DNA from: Parerythrobacter lacustris
GTDB taxonomy: Bacteria > Pseudomonadota > Alphaproteobacteria > Sphingomonadales > Sphingomonadaceae
Reading direction: 5' to 3'
Length of the DNA: 64,000 nt
Assembly (NCBI RefSeq): GCF_024626475.1
Contig: NZ_JANKHH010000002.1
Coordinates: 1 to 64,000, forward strand
Under the pieces are notes generated by a model that had not been told where the DNA came from, did no database searches, and saw nothing but the letters and a program-made list of their open reading frames with translations. The translations under genes and the position numbers were made by a program. Positions 1 through 64,000 of the stretch are shown piece after piece; the first letter of the stretch is position 1, and each line of letters opens with the position of its first letter.

Positions 1-27
1 CTCGCTCAGCAAATACGGATAATCCAT
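1..27 (-). CDS. 5' end of an unidentified leftward gene (runs off the window)
   Basis: Only nine codons lie inside the window, reading MDYPYLLSE, so the product cannot be named. The case for a real start is the ribosome binding site: an AAGGAGG sequence at about 36-42 (complement) sits 8 bases before the ATG at 27-25, a near-ideal spacing. The gene diverges from the broken rightward gene that begins near 68, leaving only about 40 bp between them, which is little room for two promoters. That suggests the region between the two was rearranged. Confidence 0.45.
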
Positions 28-67
28 AGCCAACGCCTCCTTGACGCTGCCATTGAATCAACCAACC

Positions 68-564
68 ATGCCTCTTGCAAGCGATTTAATAGGTCCTGAC
101 CCTAGCGTTCTTCGCAGCAATCTTTGCGTGGGAAATCGTAAAAGCGATCCTAGTAAAGCTTTCGACCGAATTTCTAATTAGATTTCTCAATAGGAAAAAT
201 CCCTTCTCAGGCGAATGGGAAGATGATATTTTCGATAAAGATAACAACGTCGTAAAACGGGATAAGTTCATCATTACCCAGGATCGTAATGTAATTCACG
301 GCTCAATAGAGCGAACATTTCCTGAGGAACAAAATTATAAAAAGTGGGAGTTTCATGGCCACCTGCAGGATGATTCGATAGTCGCATGCTTTTGGCCTGT
401 TGACGCAACAGATTCCAGTTACGGATGTCTATTTGTAAGAAAAAAGGGTGATGGCCATTATGCTGGTTATTACCTTTCACAGACTTATCTTAAACAAGCG
501 ATGGACGCAAGAACTGCGCACCGCCCCACCCGTATAGATCTTCGCAAAAAACCACGGATTGCGC

Positions 565-572
<8 letters not shown>
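68..572 (+). pseudogene. Broken gene: membrane helix plus beta-rich C-terminal domain, frameshifted or truncated at the 5' end
   Basis: An open frame from 93 to a TAG at 570-572 encodes about 159 residues that look like real protein but has no ATG, GTG or TTG start before position 501. It opens with a hydrophobic helix (LTLAFFAAIFAW, about 96-131). A basic stretch and a beta-rich domain follow, with FSGEWED, GSIERTFPEE, KKWEFHG, FWPVDATDSSYG and YAGYYL. An ATG at 68 (MPLASDLIGP) lies in another frame and would join this one through a single-base shift near 93-101. The DNA is visibly AT-richer than the flanking genes. A helix followed by a small beta-barrel-like domain resembles the layout of S-2TM-beta (Cap15-type) effectors, but I see only one helix and cannot confirm homology. 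The 3' end overlaps the end of ettA by 8 bases, tail to tail. Confidence 0.55.
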
Positions 573-2238
<1,666 letters not shown>

Positions 2239-2510
2239 CGGAGCGTGTCCTTTGAAACGTATCTGGCTGAGGAAATGTGTTGGCGCGCAGATAGGGGGTG
2301 CGGGCGTGCGGGGCAAGCGTGGAGCGGTGTGTGACGATGCGGCGCGAATTGCGTCCGTTGCATGACAAGATTCGTGGCTTTTGCGCAACGGGGGGCGTGG
2401 CATCGGCATTTCCTCCGCCGCATTCGGCTGTCATCAAATTGACCCATTGCTGCGGCGCGGCAATACCGCCTGCGATTTCGCCGGGAATCGGCATACAGGG
2501 GGTTTTTCAC
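2239..2510. other. Divergent intergenic region between ettA and the TonB receptor
   Basis: 272 bp with no convincing gene. It must carry the promoters of both divergent genes. I do not see a clear -35/-10 pair. Open frames crossing it are extensions of the two flanking genes and have no recognisable protein features. Confidence 0.6.
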
Positions 2511-4850
2511 ATGACGCGCATCTCGTCCTTTCTCGCCACCACCACTGCTCTCACGGCCTCGCTGCTGGGCGCCGCCCCGGTTCTGGCGCAGGAAACCGCC
2601 CCGACCGCAGAAGAGCAGTCGGGCGTCGGCATCATCGTGGTGACCGCGCAGCGGCGCGAGGAAGACATCCAGGACGTGCCGGTCTCGGTCACTGCGCTGC
2701 GCGACGATACGCTGACCGCGATCAACAGCAGCGGGCAGGACATCCGCGCGCTGTCGGGCCGGGTGCCCAGCCTGGTGGTCGAAAGCTCGTTCGGGCGCAC
2801 CTTCCCGCGGTTCTACATCCGCGGCCTCGGCAACACCGATTTCGACCTCAACGCCTCGCAGCCGGTCAGCCTGGTGTATGACGACGTGGTGCTGGAAAAC
2901 CCGATCCTGAAGGGCTTCCCGGTGTTCGACATGCAGCAGGTCGCGGTGCTGCGCGGGCCGCAGGGCACGCTGTTCGGGCGCAACACGCCGGCCGGGATCG
3001 TCAAGTTCGATTCGGTCAAGCCGCAGGACTTTGCCGACGGCTATGCCCGGATCAGCTATGGCAGCCACAATGCGATCAACGCAGAGGCGGCCGTCGGCGG
3101 CCCGCTGGGCGACAAGGTGAGCGTGCGGGTCTCGGGCCTGCTCCAGCGGCAGGATGATTACGTCGACAATATCCTCCCGTCGGGCACGACGGAGGACGCG
3201 TTGGGCGGATACAGCGATTTCGCGCTGCGCCTGCAGACCGATATCCACCCGAGCGACAGCTTTTCGATCCTGCTGACCGGCCAGTTCCGCGACCTCGACG
3301 GCACCGCGCGCCTGTTCCGGGCGAACAATTTCACCCGCGGCCTCAAGGGCCTCAACGCCAATTTCGACGAGGACACCATCTCGGTCGACGGCCAGAACGA
3401 GCAGCGCGTCAAGACCCAGAACGCCGCTGCCAGAGTGACCTGGGATATCGGCCCGGTCTCGCTGATTTCGGTCACCAGCTACTGGCACGGCCGGTCGACC
3501 TCGGTCGGCGATGTCGACGGCGGTTTCGGAGCGAACTTCCTGCCGCCCAATCTTTACGGCCCGGGCGAGATCCCGTTCACCGCCGAGACCCGCGATTCGA
3601 TCCCCGATCTCGACCAGTTCACCCAGGAACTGCGCATCGCCAGCAATGGCGACGGTCCGCTGAGCTATCAGGCCGGGGTGTTCTATTTCGACGAATCGCT
3701 GCGCATCGTGAGCGAGAACTACTCAACGCTGGGTGATCCGCTCAACGCACCGGGCGGGGTCAACATCGTCGTCGCACAGGATCAGGAGAGCAAAGCGCTC
3801 GGCATCTTCGGCTCGCTGACCTATGATCTGACCGACCAGCTGAGCGTGACAGGCGGCATCCGCTACAACGATGACGAACGCGATTTCGTCGTCGTCCGCA
3901 GCCAGGACACGCAGTTCCCGACTTTCCTGCAGAACCCGCTCGGCACCGTCACCCGCAGTGTTTCCGACGACACGCTGACGTGGGACGCCAGCCTGAGCTA
4001 CGCGGCGAGCGAGGACGTCAACCTCTATGCCAAGGTCGCACGCGGTTATCGCGCGCCGAGCATCCAGGGCCGCATCCTGTTCCCGCCCGCCACCGCGACC
4101 CCGCTTCAGGATGGGGTGACCGTCGCCGGTTCGGAGACGATCACCTCTTATGAAGCCGGCATCAAGTCGACGCTGTGGGAAGGGCGCGCGCGGATCAACC
4201 TCTCGGGTTTCCTGTATGATCTCAACGATGCGCAGCTCACCGCTGTGGGCGGCAACGTCAACGCCAACCGGCTGATCAACGCCGACAATGTGCGCGGCTA
4301 CGGGTTCGAGCTCGACGCCGAGCTGGCACCGACCGACAGCCTCTTCCTGACCGCCGGTCTGAGCTACAACCACACCGAGATCCAGGACACCGGCCTCACC
4401 ACCGCCGCATGCGGCGGAACGCGGGTCGACACTTTCCCCAATGTTTCGCTGTGCACCGTGCTCGATCCGATCGTGACCCCGGCCGCGCCGTTCGCAGCTG
4501 CCATCGTCAACATCGACGGTAACAGCCTGCCGCAAGCGCCGCGCTGGATCGCCAACTGGACCGCGCGCTACGAAGTGCCGATGGGCGACGGCGAGTTCTA
4601 CGTCTTCACCGACTGGGCCTATCGCTCGAAGATCAATTTCTTCCTCTATGAATCGGTCGAGTTCCAGGATGCGCACCAGCTCGAGGGCGGTATCCGCGTC
4701 GGCTACGAAACTCCTGCCTTTGAGCTGGCAGCCTTCGTCCGCAACGTGACCAACGACCAGTCGGCGGTCAGCGGGATCGACTTCAACAACCTGACAGCGA
4801 TGGTCAACGAACCGCGCGTGTGGGGCGTTGCCGCCGGGGTGAAATTCTAA
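2511..4850 (+). CDS. TonB-dependent receptor
   Basis: A 779-residue outer-membrane receptor for active uptake of a siderophore, vitamin or other large substrate, energised by TonB-ExbBD. The N-terminus is a signal peptide ending in APVLAQE (about residue 27). Then comes IIVVTAQRREE, typical of sphingomonad receptors just before the plug. The plug (about 40-160) has ALSGRVPSLVV, FYIRGLG and VLRGPQGTLFGRN. The rest is a 22-strand barrel ending in WGVAAGVKF, with the usual terminal aromatic. I chose the ATG at 2511 because it begins directly at the signal peptide; the frame stays open upstream to 2298. The substrate is not evident. The downstream peptidase gene starts 62 bp later, so co-transcription is possible. 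Confidence 0.93.
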   Translation: MTRISSFLATTTALTASLLGAAPVLAQETAPTAEEQSGVGIIVVTAQRREEDIQDVPVSVTALRDDTLTAINSSGQDIRALSGRVPSLVVESSFGRTFPRFYIRGLGNTDFDLNASQPVSLVYDDVVLENPILKGFPVFDMQQVAVLRGPQGTLFGRNTPAGIVKFDSVKPQDFADGYARISYGSHNAINAEAAVGGPLGDKVSVRVSGLLQRQDDYVDNILPSGTTEDALGGYSDFALRLQTDIHPSDSFSILLTGQFRDLDGTARLFRANNFTRGLKGLNANFDEDTISVDGQNEQRVKTQNAAARVTWDIGPVSLISVTSYWHGRSTSVGDVDGGFGANFLPPNLYGPGEIPFTAETRDSIPDLDQFTQELRIASNGDGPLSYQAGVFYFDESLRIVSENYSTLGDPLNAPGGVNIVVAQDQESKALGIFGSLTYDLTDQLSVTGGIRYNDDERDFVVVRSQDTQFPTFLQNPLGTVTRSVSDDTLTWDASLSYAASEDVNLYAKVARGYRAPSIQGRILFPPATATPLQDGVTVAGSETITSYEAGIKSTLWEGRARINLSGFLYDLNDAQLTAVGGNVNANRLINADNVRGYGFELDAELAPTDSLFLTAGLSYNHTEIQDTGLTTAACGGTRVDTFPNVSLCTVLDPIVTPAAPFAAAIVNIDGNSLPQAPRWIANWTARYEVPMGDGEFYVFTDWAYRSKINFFLYESVEFQDAHQLEGGIRVGYETPAFELAAFVRNVTNDQSAVSGIDFNNLTAMVNEPRVWGVAAGVKF

Positions 4851-4912
4851 CGCCTTTGCTTCCGTGCATGGCCGCTGGACACGGGCATTGCCCGGCGATA
4901 GCACCCGCGGCC

Positions 4913-6295
4913 ATGCACAAACCCGTACTCGCGCTCGCTGCGCTTTCGCTCGCCGTTCCCGCCGCCGCCAATATCACGCCGGTGCCGCCTACTCTGGAAG
5001 AGGCAGCTGACCGTGCGCATTCCAGTGACCGCTATGCGTGGGATTTCGTCGAAGGTATCACCACCGAGGTCGGGCCGCGGCAGGCCGGGACCGAGGCGGA
5101 AAAGCGCGGGCGCGACTGGGCGGTGCAATGGCTCAAGGCGCAGGGCTTCCGGAACGTTGCCGACGAGCCGTTCGAAATGCAGACCTGGGTGCCGGGGGAA
5201 CTGCACAAGGCGGAAATTCTCAGCCCCTTCGCGCAGCCGCTGGTGGTGCAGCCGCTTGGCGGTACCGCTTCGACGGGTCCGGAAGGCATCACCGCTGAAG
5301 TCGTGTATTTCCGCACGGTCGATGAACTGCGCGCCGCACCCGACGGCAGCCTGACCGGCAAGATCGCCTATATCTCGCACAGCATGACGCGGACACAGGA
5401 CGGCTCGCAATACGGCTTTGCCGGTCCGGCGCGCTGGGTCGGCTCGGGCATCGCGGCGCAGAAGGGCGCGGTGGCGACGGTGATCAAATCGGTCGGCACC
5501 GATTACCACCGCAATCCGCACACCGGCGGCGCGGGCTTCCCCGACGGCGTTGCGCCGACCCCGGCAGGCGCGCTGTCGCTGCCCGATGCGGCGAACCTCG
5601 AGCGGATGTTTGCTCGCGCCAAGGGCAAGCCCGTGGTGATGAAGCTGACGCTGACCCCGCAACTGCTCGGCACCACCACGAGCGGAAACGTGGTGGGCGA
5701 GATCGTCGGGCGCGATCCTTCGCTGCCGCCGGTGCTGGTGGCGTGCCATATCGACAGCTGGTGGAACGGCACCGGCGCATTCGACGACGGGGCAGGGTGC
5801 GGCATCGTCGCGGCGGCCGCGAAGCATGTCTCGCACAGCGGCCAGCCGCTGCGCACCATCCGCGTGCTGATGGCGGGCGCCGAAGAGGTCGGACTGTTTG
5901 GCTCGGTCGCCTACAGCGCGGCGCATATCGACGAGCCGATCGCGGTCGGCCTCGAAAGCGACTTCGGGGCAGACCGGATCTGGAAGTTCGAAAGCAACTT
6001 CCGCGACAGCAACCCGGCGCTGCACGCGAAGATCGCGAGTACGGTCGCACGGTTCGGGGTGTCGAACGGGACGGCGGTCGCCACCGGCGGCGCGGACATC
6101 AACATCGCGCGCGACCAGAAGACCGCGATCATCGACCTGCAGCAGGACGGCACCCGCTACTTCGACCTGCACCACACTCCGGACGATACACTCGACAAAA
6201 TCGACCCGGTGCAACTGCGCCAGAATGTCGCGGTGTGGACGCAGGTGGTGGGCATCCTCGCCAATGAGCCGGGGCCTATCCTGCCGAAGGAGTGA
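4913..6295 (+). CDS. Exported M28-family zinc metallopeptidase
   Basis: A 460-residue secreted aminopeptidase-like protein. The signal peptide is MHKPVLALAALSLAVPAAA (residues 1-19). Zinc-binding and catalytic residues of family M28 are visible in order: VACHIDSW (His-x-Asp), FDDGAGC (bridging Asp), AGAEEVGLFGS (the catalytic Glu pair), LESDFGA (Asp) and DLHHTPDDT (His). This is the two-zinc aminopeptidase set. Between residues 130 and 260 lies a PA-like insert, common in exported members. The ATG at 4913 was chosen because it begins the signal peptide. Its end overlaps the convergent MATE gene by 20 bp. Peptide scavenging in the periplasm is the likely role. Confidence 0.9.
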   Translation: MHKPVLALAALSLAVPAAANITPVPPTLEEAADRAHSSDRYAWDFVEGITTEVGPRQAGTEAEKRGRDWAVQWLKAQGFRNVADEPFEMQTWVPGELHKAEILSPFAQPLVVQPLGGTASTGPEGITAEVVYFRTVDELRAAPDGSLTGKIAYISHSMTRTQDGSQYGFAGPARWVGSGIAAQKGAVATVIKSVGTDYHRNPHTGGAGFPDGVAPTPAGALSLPDAANLERMFARAKGKPVVMKLTLTPQLLGTTTSGNVVGEIVGRDPSLPPVLVACHIDSWWNGTGAFDDGAGCGIVAAAAKHVSHSGQPLRTIRVLMAGAEEVGLFGSVAYSAAHIDEPIAVGLESDFGADRIWKFESNFRDSNPALHAKIASTVARFGVSNGTAVATGGADINIARDQKTAIIDLQQDGTRYFDLHHTPDDTLDKIDPVQLRQNVAVWTQVVGILANEPGPILPKE

Positions 6296-7634
6296 CGGGG
6301 AAGCTCCGCTGCATCAGGCGCGGGAGCATGGCGAGTTGGAGCAGAGCCCGCACGGCGAGGAACAGCGTGAAGCTGAGCCATAGCCCGGCGTTGCCCATCG
6401 GCCAGGTCAGCCACAGGCACAGTGCGAAGGCGAGGGCGGAGCCCGCCATCGACAGCAGCAGGGCGCGGGTCCAGCTCGCGCCGACGAAGACGCCGTCGAA
6501 GATGAAGCCGGCGACTCCGGCGAAGGGGATCAAGACCAGCCACAGGGCGCTCGCCTGCGCTTCGAGGGCGACCGCATCGGTCGCGGCAAAGCTGGCGAGG
6601 ATCGGATCGGCGAACAGCGCGAAGAGGCCCGCCACCACCGCCGCTGCGCCGAAGCCGCGCAGCATAGTCGCGCGAATTGTGACGGCAAAGCCCGCCCGGT
6701 CTCTCGCGCCGAACCGCTCGCCGTTGAGCACTTGCGCGGCGTTTTCGAACCCGTCGAGCAGCAAGGCGGTCAGCACGAACATCTGGTAGATGATCCCGTT
6801 CGCCGCCAGCACCACGGTGCCGCGCTCGGCAGAGAGGCGGGTGAGGGCGGCCAGCGCGATCATCAGCACCAGCGTGCGCAGGAACAGGTCGCGGTTGATC
6901 GAGAGGAACGGCGCAAACGCCTGCCAGCCGAGATTCGCCCGGTCGCGCAACTGCACCCAGATCGCTTGCAAAAGCTCCCCGCGCAGCAGGAAGGCAGTCA
7001 CGACCAGCAGCTTGGCGTATTCGGCGATCAGGCTCGACCAGCCGACCCCCGCGATGCCCATGTCGAGCGACAGCACGAACCACAGGCCGAGCGCGATATT
7101 GAGCAGATTGTAGGCCACCTCGAACAGCAGCACCGCCGTCATCTGCCGCCGCCCGACCATGAAGCCGATCAGCGCGAGGTTGAGCATCACCGCCGGCGCC
7201 GACCAGTAGCGGATTTCCGCATAGATCCGTGCGGCACCGAGCACTTGGCCCTCCGCCCCCAGCGCATCGAGCGCGAAAGGCAGAACGACGGGCTTAGCAA
7301 GCAACAGCAGCGCCGCGATTGCCAGACCCACCAGCAGCCCGCGCAGCAGAACCGCCGCCTGCGCCTCTGCGCCGCTGCGCGTACCCTCCTGCGCGACGAG
7401 GCCGGTGGTACCGGTCTTGAGGAAATTCATCACGGTGAACAGCACCGCGAACAGCCGCGCGCCGACATCGACCGCGCCCTGCGCCGCCGCATCCTGCATC
7501 TGCCCGACGATCCACATGTCGCCCAAACCGATCAGCGCGGTGGCGACATTGGTCACCATCGCGGGCAGGGCGATGGCCCAGATGGCGCGGGTTTGGATGG
7601 GAGTATGAGCGACTGTCGCGGAAGGGGTGTTCAC
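6276..7634 (-). CDS. MATE family efflux transporter
   Basis: A 452-residue integral membrane protein with about 12 predicted helices in two homologous halves. The first half opens with [14 protein letters not shown] and [10 protein letters not shown], matching the MatE/DinF-type start in which substrate and Na+ or H+ bind within the membrane. It would export cationic drugs or metabolites. The frame extends upstream to 7808 through tRNA-Pro, but the residues there are tRNA sequence. I therefore place the start at the GTG at 7634, about 20 residues before the first helix. The 3' end overlaps the convergent M28 gene by 20 bp. Confidence 0.9.
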
Positions 7635-7710
7635 AAGGCCGCCTCCCGCGCTTCGCTTGCGAGCATTTTGGCCGAAAGTGTCCCCCGGACACTTTCGAGT
7701 CTCAAAATGC

Positions 7711-7787
7711 TGGTCGGGGAGAGAGGATTCGAACCTCCGACCCCCTGTACCCAAAACAGGTGCGCTACCAGGCTGCGCCACTCCCCG
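7711..7787 (-). tRNA. tRNA-Pro (anticodon TGG)
   Basis: On the minus strand the sequence folds into a standard 77-base tRNA. The acceptor stem is CGGGGAG/CTCCCCG, the anticodon stem CCTGT/ACAGG encloses loop TTTGGGT, and the T loop is TTCGAAT. The 3' CCA is encoded (TGG at 7711-7713 on the plus strand). Anticodon TGG reads CCA and other proline codons. Confidence 0.97.
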
Positions 7788-7812
7788 ACCGATTTCGCCG
7801 TGTTGCATCCGG

Positions 7813-7886
7813 TGGGCCCGGCAGGACTCGAACCCGCGACCTAGCCGTTATGAGCGGCCAGCTCTAACCAACTGAGCTACAGGCCC
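7813..7886 (-). tRNA. tRNA with CAT anticodon, probably tRNA-Ile2 (lysidine type)
   Basis: A complete cloverleaf on the minus strand with acceptor GGGCCTG/CGGGCCC (one G-U pair), D arm GTAGCTCAGTTGGTTAGAGC, anticodon loop CTCATAA and a GGTTCGAGTCC T arm. CAT could mean Met or Ile2. The bases after the anticodon stem (CTAGGTCGC) resemble ileX-type tRNAs, where TilS converts C34 to lysidine, more than elongator Met tRNA. The 3' CCA is not fully encoded. It lies 25 bp from tRNA-Pro and is probably co-transcribed. Confidence 0.9.
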
Positions 7887-7958
7887 ATGGATGCCGTAAG
7901 GCGAGGCGCGCGTTAGCTTGGCCGTCCTGCGGTGGCAAGCGGAATGGCGCGGCGGTGC

Positions 7959-8960
7959 TCAGCCAGTGACGACCGATTGCATGATTTCTCTGATCGAGGT
8001 CGGTTTGACTCCGCGCAGTTCGAGGTAGCCGTAGATCCTGCGCCACCAGTCGTAGAGATCGTCGAGATCCTCTTCGCTGCGCACATAGGGTGTGTTCCCC
8101 GGAACCAGCGAAGGGCTGTGGAACGAGAGCACCAGCAATGGCAATTGATCATCGATCGCCATGTCGATCCCGCGAATGGCTTCGTCGATCGATACCCCCT
8201 CCGGCGTCAAGGGTATCCGCTCAAGCAGGCCCAACTTGGCGAACAGGCCGGGCAGCTTCGGAAGGTTGCCGAGGACGGGATTGAGCAGACCGCCCTGCCG
8301 CCGCAGCATGCCCCAATAGACGGTGGTCAGGGGCAGCTCCAGCAATTGCCGGTCCTCGTCCACCCAATAGGGGTGGAGCGGGTGGCGGCTGTAATCCGCG
8401 CCGCCGCCCGGCGAATAGTCGAAGTTGGCGCGTACCGAGGTATCGATCGCAACGCCTGCGCGCTTGAGGATCGCCCCTGTGTTCGGACCCAGGCCATAGC
8501 GCCCCGCGCGGTAGACCTGCGGACTGGCACCGAAGTTCTTCGCGATGGCATCGCGCAGGCGCAGCAGCTTGTCTTCCTCCAGCGTCGCCGGAAGGTTGCC
8601 CGCAAAGCTGTTGTGCGCGTTGACTTCCTCGTCATGCGGCGGGTTGACCCATGGGTGCAGCTGGATGCCGATCTCGGCCCGGCCCGCTGCGATCGGCTCG
8701 CGCAAGATTTCGACCGCCATCGGGCTTTCCGCGATCGGCCAGTCGACGAGATAGAGCGGGACGACGCCCAGGCCCTCGCAGAACTGCTGGAACTTGGCCA
8801 GTCGCGGGATGTGGTCGAGCCCGTGACCGTCGGCGCTGAACGGCTTCTCCCAGTCGAATTCCTCTTCGGTATCGACTGTCAGGATGGCGCGCTGGCCGAA
8901 CCCTTCGCGAAACATGGCCCTCGAACCGGCAGCCGGCGTATCTAGCATCGACCGGCTCAC
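7959..8960 (-). CDS. WalW-like polysaccharide deacetylase family protein
   Basis: A 333-residue protein of the carbohydrate esterase 4 / NodB fold, in the subgroup often annotated WalW. Near the N-terminus is ILTVDTEEEFDWE (about residues 26-38) with the acidic residues of the deacetylase metal site. Later come GIQLHPWVNPP, RAGRYGLGPN and LVLSFHSPSL, which supply the histidines. No signal peptide is visible, so action is probably cytoplasmic or at the inner face of the membrane. The substrate is unknown; surface-glycan precursors are the obvious guess. It stands alone between the tRNAs and a histidine kinase gene. Confidence 0.8.
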   Translation of the reverse strand: MSRSMLDTPAAGSRAMFREGFGQRAILTVDTEEEFDWEKPFSADGHGLDHIPRLAKFQQFCEGLGVVPLYLVDWPIAESPMAVEILREPIAAGRAEIGIQLHPWVNPPHDEEVNAHNSFAGNLPATLEEDKLLRLRDAIAKNFGASPQVYRAGRYGLGPNTGAILKRAGVAIDTSVRANFDYSPGGGADYSRHPLHPYWVDEDRQLLELPLTTVYWGMLRRQGGLLNPVLGNLPKLPGLFAKLGLLERIPLTPEGVSIDEAIRGIDMAIDDQLPLLVLSFHSPSLVPGNTPYVRSEEDLDDLYDWWRRIYGYLELRGVKPTSIREIMQSVVTG

Positions 8961-8993
8961 CCGCCTGTCACCCCCTGTGGTTGAAGCGCCCCC

Positions 8994-10691
8994 TCAGGCC
9001 GCCGAATTCTGGCTAGGTTCGCCTGCGGACCCGGTCAAGAGCGGCAAGGTCACAATCAGCCAGTCTTCGACCCGCGAGAGATTGCCGCCCACAGCCTGAG
9101 CTTCCGCCCGGGCGAGCCGCAAGGAAAATCCGGCACCGAACATGCCCGCGCGCAAGGTGCCTCCCGGTGCCTTCCCGGAAGTCTCGAACAGATCGTCCTC
9201 ACCAGCGAGGGAGGCTGGCAGTTCGCAGGCGAATTTGGCATAATTTCCGTGCCGCGAAAGCTCGACCCGCAACTGCTCGCCCGCACCGACCGCGCCCGCG
9301 ATCGTCGCCAGAACTCGCCAGGTCAGGCCTTCGCAATCGGTCGGGGCCATCGGAACCGAACCGACCGTTTCGCTCAGGAAATCGAATCCGGCGGTGCGCG
9401 CGGCGAGCACTGCCTGCAACTGCCCGACCATCGCGCCGACCACCGTGTTCACGTCGCTGGCACCCTCATCGAGTTCGAGCGCACCGGTCTCGAGCCGGGC
9501 CAGCCGGTCGATCTCGTCGAACCCGGCAAGGATCCGCGCTCCGTCCCCCGCAATGCTGGCGGCGAGCGCGCGGTACTCGTGCGGAGCGGGCCCGAAGACT
9601 TGCTGCTGGATCACTTCCGCGAAGCCCTGAATCGCATTGGCCGGGGTACGCAATTCGTGGAGCAATTGGCGCAGGCGGTCGGCTTCGGGCGCAATTTCGG
9701 TGTCGGGCGGGTTGCCGGTCCGATGCGGCGGTCGGCGGAACTTGCCTGCGTAGCCGGAGAATTGCCCGCTCGGCCGGGCAAAGCGCGGCATCGCGTCGAC
9801 GATCCAGGAGCCCTCGATGCCGGGCGCGCCCGCGATGTCGATCGCCGCCATCCGGATGGGCTGGCGCAGCAGCACCGCGCGGCGCATGGTGTCGGTGGAA
9901 AGCCGAGCGCCAATCACCATCGGGGCGACCGCGCGATCGGCCCAGACGATCCTGCCCTCCGTGTCGGCGGTGAAACCGAATCCGGTGACCGGAGGTGGTG
10001 CGTGCGCCGGCTTTTCGCCCAGCGGCAAGCGCGGGGCATCGGATCGATCGGCATGCGATTCTGCGCGCGCCTTGCGGAAGCTCTCGATCCGGCGAACGAG
10101 CGCGCCGATGGATCCCTCATCCTCGGCAGCAAGCGGTTCTACCGCCTGTGCTTCGTCTTCGGGCTCGAGCTCTGCGGTTGCAATCGAATCGTTTGCCGGG
10201 ATTGGCAGTTCGGCGTTGGGCGCGCCCTGTGGTTCGGCGCCGCTCCCATCGGGCATGGGCAATCCGCGATCGTGGATCCCCAGCCGCTCGAGCAGCTCCT
10301 GCGTGCTCGGCGGCAGGTCGCGACGCAGGCGCAGGAAGCCGCGCGCGCGGATGGGCAGGCGCGGGACAAGCGCGTTCCAGTCGTCTTCGGCCAGACGCGC
10401 ATGCGCGAGCGCTGCGGCGGCGACTTCGGGCTCGTCCTCCGCAAGGTGATAGGCAAGCTCGGGGTTGCGAAAGCGCAGGCCGGGCTCGCGCAGCATCCCG
10501 GCGCGTTCGGTCGCCGGGATCATTTCTCCGAGCGCGGCCAGCCGCAACCACGCGGCGGCGAGCAGACTCTTATCGTCCGAGACCCGGCGGCTGCCGAGCA
10601 GGTCGAGCAGCTGGCGGAACTGCGTACGCGCCGCCGTTTCGCCCGCTGCGCGGTGGCGCAGTACCGTGGCCAGGCGGTCGTCGAATTGCAT
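8994..10691 (-). CDS. Histidine kinase-like protein with HisKA region and degenerate ATPase domain
   Basis: A 565-residue protein without membrane helices. The N-terminal 160 residues are helical, with repeated Leu/Ala-rich segments. A central linker is rich in acidic residues. A PAS-like region (about 250-330; GFGFTADTEGRIVWAD) precedes the phosphoacceptor motif LLHELRTPANAIQGFAEVI (about 350-368). The C-terminal ATPase region is odd: the usual Asn-rich N box is replaced by RVLATIAGAVGAGE, no DxGxG box is visible, and only a G2-like stretch (GAGFSLRLARAEAQAVGG) remains. It may act as a phosphatase, scaffold or pseudokinase rather than an active kinase. No response regulator gene is adjacent. 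The start ATG at 10691 gives MQFDDRLATVLRH. Confidence 0.8.
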   Translation of the reverse strand: MQFDDRLATVLRHRAAGETAARTQFRQLLDLLGSRRVSDDKSLLAAAWLRLAALGEMIPATERAGMLREPGLRFRNPELAYHLAEDEPEVAAAALAHARLAEDDWNALVPRLPIRARGFLRLRRDLPPSTQELLERLGIHDRGLPMPDGSGAEPQGAPNAELPIPANDSIATAELEPEDEAQAVEPLAAEDEGSIGALVRRIESFRKARAESHADRSDAPRLPLGEKPAHAPPPVTGFGFTADTEGRIVWADRAVAPMVIGARLSTDTMRRAVLLRQPIRMAAIDIAGAPGIEGSWIVDAMPRFARPSGQFSGYAGKFRRPPHRTGNPPDTEIAPEADRLRQLLHELRTPANAIQGFAEVIQQQVFGPAPHEYRALAASIAGDGARILAGFDEIDRLARLETGALELDEGASDVNTVVGAMVGQLQAVLAARTAGFDFLSETVGSVPMAPTDCEGLTWRVLATIAGAVGAGEQLRVELSRHGNYAKFACELPASLAGEDDLFETSGKAPGGTLRAGMFGAGFSLRLARAEAQAVGGNLSRVEDWLIVTLPLLTGSAGEPSQNSAA

Positions 10692-10926
10692 GAGGATCGG
10701 GCGGCTCCGCTGTGGCTCGAAAGTGGCAGGACTGGCGCCAGCGAGGACCGACGCGAAGCGTCTCTAACAGCTTCCGCCGGGTTGGAAACGCTGGTCGGCC
10801 CGCCCGTTGCAAAGCGGGACAATTGCTGGCACAAACAATAAAATTAGCCGCGAGGGACTGTTTGAGCGGCATTGGTTTCACACCTGCGGATCATTGCTGC
10901 GGGAAGGCACGCGAAAGGGGCGCATC

Positions 10927-11391
10927 ATGGCCAACCTTGACGAGATCGACCGCAAGCTGCTTTCCGAATTGCAGAACGAAGGCCGGGTAACCAATGTCGA
11001 GCTGGCCCAGCGCGTCGGCCTCACCGCGCCGCCGTGCCTGCGCCGTGTTCGCGCGCTGGAAGAAGCCGGGATCATCAAGGGCTATCACGCCGAGCTCAAC
11101 GCGTCCGAACTCGGTTTTGCCATCACGGTGTTTGCCATGGTCAGCTTGAAAAGTCAGGCCGAATCCAGCTTGCGCGAATTCGAAGAGCACATGCATGCGC
11201 TGCCCGAAGTGCGCGAAGTCCATATGCTCAACGGCGAGATCGATTTCATCCTGAAGGTGGTGAGCAAGGACCTGCAGAGCTTCCAGGAATTCCTCACCAG
11301 CAAGCTGACGCCGGCACCGAATGTGGAGAGCGTCAAGACCAGCCTGACGATCCGTACGAGCAAGCTGGAGCCGGGGGTTCCGCTCGAATGA
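10927..11391 (+). CDS. Lrp/AsnC family transcriptional regulator
   Basis: A 154-residue DNA-binding regulator of normal Lrp length. Residues 1-60 form the AsnC-type winged helix (NLDEIDRKLLSELQ, VTNVELAQRVGLTAPPCLRR). The rest is the RAM effector domain (FAITVFAMVSLKSQAE, EVREVHMLNGEIDFIL), which senses amino acids and drives octamer assembly. I chose the ATG at 10927 because it begins at the first conserved helix, though the frame is open from 10807. The 235-bp space upstream probably holds its autoregulated promoter. Its stop overlaps the next gene's ATG (ATGA), so the two form an operon. Confidence 0.93.
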   Translation: MANLDEIDRKLLSELQNEGRVTNVELAQRVGLTAPPCLRRVRALEEAGIIKGYHAELNASELGFAITVFAMVSLKSQAESSLREFEEHMHALPEVREVHMLNGEIDFILKVVSKDLQSFQEFLTSKLTPAPNVESVKTSLTIRTSKLEPGVPLE

Positions 11392-11762
11392 AGGTTTCGA
11401 TTGCCCCGGCCATGGCGCTGGCGGCGTCAATGATCACCGGCTGTTCTGAGCAGCAAGAGGCCGCAGTCTCGCTGGCGGCCATGTCGGAGGAGGAACATCT
11501 CGCTTGCGCGGCGAAGATCAGCGCCTTCGACCGATTGCTCGGGGAAGGGAAGGTTGCAGCCATGCCGGACGGCACGGGTGACAGGCTGGTGGCGATGATG
11601 ACGCACCTCAATTCCTACGCCATTCCCCAGAACATTCGCGAGCCCGACGCCTTTGCTGCGCTCAACGCTCTGCGCGAGCAGTTTCTGGCCGAGCAGAAAC
11701 CGGATGCTATCCGTGCCGATGCGATGGAGTGCATCGGGGTGGCGGTCGAAGCGCTCGGTTAG
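11388..11762 (+). CDS. Small predicted lipoprotein of unknown function
   Basis: A 124-residue protein whose start overlaps the stop of the Lrp gene by 4 bases, a sign of translational coupling. Residues 1-19 form a short signal peptide ending in the lipobox-like MITGC, followed by Ser-Glu, so export and lipidation are likely. The mature part is helical and acidic (AMSEEEHLACAAKI). I do not recognise a family. The 3' end overlaps the convergent gene at 11759 by 4 bp. Confidence 0.75.
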   Translation: MKVSIAPAMALAASMITGCSEQQEAAVSLAAMSEEEHLACAAKISAFDRLLGEGKVAAMPDGTGDRLVAMMTHLNSYAIPQNIREPDAFAALNALREQFLAEQKPDAIRADAMECIGVAVEALG

Positions 11763-12418
11763 CCTCCGGAGACGGCGAGATTCTGGCGCGCGATCAGGAG
11801 TTCGGCGGGCTGCCAGAAGCCTTTCGTCGCACCCGTGGATGCGAAGAACACCGGCGCGCTTTCGCCGTTCACATCGAGCTTGAGGCCGACCTGCAAGCCG
11901 CGCGATTCGTTGAGGAATTCGCGCAGAGTGAAGGAATTGACGATCATCCGCACGAAGCAGCCCTTCTGCACGCCCGAATCGTAAGGGCGGGGCGCGCTGC
12001 CCTCGGCGGAAATCGACCCTTCGCGCGTCACGAGGTGCAGGGTGTATTTCCTCTCTGCCATTTTCGCGCAGCTGTCGCCGATCCCGCCGTCGATCACAGC
12101 CACCTTGAGATTGGCCTTGCCATCGAGGCCGAACAGCAGGTCTTCGCGAAAATTGCCGGTCGTCAGCCGCCGCGTGAAGACATGCTTGGCGTTGAATTCG
12201 TTGAAGATCACGCCCGTGCGCCCACCGCTGTCCGGCGCGCCCCACGAGGTTGCCATGGCATAGATGAAAGTGCTGTCCGCATCGCCCGAGGCGGAAGACG
12301 CCATCGCGCCTTGTGCCTGCTCGAGCGCCACCGCGGCTGCGCTTTTCGGCGCGTCCTGCGCCATGGCACCAGCCGTTGCCATCACAAGTGAGGCTGCGAA
12401 AAGTCCACGAATTCGCAA
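11759..12418 (-). CDS. Exported protein of unknown function
   Basis: A 219-residue protein with a cleavable signal peptide (MRIRGLFAASLVMATAGAMAQ, cut near residue 21). The mature domain mixes beta strands with two Cys residues (GDSCAKM and KGCFVRM) that could form a disulphide. I do not recognise the family. It starts 2 bp after accC ends on the same strand, so it is probably transcribed with accB-accC, but nothing links it to biotin carboxylation. Its tail overlaps the convergent lipoprotein gene by 4 bp. Confidence 0.75.
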   Translation of the reverse strand: MRIRGLFAASLVMATAGAMAQDAPKSAAAVALEQAQGAMASSASGDADSTFIYAMATSWGAPDSGGRTGVIFNEFNAKHVFTRRLTTGNFREDLLFGLDGKANLKVAVIDGGIGDSCAKMAERKYTLHLVTREGSISAEGSAPRPYDSGVQKGCFVRMIVNSFTLREFLNESRGLQVGLKLDVNGESAPVFFASTGATKGFWQPAELLIARQNLAVSGG

Positions 12419-12420
12419 CC

Positions 12421-13779
12421 CTATTTCTCCTCACCAGCTCGCTCGGCCAACCATTCCTCAAGCCATTTGATCGAATAGTCGCCGTTGAGCACGTCGGGCT
12501 GGCGCAGCAGTTCCTGGTGCAGCGGGATCGAGGTTTTGACGCCTTCGACCACCATTTCCTCCAGCGCGCGGCGCAGGCGCATGATGCATCCTTCGCGGTT
12601 GCGGCCGTAGACGATCAGCTTGGCGATCATGCTGTCGTAGTAGGGCGGGATCGAATATCCGGCGTAAAGTCCTGAATCCACGCGCACATGCATCCCGCCC
12701 GCCGGATGGTAATGCGTCACCTTGCCGGGGCTGGGGGCAAAGGTCCACGGATCTTCCGCATTGATCCGGCATTCGATCGCATGGCCGGTGAAGCGCAAAT
12801 CTTCCTGCGTCACCGAAAGCGGCTTGCCATCGGCGATGCGGATCTGTTCGCGCACAAGGTCGAGCCCGGTGATCATCTCGGTCACCGGATGTTCGACCTG
12901 CAGCCTTGTGTTCATTTCGATGAAGTAGAAATCGCCGTCTTCCCACAGGAATTCGATCGTGCCGGCGCCGCGATAGGCCATCTTGCGCATCGCGTCGGCG
13001 CAAACTTCACCCATACGGTGACGTTCCTCAGCAGAAAGAACCGGGCTGGGCGCTTCTTCGAGCACCTTCTGGTGCCGCCGCTGGAGCGAGCAGTCGCGCT
13101 CGCCCAGATGGATCGCATCGCCGTTGCCATCGCCGAACACCTGGAACTCGATATGGCGCGGGTTGCCGAGGTATTTCTCGAGATAGACGGTTGCGTCCCC
13201 GAAAGCGGCCTTGGCCTCGCTGCCTGCCTGCTGCATCAGGGTTTCGAGCTGGTCGGGGCTGTTGCACACCTTCATGCCGCGCCCGCCGCCGCCCGATGCG
13301 GCCTTGATTATCACCGGGTAGCCGATTTCCTCGGCGATCCTGGCAGCCTCGACCGGATCCTCGATCGCACCGTCCGAGCCCGGGACCAGCGGCAGGCCGA
13401 GTTCGCCGGCGGTTTTCTTCGCCATGACCTTGTCGCCCATGGTCACGATGTGCTCGGGCTTGGGGCCGATCCACTTGATCCCGTGAGCTTCTACGATCTC
13501 GGCGAACTTGGCGTTCTCCGAAAGGAAGCCGTAGCCCGGATGGATTGCATCCGCATGGGCGATTTCCGCTGCCGAGATGATCGCAGCGTGGTTGAGGTAG
13601 CTGTCGCTCGCCGGTGGCGGCCCGATGCACACCGCGTGGTCGGCCAGGCGGACATGCATCGCATCGGCGTCGGCGGTCGAATGCACCGCGACCGTCTCGA
13701 TCCCCATTTCGTGCGCCGCGCGGTGGATGCGCAGCGCGATTTCGCCCCGGTTGGCGATCAATATGCGCGAGATACCCAT
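12421..13779 (-). CDS. accC: Acetyl-CoA carboxylase biotin carboxylase subunit
   Basis: A 452-residue cytoplasmic enzyme that carboxylates the biotin of AccB using ATP and bicarbonate, the first half-reaction of fatty-acid synthesis. It opens with ILIANRGEIALRI. The ATP-grasp domain shows the glycine-rich KAASGGGGRGMK loop (about 159-170), and the active-site segment contains MNTRLQVEHPVTE with the catalytic Arg and Glu. Length matches the family. The stop of accB lies 3 bp upstream, so the two are translated together. The order on this strand is aroQ, accB, accC. Confidence 0.97.
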   Translation of the reverse strand: MGISRILIANRGEIALRIHRAAHEMGIETVAVHSTADADAMHVRLADHAVCIGPPPASDSYLNHAAIISAAEIAHADAIHPGYGFLSENAKFAEIVEAHGIKWIGPKPEHIVTMGDKVMAKKTAGELGLPLVPGSDGAIEDPVEAARIAEEIGYPVIIKAASGGGGRGMKVCNSPDQLETLMQQAGSEAKAAFGDATVYLEKYLGNPRHIEFQVFGDGNGDAIHLGERDCSLQRRHQKVLEEAPSPVLSAEERHRMGEVCADAMRKMAYRGAGTIEFLWEDGDFYFIEMNTRLQVEHPVTEMITGLDLVREQIRIADGKPLSVTQEDLRFTGHAIECRINAEDPWTFAPSPGKVTHYHPAGGMHVRVDSGLYAGYSIPPYYDSMIAKLIVYGRNREGCIMRLRRALEEMVVEGVKTSIPLHQELLRQPDVLNGDYSIKWLEEWLAERAGEEK

Positions 13780-13782
13780 CGT

Positions 13783-14292
13783 TTAGGCGATCACCACCAA
13801 GGGCTGGTCGAACTCGACCGGCTGGGCGTTCTCGACCAGAATTGCGGTCACCGTCCCGGCCTTGTCAGCGGTGATCGGGTTCATCACCTTCATTGCCTCG
13901 ATGATGACCAGCGTGTCGCCCTGCTTCACGCTGTCGCCGACAGCGATGAAGTTGGGTGCGCTCGGATCGCCGGCGAGATAGCAGGTGCCGACCATCGGCG
14001 ACTTGACCGCATTGGCGTGGTCCGCCGAAGCAGGCGCTTCGGGCGCCGCCGGGGCAGGCGCAGCAGCAGCTGAGACCGGTGCCTGAGCCGGAGCGGAACC
14101 CAGCCCCGCCACGCCGAGAATCTGCTGCGTCGCGTAACCGCCGCCGCACGAAACGCGGATCTTGCGTTCGCCATCTTCGACTTCGATTTCGGTGAGCCCG
14201 GACTCGCCGAGCATTTTCGCCAGTTCGCGAACCAGCTTGATATCCACATTCATTCCGGGCCTGGAGCCCGAGGAGCGACTGTTGTCGGCCAT
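13783..14292 (-). CDS. accB: Acetyl-CoA carboxylase biotin carboxyl carrier protein
   Basis: A 169-residue carrier with the expected layout: an N-terminal domain ([21 protein letters not shown]), a flexible Ala/Pro linker (about 65-95) and a C-terminal biotinyl domain. The biotin lysine lies in EAMKVMN. BirA attaches biotin there, and AccC then carboxylates it. I chose the ATG at 14292, which gives [13 protein letters not shown]; the longer open frame upstream lacks family features. The gap to accC is 3 bp. The aroQ gene lies 90 bp upstream on the same strand, as in many alphaproteobacteria. Confidence 0.97.
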
Positions 14293-14382
14293 TGATGTGC
14301 CTCTTGTCTGTTGCAGGCGTGAGCCTATGCGCGGCCCGGCGCGGGCTGGCAAGGGCGCGAAGGCGGATTCTGCCGCCGAAAG

Positions 14383-14829
14383 TTACAATTCCGCTACGGC
14401 ATCGAGCGCGACGATATAGCTGCGAGCACCGAGCCCCGAGACGCATTTAACCGCGCCCATGCCGACGTAGGAAATGTGGCGGAACGGCTCGCGCACCAGC
14501 GGATCGGACAGGTGGACCTCGATCACCGGGGTGCGGATCGCCTTGATCGCATCGAGCAGCGCGATCGAGGTATGGGTATAGGCGGCGGCATTGAGCAGCA
14601 CGGCGCGGGCACCCTCGGCCTGCGCCTCGTGCAGCCAGTCGACCAGCATCCCTTCGTGGTTGGTCTGGCGCATGTCGATTTGGAGGCCCAGCTCGCGAGC
14701 GCGATCTTCCAGCATGCCGGCGATATCGTCGAGCGTGTCGGAACCGTAAATCTCCGGCTCGCGGGTGCCGAGCAGATTGAGGTTCGGTCCGTTGAGGACG
14801 TAAACGGTATTGGTGATATCGACTGTCAT
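14383..14829 (-). CDS. aroQ: Type II 3-dehydroquinate dehydratase
   Basis: A 148-residue enzyme of the shikimate pathway that dehydrates 3-dehydroquinate to 3-dehydroshikimate; the family forms dodecamers. The catalytic motif LNGPNLNLLGTREPEIYG lies at residues 12-29, including the arginine and tyrosine of the active-site lid. Substrate-binding stretches HEGMLVDWLH, NAAAYTHTS and EVHLSDPLVREPFRH follow. Length is typical. It lies just upstream of accB-accC on the same strand. Confidence 0.97.
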   Translation of the reverse strand: MTVDITNTVYVLNGPNLNLLGTREPEIYGSDTLDDIAGMLEDRARELGLQIDMRQTNHEGMLVDWLHEAQAEGARAVLLNAAAYTHTSIALLDAIKAIRTPVIEVHLSDPLVREPFRHISYVGMGAVKCVSGLGARSYIVALDAVAEL

Positions 14830-14911
14830 CGGTGCGGCTTAGCGGGCGACGCTGCGCCCGCAAAGCCTGTATCGGCAGGTGAAGTGGAACATGTGGAACA
14901 CTGTCCAAGCA

Positions 14912-15325
14912 CTATTTGTCCACCCCTTGCACCTTGCCCCACTGTCGCGCGGCGGTGTAGCCGAGGTAGCCGGTGCCGAAGAGCGCGTAGAGCGGTTCCG
15001 GCAGGCCGCCGAGATAGGAGTTCATGCCCGCAGCGATGTCCTGTGCGAGACGGGCGTTGAATGCTGCGAGAACCCCCATGGGAATCGCGAACAGCAGCAG
15101 CGTGTACATCACATAGAGGAAGCTCGGCCGCGCGCGGCTGGTCCACGGGTCGGTGGAGTTCGCCTCCGCGACAATGGCGGAAAGTCGCGCTTCGATCGCC
15201 TGCAGTTCCTGCGTGCCCTGCAACTCGATCAGTTCGAGCTTGGCCCGCGCGCGAGCCTCCTTGTCCGGGATGATTTTGTCGATGATCGAGGCGATCGGGC
15301 CGATAAGCGATTCGAGAACAGCCAT
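14912..15325 (-). CDS. Holin of the GTA-type three-TM family
   Basis: A 137-residue small membrane protein. After a helical amphipathic N-terminus (IASIIDKIIPDKEARARAK), residues 60-137 contain two to three hydrophobic segments (FLYVMYTLLLFAIPMGVLAA, GYLGYTAARQW). This matches the GTA_holin_3TM family found with gene transfer agents and prophages, which forms pores that let endolysins reach the wall. No other phage or GTA gene is next to it. I chose the ATG at 15325 (MAVLESLIGP); 39 more bases of frame upstream add no conserved residues. A 13-bp dyad upstream also occurs before the XRE gene at 20480. Confidence 0.75.
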   Translation of the reverse strand: MAVLESLIGPIASIIDKIIPDKEARARAKLELIELQGTQELQAIEARLSAIVAEANSTDPWTSRARPSFLYVMYTLLLFAIPMGVLAAFNARLAQDIAAGMNSYLGGLPEPLYALFGTGYLGYTAARQWGKVQGVDK

Positions 15326-15358
15326 GGTCTTGCTCCTTGCATTGGGAGCAGGGCATGT

Positions 15359-15371
15359 AACCATATCGGTT
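15359..15371. promoter_or_regulatory. 13-bp dyad AACCATATCGGTT upstream of the holin gene (putative operator)
   Basis: The dyad has AACC/GGTT arms around five bases and lies 34-46 bases before the holin ATG. The identical 13 bases occur at 20498-20510, just before the XRE regulator gene. An operator shared by the two genes is inference. Confidence 0.45.
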
Positions 15372-15444
15372 CGTGTAGGAAAACATATTCTCCAACACTC
15401 CCAGCACAGAGCTGGATCGAAAGTCGATGGAGGGAAATTCCACT

Positions 15445-15521
15445 GGTCGGGAAGACAGGATTCGAACCTGCGACCCCCACACCCCCAGTGTGATGCGCTA
15501 CCAGGCTGCGCTACTTCCCGA
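15445..15521 (-). tRNA. tRNA-Pro (anticodon GGG)
   Basis: A full 77-base tRNA on the minus strand. The acceptor stem is CGGGAAG/CTTCCCG, the anticodon loop is CTGGGGG and the T arm is GCAGGTTCGAATCCTGT. The 3' CCA is encoded at 15445-15447. Anticodon GGG reads CCC and CCU. This is the second proline tRNA in the window; the first, at 7711, has TGG. Confidence 0.96.
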
Positions 15522-15767
15522 GACCAGTGGAGGCGGCGCTATAGGGCGCAGGTTCCGGCAAGGCAAGCACCGTGCAACGCGCCGGGGCGCGGGCCGGCGA
15601 TGTGGCGATTTTCGCACACCGGCCTGCGTTCGATTGCGGACGCCTTGCATTGCTGCTAGGCGCGCCCACCTATGCCCCGCAGGGGGAGGAATGGAACGGT
15701 CGATGCGCCGGTTCCGCACCCCCGGCGAGACGGCACAAACGGGTTCTCACGGATTGGGTTATAGACG

Positions 15768-16091
15768 ATGATCGACTTTCTGTCCGCTGCTGCGACTGCC
15801 GCAGAAGCGCCGCCTTTCTGGCTCCAGCTGCTGCCGTGGGTCGGCATCTTCGCGATCTTCTGGTTCCTGCTGATCCGTCCGCAGATGCGCCAGCAGAAGG
15901 CCCACCGCGAGAAGATCGAGAGCGTGAAAAAGGGCGATCAGGTCGTCACCGCAGGCGGGATCGTCGGCAAGGTGATCAAGGTCGACGAGAGTTACGCCGA
16001 GATCGAAATCGCGCAGGGCGTCCGCGTGAAGACGGTCAAGGCGACCATCGGCGATATCATCCCGCCCGGTGGCAAAGCCGCGAACGACTGA
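15768..16091 (+). CDS. yajC: Preprotein translocase subunit YajC
   Basis: A 107-residue inner-membrane protein of the SecDF-YajC complex, which assists SecYEG in export. A single N-terminal helix (FWLQLLPWVGIFAIFWFLLI, about residues 17-36) is followed by the family motif RPQMRQQKAHREKI and the cytoplasmic domain GDQVVTAGGIVGKV. It leads the operon yajC-secD-secF, with secD starting 20 bp after its stop. Confidence 0.96.
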   Translation: MIDFLSAAATAAEAPPFWLQLLPWVGIFAIFWFLLIRPQMRQQKAHREKIESVKKGDQVVTAGGIVGKVIKVDESYAEIEIAQGVRVKTVKATIGDIIPPGGKAAND

Positions 16092-16111
16092 TCCGGAGAG
16101 GCTGACCCGAC

Positions 16112-17719
16112 ATGCTCGAATTTCCGACCTGGAAGAAGGTCTGGCTGTGGGGCATTACCCTGGCCGCAATCGTCGCTGCATTGCCCAGCCTGTTCAACAT
16201 CGCCAATGTGCGCTGGCCCGACTCGCTGCCCGATCCGCAGGTCAACCTCGGGCTCGACCTTGCGGGCGGCAGCCACATCCTGCTCGAGGCGGATACCAGC
16301 CAGGTTGCCAGCCAGCGGCTGCAGAACATGGAAGATGCGGTGCGATCCGCGCTGCGCTCCGCCGAGCCGCGGATTCGCGTCGGTGACGTGTCGACGCGCG
16401 ACGGACGACTGAGCTTCATGGTTGAGAGCCCGGCGGATGTCGATCGTGCGCGCGAAGAAATCCTCCCGCTGGTCAACGGCAGCGGGCTGGTGCGCGAGTG
16501 GAACCTCGAAGTCGTCGACCAGACACGCTTCGTGCTGACGCCGACTTCGGCCGGCTCTGAAACGGCGCTCAATTCCGCGATGGACAGTGCGCGAGACATT
16601 ATCGATCGCCGGGTGAACTCGCTGGGGACCCGCGAGCCGACGATCATCCGCCAGGGCGAGAACCGGATTGTCGTCCAGGTGCCCGGTCTCGACGATCCGG
16701 ACGAGGTCAAGGAACTGGTCGGCAAGACCGCGAAGCTCGAGTTCAAGCTGGTCGATCCTGAATTCCAGCAAGACCTGCCTAACGAGACGGCTGGTGAGGT
16801 CACCAAGGTCGGGACCCAGGTTGTTCCCTATGCCAAGGGCACGCCGCAGGAAGGATTCTCGGTCGTCGTCCGGCGGCTTGGCGGGATTCAGGGCGATTCG
16901 CTGATTGACGCCAAGGCCGGCAACGATCCGCAGGACAACTCGCCGGTAGTCAACATCACTTTCGATGCGCAGGGCGGCTCGCGCTTTGCCAAGCTGAGCG
17001 CAGAGAACGTCAATCGCCGCTTTGCGATCATCCTCGACGGCGAGGTGATTTCCGCACCCAACTTCAACGAGCCGATCTATGGCGGGCAAGCGCAGATTTC
17101 GGGCAATTTCACCACCGAATCGGCGATCGCGCTGGCCATCCAGCTGCAATCGGGCGCGCTGCCGGTCGATCTCGAAATCGTCGAGGAACGCACCGTCGGG
17201 CCCGATCTCGGGGCGGATTCGATCAAGAAGGGGCTGATCGCGATCATGATCGGCCTGTTCGCGGTTATCGCGCTGATGATCGCGACCTACGGCCGCTTCG
17301 GACTTTACGCGACCTACGCATTGATCCTCAACGTCGGCATGCTGTTCGGCATCATGGCGATCGGCAACACCACGCTCACCCTGCCGGGCCTGGCGGGTTT
17401 CGTCATCACCATCGGTGCAGCGGTCGACGCCAACGTGCTGATCAACGAACGCATCGCCGAGGAGCGCCGACGCGGGAGGCGGGTCGTCGCAGCGGTCGAG
17501 ACGGGCTACAAGGAAGCGAGCCGTGCGATCTATGACGCAAACGTCACCAATTTCATCGCCGGGGTGCTGTTGTTTCTGTTCGGGTCGGGGCCGGTTCGCG
17601 GCTTCGCGGTAGTCCTGATTATCGGCCTGTTCACCAGCGTCTTTACCGCCGTCACGCTGACCCGCATGTGGGTCGCGGGCTGGCTGCGCAAGGCGCGGCC
17701 CAACGAACTCGTGATTTGA
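16112..17719 (+). CDS. secD: Protein translocase subunit SecD
   Basis: A 535-residue RND-fold membrane protein that uses the proton gradient to pull preproteins across the inner membrane. One N-terminal helix (about 9-27) precedes a large periplasmic region beginning with the conserved LGLDLAGGSHILLE (about 45-58). Five C-terminal helices start near TVGPDLGADSIKKG (about residue 362) and contain GAAVDANVLINERI. Length is standard. The gap to secF is 14 bp. Confidence 0.97.
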   Translation: MLEFPTWKKVWLWGITLAAIVAALPSLFNIANVRWPDSLPDPQVNLGLDLAGGSHILLEADTSQVASQRLQNMEDAVRSALRSAEPRIRVGDVSTRDGRLSFMVESPADVDRAREEILPLVNGSGLVREWNLEVVDQTRFVLTPTSAGSETALNSAMDSARDIIDRRVNSLGTREPTIIRQGENRIVVQVPGLDDPDEVKELVGKTAKLEFKLVDPEFQQDLPNETAGEVTKVGTQVVPYAKGTPQEGFSVVVRRLGGIQGDSLIDAKAGNDPQDNSPVVNITFDAQGGSRFAKLSAENVNRRFAIILDGEVISAPNFNEPIYGGQAQISGNFTTESAIALAIQLQSGALPVDLEIVEERTVGPDLGADSIKKGLIAIMIGLFAVIALMIATYGRFGLYATYALILNVGMLFGIMAIGNTTLTLPGLAGFVITIGAAVDANVLINERIAEERRRGRRVVAAVETGYKEASRAIYDANVTNFIAGVLLFLFGSGPVRGFAVVLIIGLFTSVFTAVTLTRMWVAGWLRKARPNELVI

Positions 17720-17733
17720 GCAGGGGATAGACC

Positions 17734-18711
17734 ATGCGACTTCTCAAGCTTGTCCCCGACAACACCAACCTGAAGTTCCTCAAGTGGCGGATGCCGTTCT
17801 ACGTCGTCAGCATCATTCTGATCGCGTTGAGCTGGGGCCTGGTGATCACCAAGGGGCTCAACTACGGCGTCGACTTCGCCGGCGGGCTCGAAATCCGCGC
17901 GAGCTTTGCCGAGGGCGAGCCCGCTCCGGTGGCCGAGCTGCGAGAGCGGGTCGCCCAGCTCGGCTATGGCGAGCCGGTGGTGCAGCAATTCGGTGCCGAG
18001 AACCAGGTATCGATCCGCGTCCGTCTGCCCGCCGAAGCTGAAGGCGACAATGAGGCCGCCCAGCGCATCGCCAACGACATCGTCAGCGAGATTTCGAGCA
18101 ACCACGAGGATTTCCAGCTCGACGGGAACGACAACGTTTCCGGCAAGGTATCGGGCGAGTTCTGGAACACCGCGATCTGGGCACTGGTCGCGGCGATGGT
18201 CGCGATCTCGATCTACATCTGGGTTCGCTTCGAATGGCAGTTCGGTGTCGGCGCTCTGTTTGCCCTGTTCCACGACGTGTCGCTGACGTTGGGACTGTTC
18301 GCGCTGTTCCAGCTCGAATTCAGTCTGCAGATCGTCGCCGCAATCCTCGCGATCATCGGTTACTCGCTCAATGACACCATCGTCGTTTACGACCGGATTC
18401 GGGAAAACCTGAAGAAGTATCGCAAGATGGCGATGCCGGAACTGCTCGACCTGTCGGTCAACGAGACTCTCGCGCGTACGGTGATGACCTCGCTGACGCT
18501 GTTCGTTGCGCTGATCCCGTTGGTCCTGTTCGGGCCGGAAAGCCTGTTCGGCCTGTCGGCGGCAATAACCTTCGGGCTGTTCGTCGGGACCTACAGCTCG
18601 GTCTATATGGCCGCGCCGATCCTGATCTGGCTGGGGGTCACGTCGAACAGCTTCGTCCCTGACGAGAGCGCTACCGACAAGCAGGACCGGCTGGCCCGGG
18701 GCGAAGTCTGA
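17734..18711 (+). CDS. secF: Protein translocase subunit SecF
   Basis: A 325-residue partner of SecD with six membrane helices. The N-terminal helix is followed by the hallmark NYGVDFAGGLEIR (about residues 46-58). The membrane core contains the conserved YSLNDTIVVYDRIREN (about 210-225) and the region around LSVNETLARTVMTS. It is the last gene of the yajC-secD-secF operon. Its stop is 4 bp from the stop of the convergent glycosyltransferase gene. Confidence 0.97.
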   Translation: MRLLKLVPDNTNLKFLKWRMPFYVVSIILIALSWGLVITKGLNYGVDFAGGLEIRASFAEGEPAPVAELRERVAQLGYGEPVVQQFGAENQVSIRVRLPAEAEGDNEAAQRIANDIVSEISSNHEDFQLDGNDNVSGKVSGEFWNTAIWALVAAMVAISIYIWVRFEWQFGVGALFALFHDVSLTLGLFALFQLEFSLQIVAAILAIIGYSLNDTIVVYDRIRENLKKYRKMAMPELLDLSVNETLARTVMTSLTLFVALIPLVLFGPESLFGLSAAITFGLFVGTYSSVYMAAPILIWLGVTSNSFVPDESATDKQDRLARGEV

Positions 18712-18715
18712 CGCG

Positions 18716-19900
18716 TCAGCCGCTGCCGGTCAGCCGCTCGAAATGGGCGGCGAGATCGGCAGCGTTGCGATCCCAACTGAAGCGTTCGGCAAATGCGGCG
18801 ACCGCTTGAGGATCCGCCTTCGCGGCGAGCACCTGCTCCATCCCCTGCGCGACTGCCTCGACCGTCCGCTCGACAATGACCCCGGCTGTGTGCGCGGTGA
18901 GCAGTTCGCGCGCACCGCCGACATCGGAGATGACGATCGGCGTCCCGCAGGCGAGCGCCTCGACCCATGCGTTCGCCAGACCCTCGCGCGCCGAAGGCAG
19001 CACCATCGCATCCGATGTCGAGAGAATGAGCGGTAACAGGTCGTGATCGACCGAGCCGGTGAAATGGACCCGGTCGGCGACGCGCAGATCCTGCGCCAGG
19101 TTGCGCAGGTGGCGTTCATCCTCGCCCTTGCCGACCAGTACCAGATGCGCGCCGGCAATTTTGGCCAGCGCGCCGATCACCAGATCCTGCCCCTTGTGCT
19201 GGACCAGTGCCCCGACAGTGGAGAAGACCGGCGCGGTCGCGGGCAGGGCAATCCCCAGTTCCTTCGATAGGGTCGAGCGCAACGCGACATTGCCGAGCGG
19301 ACGAAAGCGGTCGCGATCGAGCCCGGTGTAGTTGAGCGCAATCTTGCGTCTGCTCATGCCCAGTGCGACCATATCGTCCGCCAGCGCCTGAGAGACTGCG
19401 ATCAGCCCAGTGGCGCGCGCAGCGGCGTGAAGCATCTGCTCGCGGGCGAAATCCTTCGCGCCCCAGAAGGTGATGTCCGATCCGCGGGCCTTGATCGATA
19501 GCGGCAGGCCGAGCCGTTCGGCGATCCACGCAGCGGCAGGGCCATCGGGGTAAAAGAACTGCGCATCGACCAGTGCGAAGGGCTGTTGCGCGTGCAGCCG
19601 CTCGACCAGCGGCAGTATCTTCCGTGCGATGTTGGACGGATTGCTGCGCGCGCCGAAGCGCGGGATGAGGGTGAACTTGGGGCGAAAGATTTCGACCCCG
19701 TGCTCGATCCCGTCGATCGCGGCTGCCGCGAGTGGCTTGTACTTCCCGAATGCGATGGGCGGGATGCCGATCGGGTTCACCACCGAGACCTTCCAGTCGC
19801 CTCGCTTGGCCAGCGCCTCGAGCGAGCGTGCGACGAAAGTCCCGAACCGCGGCGCATGCGAGTTGGGATACAGCGTCGAGATGGAGAGAACGCGTTTCAT
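18716..19900 (-). CDS. Glycosyltransferase, GT-B fold (family 4 / group 1)
   Basis: A 394-residue cytoplasmic glycosyltransferase using a nucleotide-sugar donor. The N-terminal acceptor domain opens with RVLSISTLYPNSHAPRFG. The C-terminal donor domain has the group 1 features FSTVGALVQHKGQDL, FTGSVDHDLL and the Glu-containing loop VLPSAREGLANAWVEALACG. The acceptor is unknown; exopolysaccharide or lipopolysaccharide synthesis is likely. It begins 7 bp after the XRE regulator gene ends on the same strand, so it is probably co-transcribed with it. It converges on secF. Confidence 0.9.
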   Translation of the reverse strand: MKRVLSISTLYPNSHAPRFGTFVARSLEALAKRGDWKVSVVNPIGIPPIAFGKYKPLAAAAIDGIEHGVEIFRPKFTLIPRFGARSNPSNIARKILPLVERLHAQQPFALVDAQFFYPDGPAAAWIAERLGLPLSIKARGSDITFWGAKDFAREQMLHAAARATGLIAVSQALADDMVALGMSRRKIALNYTGLDRDRFRPLGNVALRSTLSKELGIALPATAPVFSTVGALVQHKGQDLVIGALAKIAGAHLVLVGKGEDERHLRNLAQDLRVADRVHFTGSVDHDLLPLILSTSDAMVLPSAREGLANAWVEALACGTPIVISDVGGARELLTAHTAGVIVERTVEAVAQGMEQVLAAKADPQAVAAFAERFSWDRNAADLAAHFERLTGSG

Positions 19901-19907
19901 CGATCTC

Positions 19908-20480
19908 TCACAGCTTGCGGACCAGCATTTCGGCGACCGCGATCCATGCCGGATCGTCGACCACGATCTGCTTCTGGCCCATACCGGGCGGCAGCACCCC
20001 GATCAGTGTGCCCTGCCGGTCGATCAGCCGTCCGAAAGCGAAACGTCCGCCAGGGCGCGGAACCAGCACGTCGCGGTTGATCGCCTTGCTGCTGTCCGAA
20101 AGTCCGACTTCCCGCAGCCACAGCTGATCGCCCGCGCGGTATTCGCCCATGCCCGCTTCGACCGTGAGTGCCATCAGCGGAGCATCGCCGCCCAGTTCGG
20201 TCGGCAGCACCGCGTCGGCTTCCCGCGTCAAAGCTTCGGCACCTGCTTCGGTCAGGCGTGCCACGATCTTGGGGTGCGAGCCGGTTTCGGATCGTACCAG
20301 TGACTCCGGATCGACTTCCAGCGCGGCGGCGATCCGTTCCATCCAGACCAGCGAGAGATTGCGCATGCCCGTCTCGAGGCGGCCAATCGTCTGCGGGGTC
20401 GTTTCGGGGACGCAGGCCTCGGCCAGATCGGCGAGTGTCCAGCCCTTTGCCTTGCGCAGGTCACGAATCCGGTTGATCAA
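19908..20480 (-). CDS. XRE (Cro/C1) family transcriptional regulator with C-terminal sensor-like domain
   Basis: A 190-residue regulator. Residues 1-60 form a Cro/C1 helix-turn-helix (IRDLRKAKGWTLADLAEA, TPQTIGRLETGMRNLS). The C-terminal half (about 95-185) resembles the beta-rich fold of S24/LexA-like repressors (DVLVPRPGGRFAFGRLI), but I cannot identify a clear Ser-Lys catalytic pair, so self-cleavage is doubtful. It diverges from the DUF6456 gene at 20577. The shared 96-bp region contains a 13-bp dyad also present before the holin gene. Confidence 0.88.
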   Translation of the reverse strand: MINRIRDLRKAKGWTLADLAEACVPETTPQTIGRLETGMRNLSLVWMERIAAALEVDPESLVRSETGSHPKIVARLTEAGAEALTREADAVLPTELGGDAPLMALTVEAGMGEYRAGDQLWLREVGLSDSSKAINRDVLVPRPGGRFAFGRLIDRQGTLIGVLPPGMGQKQIVVDDPAWIAVAEMLVRKL

Positions 20481-20497
20481 CCAAGCCTCCTCTGGCG

Positions 20498-20510
20498 AAC
20501 CATATCGGTT
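20498..20510. promoter_or_regulatory. 13-bp dyad AACCATATCGGTT upstream of the XRE gene (putative operator)
   Basis: Identical to 15359-15371. It sits 18-30 bases before the XRE start and inside the divergent region shared with the DUF6456 gene. A 9-base TTTCCTACA nearby (20517-20525) also occurs, inverted, next to the holin copy. Autoregulation by the XRE protein is a plausible reading. Confidence 0.45.
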
Positions 20511-20576
20511 TCTCCTTTCCTACAGGGTTCCACTTTTGGCAAGGAGCGATTCGCCAATCACCATGGGGAGCAAGAC

Positions 20577-21053
20577 ATGCGCCGCGAACTCGTCGAACGC
20601 GAACTGACCAGCGAGGGTGTGCGCCACGCCGCAAATGCGAAGGGGAAACGGCGCACGGCGACCATCAACATCGCCGAATCCCCGCTCGGCTGGCTTCACG
20701 CGCGCGGCCATCTCGATGACCGGCTGTTCGATGCAGGGGAACGCCTGCGCGCTGACTACGAGCGCGCTCAGCTCGGCCCCAATGTCACCATGCGGTGGGA
20801 CCCGGTGCGGATCAAGGGGCAGGGGAGTGACGCATCCCTAAACCCAACCGAACGCCAGATTGCCGCAAAGGCGCGCTTCCACGGCGCGCTGGGCGAGGCC
20901 GGGAAGGGTTTGCAGGACATCCTCTGGCGCGTCGTCTGCGCCTGCGAGGGCCTGCCCGACGCCGAACGTGCGCTGCAATGGCCTGCGCGCAGCGGCAAGC
21001 TGGTGCTCAAGCTCGCGCTCGACCGGGTGGCCGACTATTATCGTATCAATTGA
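20577..21053 (+). CDS. DUF6456 domain-containing protein
   Basis: A 158-residue cytoplasmic protein. The sequence pattern (ESPLGWLHARG, FDAGERLRADYERAQLGPNV, LQDILWRVVCACEGL, LKLALDRVADYYRI) fits the DUF6456 family common in alphaproteobacteria. From memory, related sequence occurs in regulators of gene transfer agents (the GafA/GafZ group), but I could not verify this. The GGGGAG six bases before the ATG at 20577 supports this start. It diverges from the XRE regulator, the classic arrangement of a regulator and its target. Confidence 0.82.
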   Translation: MRRELVERELTSEGVRHAANAKGKRRTATINIAESPLGWLHARGHLDDRLFDAGERLRADYERAQLGPNVTMRWDPVRIKGQGSDASLNPTERQIAAKARFHGALGEAGKGLQDILWRVVCACEGLPDAERALQWPARSGKLVLKLALDRVADYYRIN

Positions 21054-21057
21054 TTTT

Positions 21058-21189
21058 CTCACACCAAGGCACGAAGAGGTTGCGCTAGCGGCGAAGCCGC
21101 CCTGCGAAGCTGGCCCTTCGACTTATCCGCAACCTGTGTTTGGCAGGCCTGCTGCCTCAGGCGATCCCGTCTTCGTGTCTTCGTGTGAG
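21058..21189. repeat. Inverted-repeat element with 21-bp arms (CTCACAC...CACGAAG type)
   Basis: The left arm (21058-21078) and the right arm (21169-21189, inverted) agree except for a few bases. They enclose about 90 bp that includes GCGGCGAAGCCGC, a small hairpin. The element fills the gap between the convergent DUF6456 and uracil-DNA glycosylase genes. It looks like a dispersed intergenic repeat and could also act as a bidirectional terminator. Confidence 0.7.
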
Positions 21190-21191
21190 TC

Positions 21192-21764
21192 TCAACACCC
21201 CATCATTTCCGCCACCCGGTCTCGCAAGACCGGCAGAACCTCCGCCTCGAACCATGGATTGTTGCGCATCCAGTTTGTGCTGCGCCACGATGGGTGCGGC
21301 AGCGGAAAATAGCGCGGCAGGTGGTCTTGAAACTGCCGCACCCGCTCGGTGAGCGATGCCTTGCCGCTGTCGCAGAGATAGCGTGCCTGCGCATAGCTTC
21401 CGATCAGCAAGGTTAGGCGATCCTCCGGCAATTCGGTCATGATTCGCGCGTGCCATGTGGGGGCGCATTCAGGGCGTGGCGGCTTGTCGCCGCCGCTGGC
21501 TTTGCCCGGGTAGCAGAACCCCATCGGCACCAGCGCGACCCGCGCCGGATCGTACATTTCGCTCTTGGTCAGGCCGGTCCACTCGCGCAGACGGTCACCG
21601 CTGGCATCGTCCCACGGGATGCCGCTGGCGTGGACCTTTGCACCGGGTGCCTGACCGATGATCACCAGCCTTGTGGTCGGGGAGAAGCTGACGACGGGCC
21701 GGACCCCATGCGGCAAATGCGCGGTGCAGATGGTGCAGGCGGCAATCTCGTCGCGCAGGCTCAC
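21192..21764 (-). CDS. Uracil-DNA glycosylase family protein
   Basis: A 190-residue member of the uracil-DNA glycosylase superfamily, which cuts damaged bases (typically uracil) out of DNA. The first active-site motif is IIGQAPGAKVHASGIPW (about residues 34-50), and the second is LPHPSWRSTNW near residue 155. A Cys pair near the N-terminus (CTICT) recalls the iron-sulphur types, but further cysteines do not clearly match their spacing, so the subfamily is uncertain. Its start overlaps the stop of the ABC-F gene by 4 bases, implying translational coupling. Confidence 0.87.
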   Translation of the reverse strand: MSLRDEIAACTICTAHLPHGVRPVVSFSPTTRLVIIGQAPGAKVHASGIPWDDASGDRLREWTGLTKSEMYDPARVALVPMGFCYPGKASGGDKPPRPECAPTWHARIMTELPEDRLTLLIGSYAQARYLCDSGKASLTERVRQFQDHLPRYFPLPHPSWRSTNWMRNNPWFEAEVLPVLRDRVAEMMGC

Positions 21765-23701
21765 CCTTCCACCAGCTCCGCCAGTTCGAGCCAGCGCTCT
21801 TCCGCAGCTTCCTTCTCGGCACGGGCGTTCTCGATGCCCTGGCTGATACTGGCGAATTTCTGCGGGTCGGCGGTGTAGAGCACGGGGTCGGACAGCAGCG
21901 TCTCGCCCTTGGCGATTGCCGCTTCCAGTTCCTCGATCCGCTTCGGCAGCAGTTCGTAGTCACGCTGGTCCTTGTAGGAGAGCTTCTTGCCCACCTTCCC
22001 GCTTGCGGGAGGGGGCGAGGGGGCGGGCGCCTCTACCTCAGACCCAACCATAACCCCTCCCGCAAGCGGGAGGGGAGATTTCTTCGCCTTGACCTGATTC
22101 CGCTCGCGCCGCTTGGCCTCCCAGTCCTCGTAGCCGCCCGCGACGATATCGACCAAGCCGCTTCCGTCGAGCCCGAGCGTCACCGTCACGGTCTTGTCGA
22201 GGAAGTCGCGGTCGTGGCTGACGATCAGCACGGTGCCGTCGTAATCGGCGATCACTTCCTGTAGCAGGTCGAGCGTTTCGAGATCGAGATCATTGGTCGG
22301 CTCGTCGAGCACCAGCAGGTTGGACTTGCGGGCGAATTCGCGCGCCAGCAGCAGGCGGCTGCGCTCCCCGCCTGACATGATGCCGACCCTGGTGTCGACC
22401 ACCCGGGGGTCGAACAGGAAGTCTTTCAGGTAGCCTTGCACGTGCTTGCGCACCCCGCGCACGTCGATCCAGTCGCCGCCTTCGGCCAGCACCTGCCGCA
22501 CGGTCTTGTCGCCTGCCATCAGGCTGCGCTGCTGGTCGATCATCACCCCGGTGAGCTTTTTCGAAATCTCGACCTTGCCGCTGTCGGGCTGCAGTTCGCC
22601 GGTCAGCAGCTTGAGCAGCGTCGTCTTGCCCGCGCCGTTCGACCCGACCACCCCGATCCGGTCGCCGCGCTGGATACGCAGGGTGAAATCGCGGATTATT
22701 GTGCGGCCCTTTACTCCGCCATCCGTTCGCCCTGAGCTTGTCGAAGGGCTTGGCGCTGGCCCTTCGACAAGCTCAGGGCGAACGGGAGTCGGGACGTCAT
22801 TTGCCGGATAGGATTTCCACACGCCCTCCGCGACGATCACCGACTTGCTCTTGAAGTCCTCCTCGCTCGCGAGGCCGAGCTTGGCGCTGCCGGTGGGGGT
22901 GATCATCGCCGCGCGTGCGCTGCGCATCTGCCACAGCTTTTCGAGCCGCCCCTGGTTGCGCTTGCGCCGAGCGGTGACGCCGCGTTCGAGCCAGTGCGCC
23001 TCGAGCTTGAGCTTGGCATCGAGCTTTTCCGCCGCGCGCGCCTCTTCGGCGTAGACCGCCTCTTCCCACGCGTCGTAGCCGCCGAAACCGATCTCCTTGC
23101 GGCGCAGCGTCCCGCGGTCGAGCCAGATCGTCGCGCGGGTGAGGCGTTTGAGGAAAGTCCGGTCGTGGCTGATGACCACGAAGGCGCCCTTGTAGCGGTC
23201 GAGCCAGCTTTCGAGCCAGGCGATCGCCGCGAGGTCGAGGTGGTTGGTCGGCTCGTCCATCAGCAGCAGGTCGGGGTCCTGCGCCAGCGCGCGGGCGATG
23301 GCGGCGCGGCGTCTTTCGCCCCCGCTCGCGCCCTTGGACGGCGTGCTCATGTCGATGCCGAGCTGGCTGGCGATGGCTTCGACCTCGTGCTCGGCCGGGG
23401 CATGATCGCCCGCCAGCGCAAAGTCCATCAGCGTGGTATGGCCGGTAAAATCGGGGTCCTGCTCCAGCACCACGATCCTGAGGCCCGGCTTGACCTTGCG
23501 CTCGCCCTTGTCGGCTTCGATCTTGTCGTCAATCAGGCGGAACAGCGTGGTCTTGCCCGCCCCGTTGCGGCCGATCAGCGCCAGCCGGTCGCGTGGTTGG
23601 ATATGCAGGTCGAGAGCGTCGTGGTCGGGCCCGCCGAATAGCCACCGGCCGCCCTGCTGCAGGGCCACGCCTTCGAGATTGAGAACGGGAGGTTGCGCCA
23701 T
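21761..23701 (-). CDS. Uup-like ABC-F ATPase carrying two in-frame repeat insertions
   Basis: A 646-residue ABC-F protein, longer than the usual 590-635. The first ABC domain has GRNGAGKTT (about 44-52), GASGGERRR and LLMDEPTNHLD. The second has GSNGAGKTT, MSGGERSR and LVLDEPTNDLD. A C-terminal coiled coil (KRIEELEAAIAKGE) matches the DNA- or ribosome-binding tail of Uup. The extra length comes from two palindromic repeats translated in frame: residues about 306-327 (PELVEG and STSSGRT) just after the aromatic A-loop of the second ABC domain, and residues about 541-570 (PLPLAGG, PPPASGK) in the linker before the coiled coil. Both lie at loops, so the protein is probably functional. Confidence 0.9.
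   Translation of the reverse strand: MAQPPVLNLEGVALQQGGRWLFGGPDHDALDLHIQPRDRLALIGRNGAGKTTLFRLIDDKIEADKGERKVKPGLRIVVLEQDPDFTGHTTLMDFALAGDHAPAEHEVEAIASQLGIDMSTPSKGASGGERRRAAIARALAQDPDLLLMDEPTNHLDLAAIAWLESWLDRYKGAFVVISHDRTFLKRLTRATIWLDRGTLRRKEIGFGGYDAWEEAVYAEEARAAEKLDAKLKLEAHWLERGVTARRKRNQGRLEKLWQMRSARAAMITPTGSAKLGLASEEDFKSKSVIVAEGVWKSYPANDVPTPVRPELVEGPAPSPSTSSGRTDGGVKGRTIIRDFTLRIQRGDRIGVVGSNGAGKTTLLKLLTGELQPDSGKVEISKKLTGVMIDQQRSLMAGDKTVRQVLAEGGDWIDVRGVRKHVQGYLKDFLFDPRVVDTRVGIMSGGERSRLLLAREFARKSNLLVLDEPTNDLDLETLDLLQEVIADYDGTVLIVSHDRDFLDKTVTVTLGLDGSGLVDIVAGGYEDWEAKRRERNQVKAKKSPLPLAGGVMVGSEVEAPAPSPPPASGKVGKKLSYKDQRDYELLPKRIEELEAAIAKGETLLSDPVLYTADPQKFASISQGIENARAEKEAAEERWLELAELVEG
21993..22075. repeat. 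Palindromic repeat inside the uup-like gene (CCCGCTTGCGGG type)
   Basis: The arms at about 21994-22015 and 22054-22075 are inverted copies differing at about one base. Each arm has its own inner palindrome (CCCGCTTGCGGG / CCCGCAAGCGGG). The element is translated in frame as part of the ABC-F protein. The same type of string is widespread between genes in sphingomonads. Confidence 0.85.
22723..22785. repeat. Perfect 26-bp palindromic repeat inside the uup-like gene (GCCCTGAGCTTGTCGAAGGG type)
   Basis: The arms at 22723-22748 and 22760-22785 are perfect inverted copies around an 11-base loop. The core TTCGACAAGCTCAGG is a very common sphingomonad dispersed repeat. Here it is translated in frame, giving the PELVEG and STSSGRT peptides. 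Confidence 0.93.
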
Positions 23702-23746
23702 AGCGCGTGCCAGCTAGGCGAGCTTTCGACAACTGGCAACTCAAAG

Positions 23747-23856
23747 CCCCTCCCCAAGGGGAGGGGTTGGGGTGGGGGTACGGCGCGTGTGGCTTCGTCC
23801 GGCTTTACCACAAGCGCCGTACACCCACACCCAACCCTCTCCCTCAAGGGAGAGGG
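23747..23856. repeat. Inverted-repeat element abutting the amidohydrolase stop codon
   Basis: The left arm (23747-23785) and right arm (23815-23856, inverted) are about 40 bp each and differ at several places. The core CCCCTCCCCAAGGGGAGG differs from the other repeats in this window. The element fills the gap between the uup-like gene and the amidohydrolase gene and ends exactly at the latter's stop codon (23857-23859 complement). It may also shape that transcript's 3' end. Confidence 0.85.
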
Positions 23857-25440
23857 CTATTGCTGTGGCAAACTGCCGCGCTTCGCCTTCTCTTCCTCAA
23901 CCATTGCGGCGACATCGGCGAGCAATTGCCGCGCATCGTAGACGATGCCGTCCTTGACCGTCCACCGGACCCCGCCGACGGTCTCAAGCTGGTTGGTTTC
24001 GCGGTTGAGGCGGGTGTGGCCGGTGCCGTACAGCACCTTGAGGTTCGCCAGCGGGTTCTCCGGCACGATCACCAGGTCAGCCAGCTTACCGACTTTGATC
24101 GTACCGAAAGGCGGGTTGCCGCCCTTCGACTGCCAGATTTCCTCCGCCCCGTTCATCGTTGCCGCGCGGATCACCTCGAGCGGGGTCAGTCCCGCTTCGC
24201 GCAGCATCTCAAGCTCGCCGATATAGGCGAAGCCCCAGGTCTGGTAGATGTAGCCCGGGTCCGAACCAGCGGTAACCCGCCCGCCGCGGCGGTGGAACTC
24301 GCGGGTAAGGTCGAACCACTTGCGGTAGAAATTGCGCCACGCGACCTCGTCCTCGCTCGACCAGTCGTGGTAATAGCTGCCGTGGTTGGTCAGGCTGGGG
24401 GAATAGAACTCCATCAGTTGGGGCAGGGTGTATGTCTCGTGCCATTCGAGATTGCGCGCGCGCATCACGTCGCGGCTGGCGGCATAGATGTTGAACGTTG
24501 GGCTGAGCGTCACACCCTTCTCGATCATCAGGTCGATATACGCATCCCATTGCTCGCTGCCCGGTTCGCCGACCTGATCGGCCAGCCGCGCGACCCAGGC
24601 GAAGCGGCTCTGTTCGTCGAGATAGTTGAAATCGGGGGGATATTGCGGGGTCGCACTGCGATCGAGCAGGCTCTCGAAATGGCCGTAGAAATGGGTCACG
24701 CCGTCGAGCCCCAGTTCGATTGCCTTCCCGGCATCGACCCGCGCCACCCCGCGCTGGCCGAGATGGGCGACGGTGCCGAGGCCGAGCTTGTCCGCCTCGT
24801 CGTTGATCGCCGCGAAGGTCGCCGGGTCCTCGCTGTTGAAGAACTTGATCCCGTCGTATCCGCGCGTCTTGGCCCAGCGCGCCCATTCGCGGCCCTTGTC
24901 GGGCGTATCGACCGTGCCGCCCGGCCACACATCGCCCGGCACGGCATAAGCGTAGAGGCGCGGCGCGACGATGGTGTTGGCTTCGCTGCGGCGCTTCTGG
25001 TCAAGCGAGGGATCGTCCGGCCCCCAGCCGAAGCCGACCCCGCGCACGGTGGTCACACCATGCGCCAGCCACAGCTTGAAGCCGTAGGACGGCTGCGGAG
25101 CCTTGTCGGCATCGCCATTGTGGCCATGAACGTCGACGAAGCCGGGCAGGACATACATCCCCCGGGCATCGACCACCCGGTCGGCCCCGGCGAGGGCGCT
25201 GTCGGGCAGGCCGCCCGGCGCGATGCGCGCGATGCGATTGCCTTGCACCACGATGTCGACGGGACCCTCCGGCGGGGCACCGGTGCCGTCGATCATCGTC
25301 GCGCCGCGAATGATCAGCGTGCCGTATGGCCCATCGCCTTCGCCCGATTGGCGCGGCGGGAGCTGCTCCATTTCCTGCGCAGCGAGCGGTGCGGCAGCCA
25401 CCATGGCAAGCGCGGCCAGGGCAAAGCGCAGCAGATTCAT
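23857..25440 (-). CDS. Exported amidohydrolase family protein
   Basis: A 527-residue metal-dependent hydrolase with a signal peptide (NLLRFALAALAMVAAAPLAAQ, cut near residue 22), so probably periplasmic. Amidohydrolase-superfamily features are clear: LIIRGATMIDGTG at the N-terminal beta-sandwich, YVLPGFVDVHGHNGD with the HxH metal ligands, HGVTTVRG, a conserved His in VTHFYGHFE, and AGSDPGYIYQ with the catalytic Asp. Such exported members are often prolidase- or imidazolonepropionase-like, but the substrate is unknown. The ATG at 25440 was chosen because it begins the signal peptide. Confidence 0.9.
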   Translation of the reverse strand: MNLLRFALAALAMVAAAPLAAQEMEQLPPRQSGEGDGPYGTLIIRGATMIDGTGAPPEGPVDIVVQGNRIARIAPGGLPDSALAGADRVVDARGMYVLPGFVDVHGHNGDADKAPQPSYGFKLWLAHGVTTVRGVGFGWGPDDPSLDQKRRSEANTIVAPRLYAYAVPGDVWPGGTVDTPDKGREWARWAKTRGYDGIKFFNSEDPATFAAINDEADKLGLGTVAHLGQRGVARVDAGKAIELGLDGVTHFYGHFESLLDRSATPQYPPDFNYLDEQSRFAWVARLADQVGEPGSEQWDAYIDLMIEKGVTLSPTFNIYAASRDVMRARNLEWHETYTLPQLMEFYSPSLTNHGSYYHDWSSEDEVAWRNFYRKWFDLTREFHRRGGRVTAGSDPGYIYQTWGFAYIGELEMLREAGLTPLEVIRAATMNGAEEIWQSKGGNPPFGTIKVGKLADLVIVPENPLANLKVLYGTGHTRLNRETNQLETVGGVRWTVKDGIVYDARQLLADVAAMVEEEKAKRGSLPQQ

Positions 25441-25594
25441 CGGCGGGTCCCTCAATTGTTCGAAACCCATAGGCCATGCCGCGCGTTGGTAAGCAAGAGC
25501 AGCCCTGAGGTCTGGCGGCATTTTGTTCAGCACAGGGCAAGCGGCGGTGTCAGAACAGGGCGGCAATGTTACCTTGTATCATGGAGATTACCCG

Positions 25595-26317
25595 ATGAAA
25601 CGTCTCGCGCTTTCCCTCGCGCTCGGCACTGCCGCTGTCGCTCTTTCCCAACCGGCGCAGGCCGATGTCCAGATCACCACCAACCAGCCGGTGGTCGAAC
25701 TCTCGGTAACCGAAACCGTGAAGGTCGATCCCGATATCGCCACCATCGGCGCGGGCGTGCAGACGCTTTCGCCCACCGCCGTCGAAGCGATGCGTGCAAA
25801 TGCGCGCGAGATGACCGCAGTCATCAACCGGATCAAAGCGCTGGGCGTGGACGAGAAGGACATACAGACCACCGGCGTGTCGCTTTATCCGCAGTACGAC
25901 TACGATCAGGAGCAGCGCAAGCAGGTGTTCCGCGGCTATCAGGCATCGAACCGGGTCAGCGTGATCCTGCGCGATATCGATCGTACCGGACCTGTGCTTG
26001 ATGCGCTGGTTGCTGCGGGCGCGACCGATCTTTCGGGTCCGGACTTCTCGATCGACGACGACACCGCCGCAAAGGCGCAGGCGCGCGCTGCCGCGATGCA
26101 GCGGGCGGAGGCCATGGCGCGGGACTACGCCCGGATGGCGGGTTACCCGAACGTCCGCCTGCTGAAGGTCAGTGAGGCCGTCGGCTATTCCCCGCCGCAG
26201 CCGATGATGCGAATGGCCAAGGTCGAGGCCCAGGCGGCCGATGCCAGCACCCCGATCCAGCCGGGCCAGATCGGCAGCAGCGTGACGGTGAGTGTCACTT
26301 ACGAGATGACGCGCTAG
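25595..26317 (+). CDS. SIMPL domain-containing exported protein (DUF541)
   Basis: A 240-residue periplasmic or surface protein. The signal peptide (KRLALSLALGTAAVALSQPAQA) ends near residue 23. The SIMPL/DUF541 domain covers the rest, with LSVTETVKVDPDIATIGAGV, the DIQTTGVSLYPQYDY region and RAEAMARDYARMAGYPNVRL. Members form oligomeric rings, and some are linked to oxidative stress or to outer-membrane features; the role here is unknown. I chose the ATG at 25595 after GGAG; the longer open frame lacks a better start. Confidence 0.9.
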   Translation: MKRLALSLALGTAAVALSQPAQADVQITTNQPVVELSVTETVKVDPDIATIGAGVQTLSPTAVEAMRANAREMTAVINRIKALGVDEKDIQTTGVSLYPQYDYDQEQRKQVFRGYQASNRVSVILRDIDRTGPVLDALVAAGATDLSGPDFSIDDDTAAKAQARAAAMQRAEAMARDYARMAGYPNVRLLKVSEAVGYSPPQPMMRMAKVEAQAADASTPIQPGQIGSSVTVSVTYEMTR

Positions 26318-26399
26318 CCCGTCATCCCAAAGGGTGAACGGATGGTAACGTTGCCATTCAGAACTTGTTCAATGCTGCGACCTTAGGCACAGCTGCACG

Positions 26400-26705
26400 A
26401 TGAACAGGAAACTCGCCTCGATCCTTGCGGCTGCAGCGCTCGCTCACGGTTTCGCCGTGGCTCCAGCGCATGCACAGCCGCAGGGTGACGAGGACAAGGC
26501 ACGCAAGGAAATGCGTGCGGGCAATGTGCTTCCGCTGCGCGAGATCGAGCGCCGGGTCCTGCCGATGATGCGCGGGGCGGAATATCTCGGCCCGGCCTAC
26601 GACAGCGCGGCAATGGCCTATCGCCTGAAGTTCATTCGCGATGGCAAGGTGATGTATGTCGATGTCGACGCACGCACCGGGCGTATATTGCGCCGCAGCC
26701 AATAG
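26400..26705 (+). CDS. Small exported PepSY-like protein
   Basis: A 101-residue protein with a signal peptide (residues 1-25, ending APAHA). Its mature part resembles a PepSY domain: VLPLREIERRVLPMM, then YRLKFIRDGKVMYVDVDARTGRIL, where the last stretch is the classic PepSY ending. PepSY proteins bind and inhibit partner domains or proteases. It lies 82 bp before a response regulator and histidine kinase, a frequent arrangement in which the PepSY protein is a sensor accessory or regulon member. Confidence 0.85.
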   Translation: MNRKLASILAAAALAHGFAVAPAHAQPQGDEDKARKEMRAGNVLPLREIERRVLPMMRGAEYLGPAYDSAAMAYRLKFIRDGKVMYVDVDARTGRILRRSQ

Positions 26706-26787
26706 GGCATGAAACGCTGCACGAGTTGACGCGTTTGCTTCAAACGACCACTTAGCAAACGCGTAACCAGAGGGGACACAGCCAGCC

Positions 26788-27468
26788 ATGCGCATCCTGA
26801 TCGTCGAGGACGAACCGACACTCGGCCTGCAACTCAAGACCACTCTAGAGCAGACCGGCTATGCGGTGGATCTGTCCACCGACGGCGAGGACGGGCACTT
26901 CATGGGCTCGACCGAGAATTACGATGCGGTGATCCTCGACCTCGGCCTGCCCGAGATCGACGGGCTGACCGTGCTCGGCATGTGGCGGCGCGAAGGGCGC
27001 ACCTTCCCGGTGTTGGTGCTGACCGCGCGTGACAGCTGGTCGGACAAGGTCGCCGGCCTCGATGCCGGGGCGGACGACTATCTTGCCAAACCGTTCCAGA
27101 CCGAAGAGCTGATCGCCCGCTTGCGCGCGCTGATCCGCCGCGCTTCGGGCAATACCTCGAGCGAACTGATGGCGGGCGATGTCCGGCTCGATACGCGTTC
27201 GGGCCGCGTCACCCTCGCGGGAGAGCCGGTCAAGCTGACTGCGCAGGAATACAAGCTGCTGAGCTACCTGATGCACCACAAGGGCAAGGTCGTCAGCCGG
27301 ACCGAACTGATCGAGCATATCTACGATCAGGATTTCGATCGCGATTCGAACACCATCGAGGTGTTTGTCACCCGCATCCGCAAGAAGCTGGGGGCCGATG
27401 TGATCACCACGATCCGCGGCCTCGGCTACAGTCTCGACGATCCGGCCGAAGCGCCGCGCGCGACCTAA
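26788..27468 (+). CDS. OmpR-family response regulator
   Basis: A 226-residue two-domain regulator. The receiver domain (1-115) has the acidic pair EDE near residue 8, the phosphorylated Asp in VILDLGLPEIDG (about residue 51) and the Lys in LAKPFQTEE. The C-terminal winged helix (about 128-222) has LTAQEYKLLSYLMHHKGKVV and SNTIEVFVTRIRKKLG, typical of the PhoP/QseB group. The partner kinase gene begins 12 bp after its stop. Confidence 0.95.
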   Translation: MRILIVEDEPTLGLQLKTTLEQTGYAVDLSTDGEDGHFMGSTENYDAVILDLGLPEIDGLTVLGMWRREGRTFPVLVLTARDSWSDKVAGLDAGADDYLAKPFQTEELIARLRALIRRASGNTSSELMAGDVRLDTRSGRVTLAGEPVKLTAQEYKLLSYLMHHKGKVVSRTELIEHIYDQDFDRDSNTIEVFVTRIRKKLGADVITTIRGLGYSLDDPAEAPRAT

Positions 27469-27480
27469 GGCGGACATGGG

Positions 27481-28941
27481 ATGAATGCGGGCGGAGCAGT
27501 GCGGGTGGGGGATGATACCCCCGCTGCGCTGCGCGAAAGCGCGGAAGCCGCAACTCTGAACGCCGAAATCGCCGGCGGGGCCGCGCCGCCCAACACCGGC
27601 AGCCTGGCGCGCCGGATGATGGCCATCGCCACCGGCTGGATCCTCGTGCTGCTGCTGGCGGGCGGTTTCGCGCTTGATCGGGTACTGACCAATCTGGTCG
27701 AACAGAATTTCGACGATCAGCTCGAATATTTGCTCAATGCGATGCTGGTGACCGCCGAAATCGGCCCCGACGGCGAAGTCTATTTCAATCGCCCGATCGG
27801 CGAGCCGCGGTTCCTCGAACCTAACAGCGGGCTTTATTTCCAGATCAGCGCCCCAGGGAAGGAAGGCTATCCCTCGCGATCGCTGTGGGATGAGCCGCTG
27901 GAAGTGCAGCCACACATCGATTCCGAACCGCATTTTTACAACAGCGACCAGTTCGAGGGCGAACCGCTCCGGATTGTCGAGCGCAGCGTGATCCTGCCCG
28001 ACAGCGAGACCCGCTGGACTTTCGCCGTCGCCTCGGCGCGCGAGGAACTCGATTTCCAGCTTGCCCGCATCCGCTCGATCCTGCTGTGGAGCTTTGCGGT
28101 GCTCGGGCTCGGCCTGATCCTGATGGCGGCGCTGCAAAGCTGGTATGGGCTGCGCCCGCTGCGGCGGATCAGGGAAGCGATCCAGCGCATCCGCACCACC
28201 GGCTCCAACCGGGTAACCGACCCCCTGCCGCTCGAGGTGCAGCCGCTGGTGCAGGAACTGAACATGCTGCTCGCGCACTCCGAGAAACAGGCGGAGGAGG
28301 CGCGCACCCATGCGGGCAATCTGGCGCATGCCCTCAAGACCCCGCTCACCGTGCTGACCAACGCGGCGACGGCGCGGGACCCCAAGCTGGCGAGCCATGT
28401 GTTCCGCGAGACAAAGGTGATGCAGCGCCATGTCGATCACCATCTTGCGCGGGCGAGGGCGGTCGGTCGGCGCGCGACGGGCCTGTCGCGCGCGGGGGTC
28501 TGGTCGAGCGCCGAGTCTGTGCTGCGGGCGGTGACGCGGATCTACGAGCGAACCCGGTTCGATCTCGACGGCAACCGCGATGCGCAGGTCGCGATCGAGC
28601 GGCAAGACCTTGACGAAATCCTCGGCAACCTGATCGAGAACGCTGCCAAATACGGCGGCGGCAGTGTGTTCGTAACCGTCGATGCACAGCGTGACGATCC
28701 CGCTCGGTGCGAAATCTGGATCGAGGATGACGGCATGGGCATCCCCGAAGACAAGCGCGAGGATATCTTCGCCCGCGGCGCACGGCTCGATACCGGCAAG
28801 CCCGGGACCGGGCTTGGGCTGGCGATCGTACGCGACGTGGCGGAAATTTACGGGGGGACAGTCACGCTCGACGAGAGCGAGGATCTTGGCGGGTTGCTGG
28901 TCCGGCTGAAGTTGCCGCGTGCCGCAAGCTCCGGCAACTAG
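27481..28941 (+). CDS. Membrane sensor histidine kinase
   Basis: A 486-residue kinase, partner of the response regulator just upstream. There are two membrane helices (about 48-68 and 200-222), with a periplasmic sensor between them and a HAMP region after the second. The phosphoacceptor motif is NLAHALKTPLTVL (about 280-292), in the PhoQ-like form with HALK. The ATPase domain is complete: N box LGNLIENAAKYGGG, G1 EDDGMGIP and G2 GTGLGLAIVRD. Together with the PepSY gene this resembles PhoPQ-type envelope sensing; the signal is unknown. It converges with the PilZ gene, with a 4-bp overlap. Confidence 0.93.
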   Translation: MNAGGAVRVGDDTPAALRESAEAATLNAEIAGGAAPPNTGSLARRMMAIATGWILVLLLAGGFALDRVLTNLVEQNFDDQLEYLLNAMLVTAEIGPDGEVYFNRPIGEPRFLEPNSGLYFQISAPGKEGYPSRSLWDEPLEVQPHIDSEPHFYNSDQFEGEPLRIVERSVILPDSETRWTFAVASAREELDFQLARIRSILLWSFAVLGLGLILMAALQSWYGLRPLRRIREAIQRIRTTGSNRVTDPLPLEVQPLVQELNMLLAHSEKQAEEARTHAGNLAHALKTPLTVLTNAATARDPKLASHVFRETKVMQRHVDHHLARARAVGRRATGLSRAGVWSSAESVLRAVTRIYERTRFDLDGNRDAQVAIERQDLDEILGNLIENAAKYGGGSVFVTVDAQRDDPARCEIWIEDDGMGIPEDKREDIFARGARLDTGKPGTGLGLAIVRDVAEIYGGTVTLDESEDLGGLLVRLKLPRAASSGN

Positions 28942-29369
28942 ACCGAACGAACCTGCCGGACGACTTTTTCGGCCTGCGCGGGATTCATCCAGCCGCGCAG
29001 CATGGTGCGCAGTGCGGTGTCATGGCTTTGGCGGTAGCAATCGTTGTTCCACCGCAGCTGGCGCACCGCGCCAAGCGAGGCAGCTTCGTGAAATTGCAGG
29101 CCAGCGCTTTTGCCTTCGATCCAGGCGACGGAGAACATCGCGTCGAGCGGATAGCATTGCAGGATGCCCTCGAAGCCGGTGCGAAGGGGGATGTCGCAGA
29201 TGATCCGCGCGCCGGTGGTCGAGATGTCCTCCAACGCACAGTCGAATTCGCCCGACAGCAGGATCACACGTCCCGGCACCAGCACACGAAACCGCTCAGC
29301 CGAGCGGCGTCCGAGCGGAGCGGGGGATTCGGGGATCGGACCCGAAAAGGTGAGCGGGACAGTTGCCAT
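28938..29369 (-). CDS. PilZ domain protein
   Basis: A 143-residue protein that probably binds cyclic di-GMP. The PilZ fold begins with the RRSAERFRVLVPGRV segment (RxxxR motif, residues about 22-36), followed by CALEDISTTGARI, which carries the D-x-S-x-x-G motif. The C-terminal third is a helical extension (about 95-143) with several Trp and Arg residues. Such single-domain proteins relay c-di-GMP to motility or cell-cycle targets. No partner is adjacent. Confidence 0.85.
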   Translation of the reverse strand: MATVPLTFSGPIPESPAPLGRRSAERFRVLVPGRVILLSGEFDCALEDISTTGARIICDIPLRTGFEGILQCYPLDAMFSVAWIEGKSAGLQFHEAASLGAVRQLRWNNDCYRQSHDTALRTMLRGWMNPAQAEKVVRQVRSV

Positions 29370-29523
29370 GCATGGTTAACTAGCCGGAAACCATGAAATT
29401 CCGGTAAAGAGCCTGGCCGGGGAAATGCGGTGAGGCAGTCCGATTCGGGGTTCACCTGCCATTCAATTTCGTTCATCTAACTAGCGATGTATCTTAACAA
29501 TTCCTCGATTCGGGAGATTGATC

Positions 29524-30630
29524 GTGGGGCACAAGGTTTTCAGGTTCGCGCTGTTTGGCGCTGCGGCGGTCTCGCTCGGAGGCTGCGCTACGCTGCTCGA
29601 ATATGATGGCACCTACGATCCATATTACGGCGGATCGTATGATCCGTACTACGGCGGGTCGTACGATCCCTATTACGACACCTATTATGATCCCGGCTAT
29701 ACCGGCTACTATTTCGGCTGGTACGAGGACTACTATTATCCCGGCACCGGCTTTTACATCTACGACCGCTGGGGCACCCGCCACCGCTGGGGCGAGCGTC
29801 ATCGCCGCCATTGGGAAGGACGCCACAAGGGCCGCCGTTACGACCGCGACAACTGGTCGGGCTACAGCCGCGACGAGGACGGTACCTACCGTGACCGGCG
29901 CAGGCGCGACGGTGACGGCCGCCGTGGCGACGGTCGTAGGGGCGACCGCGACGGCGCGCGCGACAATGACAATCGCGGGTTCGGACTGAACCCGGACCCG
30001 GCAGTCCGTTCCGGTGACGCCGGGCGGGGCCAGCGCGGTGACGACCGAAGGGAACGGCGCGAAGATCGTCGTGGCGATCGGCAAAGCGACCGGACCGGCT
30101 TCGGCAACTCGGGCGGATCTACGCCCGCGCCCGGCAATCGTGGCGGGCGGATGGGCGCGCAGGATATGCGCGCCGACGTCCCCGTCGTGACCCCGACTCC
30201 CGCCCCGGTGCAACGCGCCGCACCGCCGGTGCAGCAGTATCGCCCGTCGCCCGCGCTCCGCGAACAGTCCGGCGGACCCGCAGCGCGTAGCTTTCCGGAA
30301 CAGGTCGACCGTCCAGTGCGTGAGCGACCGGAGCGTCCGCAGGTCGCCCCGGTGCAGCGGATAAGACAGGCTCCTCCGCCGCAAAGGATAGAGGCCGCGC
30401 CGGTCCCGCCGTCGCGCGCTGCTCCGCCGGTACAGCAATCGCGGCCAGCACCTGTGCAGCGCACCCAGTCGGCACCGCCGGTGCAGCAAGCGCGTCCGGC
30501 TCCGGTCCAGCGCACGCAAAGCGCGCCGGCCCCGGTCGCGCGCCCTGCTCCAGCGCCTGCTCCTGAAGCGCGTCCCGCACCGCGTGTGAACGCGCGCAAC
30601 CCCGACGCCGCGCGCAAGGTGGACGACTAA
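29524..30630 (+). CDS. Surface lipoprotein with tandem Tyr-rich repeats and Pro/Ala/Gln-rich tail
   Basis: A protein of about 368 residues with no known family. The signal sequence ends at the lipobox LGGC (FALFGAAAVSLGGC). Residues about 25-60 are tandem copies of YDPYYGGS and variants. A charged Arg/Asp/Gly-rich block follows, and the last 150 residues repeat VQR and PAP units. The low-complexity, extended composition suggests an envelope-spanning or adhesive protein. I prefer the GTG at 29524, which has GGGAG seven bases before it; a TTG at 29518 is possible. The opposite strand is open over the same region only because of this repetitive composition. Confidence 0.7.
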   Translation: MGHKVFRFALFGAAAVSLGGCATLLEYDGTYDPYYGGSYDPYYGGSYDPYYDTYYDPGYTGYYFGWYEDYYYPGTGFYIYDRWGTRHRWGERHRRHWEGRHKGRRYDRDNWSGYSRDEDGTYRDRRRRDGDGRRGDGRRGDRDGARDNDNRGFGLNPDPAVRSGDAGRGQRGDDRRERREDRRGDRQSDRTGFGNSGGSTPAPGNRGGRMGAQDMRADVPVVTPTPAPVQRAAPPVQQYRPSPALREQSGGPAARSFPEQVDRPVRERPERPQVAPVQRIRQAPPPQRIEAAPVPPSRAAPPVQQSRPAPVQRTQSAPPVQQARPAPVQRTQSAPAPVARPAPAPAPEARPAPRVNARNPDAARKVDD

Positions 30631-31541
30631 AGGGCCTCGAGGAATTCCCCGACGCGGGCGTAGCAGTGCTGCGCCTCGCGGGTGAAGGTTGCGATCATGA
30701 AGTCGTGGAACGCGCCTTCGTACTCGTAATAATGCACCGGATGCCCTTCGGCCTCGGCGCGCACGGCAAAGCTGCGCGCGTCGGCCTGCAATATGTCGTG
30801 CGTTCCCTGGAAGATCGCCATCGGCGGCAGGCCTGACAGATCGGTATGGAGCGGGCTCAAGTCATCGCGCGCCGGATCGTCGTCGCCCGCCCACATTTCC
30901 CCGCAGATACGCAGCCGATCGACCGTAAGCATGATGTCGTCGGGCTCGATCGCCCGCGCACGCCCGTCGGCTAGCGTCAGGTCCATCCACGGCGCGAACA
31001 GCATCAGCGCATCGGGCATCACGTGCTCGTTCTCACGCAGCCGGATTGCCGTGCCGAGAGCAAAATTGCCGCCCGCACTATCGCCTGCCAGAGCAATCTT
31101 CGCGCCGGGATTCCCGACCCGGACATGCTCGTAGATATCGAGCACCAGATCGCGGCCCGGCTTGTAATCGTGCTCGGGCGCGAGCGGGTAGAGTGGCAGA
31201 ATGATCGTCGCGCCCGTTGCCGCTCCCAGTGCGCGCAGTACGCCCCAATGCACCGCATGCATCGGGTTCACATAGCCACCCCCGTGAAGATAGACGATCT
31301 GCCACTCGGAGCGGTTCTTGCGCGGAGTCAGGTGATAGACGGTCACGCCCTGATGATCCTGCTTCTCGACCACGAACTGCTTCTCGACCGCCCTCGGCAT
31401 CGGCGCGGCCTGCGGCGGTTTGCGCTTTGCCAACTTCTCCCGAATTTCGGAGGCTTCGGGGAAGGGCGCGGGCAGCAGCCTGAACAGCGCCTTTGCAAGC
31501 TTGAGGCGGAAGCTCGGCTGTTCGAACGCGCGCTCGATCAC
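30627..31541 (-). CDS. Alpha/beta hydrolase, hormone-sensitive-lipase family
   Basis: A 304-residue esterase. The oxyanion-hole motif HGGGY (about residue 85) and the nucleophile elbow GDSAGGN (about 155) place it in the HSL group, which cleaves short-chain esters. The acid and histidine are probably in THDILQADA and GAFHDFM near the C-terminus. No signal peptide is seen. It overlaps the upstream chorismate mutase gene by 4 bases, so they are likely co-transcribed though not metabolically linked. Confidence 0.9.
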   Translation of the reverse strand: MIERAFEQPSFRLKLAKALFRLLPAPFPEASEIREKLAKRKPPQAAPMPRAVEKQFVVEKQDHQGVTVYHLTPRKNRSEWQIVYLHGGGYVNPMHAVHWGVLRALGAATGATIILPLYPLAPEHDYKPGRDLVLDIYEHVRVGNPGAKIALAGDSAGGNFALGTAIRLRENEHVMPDALMLFAPWMDLTLADGRARAIEPDDIMLTVDRLRICGEMWAGDDDPARDDLSPLHTDLSGLPPMAIFQGTHDILQADARSFAVRAEAEGHPVHYYEYEGAFHDFMIATFTREAQHCYARVGEFLEAL

Positions 31542-31825
31542 CCGCGCGCCTGCTCGTGGTGGCGGATCACTTCCTCGATGATGAAGCGCAGGAACTTCTC
31601 CGAGAATTCGGGGTCGAGCTGGGCCTGTTCCGCCAGCGCGCGCAGGCGGGCGATCTGTTTCGCCTCGCGGTCCGGATCGGCGGGGGGCAGATCGGTCTTG
31701 GCCTTATAGGCACCGACCGCCTGGGTGATGCGGAACCGCTCGGCCAGCATATGGATCAGCGCGGCATCGATATTGTCGATGCTGCGGCGGAAGGCGGCGA
31801 GTTGCGGATCGGGCGCGTTGCTCAT
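31538..31825 (-). CDS. Chorismate mutase (AroQ class)
   Basis: A 95-residue all-helical enzyme that converts chorismate to prephenate on the way to phenylalanine and tyrosine. The AroQ-type pattern is clear: FRRSIDNIDAALIHMLAERFRI at the first long helix, then VGAYKAKTDLPPADPDREAK with the catalytic Lys and Arg, and a final helix with FLRFIIEEVIRHHE. I use the ATG at 31825, which fits family length; the longer frame is unlikely. The polyprenyl synthase gene diverges 86 bp away. Confidence 0.92.
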   Translation of the reverse strand: MSNAPDPQLAAFRRSIDNIDAALIHMLAERFRITQAVGAYKAKTDLPPADPDREAKQIARLRALAEQAQLDPEFSEKFLRFIIEEVIRHHEQARG

Positions 31826-31911
31826 TGCGCACCGCCTATCACGCAGATTGCAACCAAGCCAAGCGGCTTCGCGCTTGCCAAGGGTGCGGGCGAGCGCCAA
31901 GAACACAGGCG

Positions 31912-32922
31912 ATGACCGCCGAAATCGTGCCGCTCCCGCGCAAGACGCCGACCCTCGACCCGATGCTGGCGCTGACCGCGCCGGGGATGAATTCGGTCAA
32001 TGCGGTGATCCTCGACCGGATGCAGAGCGAAATCCCGCTTATCCCCGCGCTCGCCGGGCACCTGATCTCGGGCGGCGGAAAGCGGCTGCGGCCGATGCTG
32101 ACGCTCGCCGGGGCGGAGCTTGTCGGTTACAACGGCACGCGGCACCACAAGCTGGCCGCAGCGGTCGAGTTCATTCACACCGCCACCCTGCTGCATGACG
32201 ATGTGGTCGACGGCAGCGAGATGCGCCGCGGCAAGGCGGCGGCGAACATCATCTTCGGCAATCCGGCCACGGTGCTGGTGGGCGATTTCCTGTTCAGCCG
32301 CAGCTTCGAACTGATGACCGAGGACGGCAGCCTGAAGGTGCTCAAGATCCTCTCCAACGCCAGCGCGGTGATCGCCGAGGGCGAGGTCGACCAGCTCACC
32401 GCGCAGCGGCGGATCGAAACCAGCGAGGAACGCTATCTCTCGATCATCGGCGCCAAGACCGCCGCCCTCTTCGCCGCCGCCAGCCGCATCGCCGCCGTAG
32501 TGGCCGAGTGCAGCGAACGCGAGGAGCAGGCGCTCGACGATTACGGTCGCAACCTCGGCGTGGCGTTCCAGCTGGTCGACGACGCGATCGACTACGATTC
32601 GGACGCAGCCCAGATGGGCAAGGACCGTGGCGACGACTTCCGTGAAGGCAAGATGACGCTTCCGGTGATCCTCGCCTATGCCCGCGGGAGCGAGGAAGAG
32701 CGCAAGTTCTGGCAGGCGGCGATCCTCGGTCACCGCACCAGCGATGCCGATCTGGAGCAGGCGATCGCGCTCATCGCCAAGCACGGCGCGCTCGAAGCCA
32801 CCCGCGACCGCGCCCGCCACTTCGCCGAACGCGCGATCGACGCGATCTCGATCTTCCCTGCCAACAAGGCCCGCGCTGCGATGGCCGAAGCCGCGCTCTT
32901 CGCAGTGGCGCGGGGATACTAG
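31912..32922 (+). CDS. Polyprenyl (octaprenyl-type) diphosphate synthase
   Basis: A 336-residue isoprenoid chain elongase that adds isopentenyl units to make the side chain of ubiquinone. The first aspartate-rich motif is LHDDVVDGSEMRRG (about residues 94-107), preceded by GGGKRLRPML. The second is QLVDDAIDYDSD (about 220-231). Length and motifs match IspB-like enzymes; sphingomonads usually make UQ-10, so a decaprenyl product is also possible. The ATG at 31912 gives MTAEIVPLPRK. A small gene of unknown function follows after 9 bp. Confidence 0.93.
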   Translation: MTAEIVPLPRKTPTLDPMLALTAPGMNSVNAVILDRMQSEIPLIPALAGHLISGGGKRLRPMLTLAGAELVGYNGTRHHKLAAAVEFIHTATLLHDDVVDGSEMRRGKAAANIIFGNPATVLVGDFLFSRSFELMTEDGSLKVLKILSNASAVIAEGEVDQLTAQRRIETSEERYLSIIGAKTAALFAAASRIAAVVAECSEREEQALDDYGRNLGVAFQLVDDAIDYDSDAAQMGKDRGDDFREGKMTLPVILAYARGSEEERKFWQAAILGHRTSDADLEQAIALIAKHGALEATRDRARHFAERAIDAISIFPANKARAAMAEAALFAVARGY

Positions 32923-32931
32923 GGCCGTTCG

Positions 32932-33447
32932 ATGGACCGGCCCAGCGATCTCGTCTTGCTGGCCAGCGTACTGCAGGAGGCTGACGATGGGGCGGGCGAT
33001 GAAATCGGCCTGATGCTGCACACCGAATTGCGCCGCTGGGTCTATGAACAGTCACCGCGCAATGCCGTGACTTTCGCTTCGACGGGCGGGGACGGAGTGC
33101 ATTTCTCCCTTCTCGATGCCGGCACCGGCATTTCCAACGACAGTCCCGTTGTGATGACCGTGCCGATGGCAGACCAGCCCAACCGGGTAGTGGGCGCAAA
33201 CCTGCGCCAATTCCTCGCCCTTGGTCGTCATTCGGGGTTCTTCATCCTCGAACAGTTGCAATATGGTTTTGCCGAGATGGTCGAGGAGCTGGAGAGCCAC
33301 CGGTGGGAGCAGGACCTTTCGCCTGTGGGCCGCGCACTGCTGAAGCGGATGGCGGATGAATTCGCGCTGGTCACGTGGTGCGACTATGGCGAAGAATTGC
33401 TGGCGCTCGAAAGGACGTTCGCAGACCAGTTCGACATAGGTGACTGA
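32932..33447 (+). CDS. Conserved-looking protein of unknown function
   Basis: A 171-residue soluble protein starting 9 bp after the polyprenyl synthase gene, probably in its operon. It has no signal peptide. The middle contains FASTGGDGVHFSLLD and PVVMTVPMADQPNRVVGANLRQFLALG, and the end is helical and acidic. The GGDGVHF / LREFLALG pattern recalls SMI1/KNR4 (SUKH)-like folds, but I do not consider that established. Confidence 0.72.
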   Translation: MDRPSDLVLLASVLQEADDGAGDEIGLMLHTELRRWVYEQSPRNAVTFASTGGDGVHFSLLDAGTGISNDSPVVMTVPMADQPNRVVGANLRQFLALGRHSGFFILEQLQYGFAEMVEELESHRWEQDLSPVGRALLKRMADEFALVTWCDYGEELLALERTFADQFDIGD

Positions 33448-33486
33448 CTTCGCATCGGGCAGGGCCTGCGCTAGAGGCGAGAGATA

Positions 33487-35916
33487 GTGTCAGTCCTTCC
33501 GATCCATACTGTCCTGCCCGATCTGCTCGCCGCCCTGCGCGCGCGAGACGCAGCCGTGCTGGTCGCGCCGCCGGGGGCGGGCAAAACCACTGCGGTCGCT
33601 CCGGCACTGCTCGGCGAGGCGTGGTGCAGCGGGCAGGTGATCCTGCTCAGCCCGCGCCGGGTGGCTGCGCGCGCCGCGGCGGAGCGGATGGCGGAGGTGC
33701 TCGGCGAGCAGGCGGGGGAGACGGTCGGATACCTCACCCGGCTGGACAGCAGGACTTCGGCCAAAACCCGCGTCCTGGTTATGACCGAAGCGATCTTCGT
33801 CAACCGCATCGTCGGGGACCCGGAACTGGCAGGCGTCTCCGCCGTGCTGTTCGACGAGGCACACGAGCGTCATCTCGACAGCGACCTCGGGCTGGCGCTC
33901 GCACTGGAGAGCCGCAGCGTTCTGCGCGAGGACCTGCGCATCTGCGTGATGTCGGCGACCATCGACGGGGCGCGGTTCGCGCGATTGCTCGGCGACGGCG
34001 CTCCGGTGATCGAAAGCGAAGGCAAGGCCTATCCGCTCGATATCCGCTGGCTCGGCGCATCGCCCGATAAGCGGATCGAGGATGCGATGGCCGCCGCCGT
34101 CATGACCGCATGGCGCGAGCAGGCGGGCGATATCCTCGCATTCCTGCCCGGCGTCGGCGAAATCGAGCGGACGCGCGAGCGATTGGAAGAACGCCTGCCC
34201 GACGTGCCGATCCTGCCGTTGCACGGGCAAATCCAGCCGCAGGACCAGCGCGCGGCGATCCGGCGCGACCCGCAGGGCAGGCGGCGCATCGTGCTGGCGA
34301 CCGCCATCGCCGAAACCTCGCTCACCCTCGACGGGGTCAGCGTGGTGGTCGACAGCGGGCTGGCACGTCAGGCGGAATTCGACCGCGCCGCCGGGACGAC
34401 GCACCTCGTCACCCGCCGGGCGAGCCAGGCTTCCGCCGGCCAGCGTGCCGGGCGTGCCGCACGGCAAGGGCCGGGGGTGGCCTATCGCCTGTGGGAGGAA
34501 GCGGGGCACGCGGGTCGCCCGGCGTTCGATGTGCCGGAGATCGCAAGTGCCGATCTCGCGCCACTGGTGCTGTCGCTGGCCCGCTGGGGAACCACCGATC
34601 CGACGAGCCTTGCCTGGCTCGACCCGCCGCCTGCGGCATCGCTGGCTTCGGCACGCGAGCGGCTTGCGCGGCTGGGCGCGCTCGACGGAGAAGGGCGGAT
34701 CACGCCCTTCGGTGAGCAGCTCGCCGCGATGCCGATGGACCCGGAGCATGCCGCCATGGTCCTGTTCGCTGCCAGAAAGGGCGAGGCCGAAGCGGGCGCG
34801 CGCATGGCGCTGCTGTTGCAGGAACGCGGCTTGGGCGGGCGCGGCGAGGATCTGCTGGCCCGCCTCCAGCGCTGGGACGGCGAGCGCGGCGCGCGAGCGG
34901 AGGCCTCGCGCAAGTTGGCAGCACGGTGGGCCGGCAACGCCCGCACCCTTGCAAAGAGCGATCCGGCCGACCGATCGGGACCATCGCCCGCAGTCTTCCT
35001 CGCCCGCGCGCGGCCCGATTTCGTCGCCACACGGCGCGATGCGTCGGGCGAGCACTGGCTCGCCGCTGGCGGGCGCGGGTTCATGCTCGATCCGGCGAGC
35101 CCGCTGGCGCGTGCGGAGTGGCTCGCGATCGGCGACGCGCAGGGGCAGGCCAAGGGCGCGCGGATCACCGCTGCCGCAGCGCTCTCGGCGCAGGAGGTCG
35201 AACAGCATCTCGCCCAGTTGATCGACAAGCGTTCGGTCGTGCGCTGGAACGAGGCCGAGGGCAGGGTAGAGGCGCGCCTCGAACGCAGGCTCGGCGCGAT
35301 AACCCTGTCAACCGGCCCCGACCCCTCGCCAAACCCGCAGGCGCTTGTCGACAAGCTTGTGGAAAAGGCTGTGGAACGCTTGGGGGAATTGCTGCCTCCC
35401 GAGCTCATCGCGCGCGCCCGCTTTGCCGGGGTTGATGCGCTTTCCTTCACAGCATTGGAGCAGTCGGCGAACGAATGGATCACGCCACTGCTCGAAGGAC
35501 GACGCGATCTCGCCATTCCGCGTGGCAAGCTGGTCGATGCGTTGCTTGGGCGGCTCGACTGGAACCAGCGCCAGCAACTCGACCGGCTTGCCCCGCGCGA
35601 ATTCGCCTCGCCCGCCGGAACTGTTCATGCGGTCGATTATGCCGGTGACGATGCGCCGAGCGTCGAGGTAAGGGTGCAGGCGGTTTTCGGCCTCGACCAC
35701 CATCCAATGATCGGTAGTACCCCGCTGCTGCTCAAGCTTACGAGTCCGGCGGGCCGCCCGATCCAGTCGACCCGGGATTTGCCCGGCTTCTGGCGCGGTT
35801 CATGGGCGGATGTGCGCAAGGAAATGAAGGGCCGATACGCAAAACACCGCTGGCCGGATGAACCGTGGGCGGAGAAGCCGAGCCTCAAGACGAAGAACGC
35901 ATTCGAGAGGCGGTGA
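33487..35916 (+). CDS. hrpB: ATP-dependent helicase HrpB
   Basis: An 809-residue DEAH-box RNA helicase, the usual length for HrpB. RecA domain 1 has Walker A APPGAGKTT (about 24-32) and motif II FDEAHERHLDSD (about 123-134), with motif III MSATID. Domain 2 has ATAIAETSLTLDGV and SAGQRAGRAARQGPG (motif VI). The C-terminal HrpB-specific region is complete (FWRGSWADVRKEMKGRYAKH and the terminal WPDEP). It starts at a GTG. In other bacteria HrpB affects RNA processing or tRNA metabolism; its role in sphingomonads is not defined. Confidence 0.95.
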   Translation: MSVLPIHTVLPDLLAALRARDAAVLVAPPGAGKTTAVAPALLGEAWCSGQVILLSPRRVAARAAAERMAEVLGEQAGETVGYLTRLDSRTSAKTRVLVMTEAIFVNRIVGDPELAGVSAVLFDEAHERHLDSDLGLALALESRSVLREDLRICVMSATIDGARFARLLGDGAPVIESEGKAYPLDIRWLGASPDKRIEDAMAAAVMTAWREQAGDILAFLPGVGEIERTRERLEERLPDVPILPLHGQIQPQDQRAAIRRDPQGRRRIVLATAIAETSLTLDGVSVVVDSGLARQAEFDRAAGTTHLVTRRASQASAGQRAGRAARQGPGVAYRLWEEAGHAGRPAFDVPEIASADLAPLVLSLARWGTTDPTSLAWLDPPPAASLASARERLARLGALDGEGRITPFGEQLAAMPMDPEHAAMVLFAARKGEAEAGARMALLLQERGLGGRGEDLLARLQRWDGERGARAEASRKLAARWAGNARTLAKSDPADRSGPSPAVFLARARPDFVATRRDASGEHWLAAGGRGFMLDPASPLARAEWLAIGDAQGQAKGARITAAAALSAQEVEQHLAQLIDKRSVVRWNEAEGRVEARLERRLGAITLSTGPDPSPNPQALVDKLVEKAVERLGELLPPELIARARFAGVDALSFTALEQSANEWITPLLEGRRDLAIPRGKLVDALLGRLDWNQRQQLDRLAPREFASPAGTVHAVDYAGDDAPSVEVRVQAVFGLDHHPMIGSTPLLLKLTSPAGRPIQSTRDLPGFWRGSWADVRKEMKGRYAKHRWPDEPWAEKPSLKTKNAFERR

Positions 35917-35920
35917 CTTT

Positions 35921-36099
35921 TTTGTTCACGCAGAGCGCGCAGAGGAAAGGAGAGACGCAGAGGGGTCGGGCTGGGCCGAAGGCCTCAAGAATTTCAGAGC
36001 ATCGCTATGGGTGCTGCCCGAAGAGATTGAGTGCGGCTTCGCCGCAGGCACAAAATCTCTGCGTCTCTCCTTTCCTCTGCGGGCTCTGCGTGAAACAAA
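35921..36099. repeat. Large inverted-repeat element with 42-43-bp arms
   Basis: The arms at 35921-35962 and 36057-36099 are nearly perfect inverted copies (one mismatch and one one-base indel). They enclose about 94 bp that includes the small hairpin GTGCGGCTTCGCCGCA. The arms repeat the heptamer-like units ACGCAGAG and CGCAGAGG. The element sits in the 261-bp gap between hrpB and the complex I subunit gene; no gene is visible in that gap. Confidence 0.92.
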
Positions 36100-36177
36100 T
36101 TTCCCGAGAGGCATTCTCTCCGCGAACCAAACCGAACTCGCTTGATTTTCGCATCAACAGGATCAAAGGCAAACCGC

Positions 36178-36456
36178 ATGAGTGCACGAATCTACCAACG
36201 CCCGAAGAATGCGATGCAGTCCGGCAAGGCGCGGACCGACGAGTGGGTGCTCGAATTCGAGCAGTCAGAGGCGCGCAGACCTGATCCGTTGATGGGCTGG
36301 ACCGGCAGCGGCGATACGCAAGCGCAGGTCGTGCTGACCTTCCCGACCAAGGACGCGGCCAAGGCCTATGCCGACAAATACGGTATCGTCGCCCGGGTCC
36401 ATGCGACTCCGCCGAAAACGCTCAAGCTGCAGGCCTACGCCGACAATTTTCGCTAG
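36178..36456 (+). CDS. ETC complex I subunit (NDUFS4-type)
   Basis: A 92-residue soluble protein of the ETC_C1_NDUFA4 family, the bacterial homologue of the 18-kDa accessory subunit of mitochondrial complex I. Conserved parts are SARIYQRPKNAMQSGKA, WVLEF, PLMGWTGSGDTQAQV and AYADKYGIVARVH. Alphaproteobacterial NADH dehydrogenase contains it as a peripheral stabilising subunit. It is monocistronic here, as often, away from the main nuo cluster. The ATG at 36178 gives MSARIYQ. It converges with the DGECDD-repeat gene, 3 bp apart. Confidence 0.93.
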   Translation: MSARIYQRPKNAMQSGKARTDEWVLEFEQSEARRPDPLMGWTGSGDTQAQVVLTFPTKDAAKAYADKYGIVARVHATPPKTLKLQAYADNFR

Positions 36457-36459
36457 ACT

Positions 36460-37422
36460 TCAGCTTTTGTCGAAATCGACAGAATCGTCCGAAAGTGCCT
36501 CGCTGGTGAGCGTCGCTCCCAGCTCGTAAGGCAAGGAATCCGCCTGCCAGCGCGCGGTACCGCTGCGCACCGCCGCGCGGCAATCGGTGGCATCGTGGCC
36601 GACATCGTCCGACAGGTAGATCATGGTCGAAGCATAGCTTCCGGTGAACCGCAGGTCGTCGCACTCGCCATCGTTGGCATAGCTCGAGCTATCGTCGCCG
36701 TAATTGATGTCGGCGGTCGATCCGGGGGTACGGAACAACGGGTTCAGGCCCACGCTTCCGGCATCGTAGGCGGCGCGGCAGTCCTGCTCGTCGCGCCCGA
36801 TATCTTCGGGCAGTGCTGTGGAGGTGAGGCCGCGGCCGAGGAAGCGCATATCGTCGCACTCGCCGTCGTTAGCCCATTGGCTGGTGTTGTCGCCCCAGTC
36901 GAACCGGCCCTCGATCGCGACCGGGGTTAGCCTGCCGCTCGATCCTCCACTGGCGGAACCCGAAAGTCCCGAACCGCGCAGTTCGAGCCGCCCCTCTTCG
37001 TACGCGGTACGGCAGTCGGTCGCATCGTGCCGGACATCCTCTTCAAGCAGCGGCGTGCTGGTCATGCCTTCGCCCTCGAAGCGCATGTCGTCGCATTCGC
37101 CGTCGTTCGACCACTGGCCGTCGTCGTCGCCCCACTGGATGTGGCTCGCATCGCGCCGCTCGGTCGCCGCAATGCCGCTATAGGTCAGTCGCCCCTGTTC
37201 GTAGGCGATCCGGCAATCGCTTGCGTCATGACCTACGTCGCTGTCGAGCAGCGGCGTAGTGGTCATTCCCGATCCCTCGAACCGCTTGTCGTCGCATTCA
37301 CCGTCTTGCGAGAAGGGACTTTCATCGTCGCCGAAGTCTATATCCTGCGCGTAGGCCGGTGTTTGCATTGCAGCAAAGGCGCACAGAGCACCGATTGCGA
37401 AGCGAGTCATGTTGCGGATCAT
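36460..37422 (-). CDS. Exported protein with four DGECDD repeats
   Basis: A 320-residue protein with a signal peptide (residues 1-25, ending in TPAYA). The mature part holds four repeats of about 50-60 residues, each with WGDD or FGDD, NDGECDD-RF-G, an STPLL-type turn, (G/R)HDATDCR and a Tyr-x-x-Gly end. Each repeat has two Cys (ECDD and DCR), probably one disulphide, and a dense acidic set that could bind Ca2+. The function is not known. Similar repeats occur at the C-termini of some alphaproteobacterial caspase-like peptidases, but no peptidase domain is present here. A paralogue with two repeats lies just beyond the SRP RNA gene. Start chosen at MIRNMTRFA. Confidence 0.82.
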   Translation of the reverse strand: MIRNMTRFAIGALCAFAAMQTPAYAQDIDFGDDESPFSQDGECDDKRFEGSGMTTTPLLDSDVGHDASDCRIAYEQGRLTYSGIAATERRDASHIQWGDDDGQWSNDGECDDMRFEGEGMTSTPLLEEDVRHDATDCRTAYEEGRLELRGSGLSGSASGGSSGRLTPVAIEGRFDWGDNTSQWANDGECDDMRFLGRGLTSTALPEDIGRDEQDCRAAYDAGSVGLNPLFRTPGSTADINYGDDSSSYANDGECDDLRFTGSYASTMIYLSDDVGHDATDCRAAVRSGTARWQADSLPYELGATLTSEALSDDSVDFDKS

Positions 37423-37521
37423 ACAAAAGCCCTCCTGACGAGCCGTTTCATATCTGCGACGAAATGAATGTGCAATTGACCGAATCGCGGCGCTTGATTT
37501 TGCCCCCGCCAGTCGCCATAT

Positions 37522-37616
37522 CCCCGGCCGGGAGTCGGGTGGACGTTTGCGTTCGCTCACCGGGTCAGGTCCGGAAGGAAGCAGCCCAGGTGAATTGCGG
37601 CGGGTCGCCCGGCTCC
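37522..37616 (+). ncRNA. ffs: Signal recognition particle 4.5S RNA
   Basis: The conserved SRP RNA loop GGTCAGGTCCGGAAGGAAGC lies at 37563-37582. It is flanked by a stem in which TCACC (37557-37561) pairs with GGTGA (37589-37593). Further out, GCCGGG (about 37527-37532) can pair with CCCGGC (37608-37613). The RNA binds Ffh and targets nascent membrane proteins to FtsY at the membrane. The outer ends are estimates. It is transcribed opposite to both flanking DGECDD-repeat genes. Confidence 0.95.
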
Positions 37617-37643
37617 TTTTCCCGCCCGTAGCCGCACAACCAG

Positions 37644-38180
37644 CTATTTGAGCTGTAACCGCCCGCGTTCGAACTGTTCGCGGCAATCGGTCGCATCGTG
37701 CCGTATGTCTTCGTCGAGCAAGGGCGTGCTGGTCATGCCTGCGCCGGTAAAACGGCTGTCGTCGCATTCGCCATCGTTGGCCCAATCGCCCCGATCGTCA
37801 CCCCAATCGATACCGCCGGAAGCACTTTGCGGACGAGTTGCGGCGGCTTGCGATTTATCGCCGGTGGAGATGCTGTAGGTCAGTTTCCCGGCCTCATAAG
37901 CGGTACGGCAATCGGTCGCATCATGGCCTATGTCTTCGTCCAGCAGCGGGGTGCTGGTCATGCCGTCCCCGGAAAAGCGCTTGTCGTCGCACTCCCCGTC
38001 GTTCGCCCATTCACCAACATCGTCGCCCCAGTCGATACCGCTTGCCGCTGTCGTTCCGCCAACAAGCGCCGCCGGCTTGTCCTTCGCCGGATCCTCCGGC
38101 TCGTTGGTGGGCAGGAACTGACATCCCGCAAGCGTCGCTGCCATTGCAATGGCGTACCCCGATTGCATCACCCGAACCAT
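37644..38180 (-). CDS. Lipoprotein with two DGECDD repeats
   Basis: A 178-residue paralogue of the protein at 36460. It has a lipoprotein signal (ATLAGCQFLPTNE; lipobox LAGC near residue 18). After a short spacer come two repeats, each with WGDD, WANDGECDD, MTSTPLLDEDI, HDATDCR and a basic Gly-rich end. The two repeats are closer to each other than to those of the longer paralogue. The ATG at 38180 has GGGAGGA six bases upstream, so I prefer it to a TTG 18 bases earlier. Function unknown; a calcium-binding envelope role is a guess. Confidence 0.8.
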   Translation of the reverse strand: MVRVMQSGYAIAMAATLAGCQFLPTNEPEDPAKDKPAALVGGTTAASGIDWGDDVGEWANDGECDDKRFSGDGMTSTPLLDEDIGHDATDCRTAYEAGKLTYSISTGDKSQAAATRPQSASGGIDWGDDRGDWANDGECDDSRFTGAGMTSTPLLDEDIRHDATDCREQFERGRLQLK

Positions 38181-38284
38181 GCGATGTCCTCCCCCCAAGA
38201 CTGTGCAACTGGTTTACCACGCTGGTGGACATCGTGCCAAGTGAGGCTTCGACAAATGCCGCAGGGGTGCCTAGATTGACCTTG

Positions 38285-40027
38285 ATGCCCGATTCCGAAA
38301 CCCCTCCCGTCGAACAGGAAAAGCCGAGCGCCGCCGAGCTCGAGGCGGCGGGGCAGGATTCGATGTTCGGCGCGTCGGAGCCGGCTGCTCCCGGGTCCGC
38401 CCCGCAGCAGGCGCCGAACCAACCCTATCGCGTCCTGGCGCGCAAGTACCGCCCGCAGACCTTCAGCCAGCTGATCGGGCAGGAACCGATGGTGCGCACG
38501 CTCGGCAATGCGATTGAGCGGGACCGGCTGGCGCATGCCTTCCTGATGACCGGGGTGCGCGGGGTGGGGAAGACCTCGACCGCGCGGCTGATCGCCAAGG
38601 CCTTGAACTGCATCGGGCCGGACGGGCAGGGCGGGCCGACGATCGACCCCTGCGGCGTGTGCGAGCCGTGCACCGCGATCGCCGAGGGTCGCCATATCGA
38701 CGTGATCGAGATGGATGCCGCCAGCCACACCGGGGTCGACGATGTGCGCGAGATCATCGAGGCGGTGCGCTATGCGGCGGTCAGCGCGCGCTACAAGATT
38801 TATATCATCGACGAAGTTCACATGCTGTCTCGCAATGCTTTCAATGCTTTGCTTAAGACACTTGAGGAACCACCTGCGCATGTAAAGTTCCTCTTCGCGA
38901 CCACCGAGGTGGACAAGCTGCCGGTCACCGTGCTCAGCCGCACCCAGCGCTTCGACCTGCGCCGCATCCCGACCGATCTGCTCCAGAGCCATTTTGCCTG
39001 GGTGTGCGGCGAGGAAGGGATCGAGGCGGAGGACGAGGCGCTGCATATGATCGCCAACGCCGCCGAGGGTTCGGTGCGCGACGGGCTGTCGATCCTCGAC
39101 CAGGCGATCGCGCATGCCGATCTGGGCGGCGAGGGCAAGGTCACGGCAGAGCGCGTGCGCGACATGCTCGGGCTTGCCGACAAGAGCGCGCAGCGCCGCC
39201 TGCTCGGCACCATTCTCGACGGCAATGCCAAGGGGTTGCTGGCCGGGATCGATGAGCAATATGCCTTCGGAGTCGAACCGCTGGCGCTGATGCGCGGGCT
39301 GATGGACCTCGTCCACCGCATCACCGTGGCGCAGATCGGTGGCGGCGAACCCGATGCGCCGAGCGCCGACGAACGCGCCGCGTTGGCCGATTGGGCCGGG
39401 CGGCTGAGCGCGGGCCAGCTCCACCGGCTGTGGCAATTGCTGCTCAAGGGGCACGACGAGGTGCGCAATGCGCCCGATCCGCTGGTCAGCGCGCAAATGG
39501 CGTTGCTGCGCGTGCTCCACGCCGCCGACCTGCCCGATCCGGGCAAGCTGGCGAAAAAGCTCGAGCATCTCGCCGAGACGGGCGTGCAGGCCCCGTCGCA
39601 TGCCCCATCGAACGGGGCGGCCCCGGCGCCCGCCGGGTCGCTCGACTGGAAGAGCCTGGTCGAACGGATCGACCGAGCGGGCCAGCTGCGCGTGGCGCAG
39701 ATCATGCACGACTGGGTCCGGGTCGAGACGCTTGAGCCGGGGAAGCTTTCCTTTGCCCTTGTGGACGGTTATCCCGGCGATCCTTCGCCCGACCTGCGCG
39801 ATGCGCTGCTCAAGCTGACCGGTGAGCGGTGGGAGGTCATTATGCTCCCCGCCGGCGGCACCCCGTCGCTGCGCGAACTCAGCGAGATCGCCAAGGCCGA
39901 AGCTCAAGCGAAGATGCGCGCGCATCCGCTGGTCGAGGCCGCTTTCGCGGTCTTCCCCGAGGCCGAGCTGGTCGAAGACGAACATCCCCCCGCCGCAGGC
40001 GACCGCGCCTGGGGCAAAAGAGCCTGA
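38285..40027 (+). CDS. dnaX: DNA polymerase III subunits gamma/tau
   Basis: A 580-residue clamp-loader ATPase. Residues 50-65 start the AAA+ domain (RVLARKYRPQTFSQLIGQ). Walker A is GVRGVGKTSTA (about 93-103), the zinc cysteines lie in CGVCEPC plus an earlier Cys, Walker B is IIDEVHMLS, and the arginine finger segment is LSRTQRFDLRR. The C-terminal third is the helical tau-like region that binds the polymerase and helicase. A stretch at 38798-38885 (residues about 172-200) uses mostly A/T-ending codons, unlike the rest. The ATG at 38285 gives MPDSETPPVEQ. ybaB follows after 19 bp, the common dnaX-ybaB pair. Confidence 0.96.
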   Translation: MPDSETPPVEQEKPSAAELEAAGQDSMFGASEPAAPGSAPQQAPNQPYRVLARKYRPQTFSQLIGQEPMVRTLGNAIERDRLAHAFLMTGVRGVGKTSTARLIAKALNCIGPDGQGGPTIDPCGVCEPCTAIAEGRHIDVIEMDAASHTGVDDVREIIEAVRYAAVSARYKIYIIDEVHMLSRNAFNALLKTLEEPPAHVKFLFATTEVDKLPVTVLSRTQRFDLRRIPTDLLQSHFAWVCGEEGIEAEDEALHMIANAAEGSVRDGLSILDQAIAHADLGGEGKVTAERVRDMLGLADKSAQRRLLGTILDGNAKGLLAGIDEQYAFGVEPLALMRGLMDLVHRITVAQIGGGEPDAPSADERAALADWAGRLSAGQLHRLWQLLLKGHDEVRNAPDPLVSAQMALLRVLHAADLPDPGKLAKKLEHLAETGVQAPSHAPSNGAAPAPAGSLDWKSLVERIDRAGQLRVAQIMHDWVRVETLEPGKLSFALVDGYPGDPSPDLRDALLKLTGERWEVIMLPAGGTPSLRELSEIAKAEAQAKMRAHPLVEAAFAVFPEAELVEDEHPPAAGDRAWGKRA

Positions 40028-40046
40028 AGACCCCAAGGAACATCAC

Positions 40047-40385
40047 ATGCAATCGATGGAAGAAATGATCCAGGCCGCGCAGAAGGCGGCCGAAACCATC
40101 CAGACCCAGATGAACGAGATGCAGGCCAAGCTCGACGCGATCGAGGTGGAAGGCCAGTCGGGCGGCGGTCTGGTCAAGGTCCGCGCCAGCGCCAAGGGCC
40201 GCATTCTCGGTGTCTCGATCGACGAGAGCCTGATGAAGCCGGAAGAAAAGCAGATGGTCGAAGACCTCGTCACCGCCGCCTTCAACGACGCGCGCGACAA
40301 GGCCGACCGGGTCTCCAACGATGAAATGAAAAATCTGCAGAGCGGCATGGGCCTGCCGCCGGGGTTCAATCTGCCGGGTATGTAA
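40047..40385 (+). CDS. ybaB: YbaB/EbfC family nucleoid-associated protein
   Basis: A 112-residue DNA-binding protein of usual length. The helical N-terminus (MEEMIQAAQKAAETIQTQM) and the beta core VEGQSGGGLVKVRASAKGRILGV are typical. It forms dimers that coat DNA and in some bacteria affects recombination (with RecR) and gene expression. It follows dnaX directly. I use the ATG at 40047; recR is not seen next to it. Confidence 0.95.
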   Translation: MQSMEEMIQAAQKAAETIQTQMNEMQAKLDAIEVEGQSGGGLVKVRASAKGRILGVSIDESLMKPEEKQMVEDLVTAAFNDARDKADRVSNDEMKNLQSGMGLPPGFNLPGM

Positions 40386-40437
40386 GCGCGCACAAGCGTG
40401 CTATCGGTTGCGCAAAGAGACTGAAGGAGAGAGCGCC

Positions 40438-41232
40438 ATGGCAACCCTGATGAACGACAACGCAAGCGGCAGCGACGCCGACGTCCGCGGGCAGGTTTCG
40501 GCGGAGGAATGGGCGGTGCGCGTCGATCTTGCCGCAGCCTATCGGCTGGTGGCGCTCTATGGCTGGGACGACCTGATCTTCACCCACCTCTCGGCGCGCG
40601 TTCCCGGGCCGGAGCATCACTTCCTGATCAACCCCTACGACATGATGTTCGAGGAAATCACCGCCTCCAGCCTCGTCAAGATCGATGTCGACGGGCAGCC
40701 GGTGATCCCGACCAGCCATCCGGTCAATCCGGCAGGTTTCACCATCCATTCCGCGCTGCACATGAACTGCGAAGATGCCCATGCGGTGATGCACCTCCAC
40801 ACCCCGCACGGGCAGGCGGTTAGTGCGATGGAATTCGGCCTGCTCGAACACACCCAGACCGGGATGATCGCGCGGCACGACATCGCCTATCACGAGTATG
40901 AAGGCATCGCGACCGACCTCGAGGAGCGCGAGCGGCTGGTGCAGGATATGGGCGACAAGCACGCGATGATCCTGCGCAACCACGGCACGCTGGCGATCGG
41001 CAAGACCGTCGGCCAGTGCTTCCTGCGGCTCTATTTCATCGAGCGCGCTTGCGAGGCGCAGGTGCTGATGCTGAGCGCGGGGCGCGAAAACCTCAACAAC
41101 CCGCCGCAGGGCACGCCTCAGAAGGTAGAAAGCCAGACCCCGTCGGCCGGCATGGGCATGGTCGCCGACGGCCTCGCCTGGCCCTCATTGCTGCGAAAAC
41201 TCGACCGGATCGATCCGAGCTTCAGGGATTAG
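40438..41232 (+). CDS. Class II aldolase/adducin family protein
   Basis: A 264-residue protein of the class II aldolase fold, a family of zinc-dependent lyases acting on sugar phosphates such as fuculose or ribulose phosphate. The zinc site is HLHTPHGQ (about residues 120-127) with a later His in RNHGTLAIG. The catalytic Glu is not obvious, so this may be an adducin-like or otherwise repurposed member. SD GAAGGAGAG precedes the ATG. No sugar-metabolism gene is adjacent. Confidence 0.88.
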   Translation: MATLMNDNASGSDADVRGQVSAEEWAVRVDLAAAYRLVALYGWDDLIFTHLSARVPGPEHHFLINPYDMMFEEITASSLVKIDVDGQPVIPTSHPVNPAGFTIHSALHMNCEDAHAVMHLHTPHGQAVSAMEFGLLEHTQTGMIARHDIAYHEYEGIATDLEERERLVQDMGDKHAMILRNHGTLAIGKTVGQCFLRLYFIERACEAQVLMLSAGRENLNNPPQGTPQKVESQTPSAGMGMVADGLAWPSLLRKLDRIDPSFRD

Positions 41233-41248
41233 GTCCGGACTCTCAACT

Positions 41249-42019
41249 TTGGGATTGTTTGGGCCAAAGTTACCCGTCGATCGGGAAGAGTTCGACTGGC
41301 TGCTGGCCTGCTTTGCATGGCTGCATTCGACAATCGGCAGACGTGACCGAAAAATCGGGTACCAACCGACATTGGTTCTGCCGAGCGACGCGGCATTGCT
41401 AGGCGCTTCGACGGCGCGAGAACTGTTTGATGCGACCAAACGGCTTGCCGGCCTGGAACAGTGGCATTGCGAACTGGTGAAGGGTGATGCGCGAACAGAT
41501 GTCGAGTACCCCGGTTTGGCTGTTGGGGAATACTCGAACGATCAGGCGCTCGGTACGTTTTCGATCGAGGGCAATGCGCCTGTAATTCACTATAATCCCC
41601 AACTGTTGAACAAGCCTCATCAGTTGGTTGCGACCTTTGCGCACGAACTGGCCCACCTGTTGATCAACGATTTGGGCGACCCACCGGGAGGGCCCGATCT
41701 ACACGAGCATGCGACCGATTGTGCGGCGGTCTATCTCGGGTTCGGCATTTTTCTTGCGAACGGTGCGCGCAATTTTTCGCAGTTTCAGGATTCCGGAATG
41801 CACGGCTGGCAATCCGAGGCGGCGGGCTATCTGTCTGAAAACGCACTCGTGACGGCTCTGGCGATATTCATCTGCCATTTCCACATGGAAGCGGAGTTCG
41901 GCCCATATTTGAAAGCTTACCTGCGCAAGGATTACAAGGCAGCTCACCGCTACATTGCGCGCAAGCATCCAAACATCTCGGATGAAATCGATAAGCTGGA
42001 CCTGGCCGTCTGGAGCTGA
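41249..42019 (+). CDS. Putative zinc metalloprotease with HELAH motif
   Basis: A 256-residue soluble protein. The zincin motif TFAHELAHLL (about residues 131-140) supplies two His ligands and the catalytic Glu. A later HEHATDCAAVYLGFG (about 156-170) could supply the third ligand, as in gluzincins. No signal peptide or membrane helix is seen, so it is probably cytoplasmic. Codons are less GC-biased than in neighbours and the start is a TTG (41249 or 41255), which suggests acquisition by transfer. The substrate is unknown. Confidence 0.78.
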   Translation: MGLFGPKLPVDREEFDWLLACFAWLHSTIGRRDRKIGYQPTLVLPSDAALLGASTARELFDATKRLAGLEQWHCELVKGDARTDVEYPGLAVGEYSNDQALGTFSIEGNAPVIHYNPQLLNKPHQLVATFAHELAHLLINDLGDPPGGPDLHEHATDCAAVYLGFGIFLANGARNFSQFQDSGMHGWQSEAAGYLSENALVTALAIFICHFHMEAEFGPYLKAYLRKDYKAAHRYIARKHPNISDEIDKLDLAVWS

Positions 42020-42402
42020 GATCCCTGTCCTACAAGCCGGTGTTCCGTTATGAAGTGAGTATGGCTCGATCGGTTCGCATCGTCTCAGACTCAACATCGT
42101 GCGCGCGTATATTGGCGCAGCGAGACGGGGTAATTGCGCAATGACCCTTGTGTTTCAATTGGACAGGCCGGAACCCTCATGAATGCCGTCTCCAAGTCAC
42201 AGGATAGCAGTGTCACACGTGTCAACACCCCGGTTTGCGCAATGAGCCGGATGACCCACAAGCCGGGGACGGCGTCAACTTTGTCAACTTCCGCACCGCG
42301 ACTCATTGTCAACACTGTCAACACCCCCTCCGTTGCGGCGCGTCCACAGCTTCGCCCCTGCGCGGCATTGCAGGGCGGGGCGGGGCTACCCATATTCGCC
42401 GC
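42020..42402. other. 383-bp leader region upstream of lon with repeated TGTCAACAC motifs
   Basis: I see no convincing gene here; a short open frame (42134-42406) has no protein-like features. TGTCAACAC occurs at 42220, 42307 and 42316, and GTCAACTT occurs at 42274 and 42283. The lon promoter should lie here, but I see no clear heat-shock promoter. Confidence 0.65.
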
Positions 42403-44796
<2,394 letters not shown>

Positions 44797-44876
44797 GGTT
44801 CCGCCGAGACGCCTCACGGTTCGTCGCAAAACGCGGTGAATCGTTCGCTTTGGGACAATGCCGTGGCGAAATGGCT

Positions 44877-44905
44877 TTGACAGGCAGGGCAAAAATCCCT
44901 TGTAT
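44877..44905 (+). promoter_or_regulatory. Probable sigma-70 promoter of hupB
   Basis: TTGACA (44877-44882) is followed after 17 bases by TTGTAT (44900-44905), in the 190-bp space before hupB. The -35 is perfect and the -10 matches half of the consensus. It would give a leader of about 75 bases. Confidence 0.55.
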
Positions 44906-44986
44906 CGCGCTTTCGCAAGAAGCGAGTCTACGCTTCCCCGGCAGCAGCGCAGTGCTGGCCGCGAACCAATTGGGGGATAAACAACG

Positions 44987-45259
44987 ATGAACAAGAACGA
45001 CCTGATCGCCGCCGTTGCCGAATCGAGCGGCCTGTCGAAGAGCGATGCCGCTGGCGCGGTGGAGGGCGTGTTCGACGCCATCACCCGTTCGCTTTCGAAG
45101 GGCGACGAAGTGCGGCTGGTCGGGTTCGGAACCTTCTCTGTCGCCAAGCGCAAGGCTTCGACCGGCCGCAACCCGCGGACCGGCGAACCGATGACGATCA
45201 AGGCGTCGAACCAGCCGAAGTTCAAGGCTGGCAAGGGCCTGAAAGACTCGGTCAACTGA
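44987..45259 (+). CDS. hupB: HU family DNA-binding protein
   Basis: A 90-residue histone-like protein that bends and compacts DNA as a dimer. It has the N-terminal helices (MNKNDLIAAVAESSGLSKSD), the beta saddle VRLVGFGTFSVAKRKA and the arm RNPRTGEPMTIKA that intercalates at DNA kinks. Length is exactly typical. It follows lon by 190 bp, with its own promoter and a strong terminator behind. Confidence 0.97.
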   Translation: MNKNDLIAAVAESSGLSKSDAAGAVEGVFDAITRSLSKGDEVRLVGFGTFSVAKRKASTGRNPRTGEPMTIKASNQPKFKAGKGLKDSVN

Positions 45260-45304
45260 TCGAACAGGCTTACCCCTTCGGTCACCGACTGAGGGCGATA
45301 CAAT

Positions 45305-45336
45305 GGGGGCGCCGGTTCAGACCGGTCGCCCCCTTC
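45305..45336 (+). terminator. Rho-independent-type terminator after hupB
   Basis: A 12-13 bp GC stem (GGGGGCGCCGGT / ACCGGTCGCCCCC, one bulge) with loop TCAG is followed by a short T-rich end (TTCT). It lies 45 bp after the hupB stop and may also serve the convergent lipoprotein gene. Confidence 0.8.
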
Positions 45337-45351
45337 TGCGTCAGGAAAGCA

Positions 45352-46245
45352 CTAGCGGATGCGGATCAAGGCCGTCGGCGCCTGCGAAGCATGTGAATTG
45401 ATCTTCCATTCCAGCGATTTGTCGGAACCTCTTGCCACGGGTCCTTCGTCGGTGTTGTTGGCGAGGATTTCCCCATCGGTGGTCACCACAAAGCTTCCGT
45501 CGATGAACTGCATCATGTCGTCATCGCCTTTGCCGGCCATGGGGTCTGATGCACCCATGCTCTGTCCGAACAGCAGGAAGGCCGGGCTAAGCCCGTTCGT
45601 GATAGCCTGCGCCGAATAACCCGGCGCATTGATGCGGACTGCACCACTATCGCGCCGGTTGATCTGCACGAAGGGCGGGATGAAATTCATCCCCTCGATC
45701 GAGGGGAAAGCGAAGTCGTGATCGATCCGGCTGGTGATCCGGTACTTGACGTCGAACACACCGTTGCCGCGATAGACGACGCTCTCCCACCCGGCCTGAC
45801 GCTCGAGCTGCGCGGCGAATTTGTTGCCCGCTTCGGGATCCTTGGGGTCGATCCCGGCGAGCAGGCGGATCATCTGTTCGTTCCGTTCCTTCTCGGACCT
45901 TGCTATTTCTGCGCGCAATTCTTCGTCTTGGCGAATCCTCTCGGCCTTTTCCTCCTCGGTGCAGTCTCGCTGTTCGTAGGTTTCTTCATCGAAGCAACTT
46001 GGCTCCCACCCGGCCTCAATTGCGGCCTCGTCCACCGGCGTATCGCCCGGTTCCTCGCTCGCAAACTCCTCGCTCATCGGCAGGAACAGCATCTGGCCAT
46101 CATAGGTGAAAGTGAAGGTCCCGTCCGACCGCAAGTCGAGCGTCGAGGCGAACTTGCCTGGCAGCAGGATGCAACTGGACAGTGCAAGGCTCGCAACTGT
46201 GAGAGCTACGATGCCGAAATGTCTGGCATTACGAAAGAAAGCCAT
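45352..46245 (-). CDS. Predicted lipoprotein with coiled-coil segment
   Basis: A 297-residue protein. The signal peptide ends in a lipobox (SLALSSC near residue 25). A beta segment follows (STLDLRSDGTFTFTYDG), resembling small beta proteins that report cell-wall state. Residues about 95-135 form a charged coiled coil (EEEKAERIRQDEELRAEIA). The C-terminal half is beta-rich with NFIPPFVQINRRDSGAVRI. I do not recognise the family. The ATG at 46245 was chosen for the signal peptide; it is 19 bp after the TrmH-family gene on the same strand, so probably co-transcribed. Confidence 0.8.
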   Translation of the reverse strand: MAFFRNARHFGIVALTVASLALSSCILLPGKFASTLDLRSDGTFTFTYDGQMLFLPMSEEFASEEPGDTPVDEAAIEAGWEPSCFDEETYEQRDCTEEEKAERIRQDEELRAEIARSEKERNEQMIRLLAGIDPKDPEAGNKFAAQLERQAGWESVVYRGNGVFDVKYRITSRIDHDFAFPSIEGMNFIPPFVQINRRDSGAVRINAPGYSAQAITNGLSPAFLLFGQSMGASDPMAGKGDDDMMQFIDGSFVVTTDGEILANNTDEGPVARGSDKSLEWKINSHASQAPTALIRIR

Positions 46246-46264
46246 GGTGTACCCTCCCGAACGA

Positions 46265-47068
46265 TCAGTCGGGCATACTCCTTCTGGTGGCGACCGCATA
46301 GAGGGCAATCGCGGCTGCGTTCGAGACGTTGAGGCTCTCGATCGCGCTCGAAATCGGCAGTTTCGCCAGCGCATCGCAATGGCCGGCGATGTTGTGGCGC
46401 AGACCCTCGCCTTCGGCACCCAGAACGATGGCAACCGGCCCGGTCGGCAGCACGGATGCGAAATCATCTTCCGCCTCGCCTGCCAACCCGATCCGCCAAT
46501 AGCCAGCGTCTGCCGCCTCTTCGAGCGCGCGGGCGAGATTGACCACCCGCACCCACGGTACGACTTCGAGCGCACCGGAAGCGCTTTTGCCGACGGTTCC
46601 CGACTCGGGCGGTGCGTGCCGGTCCTGCGTAACGATCGCCGCCGCACCGAAAGCCGCAGCCGAGCGCAGGATCGCGCCGACATTGTGCGGGTCGGTCACC
46701 TGGTCGAGAAACACCAGGGGGCCGCCGTCCGACTGCTCGATTGCTTCGTCGAGGAAAACATCCTCCAGGCCCGCACATTCGAGCACCAGCCCCTGATGCG
46801 GCGCGTCGCGAGCCACGAGGCGCGCAAGATCTGCCACATCGGCATATTCGACGGGGAAATCGGGCGGCAACTCACCGTTGAGCGACGCGACACCTTCGCG
46901 GGTAGCCCACAACTTGCGATGGACGCGGTTGGGGTTGAGCAAAGCCGCTTCGACCGCATGACGACCCCACAGACGTACGCTGCCGGTGCTGGCTTGTCCG
47001 CTGCCGCGGCCGCCTTTCATCCGTCCTGCCCTGCCGCGCAGGGCACGCTTGCGTTCACTCTTCGCCAT
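46265..47068 (-). CDS. TrmH/SpoU family RNA 2'-O-methyltransferase (RlmB-like)
   Basis: A 267-residue SPOUT enzyme that transfers a methyl group from S-adenosylmethionine to ribose in 23S rRNA or tRNA. After a basic, Gly-rich leader (about 1-30), an RNA-binding domain begins with LWGRHAVEAALLN. The knotted domain has motif 1 DPHNVGAILRSAAAFGA, motif 2 PVAIVLGAEGEGLR and motif 3 IESLNVSNAAAIALYA. This fits RlmB (G2251 of 23S rRNA), but TrmH-family members are hard to separate by eye. A TTG three bases upstream could also start it. Confidence 0.9.
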   Translation of the reverse strand: MAKSERKRALRGRAGRMKGGRGSGQASTGSVRLWGRHAVEAALLNPNRVHRKLWATREGVASLNGELPPDFPVEYADVADLARLVARDAPHQGLVLECAGLEDVFLDEAIEQSDGGPLVFLDQVTDPHNVGAILRSAAAFGAAAIVTQDRHAPPESGTVGKSASGALEVVPWVRVVNLARALEEAADAGYWRIGLAGEAEDDFASVLPTGPVAIVLGAEGEGLRHNIAGHCDALAKLPISSAIESLNVSNAAAIALYAVATRRSMPD

Positions 47069-47224
47069 CAAAACCGTTCCGATATGTCATTGTTGCCGCG
47101 CCATGCCAGCCCCCCCATTGACAGGCAAGCGCCGCTTCGCCAAAGGGGCGCCTCTCGGTCGGAGGGCCCCCCCTGTGGGGCCGCGCTTTCAGGCGATTTC
47201 GCATCGCCATCCGGCAAGCCAAGT

Positions 47225-47310
47225 GGACAGGTGGCCGAGTGGTTAAAGGCAGCAGACTGTAAATCTGCCCGCGCAAGCGTACGCTGGTTCGAATCCAGCC
47301 CTGTCCACCA
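47225..47310 (+). tRNA. tRNA-Tyr (anticodon GTA)
   Basis: An 86-base type II tRNA with a long variable arm. The acceptor is GGACAGG/CCTGTCC, the anticodon region is CTGTAAAT and the T arm is CTGGTTCGAATCCAG. The 3' CCA is encoded (47308-47310). Anticodon GTA reads both tyrosine codons. Confidence 0.97.
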
Positions 47311-47602
47311 CTTGCCCGCATCTCAGACATGACGATCGCCGATGAGGTCCCTCCAAAGCGCCGCTTTGGAAAAGGATCGCGCATCGAAGTCGCGCTACGG
47401 GGCCGCGCAGGGCATCTTGCGTCACCTGAAATTTCAATCGTTTGCATCGAATGGTTGGCAAGGCTGACCGACCACCGTGATTGATCAGGTCTCCGCTCTC
47501 CTTGGTTAATGCGATTTGGGACCAGATGGGTCCTCAAGGCGGGGCAACTCCAAAGAGACAGCGTTAACGAAATCTTTGGTCCCACTGCGTAGATCGCTCA
47601 CC
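47311..47602. other. 292-bp intergenic region before the surface-protein cluster
   Basis: No convincing gene. It should contain the promoter of the five-gene surface cluster, since all later gaps in that cluster are short. I see a mildly AT-rich stretch near 47500-47515 but no confident -35/-10 pair. A minus-strand frame (47243-47461) overlaps tRNA-Tyr and is not protein-like. Confidence 0.5.
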
Positions 47603-48577
47603 ATGAAACGTGAACTCATATCGCTCGAACGTGCGGTCGCCGCCTCCCTGCTGCTTGCGCTGCCAGTCTCGGCTAGTGCAGCAGGGGTCGATGCCGGCAC
47701 CCTGATCGAAAACACCGCCACCGCGACTTACGACGCGGGCGAAGGACCGACGACGATCAATTCGAATACGGTGACGCTGAAAGTCGACGAACTGCTCGAC
47801 GTCACCGTATCGTCGCTCGACTCCGGTCCGATCGGGGCAACGCCCGGATCGGTGGTCCTGACTTTCGAAATCACGAACACGGGTAATGGCCCGGAAGCCT
47901 ACACACTCACCGCCAATCCTGCGGTTGGAGGGAACGACTTTGACACGGCGATCGACGGTATCGCCGTCGATAGCAACGGCAACGGTGTTTACGATCCCGG
48001 CATCGACCAGATCCTGACCGGGCCGGAAACGACCGCGTTGCTCGATCCGGACGAGAACCTCACGGTCTTCGTCCTCGCCACCGTCCCTCCGACGGTCGTC
48101 GATGGTGACCAATCCACGGTCGATCTGCGCGCCGATGCCGTAACCGGAACCGGGGCGCCCGGTACGACCTTTGCTGGCCAGGGCGTTGACGGCAGCGACG
48201 CCGTGGTCGGCGCAGGCGGTGCGTCGGACAATGCGACCGGCTCGCTGATCGTCGGCATCACCACCGTCGACCTGACCAAGTCCGCCACGGTTGCGGATCC
48301 CTTCGGCGGGACCAGCACGGTTCCCGGCTCCACCATCACCTATACCATCACAGCGGTCGTCTCCGGCAGCGGATCGGTCAGCGGGCTGGTCGTCTCCGAC
48401 GTCATACCGGCCGGCACCACCTATCGCACCGGAACACTCGCGCTCGACAGCTCTGCGCTGACCGACGCGAGCGGCGACGATGCCGGCGAGGCTTCGGCCA
48501 GCGGCATCAGCGTCGATCTCGGCACGGTCGCTGGCGGTTCGAGCCACGCCGTCACCTTCGAAGTCAGCATCGACTGA
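47603..48577 (+). CDS. Secreted DUF11-type surface protein
   Basis: A 324-residue exported protein, the first of a five-gene surface cluster. The signal peptide ends near residue 26 (PVSASAAG). A beta module follows with TLIENTATATYDAGEG and SNTVTLKVDELLDVTV, seen again in two neighbours. The C-terminal half is a DUF11 domain (Ig-like fold): TVPGSTITYTITAVVSGSG and VVSDVIPAGTTYRTGTL. The protein ends in a beta strand, VTFEVSID. No anchor is visible, so it is either released or held by the outer membrane. The ATG at 47603 was chosen because it begins the signal peptide region. Confidence 0.82.
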   Translation: MKRELISLERAVAASLLLALPVSASAAGVDAGTLIENTATATYDAGEGPTTINSNTVTLKVDELLDVTVSSLDSGPIGATPGSVVLTFEITNTGNGPEAYTLTANPAVGGNDFDTAIDGIAVDSNGNGVYDPGIDQILTGPETTALLDPDENLTVFVLATVPPTVVDGDQSTVDLRADAVTGTGAPGTTFAGQGVDGSDAVVGAGGASDNATGSLIVGITTVDLTKSATVADPFGGTSTVPGSTITYTITAVVSGSGSVSGLVVSDVIPAGTTYRTGTLALDSSALTDASGDDAGEASASGISVDLGTVAGGSSHAVTFEVSID

Positions 48578-48608
48578 ACGTGAAATAACAACACCAAGGG
48601 TCTGAAAA

Positions 48609-49085
48609 ATGGCATTCCTTCTGAAGATTTTAGCACCTGCCCTGTCGCTGGCACTCTTCGCTGGTCCGACGGTTGCCCAAGAGATGCCGATCTCGATCGA
48701 GGTCGATCTGAAGCTCGAGAAGTCTGTTGTCGATGCAGATGGCAACTCGCGCGTCGAGAGGGTCGAGCCGGATTTGATCGTACCAGGCGATCGGTTGGTT
48801 TTCGGCAGGATCTATCGGAACAGTGGCCCGGAAGCTGTCCCGAATTTCGTCGTAACGAGCCCCGTATCCAGCGCAGTCCGTCTCGCGCCCGATGCCGATC
48901 CCTCGCTGGTCGTCTCGGTCGACGGCGGCAAGAGCTGGGGCGTGCTCTCCGCTCTGACAGTCGCAGCCGAAGACGGTAGCGCACGGCCCGCCGACCATGC
49001 CGATGTCACCCATGTCCGTTGGACGCTGGCGATGGTCGCGCCCGGCGAGACCGGACGGCTCGAGTTTCCCGCAATCATCCGCTGA
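48609..49085 (+). CDS. Small secreted beta-rich protein in the surface cluster
   Basis: A 158-residue exported protein, 31 bp after the first DUF11 gene. The signal peptide ends near residue 24 (TVAQ). The mature part is one beta-sandwich-like domain (ISIEVDLKLEKSVVDADGN, VPGDRLVFGRIYRNSGPEAV) resembling a shortened DUF11 domain without the usual NxGP-type linker. It ends in LEFPAIIR, a strand-like tail similar to those of its neighbours. Function unknown. Confidence 0.78.
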   Translation: MAFLLKILAPALSLALFAGPTVAQEMPISIEVDLKLEKSVVDADGNSRVERVEPDLIVPGDRLVFGRIYRNSGPEAVPNFVVTSPVSSAVRLAPDADPSLVVSVDGGKSWGVLSALTVAAEDGSARPADHADVTHVRWTLAMVAPGETGRLEFPAIIR

Positions 49086-49156
49086 CCAGCGGAAGGTAAC
49101 CGCCAAGCCATCCGGGCGGCAACTTACGCGGATGGTAGACAAAGAGGACCAAACCG

Positions 49157-50182
49157 ATGACACACCGCAAGCAATTGCTGGGGGCAGTAAGCGCATTTGC
49201 GCTCATTGCGTTTACCTCCAGCCCAGTGCTGGCAGCGGGCACCGCTGCCGGCAGTTCCATTACCAACAATGTTTCCGTCTCCTTCGATGTGGGTGGCGTG
49301 ACGCAGACTGCCGTTACCGACGATGACACCTTCACGGTCGACCGCAGGGTCGATGTGACGGTTGCCGAAGTCGGCGGTGCGGCGACCAGCGTCGCACCGG
49401 GCTCGACCGCGCAGGCGACCACCTTCCAGGTGACCAACCTGTCCAACGACACGGTCGATTTCAACCTGTCGCTGGTGCAGTCGGCGACCGACGATTTCGA
49501 TATTGTCAGCCCCGTGTTCTACCTCGACGACGGCGACGGCGTGTTCGATGCCGGCGACACCATTGTCACCTACCTCGATGAAATCGCTGCAGATGCATCC
49601 GTGGTTGTCCATGTGGTGGGCAATATTCCGATCACGGCAACCAACGGCCAGACTGCGGACGTGACACTCGTCGCCGATGCGCATGCCGGCGGTTCGGCCA
49701 GTGCGCTGGGTACCGAACTCACCGCAACTGCCGGTGCTAACACCGCCGGGGTCGATACCGTGCTCGCCGATGCCGCGGCTTCGGGCGATGACGGTGCGAA
49801 CCAGGGCGACCACGCCGATACCGACAGCTACGTCGTTGCCGGTGCAGTTGTCACCGTGTCGAAGACCAGCTCGATCATCGAAGATCCGGTGAACGGGACG
49901 ACCAACCCGAAAGCCATTCCGGGTGCAACGATCCAGTACTGCATTACCGTGTCGAACGCTTCGGGCGCGGCAACGGCCACCGACGTTGCCGTCAACGACG
50001 TGCTTCCGGCCGATGTCAGCTATCTTGCAGCCTTCGGTATCTTCGTGGACGGCGACGCGTCGTGCGCCAGCGGGGTTGCAGGTGGCACGTACGACGGAGG
50101 CACGCATGAAATCGATGCGAGCCTGAGCGACATCGCGGCGACCGAGACTCGCTCGGTCTACTTCCGCGTAACCATCGACTGA
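49157..50182 (+). CDS. Secreted DUF11-type surface protein
   Basis: A 341-residue exported protein. The signal peptide ends near residue 27 (SPVLAAG). The N-terminal module SSITNNVSVSFDVGG...TFTVDRRVDVTV parallels that of the gene at 47603. The middle region has a run of Asp-rich strands. The DUF11 domain (about 225-335) includes SSIIEDPVNGTTNPKAIPGA, also found in the gene at 55277. It ends in VYFRVTID. Duplication from a common ancestor with the first gene is likely. Confidence 0.82.
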   Translation: MTHRKQLLGAVSAFALIAFTSSPVLAAGTAAGSSITNNVSVSFDVGGVTQTAVTDDDTFTVDRRVDVTVAEVGGAATSVAPGSTAQATTFQVTNLSNDTVDFNLSLVQSATDDFDIVSPVFYLDDGDGVFDAGDTIVTYLDEIAADASVVVHVVGNIPITATNGQTADVTLVADAHAGGSASALGTELTATAGANTAGVDTVLADAAASGDDGANQGDHADTDSYVVAGAVVTVSKTSSIIEDPVNGTTNPKAIPGATIQYCITVSNASGAATATDVAVNDVLPADVSYLAAFGIFVDGDASCASGVAGGTYDGGTHEIDASLSDIAATETRSVYFRVTID

Positions 50183-50203
50183 TAGTCGGCGGATTGAATA
50201 CCG

Positions 50204-53200
50204 GTGCGTAGGCACCCCTCTTTGCGCGAATGGGCAGCAGCACTCTTGCTAGTGCTGCTGCCATTCGTCGTGCCCGGGGCGGCCAGCGCACAAACCATTA
50301 CCAATATTGCCGAAGCCAGGTGGACATTCCAGGGTACCGAGTTTGCGACCGCGTCGAACACGGTCACGCTCCAGGTCGCTGAATCTCCCCCTGAAATACG
50401 TACCTTCAGGCCTTCGCCTGGCAGTGGGTCGGATATTTCCTACTCACCTACACGGTGCGGCAACCAGTCGATCACTGCCACCGGCGCATCGGCGGGACAG
50501 GTCGTCACTTCCGTGACCGAGACATCGGTGCTGACGGCCGGGCAGACGCTGATCTTCCAGATCCGCGCCGCGGCAGCCAATCTCGATCCGGGCGCAGTCG
50601 ACCAACTTTCCGTTATCGTCGAAACTTCGGCCGGCGACCGGGAAGAACTGGTCATTTTCGAGACCGGGCCGGACTCGGGAGTTTTTGTGGGGGCCATTCC
50701 CACTGTCCGGATGCCGCCCATGCCCACCACAAGCGATTGCCGTCTGAGCATCGCCGACGGTCAGACGATCGGCATTTCGGCGCTCCAGCCCGGCGGTACC
50801 GCAACGATTGTCCACGCCGATGTCGAGGTTCTGGCCGATCCCTTCGGTGTGGTGTTCGACAGCGAAACCGGCGAGCCGGTTTCCGGCGCAGTCGTCTCGC
50901 TGGTCAATGCAGCGACCGGGCAGCCCGCAACCGTTTTCGCCGAGGATGGTGTAACCTCCTGGCCCTCAACCGTTATTTCCGGCCAGTCGATCACCGACGG
51001 GGCGGGTAATGCCTACCTTATGGGCGCAGGGGAGTACTGGTTCCCGTTGACCGCGCTCGGGACCTATCGCCTGACCATCCAGCCACCGACGCCCTACACC
51101 GCGCCGTCGATCGTTCAGCCGCCGCAGCTTGCAACGCTGACGCGGCCCGACGGGCGGCCGTTTATCATCGTTGACGGATCTTACGGCGGTACATTCCAGC
51201 TCAGCGACCCCACTCCGGTCCAGATCGACATACCGCTCGATCGGCCCAGCCTCGCCGTCAGCCTGAGCAAGACCGCGTCGCGCGCCTCGGCGCAGCCGGG
51301 CGATGTGGTGTTCTATAGCATTACCGTACGCAACCAGGATGCCGGACGGGTCAAGCGCGGTGTCACCGTCGCCGACAGCCCGTCGCGCTGGTTGCGTTTG
51401 CGGACGGATTCGGTGCGCATCGACGGTGTGGCGGATCCCGCTGCCGTCTCGACTTCGCCCGACGGTTCGCTGCTGACCTTCAGCCTGGGCGACATCGCCG
51501 GTGGCCAGAGCAAGCGCGTGACCTATGCGATGGTCGTGCGCGCCGATGCCCCTCCGGGCCAGGCGGTGAACCGCGCCGATGCAACCGACTCGCTGGGCCG
51601 GATGGCGACCGCTTCGGCCTCTGTCGCAATCGAGCGGGAAACCATTGCCGGTCGGATGACGATCATCGGCCGCGTAACGGCGGGGGCCTGCAGCCTGACT
51701 GAACCACGCATCGGCATCCCCGGCGTGCGGGTGATGATGGAAGACGGCAGCTTCGCGGTCACCGATGCCGACGGTCGCTATCATTTCGAAGGCGTGGTGC
51801 CGGGCACGCATGTGGTCCAAGCCTCGCGCATGACGCTGCCCGAAGGCGGCGAGTTCGTCGATTGCCACCGCTCCACCCGCAGCGCGGGCAGCGCGATTTC
51901 GCGCTTCGTGACCGGGCAGGGCGGATCGCTTGCCGTGGCGGATTTCCATGCCACCGTGTCTGAAGCCTATCTGGCAGAGCTGTCGGCGCAGAAGCCGGGC
52001 GATGCCGCCGAAGCACCGCAGGATGCCGAAGCAAGAACCGACGCACCATCTGAGGCTTCGGCCCCCGCCCCGGATACGGACTGGTTGGCGCTGGGCGACG
52101 GCCCGGACGGCTGGCTGACCCCGGAGATCGGCCCGAACCCGCGCGCTCCCGCGATCCGCGTCGCAATCCGCCACCGCAAGGGGCAGACCATTGCCTTGCG
52201 CGTCGACGGCAAGCCGGTCGACCCGCTCGCATTCGACGGCACCCGCAGTTCCGAAAAGGGCAAATACGCTGTCAGCATGTGGCGCGGGGTTCCGCTGGTG
52301 AACGAACGCACCGTTCTGAGCGCCGACATCATCAACTCCTTCGGCGAGATCAACGAGACGATCACCCGCGAAGTGTTCTTCACCACCACCCCGGCGAAGG
52401 TCGAGCTGGTCGAAAGCAAGTCGAACCTCGTTGCCGACGGGAAGACCAGGCCGGTGGTCGCAATCCGCGTGCTCGATCGCAACAACCGCCCGCTGCGCGA
52501 AGGCGTTTCGGGTGATTTCACGCTCGGTGCGCCATACCAGAGCGCCGAACAGCTCAAGCGCCAGCAGCTTAACCAGCTGACCGGCCTCGGCACCTCCTCC
52601 GCGCGGTGGGTGATCGAGGGCGACGAGGGCATCGCCCTGATCGAACTCGCACCGACGATGGTCAGCGGCTCGCTGCGGCTCGACTTCCGCTTCGATGACG
52701 GCGAGATCGCCCGCCAGCAGGAACTGGAGGCGTGGATCGTCCCGGGTGACATCGAATGGACCGTGATCGGTCTGGCCGAAGGGTCGGTCGGGGCACGCAC
52801 CGTGGCGGACAACATGGAACGCAGCGGCCGGTTCGACAGCGATCTGGGCGACAATGCACGTGTCGCGCTCTATGCCAAGGGCCGGGTGCTCGGGAAATAC
52901 CTCGTCACGCTCGCCTACGACAGCGCCAAGCAGCGCGACGACCAGCGTGTGCTCGGCGCGCTCGATCCCGATGCCTACTACACCGTGTTTGCCGATGGTT
53001 CGAGCCGCCGCTTCGATGCGGCGTCGCGCGAGAAGCTCTATGTCCGCATCGAAACCGCGACCTTCTACGCGCTCTACGGCGACTTCGAGACCGGCTTCGA
53101 CCAGACCCGGCTCGCCCGCTACAACCGCACCGCGACCGGGGTGAAGGCCGAAGGGCGCTTCGGTGCCGTGCACGCGGAGGGTTTCGCGGCCGAGATCGCC

Positions 53201-55267
53201 ACGCGCTTCCGCCGCGACGAGATCCAGGGGCAGGGCATTACCGGTCCCTACCGCCTCGGCAGCCGCGCGATCGTGGCGAACAGCGAGAAGGTCACGCTCG
53301 AAGTGCGTGACCGTTTCCGTTCGGAGCTGGTCGTTTCGTCGACGCAGCTTACGCGTTTCATCGACTACGACATCGACCTGCTGTCGGGCACGATCACCTT
53401 CAAGCAGCCGATCCTCAGCCGCGACTTCGACCTCAATCCGCAATTCATCGTGATCGATTACGAGATCGACACGCTGGCCGGCGGCGAGTGGAACGCTGGT
53501 CTGCGCGCCGACTGGACCGACCGCAGCGGCAGGATCCGCATCGGCGCGACGGCGATTTCGGACAAGGGCGAGGGCGCGCGCACCGATATGGGCGCGGTCG
53601 ATCTGCGGGCGAAGCTCGGAAATTCGACCGAAATCCGCGCCGAGCTCGCGCTGAGCCGCAGCGAGGGCGAGACCGCAAACGGCTGGCTGGTCGAGGCGCA
53701 GCACCAGACCGGCAAGCTCGACGTACTGGCCTATGCCCGCTCGCTCGATGCCGATTACGGCGTGGGCCAGCAGAACGGCGCGGAACTGGGGCGGCGCAAG
53801 TTCGGGGTCGATGCACGGGTCAAGCTCGACGAGCACCTCTCGATCCTCGCCAGCACCTGGCAAGATGACAGCCTGACCGACGACGCCCGCCGCCGCGCTG
53901 CGCAAGTGCAGTTGGGCTACACCTCGAAGAACACCGACCTGCGGGTCGGGCTGGCACACTTCAACGATCGCTTGCCCGATGGTTCGCGCAACACCTCGAC
54001 CGTGATCGAAGGCGGCGCGACCCAGCGCCTGTTCGACAACAAGTTGGAGCTGAGCGCCAGCACCAGCCTGGCGCTCGACGATGCGGAATCGGTCGATCTG
54101 CCCGAGCGGCACCAGTTCGGCATGCGCTATGCGATCAGCCCCAATGTGCGGCTGGTCGGGCTATACGAGATTGCCAATGGCGAGAACATCGACGCGCGCA
54201 CCCTGCGCGGCGGGGTCGAAGTCACGCCGTGGTCGGGTGCCAAAGTCGTGTCCGCGCTCGGCAAGCAGCGGATCGACGAGAATGGCGATCGCAGCTTTGC
54301 CGCCTTCGGACTTTCGCAATCGCTGCAGGTCTCGCCCTCGCTGACGCTCGACATGACCGTCGACGGAAGCCGCACAATCGGCGGCGGCGGCCCGGTCGGC
54401 GATATCGTCAACCCTGCGCAGCCGGTTTCGAGCGGCGGCCACCTGGGCCAGGACGGCACGCTGTTCGAGGACTTCACCGCTGTCACCCTCGGCGCAGCCT
54501 GGCGCAAGGACCGGTGGAGCGCGACCGCACGCGGCGAGTATCGCGATGGCGAATTCGCCGATCGCAAGGGCTTCACCTTCGGCGCAATCCGCCAGCTCGG
54601 CGAGGGCAGCGTGGTCGGCTCGGGCTTTACCTGGACCAAGGCGAACGGCGAGAATTCGGCATCGACGGAGATTCTCGATGCAGCCATCGCCTTTGCGCAT
54701 CGCCCCGACGATTCCGAATTCGCCCTGCTCGGCAAGCTCGAGTTCCGCAGCGATATCGTGACCAATGCAGTCGCCGGGGAAACGGGGCCGAGCGGTCGGA
54801 CCGCGCTGCTGATCGACGGCGACGCGAAGTCGCAGCGCCTGATTGCCAGCCTTTCGACCAACTGGTCGCCGCGCGGGATCGACGATGACGGCAACCAGTA
54901 TCGCCGTGACGAATATGGCCTGTTCGTTGGCGCGCGCTACAATTTCGACCGCTTCGAAGGCTTCGACCTGTCGGGCACTTCGCTGCTCGCGGGCGGCGAG
55001 GCAAGGATCGGCATCGGTGAAAAGTTCGAGATCGGCGTTATCGGCACCGTTCGCGCCAACCTCGAAGACGATGTGACCAGCTACTCCTACGGTCCGCAGA
55101 TTGGATTCACCCCGGCCAAGGGCGTGCTGCTGACGGTGGGCTACAACATCGAAGGCTTCCACGACGAGGATTTCTCGGCTTCGCGCAACACCGACGACGG
55201 GATCTACGCTTCGGTCCGGCTGAAGTTCGATGCGGACAGCTTCCGCTTCCTCGGCCTCGGGCGCTAG
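50204..55267 (+). CDS. 1687-residue outer-membrane protein with Ig/DUF11 modules and a C-terminal barrel-like region
   Basis: The largest gene in the window. The signal peptide ends near residue 29 (PGAASAQ). The N-terminal module (about 30-60; ITNIAEARWTFQGTEF) matches that of the small DUF11 proteins. Further beta domains follow, then a DUF11 domain (about 345-475; RASAQPGDVVFYSITVRNQD) and a carboxypeptidase-regulatory-like domain (about 486-553; GIPGVRVMMEDGSFAVTDADG). An Asp/Pro-rich linker leads to a region (about 600-850) with Ig-like strands. From about 850 the sequence has alternating strands (KYLVTLAYDS, FYALYGDFETGF) up to RLKFDADSFRFLGLGR, resembling an outer-membrane barrel. It starts at a GTG 21 bp after the previous gene. 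A role as exporter or anchor for the neighbouring proteins is inference. Confidence 0.85.
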   Translation: MRRHPSLREWAAALLLVLLPFVVPGAASAQTITNIAEARWTFQGTEFATASNTVTLQVAESPPEIRTFRPSPGSGSDISYSPTRCGNQSITATGASAGQVVTSVTETSVLTAGQTLIFQIRAAAANLDPGAVDQLSVIVETSAGDREELVIFETGPDSGVFVGAIPTVRMPPMPTTSDCRLSIADGQTIGISALQPGGTATIVHADVEVLADPFGVVFDSETGEPVSGAVVSLVNAATGQPATVFAEDGVTSWPSTVISGQSITDGAGNAYLMGAGEYWFPLTALGTYRLTIQPPTPYTAPSIVQPPQLATLTRPDGRPFIIVDGSYGGTFQLSDPTPVQIDIPLDRPSLAVSLSKTASRASAQPGDVVFYSITVRNQDAGRVKRGVTVADSPSRWLRLRTDSVRIDGVADPAAVSTSPDGSLLTFSLGDIAGGQSKRVTYAMVVRADAPPGQAVNRADATDSLGRMATASASVAIERETIAGRMTIIGRVTAGACSLTEPRIGIPGVRVMMEDGSFAVTDADGRYHFEGVVPGTHVVQASRMTLPEGGEFVDCHRSTRSAGSAISRFVTGQGGSLAVADFHATVSEAYLAELSAQKPGDAAEAPQDAEARTDAPSEASAPAPDTDWLALGDGPDGWLTPEIGPNPRAPAIRVAIRHRKGQTIALRVDGKPVDPLAFDGTRSSEKGKYAVSMWRGVPLVNERTVLSADIINSFGEINETITREVFFTTTPAKVELVESKSNLVADGKTRPVVAIRVLDRNNRPLREGVSGDFTLGAPYQSAEQLKRQQLNQLTGLGTSSARWVIEGDEGIALIELAPTMVSGSLRLDFRFDDGEIARQQELEAWIVPGDIEWTVIGLAEGSVGARTVADNMERSGRFDSDLGDNARVALYAKGRVLGKYLVTLAYDSAKQRDDQRVLGALDPDAYYTVFADGSSRRFDAASREKLYVRIETATFYALYGDFETGFDQTRLARYNRTATGVKAEGRFGAVHAEGFAAEIATRFRRDEIQGQGITGPYRLGSRAIVANSEKVTLEVRDRFRSELVVSSTQLTRFIDYDIDLLSGTITFKQPILSRDFDLNPQFIVIDYEIDTLAGGEWNAGLRADWTDRSGRIRIGATAISDKGEGARTDMGAVDLRAKLGNSTEIRAELALSRSEGETANGWLVEAQHQTGKLDVLAYARSLDADYGVGQQNGAELGRRKFGVDARVKLDEHLSILASTWQDDSLTDDARRRAAQVQLGYTSKNTDLRVGLAHFNDRLPDGSRNTSTVIEGGATQRLFDNKLELSASTSLALDDAESVDLPERHQFGMRYAISPNVRLVGLYEIANGENIDARTLRGGVEVTPWSGAKVVSALGKQRIDENGDRSFAAFGLSQSLQVSPSLTLDMTVDGSRTIGGGGPVGDIVNPAQPVSSGGHLGQDGTLFEDFTAVTLGAAWRKDRWSATARGEYRDGEFADRKGFTFGAIRQLGEGSVVGSGFTWTKANGENSASTEILDAAIAFAHRPDDSEFALLGKLEFRSDIVTNAVAGETGPSGRTALLIDGDAKSQRLIASLSTNWSPRGIDDDGNQYRRDEYGLFVGARYNFDRFEGFDLSGTSLLAGGEARIGIGEKFEIGVIGTVRANLEDDVTSYSYGPQIGFTPAKGVLLTVGYNIEGFHDEDFSASRNTDDGIYASVRLKFDADSFRFLGLGR

Positions 55268-55276
55268 GCACAGTCG

Positions 55277-57385
55277 ATGACCCAGCCGTTTATCCCTAAC
55301 TCGCCATTAACCATCATGCGCTATCGGCCCGATATGGGCAGCAATTTCGATCGTGCGGATCTCGTCGGCCATGCAGCAAGGCTCATTTGCGCCTTGCTCG
55401 CATGCCTTGCCGCATTGCTCGGATCGCCGGCGTTGGCGCAGACCACGACGACCTATTCGAATGCGACCACCGGGACGATCAACAACACGACCACTTGCAC
55501 GGCTCCCCTGGTACGCAATTTCACCGTGGGGACGAGCTACACGGTAACCGACGTGAATCTCGGGGTTCTTGTGACCCACACCTGGCGCGGTGATTTGCAG
55601 ATAACGCTGGAGTCTCCCGCTGGCACGCGCGTGCAGTTGGTCAATGGCGATACGAATACGATCAGCGGCGACAATTTCAACGTCCTGCTCGACGATGCTG
55701 CGGTGCAGGTCGTGAATACCGATAGCCCGACCGGAAACCATTCGACGACGGCGCCGCCCTACCAGAACACTTTCAGCCCCAACAATCCGCTGTCTGCCTT
55801 CAACGGTGAGAACTCCGCCGGAACCTGGCGGCTCGAGATCTGCGACCTGTTTCCCTCGGCCGACAACGGTTCGTTCCGCCGGGCGGATCTCTATCTTACC
55901 TCGCCGCCGCCGGCATTTGCCGACCTGTCGCTGACCAAGACGCTGATCGGTGCCGCTCCGAGCAATGGGGGGACGGTGACCTGGCGCCTTTCGGCCACGA
56001 ATGCGTCCGGCTCGCCCAACACCGCGACCGGCGTAGTGGTGCGGGACTACCTGCCTGCGGGCTTCACCTTTGTATCCGCATCGGGTTCGGGCACGTTCAA
56101 TTCGGCGACCGGGGACTGGACGGTTGGCTCGCTGACTCCGGGGCAAACCAGGACGATCGATATCGTCGGGACGATCACCGCGACGGCAGGGGCAACGATC
56201 ACCAACAATGCCGAGATAACCGCGAGCAGTATAGGCGACAGCGATTCGACCGTGAACAACGGCATCACCAGCGAGGACGACTATGCGACCTCAAGCTTCG
56301 TCGTCGCGGGGACGCGCACGGCGGGTACACCACCGACGTTGTTCTGCCCCAACGGCACAATCCTGTTCGACTGGGACACCAGGACCTGGACAGCGGGAAG
56401 CACCAGCAACAGCTATGCGCTGGGTTCGCTCGGAAACGCGAATTTCGTACTCACCAACCCGGGAACATGGCTCAACAACGCGGGACTTGGGGGGCAATCG
56501 CCGAACCTGCAGAACATTGTCACGGGGGGGCTCAGTCCGGCGCAGAACTCGTTGATCCAGCTGGTCGACCTGCCCAACCAGAGCTCGGTGGTCACGACGA
56601 CGATTACATTGCCTCGGGTTATGGCCGGCGCGCAATTTTCGGTGTTCGATGTCGACTTTGGGGCAGCCCAGTTTGCCGACCGCATCACCGTGCGCGGATC
56701 GCTGCGGGGTACGACCGTCTTGCCGACGCTGACCAATGGCGTGGCCAATTATGTGATCGGGAATTCCGCCTATGGCGATCTTGCCTCGGACAACACGTCA
56801 GCCAACGGCAATCTGACGGTGACGTTCTCCAGCGCGATCGACACGATCATCATCGAATACGGCAACCATTCGCTCGCCCCGGCCAATCCCGGCCAGCAGG
56901 CGATTTCGATCCACGACATCAATTTCTGCCTGCCTTACACCACGCTGTCGGTGACCAAGACCAGCGCGGTCATCTCGAACCCGATCGAGGGTGCGACCAA
57001 TGCCAAGGCCATTCCGGGCGCGTTGATCGAATACATCATCGCGGTCTCGAACACCGGCGACAGCTCGGCCGATACCGGCACCGTGTTCGTACGCGATAAT
57101 GCCCCTGCCGATGCCAAGCTGTGCCTGACCACCTACGGTGCGGGCGGGCCGGTGCAATTTACCGACGGTAGCCCGACCTCCGGGCTGACCTATAGTTATA
57201 CGAACCTGTCCTCGGCGACCGACAATCTCGAGTTCTCGTCCGACGGAGGCAGCACATGGACCTATGTGCCGGTGCCCGATGCGGATGGATGCGATGCGGC
57301 AATAACCAACTTCCGCATCCGGCCGGGCGGGACATTTGCACCGGCGACAGGCTTCACGCTAAGGGCGCGCTTCCGGGTCGAATAG
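55277..57385 (+). CDS. Exported protein with P-domain-like and DUF11 domains
   Basis: A 702-residue protein, 9 bp after the giant gene. The hydrophobic signal sequence ends near residue 55 (SPALAQ), so the start may be at a later ATG (55316 or 55334) rather than 55277. Residues about 60-210 resemble a proprotein-convertase P domain (TYTVTDVNLGVLVTHTWRGDL and AGTWRLEICDLFPSADNG). A DUF11 domain follows (about 215-330). The C-terminal third contains SAVISNPIEGATNAKAIPGA, close to the DUF11 unit of the gene at 49157, and ends in LRARFRVE. No protease domain accompanies the P domain. It is the last gene of the cluster. Confidence 0.82.
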   Translation: MTQPFIPNSPLTIMRYRPDMGSNFDRADLVGHAARLICALLACLAALLGSPALAQTTTTYSNATTGTINNTTTCTAPLVRNFTVGTSYTVTDVNLGVLVTHTWRGDLQITLESPAGTRVQLVNGDTNTISGDNFNVLLDDAAVQVVNTDSPTGNHSTTAPPYQNTFSPNNPLSAFNGENSAGTWRLEICDLFPSADNGSFRRADLYLTSPPPAFADLSLTKTLIGAAPSNGGTVTWRLSATNASGSPNTATGVVVRDYLPAGFTFVSASGSGTFNSATGDWTVGSLTPGQTRTIDIVGTITATAGATITNNAEITASSIGDSDSTVNNGITSEDDYATSSFVVAGTRTAGTPPTLFCPNGTILFDWDTRTWTAGSTSNSYALGSLGNANFVLTNPGTWLNNAGLGGQSPNLQNIVTGGLSPAQNSLIQLVDLPNQSSVVTTTITLPRVMAGAQFSVFDVDFGAAQFADRITVRGSLRGTTVLPTLTNGVANYVIGNSAYGDLASDNTSANGNLTVTFSSAIDTIIIEYGNHSLAPANPGQQAISIHDINFCLPYTTLSVTKTSAVISNPIEGATNAKAIPGALIEYIIAVSNTGDSSADTGTVFVRDNAPADAKLCLTTYGAGGPVQFTDGSPTSGLTYSYTNLSSATDNLEFSSDGGSTWTYVPVPDADGCDAAITNFRIRPGGTFAPATGFTLRARFRVE

Positions 57386-57459
57386 CGCCGCGGGTTCGGC
57401 CAACCTCCGCTCGCAACCTCCCTTGCCCGGGGCCGCGCGGCGCACTACTCAGACGCGCC

Positions 57460-58593
57460 ATGGAACCCACGCACAAACCCGTCATCTCATCGACCGGCCT
57501 GTTCACGCCGGACGAGAGCATCAGCAATGCCGAACTGGTCGAGAGCTTCAATGCCTATGTCGCGAAGTTCAATGCCGACAATCAGGCGGATATCGAGGCC
57601 GGAGAGGTCGAGCCTCTGCAACCCAGCTCGGTCGAATTCATCGAGAAGGCGAGCGGGATCAAGTCGCGCCATGTGATAGCCAAGGCACCGGTGCTCGATA
57701 TCGAGTGCATGGCACCGCGTTGGCCCGAACGGTCGAACGACGAGCCTTCGATCATGGCCGAGATCGGCGTCAAGGCGGCGCGGCAGGCGCTGGAGCGGGC
57801 AGGGCGCGAGGCAAAGGATGTCGACGCCGTTCTCTGCGCCGCCTCGAACATGCAGCGCCCCTATCCGGCGATGGCGATCGAAATCCAGCAGGCGCTGGGC
57901 ATCGAGGGCTTCGGTTTCGACATGAACGTCGCCTGCTCATCCGCCACCTTCGGCATCCAGACGGCAGCCGACTACATCCGGGCAGGCAATGCGAAGAGCG
58001 TGCTGGTCGTCAGCCCGGAAATCACCAGCGGCCACCTCAACTGGCGCGACCGGGATAGCCATTTCATCTTCGGCGATGTCGCGACCGCCGTACTCGTCGA
58101 AGATGCATCGCTTGCGCCGGCGGACCATTGGGAAATTCTCGGAACGAAGCTCAAGACCGTGTTCTCGAACAACATCCGCAACAATTTCGGTTTCCTCAAC
58201 CGGGCGCATCCCGAGACCGCCGACGCGCCTGACAAGCTGTTCGTCCAGGAGGGGCGCAAGGTGTTCAAGGAAGTCGTCCCGATGGTGGCACAGATGATCG
58301 CCGACGAAGCGCAGCGTCTTTCGATCGAGCCGCAATCGCTGCGGCGCCTGTGGCTGCACCAGGCCAACGCCGGGATGAACCGGCTGATCGCGCAGCGGGT
58401 GCTCGGCCACGAAGCGAGCGAAGACGAGAGCCCGACCGTGCTCGATACCTATGGTAATACCTCCAGCGCAGGTTCGATCATCGCGTTCCACCTGCACAGC
58501 GAAGACCTGGTGGCAGGCGATACCGGCATCATTTGCAGCTTCGGCGCAGGCTATTCTGCGGGGACGGTGTTCGTCCGCAAAGTCCGCACGTGA
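57460..58593 (+). CDS. 3-oxoacyl-ACP synthase III (FabH-like)
   Basis: A 377-residue thiolase-fold condensing enzyme. The catalytic triad is visible: Cys in NVACSSATFG (about 162), His in LWLHQANAGMN (about 305) and Asn in YGNTSSAGS (about 340). It is longer than classic FabH (about 320) and resembles the subgroup represented by Pseudomonas PA3286, which uses medium-chain acyl-CoAs to enter fatty-acid synthesis. The ATG at 57460 fits MEPTHKPVISSTG. It lies between the surface cluster and psd-pssA. Confidence 0.9.
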   Translation: MEPTHKPVISSTGLFTPDESISNAELVESFNAYVAKFNADNQADIEAGEVEPLQPSSVEFIEKASGIKSRHVIAKAPVLDIECMAPRWPERSNDEPSIMAEIGVKAARQALERAGREAKDVDAVLCAASNMQRPYPAMAIEIQQALGIEGFGFDMNVACSSATFGIQTAADYIRAGNAKSVLVVSPEITSGHLNWRDRDSHFIFGDVATAVLVEDASLAPADHWEILGTKLKTVFSNNIRNNFGFLNRAHPETADAPDKLFVQEGRKVFKEVVPMVAQMIADEAQRLSIEPQSLRRLWLHQANAGMNRLIAQRVLGHEASEDESPTVLDTYGNTSSAGSIIAFHLHSEDLVAGDTGIICSFGAGYSAGTVFVRKVRT

Positions 58594-58676
58594 TCGCAGC
58601 CCTCCCGCATCGTGACAGTGTTTGCGGCAGGTCTCGCGCCTTGTGGTTGCGCAGCGCACGACCTAAGTGACCCTCC

Positions 58677-59429
58677 ATGGCAGGTGAAATTCTCGACAAT
58701 CGCGGGCGCGGCGACGCCAGCTGGAATTGGCCTTCGATCCATCCGGAAGGTCGCAAGTTCGGCATTATCGCACTGGCCATCAGCCTGTTCTTCCTGCTGA
58801 TTATGGACTGGGAAATTGTCGGCTGGCCATTGCTCGGGCTGACCGCTTTCGTGTTCGCCTTCTTCCGCGATCCCGAGCGTGTGGTGCCGCAGGGTGATGA
58901 CGTCATCGTTGCGCCCGCCGACGGGCTCGTGTCGCTCATCGCGCAGGTCGAACCACCACGCGAACTGGTGGGTGACGATGGCCTAGGCAGTGCCGGCCTT
59001 ACGCCCTTGCCGGTCACGCGCGTGTCGATCTTCATGAGTGTGTTCGACGTACACATCAATCGCGCGCCGATCTCGGGAACGGTCAAGCGGCTGATCTACA
59101 TGCCGGGAAAATTCATGAATGCCGATCTCGACAAGGCGAGCGAAGAGAACGAGCGCCAGCACATATTGATCGAACGGCACGACGGGCTCTTGATCGGGTT
59201 TACCCAGATTGCCGGGCTGGTGGCGCGGCGCATCGTGCCCTTCGTGAAGCCGGGCGACATACTGGCTGCGGGCCAACGCGTGGGCCTGATCCGCTTTGGC
59301 AGCCGAGTCGATGTCTACTTGCCGACGGGCACGGATTCGGCAGTGCTGTTAGGGCAGAAAGTTGTTGCCGGTGAGACTGTACTGGCGCGCATTGGCACGC
59401 AAAAACTGATCGAAGGGGTCGCACAATGA
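58677..59429 (+). CDS. psd: Phosphatidylserine decarboxylase
   Basis: A 250-residue membrane-associated pyruvoyl enzyme that turns phosphatidylserine into phosphatidylethanolamine. The self-cleavage site is [10 protein letters not shown] (about residues 203-212), where Gly-Ser is cut and the Ser becomes the pyruvoyl group. Other conserved parts are [22 protein letters not shown] and [13 protein letters not shown]. Two helices near residues 25-60 anchor it. Length fits the shorter, archaeal-type class. Its stop overlaps the pssA start (ATGA), so the two pathway enzymes are translationally coupled. Confidence 0.96.
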
Positions 59430-60295
59430 GTGATGACGAGGGCCTCGGCGAAGTCAGACTCGGCCCCAAGGCTGCGGAGGACGAGATACCCCGGCATCGC
59501 GGCAAGAAGCAGGTGCGCGGGTTGTCGCTGCGCGCGGTCCTGCCCAATGCGATCACCGCCGCGGCGATGTGCTCGGGTCTGACGGGCATCCGCTTCGCTA
59601 TTGCCGAGAACTGGGCGGCAGCGGTTTTTGCAGTGATCCTCGCCGGGTTGCTGGACGGAATGGACGGGCGGATCGCCAGATTGCTCAACGCGCAGTCGCG
59701 GTTCGGTGCAGAACTGGACAGCCTGGCCGACTCGTTGTCGTTCGGCATCGCTCCGGCGATCATTTTCTACCTCTGGACCCTGCAGGACTTGCCACGCATC
59801 GGCTGGTTCGCCTCGCTCGCCTTTGCGCTGTGTTGCGCGCTGCGATTGGCGCGGTTCAACGCGCAGATCGACACCGACGAGCAACCGCATAAATCGGCGG
59901 GCTTCCTGACTGGGGTCCCTGCTCCGGTCGGCGCGGGGCTGGCGTTCACCCCGTTCTATCTGTGGATGGCGACAGGGGACGAGTTGTTTCGTGAACCGGT
60001 CATCAACGCCGTTTGGATGGCGGTCATCGCGTTCCTGATGATCTCCAATCTCGCGACATTCAGCTGGAGTTCGATCCGGCCACGCAGGAACGTACGGCTG
60101 GAACTAATCGCATTCGTCGGCATTCTTTTCGCCGCGCTGCTTATGGAGCCGTGGTGGACACTTACGGTAATCTGCGCCGGCTACTTGGCGCTAATGCCCT
60201 GGGCATTGATTCGCTATGGCCGGATCAAGCGGCAACGGGCAGTTGCCAACCAGCCTGTACCGACACCACTGGACGTAAGTCACCTGCCTGATTGA
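59426..60295 (+). CDS. pssA: CDP-diacylglycerol-serine O-phosphatidyltransferase
   Basis: A 289-residue integral membrane enzyme that makes phosphatidylserine from CDP-diacylglycerol and serine, the step before Psd. The CDP-alcohol phosphotransferase signature is complete: [20 protein letters not shown] (about residues 76-95), followed by LAD, giving DG..AR....G...D...D. About seven to eight hydrophobic helices follow, which fits the family. A small gene of unknown function on the other strand overlaps its last 71 bases. Confidence 0.95.
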
Positions 60296-60482
60296 TCAAA
60301 CGCAACGCAGGGCGCGCCGCGACTTCAACCACCGTCACTCTTGCAACGGTAACCGGAACGAAGGCCATCTCGCGCGTCAGGCGGCGGTGGGCATTTCGCC
60401 CACGCACCGCGCTGTCGGCAAGAACGACAGTTGCCGCGATCGCGCTTCCGCCGAACAGGACAATCAGAGCAAATTCGAGCAT
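60225..60482 (-). CDS. Small single-helix membrane protein of unknown function
   Basis: An 85-residue protein with one N-terminal hydrophobic helix (ALIVLFGGSAIAATVVLADS) followed by a basic stretch and beta-like strands. It overlaps the 3' end of pssA in the opposite direction by 71 bases. I chose the ATG at 60482; a start at 60509 is possible. The hydrophobic helix and basic flank look like a genuine membrane protein, but the overlap and modest ribosome site lower my confidence. Confidence 0.5.
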   Translation of the reverse strand: MLEFALIVLFGGSAIAATVVLADSAVRGRNAHRRLTREMAFVPVTVARVTVVEVAARPALRLINQAGDLRPVVSVQAGWQLPVAA

Positions 60483-60826
60483 GTCTTTAATCTTTCTCTG
60501 CGTGCCCACAAAGCCGTTGACAGGCTTTGGGTGACCTGTGGATAATGTTTGCCGACGAGCATTCGATCCATCGGAATCGCAGTGTTCTCTTTTTGTTCTG
60601 ACCCGTCAAGCGCTTTTTGCGCCCGATGCCCTGTCGCTTGCGATGAATTGAGGCTGGATTTCTTGCTGTAGGGGCGCTAAGGTGCCCGCGTTCGCAGTCG
60701 GAGCGGCGTGTTTAGCGCATCCCGTCGGCGGGCAAATTCACATGGAAAGCACGCATCACCGGTGCCGCAGAGGGGTCTCCTCACGGTTCCAGCTTTCCAG
60801 AGGCATAACCGGAAGGGAATTTACCT
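60483..60826. other. Intergenic region with the rpsB promoter and long leader
   Basis: 344 bp with no gene. It contains the rpsB promoter (60517-60546) and about 270 bases of untranslated leader, which includes several short GC-rich pairs near 60735-60800. Leaders of this length before rpsB often carry an S2-responsive control element; I cannot draw a reliable fold for one here. Confidence 0.6.
60517..60546 (+). promoter_or_regulatory. Sigma-70 promoter of the rpsB-tsf operon
   Basis: TTGACA (60517-60522) and GATAAT (60541-60546) are separated by 18 bases. The -35 is perfect and the -10 differs at one base. Strong ribosomal-protein promoters have this form. Confidence 0.75.
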
Positions 60827-61579
60827 ATGGCGGCTCCTACCGTCACCATGCAGCAATTGATCGAGGCCGGCGCACATTTCGGCCACCAGACCCACCGCTG
60901 GAACCCGCGGATGAAGCCGTACATCTTCGGCGCCCGCAATGGGGTCCACATCATCGACCTGTCGCAGACCGTGCCGCTGTTCGCGCGCGCGCTCGACTTC
61001 GTCCACCAGACCGCACGTTCGGGCGGCAAGGTCCTGTTCGTCGGCACCAAGCGCCAGGCGCAGGAGCCGATTGCGGAGGCTGCGCGCGCTTCGGGCCAGC
61101 ACTTCGTCAACCACCGCTGGCTCGGCGGCATGCTGACCAACTGGAAGACCATCAGCGGTTCGATCAAGCGCCTCAAGACCCTCGAAGAGCAGCTTTCGGG
61201 CGAAACTTCGGGTCTGACCAAGAAGGAAATTCTCCAGCTGACCCGCGAGCGCGACAAGCTCGAAATGTCGCTCGGCGGCATCCGCGACATGGGCGGCATT
61301 CCGGACGTGATGTTCGTGATCGATGCCAACAAGGAAGAGCTGGCGATCAAGGAAGCCAATGTTCTGGGTATTCCGGTCGTCGCCGTGCTCGACACCAATG
61401 TCGATCCCGAAGGCATCGCCTTCCCGGTGCCGGGCAATGACGATGCGGCCCGTGCCGTGCGCCTCTACTGCGACGCGATCGCGCAGGCGGCGAGCACCGG
61501 CAAGGGTGCCGGCATCGTCGATTCGGGTGCGGATGTCGGCGCGATGGCCGAACCGCCGGTCGAAGCGACCGCCGAGTAA
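60827..61579 (+). CDS. rpsB: 30S ribosomal protein S2
   Basis: A 250-residue ribosomal protein of normal length. Family landmarks are [20 protein letters not shown] (about residues 7-26), [36 protein letters not shown] and [18 protein letters not shown]2 binds the junction of head and body of the 30S subunit and helps recruit S1. A 113-bp gap with a stem-loop separates it from tsf. Confidence 0.98.
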
Positions 61580-61628
61580 ACCAGGTGAATTGGCGGGCGT
61601 GAAACGCGTCCGTCACATTCCTGCTCCA

Positions 61629-61665
61629 GCGCGCCGGAGACCCCGACCCCTCGGGCCCGGCGCGC
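61629..61665 (+). terminator. Stem-loop between rpsB and tsf (possible attenuator)
   Basis: A perfect 9-bp GC stem, GCGCGCCGG/CCGGCGCGC, with a 19-base loop lies between rpsB and tsf. No T-run follows, so full termination is unlikely. Partial termination or RNA processing that adjusts the S2 to EF-Ts ratio is a reasonable reading. Confidence 0.55.
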
Positions 61666-61692
61666 CCGAATTATTGAAGAAGGACTAGACCA

Positions 61693-62619
61693 ATGGCGAA
61701 TTTCACCACCGCCGACATCAAGGCGCTGCGCGAAAAGACCGGCGCCGGCATGATGGACGCCAAGAAGGCGCTGACCGAAACCGACGGCGACATCGAAGCC
61801 GCGATCGACGCGCTGCGCGCCAAGGGCCTCGCCACCGCGCAGAAGAAGTCGAGCCGCACCGCTGCGGAAGGCCTCGTCGGCGTTGCCGTCAGCGGGACCC
61901 GCGGCGTTGCCGTCGAAGTCAATTCGGAAACCGACTTCGTTGCCAAGAACGACCAGTTCCAGGACTTCGTCCGCAAGGTCACCGATGTCGCGATCGGCGC
62001 ATCAGCTGACGATGTCGACGCGCTCAAGGGCATGGCCTACCCCGATGGCGGCACCGTTTCGGACAAGCTGACCGATAACGTCGCGACCATCGGCGAGAAC
62101 CAGCAGGTTCGCCGGATGAAGACCGTCGAAGTCGCCAGCGGCATGGTCGTGCCCTATATGCACAATGCGGTTGCGGCCAACCTCGGCAAGATCGGCGTGC
62201 TCGTCGCGCTCGAGTCCGATGCCGGTGCCGACGTGCTCGAGCCGCTCGGCAAGCAGATCGCGATGCATATCGCGGCGGCTTTCCCGCAGGCGCTGAACGC
62301 CGATGGCCTCGACGCCGACCTGATCGAGCGCGAGCGCAAGATCGCCGCCGAAAAGGCTGCCGAGAGTGGCAAGCCCGCCGAGGTCCAGGCCAAGATGGTA
62401 GATGGCGCGATCAACAAGTTCGCCAAGGAAAACGCGCTGCTTAGCCAGGTCTTTGTGATGGATAACAAGACCCCGATCGCGGACGTCGTTGCCAAGGCGG
62501 GCAAGGACGCGGGCACCTCGATCGTGCTCAAGGACTATGTCCGCTTCCAGCTCGGTGAAGGCATCGAGAAGGAAGAAAGCGATTTCGCGGCGGAGGTGGC
62601 CGCAGCCGTCAAGGGCTGA
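61693..62619 (+). CDS. tsf: Translation elongation factor Ts
   Basis: A 308-residue nucleotide-exchange factor for EF-Tu. The N-terminal UBA-like domain reads [27 protein letters not shown]. The core has [19 protein letters not shown], the conserved TDFVA motif that contacts EF-Tu, and [13 protein letters not shown]. Length is typical. It is the second gene of the rpsB-tsf operon and is followed by a strong terminator. pyrH, its usual neighbour, is not seen. Confidence 0.98.
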
Positions 62620-62640
62620 GCTGGCCCTGCCGTCAGAGTT

Positions 62641-62673
62641 GGGCCGTCAGGGTAAGCCCTGGCGGCCCTTTTC
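62641..62673 (+). terminator. Rho-independent terminator after tsf
   Basis: A 12-bp stem, GGGCCGTCAGGG/CCCTGGCGGCCC with one G-T pair, and loop TAAG are followed by TTTTC. It ends the rpsB-tsf transcript 21 bp after the tsf stop. Confidence 0.9.
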
Positions 62674-62939
62674 ATTTCCGGTATCGCTGCGAGCCCGGGC
62701 CAGAGGCGACGTCGAAAGGCGACACTAAGGCGACACCAAAACCATACACCGCGCTGAGTGAGGTCGTTGTGGAATTGCGTCACGATTTCAAAGAGCAGCA
62801 AGAAAGCTAGCAGCGGAGGGGGATGTAGGAAAATGATTGTTTCCTCCACTGCAGGAACTCCCGCACGATGGCGGTCCAGATATGGGCAGACGATACCCTT
62901 TCCCGCCGGCCGCGAATCCGCCGATCGCAGGCGAATCGC
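62674..62939. other. Intergenic region between the tsf terminator and the metallophosphoesterase remnant
   Basis: 266 bp. I see no gene. GGCGACA-like units recur near 62710-62735, and AGGAAA-N7-TTTCCT forms a small dyad at about 62827-62845. Minus-strand open frames here have no protein-like features. Confidence 0.5.
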
Positions 62940-63300
62940 CTATCTCACCGCGCGCGCGGCCTGAGGCTCCAGTTTCACCAGCCACACCTGCGGCTGGGTA
63001 AACAGCCGCATCGGGAGCAGGCTGGTGCCGAGACCTGCGCCCACCACCAGCACCTTGCCCGCTTCATCGACCCGCCCGCAAGAATACCGGTCGCCATAGT
63101 CGGACATCGTCGCAGGCGCGCCGCCCCACGGGTAGGCGATCTGGCCGCAATGCGTATGGCCCGCGAGCACCAGCGGCACCGAATTGGGGACGTTGGGAAA
63201 CGGGTCGGGGCTGTGGCTCAACAGGATCCGCGCGCCTCGCAACCGGTCCATCGCCGCAAGTGTCGCGGGCAGGTCGTCGCGACCGGTTGCTGGTGTCTCG
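62940..63300 (-). pseudogene. 5'-truncated metallophosphoesterase (YkuE-like)
   Basis: The C-terminal third of a calcineurin-like phosphoesterase is preserved: GRDDLPATLAAMDRL, ILLSHSPDPFPNVP, then AGHTHCGQIAYPWGG with the GHTH metal motif, and SLLPMRLFTQPQVW near the end. The N-terminal metal-binding motifs (DxH, GDxxD, GNHD) are missing. An ATG at 63389 opens the frame, but the residues before about 63300 (IIARVNVWYQDTSDTVF) do not resemble the family and lie in AT-richer DNA. The gene was probably cut by insertion of the right-hand segment and is not functional. Confidence 0.75.
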
Positions 63301-63377
63301 AATACTGTGTCCGACGTATCCTGATACCACACATTTACTCTGGCGATTATGCCCAAGGTGCGCCGGTGGAGTGACGG

Positions 63378-63396
63378 CCTTGAATTCAATTCAAGG
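63378..63396. promoter_or_regulatory. Perfect 19-bp palindrome CCTTGAATTCAATTCAAGG
   Basis: Perfect 9-bp arms around one central base, in AT-rich DNA about 145 bp before the ATP-grasp gene. Typical size for a dimeric repressor operator. Confidence 0.5.
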
Positions 63397-63456
63397 ATAG
63401 AGGTAAAGAGAATCGTTCAGTCTGATTCCTTTGCTTACCTTTTGCTCGATTGCCCG

Positions 63457-63476
63457 ATAGAATATGCGTATTCTAT
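63457..63476. promoter_or_regulatory. Perfect 20-bp palindrome ATAGAATATGCGTATTCTAT
   Basis: Perfect 8-bp arms around TGCG, 64 bases before the ATP-grasp gene start. With the dyad at 63378 it suggests tight control of the gene to the right. Confidence 0.55.
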
Positions 63477-63539
63477 GATTGAGCATGGCCGGGCATGCAT
63501 TTTTGGGGCCGACGAAGGCCATTTGAAAAAGGGTCGCAA

Positions 63540-64000
63540 ATGTCTCAGTCTGTCGTGATTGTCGAGCCATATTCCAGTGGCGCACTCCTTGCCGAGCGCT
63601 TTCGACGATTGGGATATCAATGTATCGCGCTCCACTTGCGACCTCTTAGCGGTACTCTATCCGCTTCCTTCCGGTCGAATGATTTTGTCCGCTCGATTAC
63701 TTACACGGGTCGCCCTGAAGAACTGTTGCGCGAGTTGGGCGAGTTCGAACTTGCGGCAATCGTTCCAGGTCAGGAGGCTGGTGTCGATCTCGCAAACGCG
63801 ATGAGCGCGCAGCTCGGATTGGCGCACAACGATCCGGCAATGGCCTTTGCCCGGCGCGATAAATACAATATGCATCAGGCAATCAACGCAGCCGGATTGC
63901 GTAATATCGATCAGATCAAGGCGAGCGATTTCAGCGAGGTCGAAAGGTGGCTGACCGCCCGAAGCTCTTGGCCGGTCGTGATCAAGCCGGTCTTATCGGG
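63540..64000 (+). CDS. ATP-grasp domain protein, N-terminal part (runs off the window)
   Basis: An open frame from the ATG at 63540 to the end of the window (153 codons, no stop) encodes the start of an ATP-grasp enzyme. Residues 1-85 look like the pre-ATP-grasp domain (VVIVEPYSSGALLAERFRRL, ELAAIVPGQEAGVDLA). The conserved FARRDKYNMHQAINAAGL (about 103-120) and WPVVIKPVLS near the end, with the Lys that binds ATP, follow. This resembles L-amino-acid ligases that make dipeptides or peptide natural products, but the specificity part lies outside. DNA is AT-richer than the core genes, two palindromes lie upstream, and the gene is the first of an acquired segment. Confidence 0.85.
   Translation, partial: MSQSVVIVEPYSSGALLAERFRRLGYQCIALHLRPLSGTLSASFRSNDFVRSITYTGRPEELLRELGEFELAAIVPGQEAGVDLANAMSAQLGLAHNDPAMAFARRDKYNMHQAINAAGLRNIDQIKASDFSEVERWLTARSSWPVVIKPVLS

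Follow-up and report, generated by a model that had tools for sequence, protein, structure and literature searches.

Split DUF11 (CLIPPER) domains in a conserved sphingomonad gene cluster suggest a donor-strand-linked surface fibre

Results and discussion

A five-gene operon in Parerythrobacter lacustris may encode a donor-strand-linked surface fibre, a reading to which we give a probability of roughly 0.57, with strand insertion between chains, isopeptide bonding and the outer-membrane barrel of a giant protein, g4, as its base. Four of its products (g1, g2, g3 and g5) have C-termini that stop where a DUF11 (CLIPPER) domain still wants its last strand, the one that bears the Asn of a Lys-Asp-Asn isopeptide triad, and the mature g1, g3 and g4 proteins carry a strand of the missing type (IxNxAxA) at their N-terminal end. 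Read from the protein sequences, this split layout of donors and acceptors, overlooked in a preliminary description of the same DNA, supplies a concrete assembly mechanism.

Gene layout and domain content

The window, which is the whole 64,000 nt stretch of NZ_JANKHH010000002.1 analysed here, holds the five genes on its + strand: g1 (47603-48577, 324 aa), g2 (48609-49085, 158 aa), g3 (49157-50182, 341 aa), g4 (50204-55267, 1687 aa, with a GTG start) and g5 (55277-57385, 702 aa), with intergenic gaps of 31, 71, 21 and 9 bp. All five N-termini (5/5) look like signal peptides, judged by eye without SignalP, in agreement with the earlier account of five closely spaced same-strand genes for exported proteins, and inspection by eye showed no lipobox in them. 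A tRNA-Tyr gene (47225..47310, + strand) lies 293 bp upstream of g1, outside the system; integration repeats were looked for at its end and none was seen. PADLOC reported nothing among g1-g5.

The DUF11-type repeat TIGR01451 scores above cut-off in g1, g3, g4 and g5. Against a curated cut-off of 24.6 bits, the DUF11 profile gives 27.6 bits for g4, 89.2 bits for g5 and, in the genome search, 34 bits for g3, though hmmscan gave none for g3. The result for g1 is mixed, with 20.9 bits by hmmscan and 25.3 bits in the genome search over a stretch running past the g1 stop. g2 had been called a small beta protein; it is indeed small, it has no profile match of its own, and its family is DUF11-like, with 24 of the 28 aligned members matching PF01345 at E<=0.1. 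In g4, DUF11 is accompanied by a CarboxypepD_reg match, marking a CarboxypepD_reg/SdrD_B-like module (51713..51829, + strand; SdrD_B is below its cut-off). The naming of g5 as a P-domain/DUF11 protein agrees with its P_proprotein and DUF11 matches, the P-domain (PF01483) lying at 55547..55879 on the + strand with E 2.9e-13.

Conservation and distribution

The order g1-g2-g3-g4 and the shared strand are kept in 55 Sphingomonadaceae loci; g1 is truncated by a contig end in one of them and split into two frames in L059. A strong g4 match occurs in 63 of 199 genomes and a strong g1 match in the same 63; genomes whose match was weak or confined to the core (8 for g4 and 2 for g1) are not counted. 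Together, the kept order and the co-occurrence show that the cluster is not a chance arrangement, and the idea of one conserved system holds. Independent scattering of the members, which the preliminary description had said would speak against such a system, was not found for g1-g4 and was found for g5: it lies directly 3' of g4 in 30 of the 55 loci and elsewhere in the genome in 8 of 10 genomes tested, all ten chosen because g5 is not adjacent to g4 there. g5 is a modular part of the system.

The conserved unit is a cluster of four to five genes carried by marine and freshwater bacteria. Relatives of g4 are found in Erythrobacter, Qipengyuania and Novosphingobium strains, and related clusters also in Acinetobacter, Rhodobacterales and other Pseudomonadota; the relatives in other classes had escaped the preliminary description. 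We fetched 20 stretches, among which L223, L228, L229 and L230 end at contig edges and L226 and L227 are of the same family as the window. The alignments comprised 33 g4 sequences out of 56 available (A1), 29 g1 (A2), 28 g2 (A3), 28 g3 (A4) and 32 g4 (A5).

Acceptor domains that end before the last strand

CLIPPER (DUF11) domains are CnaA-like isopeptide domains of fibrillar adhesins, complete and in tandem within one chain in the part of the source available to us; there, the Lys715, Asp748 and Asn806 of 9IFR from Acinetobacter silvestris form the isopeptide triad within a single chain (PMC12617251). The g4 profile matches this solved domain with E 1.2e-6, and g4 contains a complete internal DUF11 copy (51239..51655, + strand) with a Lys356-Asp391-Asn456 triad, each residue present in 56/56 rows. 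When aligned to this copy with hhalign, the g1, g3 and g2 acceptors end at columns 100, 100 and 101 of 139, while the Asn occupies column 111. The domain is thus the same as in the CLIPPER adhesins. Whereas it is complete in the adhesins, as far as the available text describes them, here the Asn strand is missing from the domain and such a strand is N-terminal in g1, g3 and g4.

In g1, an exported subunit with an N-terminal donor strand and an Ig-like middle domain, the C-terminal acceptor DUF11 (48254..48574, + strand) ends after the penultimate strand, and its Lys226 and Asp266 are each present in all 54 ungapped rows, one further row being gapped. Its paralogue g3 likewise has both donor and acceptor, the latter at 49838..50179 (+ strand) with Lys236 in 56/56 and Asp281 in 55/56 rows. 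The acceptor-only g5 is built from the P-domain, a complete DUF11 and a C-terminal acceptor DUF11 (56942..57382, + strand), which ends FRVE, gives a weak DUF11 match over positions 8-57 only and has relatives; the distant cluster L212 also has an acceptor-only P-domain protein. The small DUF11-like g2 is acceptor only as well, with neither a donor strand nor the conserved isopeptide Lys/Asp: at the Lys position, aligned by eye, 22 of 56 rows have Lys and 22 have Arg, and at the Asp position, aligned by hhalign, there is Ser or Asn.

The point at which these chains stop is fixed: 5-6 residues past the reference column in 53/55 g1, 4 in 56/56 g2 and 5 in 53/56 g3 sequences. In 20 further loci, a C-terminal strand motif, composed after seeing such ends, occurs in 48 of 57 cluster ORFs other than g4 vs 4 of 616 control ORFs (ORF L217:12105-18002, which runs off its contig, was excluded).

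Putative N-terminal donor strands

The putative donor strand regions are at 47693..47794 in g1 (AGTLIENTATATY..SNTVTLKVDEL), 49247..49354 in g3 and 50288..50383 in g4, all on the + strand, and their Asn (Asn37, Asn37 and Asn34) is present in 53/55, 56/56 and 56/56 rows, respectively. Joining the g1 region to acceptor sequences lengthens their DUF11 match. Across the three proteins, N-terminal strands appended in this way lengthen the alignment to a DUF11 profile made without g1-g4 relatives, with a median gain of 4.3-6.7 bits vs -0.7 to 1.2 bits for shuffled strands. The g1 donor on g1 acceptors outscores all 20 shuffles in 44/54 loci, the g3 and g4 donors in only 24-34 of 54-55. In a sliding control with 793 segments taken from proteins of the window, the last strand of g4 itself ranked 1st and the N-termini of g4, g3 and g1 ranked 3rd, 24th and 28th.

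The donor strand is short, which limits profile detection of the N-termini. Comparison with DUF11 by hhalign gave E 0.14 (g1), 0.36 (g3) and 0.27 (g4); the Asn falls in register in g1 and g4 but not in g3. A regular-expression search for the donor motif did not discriminate by itself: it matched 60 of 616 control ORFs, and several of its hits in cluster proteins were signal-peptide accidents. A 35-column profile restricted to the last DUF11 strand did not score the N-termini above shuffled proteins; because that profile fails to discriminate, support for the split-domain claim comes from the permuted-domain test together with residue conservation and the position of the termini.

Probable covalent and interchain pairing

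The proposed linkage between subunits is probably covalent. The strongest competing explanation keeps the strand exchange and makes it non-covalent: Asn, Lys and Asp would be fold residues from CLIPPER ancestors, and the proteins would form a fixed short complex, a tip fibrillum, on g4 with no polymer. The absence of a conserved Lys/Asp pair from g2 suits this explanation, as does Ser/Thr in place of the donor Asn in four giants, all from one other family. For these two reasons isopeptide bonding cannot be universal in such clusters. Over 20 giants beyond the 55 loci, read by eye, the donor position is Asn in 14, Ser/Thr in four and ambiguous in two. g1 and g3 are also single-copy, and no major pilin is obviously amplified. 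Against a purely structural role, the Lys, Asp and donor Asn of g1 and g3 are 96-100% conserved even though Asn and Lys are 189-199 residues apart in the sequence, and we consider the non-covalent complex unlikely.

A second explanation, which we judge more unlikely still, is circular permutation. g1 and g3 each hold both ends of the split domain in one chain and could in principle complement themselves; they would then be monomers with an intramolecular bond, acting as periplasmic or surface accessories of the g4 barrel. AlphaFold2 places strands 34-44 and 49-60 of g1 with high confidence, as this would have it, though their packing partner is not visible. The g1 model aligns weakly to integrin legs (rmsd 8-12 Å), and these alignments instead start from residues 21-30, as if a hairpin preceded the first domain. 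Nor does permutation apply to the donor-only g4 or to the acceptor-only g2 and g5: g4 has a donor and no open acceptor, g2 and g5 have acceptors and no donor, and therefore their pairing must be interchain. Over the whole cluster, three donors (g1, g3 and g4) face four acceptors (g1, g2, g3 and g5), so that acceptors are in excess, a point against the fibre reading.

The predicted g4 barrel

AlphaFold2 modelling of g4 residues 620-1687 (mean pLDDT 75, pTM 0.66) gave a C-terminus with at least 32 long strands, and the predicted beta-barrel region, with 32 long strands, spans 53438..55222 on the + strand. The C-terminus is thereby predicted to resemble a very large outer-membrane barrel. Among the matches listed, those of the g4 model were mostly outer-membrane barrels, and the best structural match of the barrel was FimD (Z 14.1, rmsd 10.4, 355 aligned). 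Foldseek rows also include non-barrels (ApoB100 and an S-layer domain), and its SprA matches (8gl6, E 1.9e-6; 6h3i, E 1.9e-5) are weak, with TM about 0.2, and nonspecific. The barrel-like part noted in the preliminary description is predicted to be an outer-membrane-type domain, and a surface or envelope role is supported; the suggestion that the giant protein would anchor or export its partners for surface display or a matrix appears better grounded than before. That g4 mainly serves as a transporter or receptor with surface-exposed Ig-like helpers, and not as a fibre base, is improbable: its core (residues 849-1160) is found in proteins labelled 'TonB-dependent receptor' in databases, but among the matches listed for g4 at E<=1 there is neither a barrel nor a plug profile of TonB receptors, and split-domain proteins constantly accompany it.

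Among the matches listed for the g1 model, only weak integrin rows span residues 34-60. The solved CLIPPER domain is absent among them, which is no evidence for a different fold.

Proposed assembly

In the donor-strand-linked fibre, each small subunit would contribute a DUF11/CLIPPER Ig-like domain short of its last strand, with g1, g3 and g4 bearing the matching N-terminal strand, and the strand of one subunit would enter the groove of the next. In acceptors of the g1/g3 type and the g5 type, Lys and Asp together with the incoming Asn could then form an intersubunit isopeptide bond spontaneously, like a natural SpyTag/SpyCatcher pair. g1 and g3 would make up the shaft, and the chain would be terminated by an acceptor-only tip, g5, an adhesin-like P-domain protein, and/or g2. 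At the base, the g4 donor strand would cap the chain, and the large outer-membrane barrel would anchor the fibre and may let subunits through. Usher, PapD-type chaperone and sortase would all be dispensable. We infer strand exchange, covalency and export by g4 from the sequences; the likely role of the fibre is attachment, aggregation or matrix formation. g2 as a simple tip is doubtful, since g2-like genes are commoner than g1 or g4 (109/199 family genomes, some without g4) and one stands solitary elsewhere in the P. lacustris genome. Alternatively, g2 may be a donor-strand cap or an assembly factor.

Comparison with known systems

One analogy is with chaperone-usher pili (FimD/FimA), which assemble by donor-strand exchange and whose Ig subunits lack the last strand and carry an N-terminal donor strand, with an acceptor-only tip that has an adhesive N-terminal part and an outer-membrane barrel at the base. 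From sequence and models, g1-g5 appear to share the split Ig subunits and, putatively, the N-terminal donor, acceptor-only tip and barrel base, but the Ig family is another one, the bond is potentially covalent and the barrel is predicted to be larger. Neither usher (PF00577) nor PapD-type chaperone (PF00345, PapD_N) had a match in the P. lacustris genome at E<=0.001, while the E. coli controls were found, and no usher was among the matches listed for g1-g5 themselves. As a very large single-chain outer-membrane barrel, g4 is by prediction similar to SprA, the type 9 secretion translocon, which forms a 36-strand barrel (6h3i, 8gl6). The phylum and partners differ, however, and the SprA sequence profile SprA_N was not among the Pfam matches listed for g4 at E<=1. 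Nor did the matches listed for g1-g5 at E<=1 include profiles of autotransporter, intimin, two-partner or type 11 secretion barrels. In type V pili (FimA/Mfa1), the pilins are lipoproteins and a protease cut exposes the groove; no fimbrillin profile was among the matches listed for g1-g5.

SpyTag/SpyCatcher, in the part of its description available to us, is likewise an isopeptide domain cut in two, the tag carrying one reactive residue and the catcher its partner, but is engineered, whereas the split here would be natural and CnaA-like. Archaeal threads of Sulfolobus combine donor-strand complementation with a proposed isopeptide bond that links Asn57 with the N-terminal amino group of subunit n+2, according to the available part of the report (PMC9715654). 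Both features would have counterparts in the fibre proposed here, but the threads, as that text presents them, are archaeal, have no outer-membrane barrel and do not form their bond between Lys and Asn in a split CnaA domain. Among the matches listed in open-licence PMC literature, no description of the cluster was found. Papers retrieved for DUF11 together with outer membrane were largely unrelated, the top one, in its available part, concerning DUF1194 and others DUF1127.

More tentatively, and with odds that we place against it, the cluster could represent a new class of Gram-negative fibre, in which naturally split CLIPPER domains undergo donor-strand exchange and Lys-Asn welding without chaperone, usher or sortase, a barrel of about SprA size serves for export and anchoring, and tip adhesins are exchangeable in cis or trans, across Alpha- and Gammaproteobacteria. 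If the fibre reading is true, a hitherto undescribed kind of bacterial surface fibre, uniting strand exchange with a self-forming covalent bond, would join the known Gram-negative pili; proteobacterial DUF11 proteins, mostly without an assigned role, would gain an assembly mechanism, and protein engineering a natural split-domain pair for covalent coupling. DUF11 is also present in a spore-appendage anchor, according to the available part of a preprint (PMC11952670).

A conserved operon of exported-looking proteins

Five plus-strand genes (g1, 47603-48577; g2, 48609-49085; g3, 49157-50182; g4, 50204-55267; g5, 55277-57385) encode exported-looking products, and the same-strand cluster of the preliminary description is thus present at the position it gave. 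Genes for HU, an SpoU-type rRNA methylase and tRNA-Tyr (47225-47310) lie upstream of g1, and an acyl-carrier-protein synthase III-like gene, phosphatidylserine decarboxylase and CDP-alcohol phosphatidyltransferase downstream of g5. The envelope operon is thus flanked on both sides by housekeeping genes. Six matches to PF01345 (DUF11) occur in this genome: the four that exceed the cut-off all lie in the cluster, a weaker fifth falls within g5, and the last (12.1 bits) lies on a different contig.

Among 199 Sphingomonadaceae genomes, a profile search matched g4 in 71 (63 strong, E up to 1.6e-252; eight weak or partial) and g1 in 65 (63 strong), with the same 63 genomes making up both strong sets. 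We sampled synteny in the surroundings of 55 g4 genes (L034-L088). All 55 loci contain g2, g3 and g4, and 54 contain g1, the exception being a contig start; g1 is frame-broken in L059. Gene order and strand are identical throughout, and spacing is similar. Directly 3' of g4, often with a short overlap, 30 of the 55 have a g5-like ORF, similar at least in its C-terminal domain. In eight of ten genomes chosen for a non-adjacent g5, a g5-like gene lies elsewhere (best-stretch identity 47-59%; P-domain in six); of the other two, one encodes an acceptor-only protein whose N-terminus differs, and no g5-like gene was seen in the other. Six other neighbours (HU, lon, rRNA methylase, synthase III-like, psd, pssA) recur in only 3/55 loci, with HU at lower identity and, in one, psd/pssA on the opposite strand.

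One locus (L080) has an extra g3-like gene, and one genome (G014) two cluster copies (L052 and L054). Across the window and 54 loci, a tRNA gene lies within 2.5 kb upstream of g1 in 30/55 and within 4 kb after g4 in 11/55. The tRNAs vary (Tyr, Pro, Met, Thr, Ser, Val, Asp, Leu); tRNA-Asp is common to a large group of loci, perhaps by descent. No att-like repeat was seen in the window. A lone g2-like gene lies outside the cluster (L267:8318-8746; G000:C7:454320-454742), with neighbours that we take, by sequence, to resemble zapA and 5-formyltetrahydrofolate cyclo-ligase; its relatives occur in family genomes without a strong g4.

Subunits ending in an incomplete DUF11 domain

A structure solved in 2025 showed DUF11 to be an isopeptide domain of CnaA-like type, now called CLIPPER, whose triad is Lys715, Asp748 and Asn806 (PMC12617251). 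The g4 profile matches the sequence of that solved structure (E 1.2e-6), and the triad of the internal g4 domain (Lys356, Asp391, Asn456) is invariant, each residue occurring in 56/56 rows. In hhalign comparisons with this internal domain, g1, g3 and g2 match over their C-terminal domains (E 1.7e-12, 2e-10 and 3e-8); each alignment runs out with the protein itself, at column 100-101 of 139, ahead of the Asn at column 111. Counted from a reference column in the last strand present, the number of residues to the stop is almost constant. These alignments argue strongly that g1, g2 and g3 have DUF11 domains lacking the last strand, with conserved termini. Such acceptor domains retain Lys in 54/54 and Asp in 54/54 rows of g1, and in 56/56 and 55/56 rows of g3. 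The pair is not conserved in g2, which has Lys in 22/56 and Arg in 22/56 rows at the Lys position (aligned by eye) and, by hhalign, Ser (consensus Asn) at the Asp position. Calcium-binding-like loops occur in g1 (DSNGNGVYDPGID) and, shorter, in g3 (DDGDGVFDAGD).

A candidate donor strand

The mature N-termini, with cleavage placed by eye, contain AGTLIENTATATY (g1), AGSSITNNVSVSF (g3) and AQTITNIAEARW (g4), a pattern of alternating small or hydrophobic residues plus an Asn that is kept in 53/55, 56/56 and 56/56 rows, respectively. The general DUF11 consensus, drawn from other proteins, includes TLTYTATVNATAGGTVTNTAEITAS, preceded by AGQSA; subunit ends match the first half of this stretch (FEVSID, FRVTID) and subunit starts the second (AGT.I.NTATA). 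N-termini were joined to acceptor sequences, and the fusions were scored against a DUF11 profile purged of g1-g4 relatives, using 20 shuffles as control. The match, which without the added strand ends near HMM position 85, then reached about 105-115, with a median gain of 4.3-6.7 bits vs. -0.7 to 1.2 for shuffled strands. Against a chance expectation of about 1 in 21, the g1, g3 and g4 donors beat all 20 shuffles on 44, 30 and 34 of 54 g1 acceptors, and on 38, 24 and 28 of 55 g3 acceptors. A sliding control on the g1 acceptor counts against the donor reading: among 793 segments of the window's proteins, g4's own last strand ranked first, and the N-termini of g4, g3 and g1 ranked 3rd, 24th and 28th. 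The shortness of the strand, which prevents its detection by itself, also counts against it. We consider it likely that the N-terminal strands of g1, g3 and g4 represent the missing DUF11 strand.

Proposed assembly

Both g1 and g3 carry a donor as well as an acceptor, whereas the giant g4 carries a donor without an open acceptor, and g2 and g5 carry an acceptor alone. Pairing of the one-sided proteins must therefore be interchain, provided the strand serves as a strand at all, and strand exchange between chains is likely. From this inventory, the proposed fibre would run from acceptor-only protein(s) at the tip through g1/g3 to g4 at the membrane end. A covalent bond joining subunits is plausible for g1/g3/g5-type acceptors; subunit export via g4 is speculative. 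Neither an usher nor a PapD chaperone, the two export components searched for, was found in this genome. We set the cluster apart from chaperone-usher systems and place it among donor-strand-linked fibres as a variant; a covalent fibre and its export route, if shown, would make it a class of its own.

Predicted structures of g4 and g1

An AlphaFold2 model of g4 residues 620-1687 (32 sequences; mean pLDDT 75.3, pTM 0.66) has, by its own count, 32 strands of at least 8 residues across positions 1079-1673, preceded by several others. Its best Foldseek and VIA matches are mostly outer-membrane beta-barrels (SlpA of Deinococcus, LptD, SprA, FimD, porins), FimD having the highest Z (14.1; rmsd 10.4 over 355 residues). 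These matches support a barrel in the C-terminal region, without pointing to a specific relative; a single closed barrel is putative. The SprA barrel has 36 strands. The g1 model (pLDDT 88.9, pTM 0.64) has a disordered signal peptide and confident N-terminal strands at 34-44 and 49-60. Weak alignments to integrin legs place this hairpin (34-60) in order before the first domain, hinting that it may project.

Relatives beyond the family

In drawn samples, the g4 profile matched 10/289 genomes at class and 54/299 at phylum level, many in the core only. From these matches 20 stretches were fetched (two from the window's own family), plus three plasmid records. A g2 relative lies inside the cluster in all 18 loci where g4 is present and the sequence upstream is long enough (16 of the 20 stretches, plus L031 and L032). 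An Acinetobacter haemolyticus plasmid encodes g2, a broken g1-like gene, a 2008-residue giant, an OmpA-family protein and a 978-residue acceptor-only protein; Pacificitalea manganoxidans has a related cluster, and a distant acceptor-only protein (L212) carries a P-domain (E 1.9e-6). In 20 loci beyond the 55, a C-terminal strand motif, composed after such ends had been seen, ends 48/57 non-g4 cluster ORFs vs. 4/616 control ORFs. In two giants of one well-represented family, the CarboxypepD/SdrD_B module and the C-terminal part are separated by an OmpA domain (PF00691, E 1.2e-9 and 7.5e-12), which suggests that this region faces peptidoglycan.

A second, related-looking system (L091:6443-15371 and L092:788-11888) has 725-792 residue proteins cut in DUF11 at the C-terminus, some with the N-terminal strand motif, adjoining a protein of 740 residues and, as a separate product, a barrel protein of 1430, like g4 divided in two. 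Four further loci (L033, L089, L090, L093) encode barrel-type proteins with the g4 core only (within profile residues about 820-1520), that of L033 annotated as a TonB-dependent receptor, and each adjoins a 1460-2770 residue multi-DUF11 protein.
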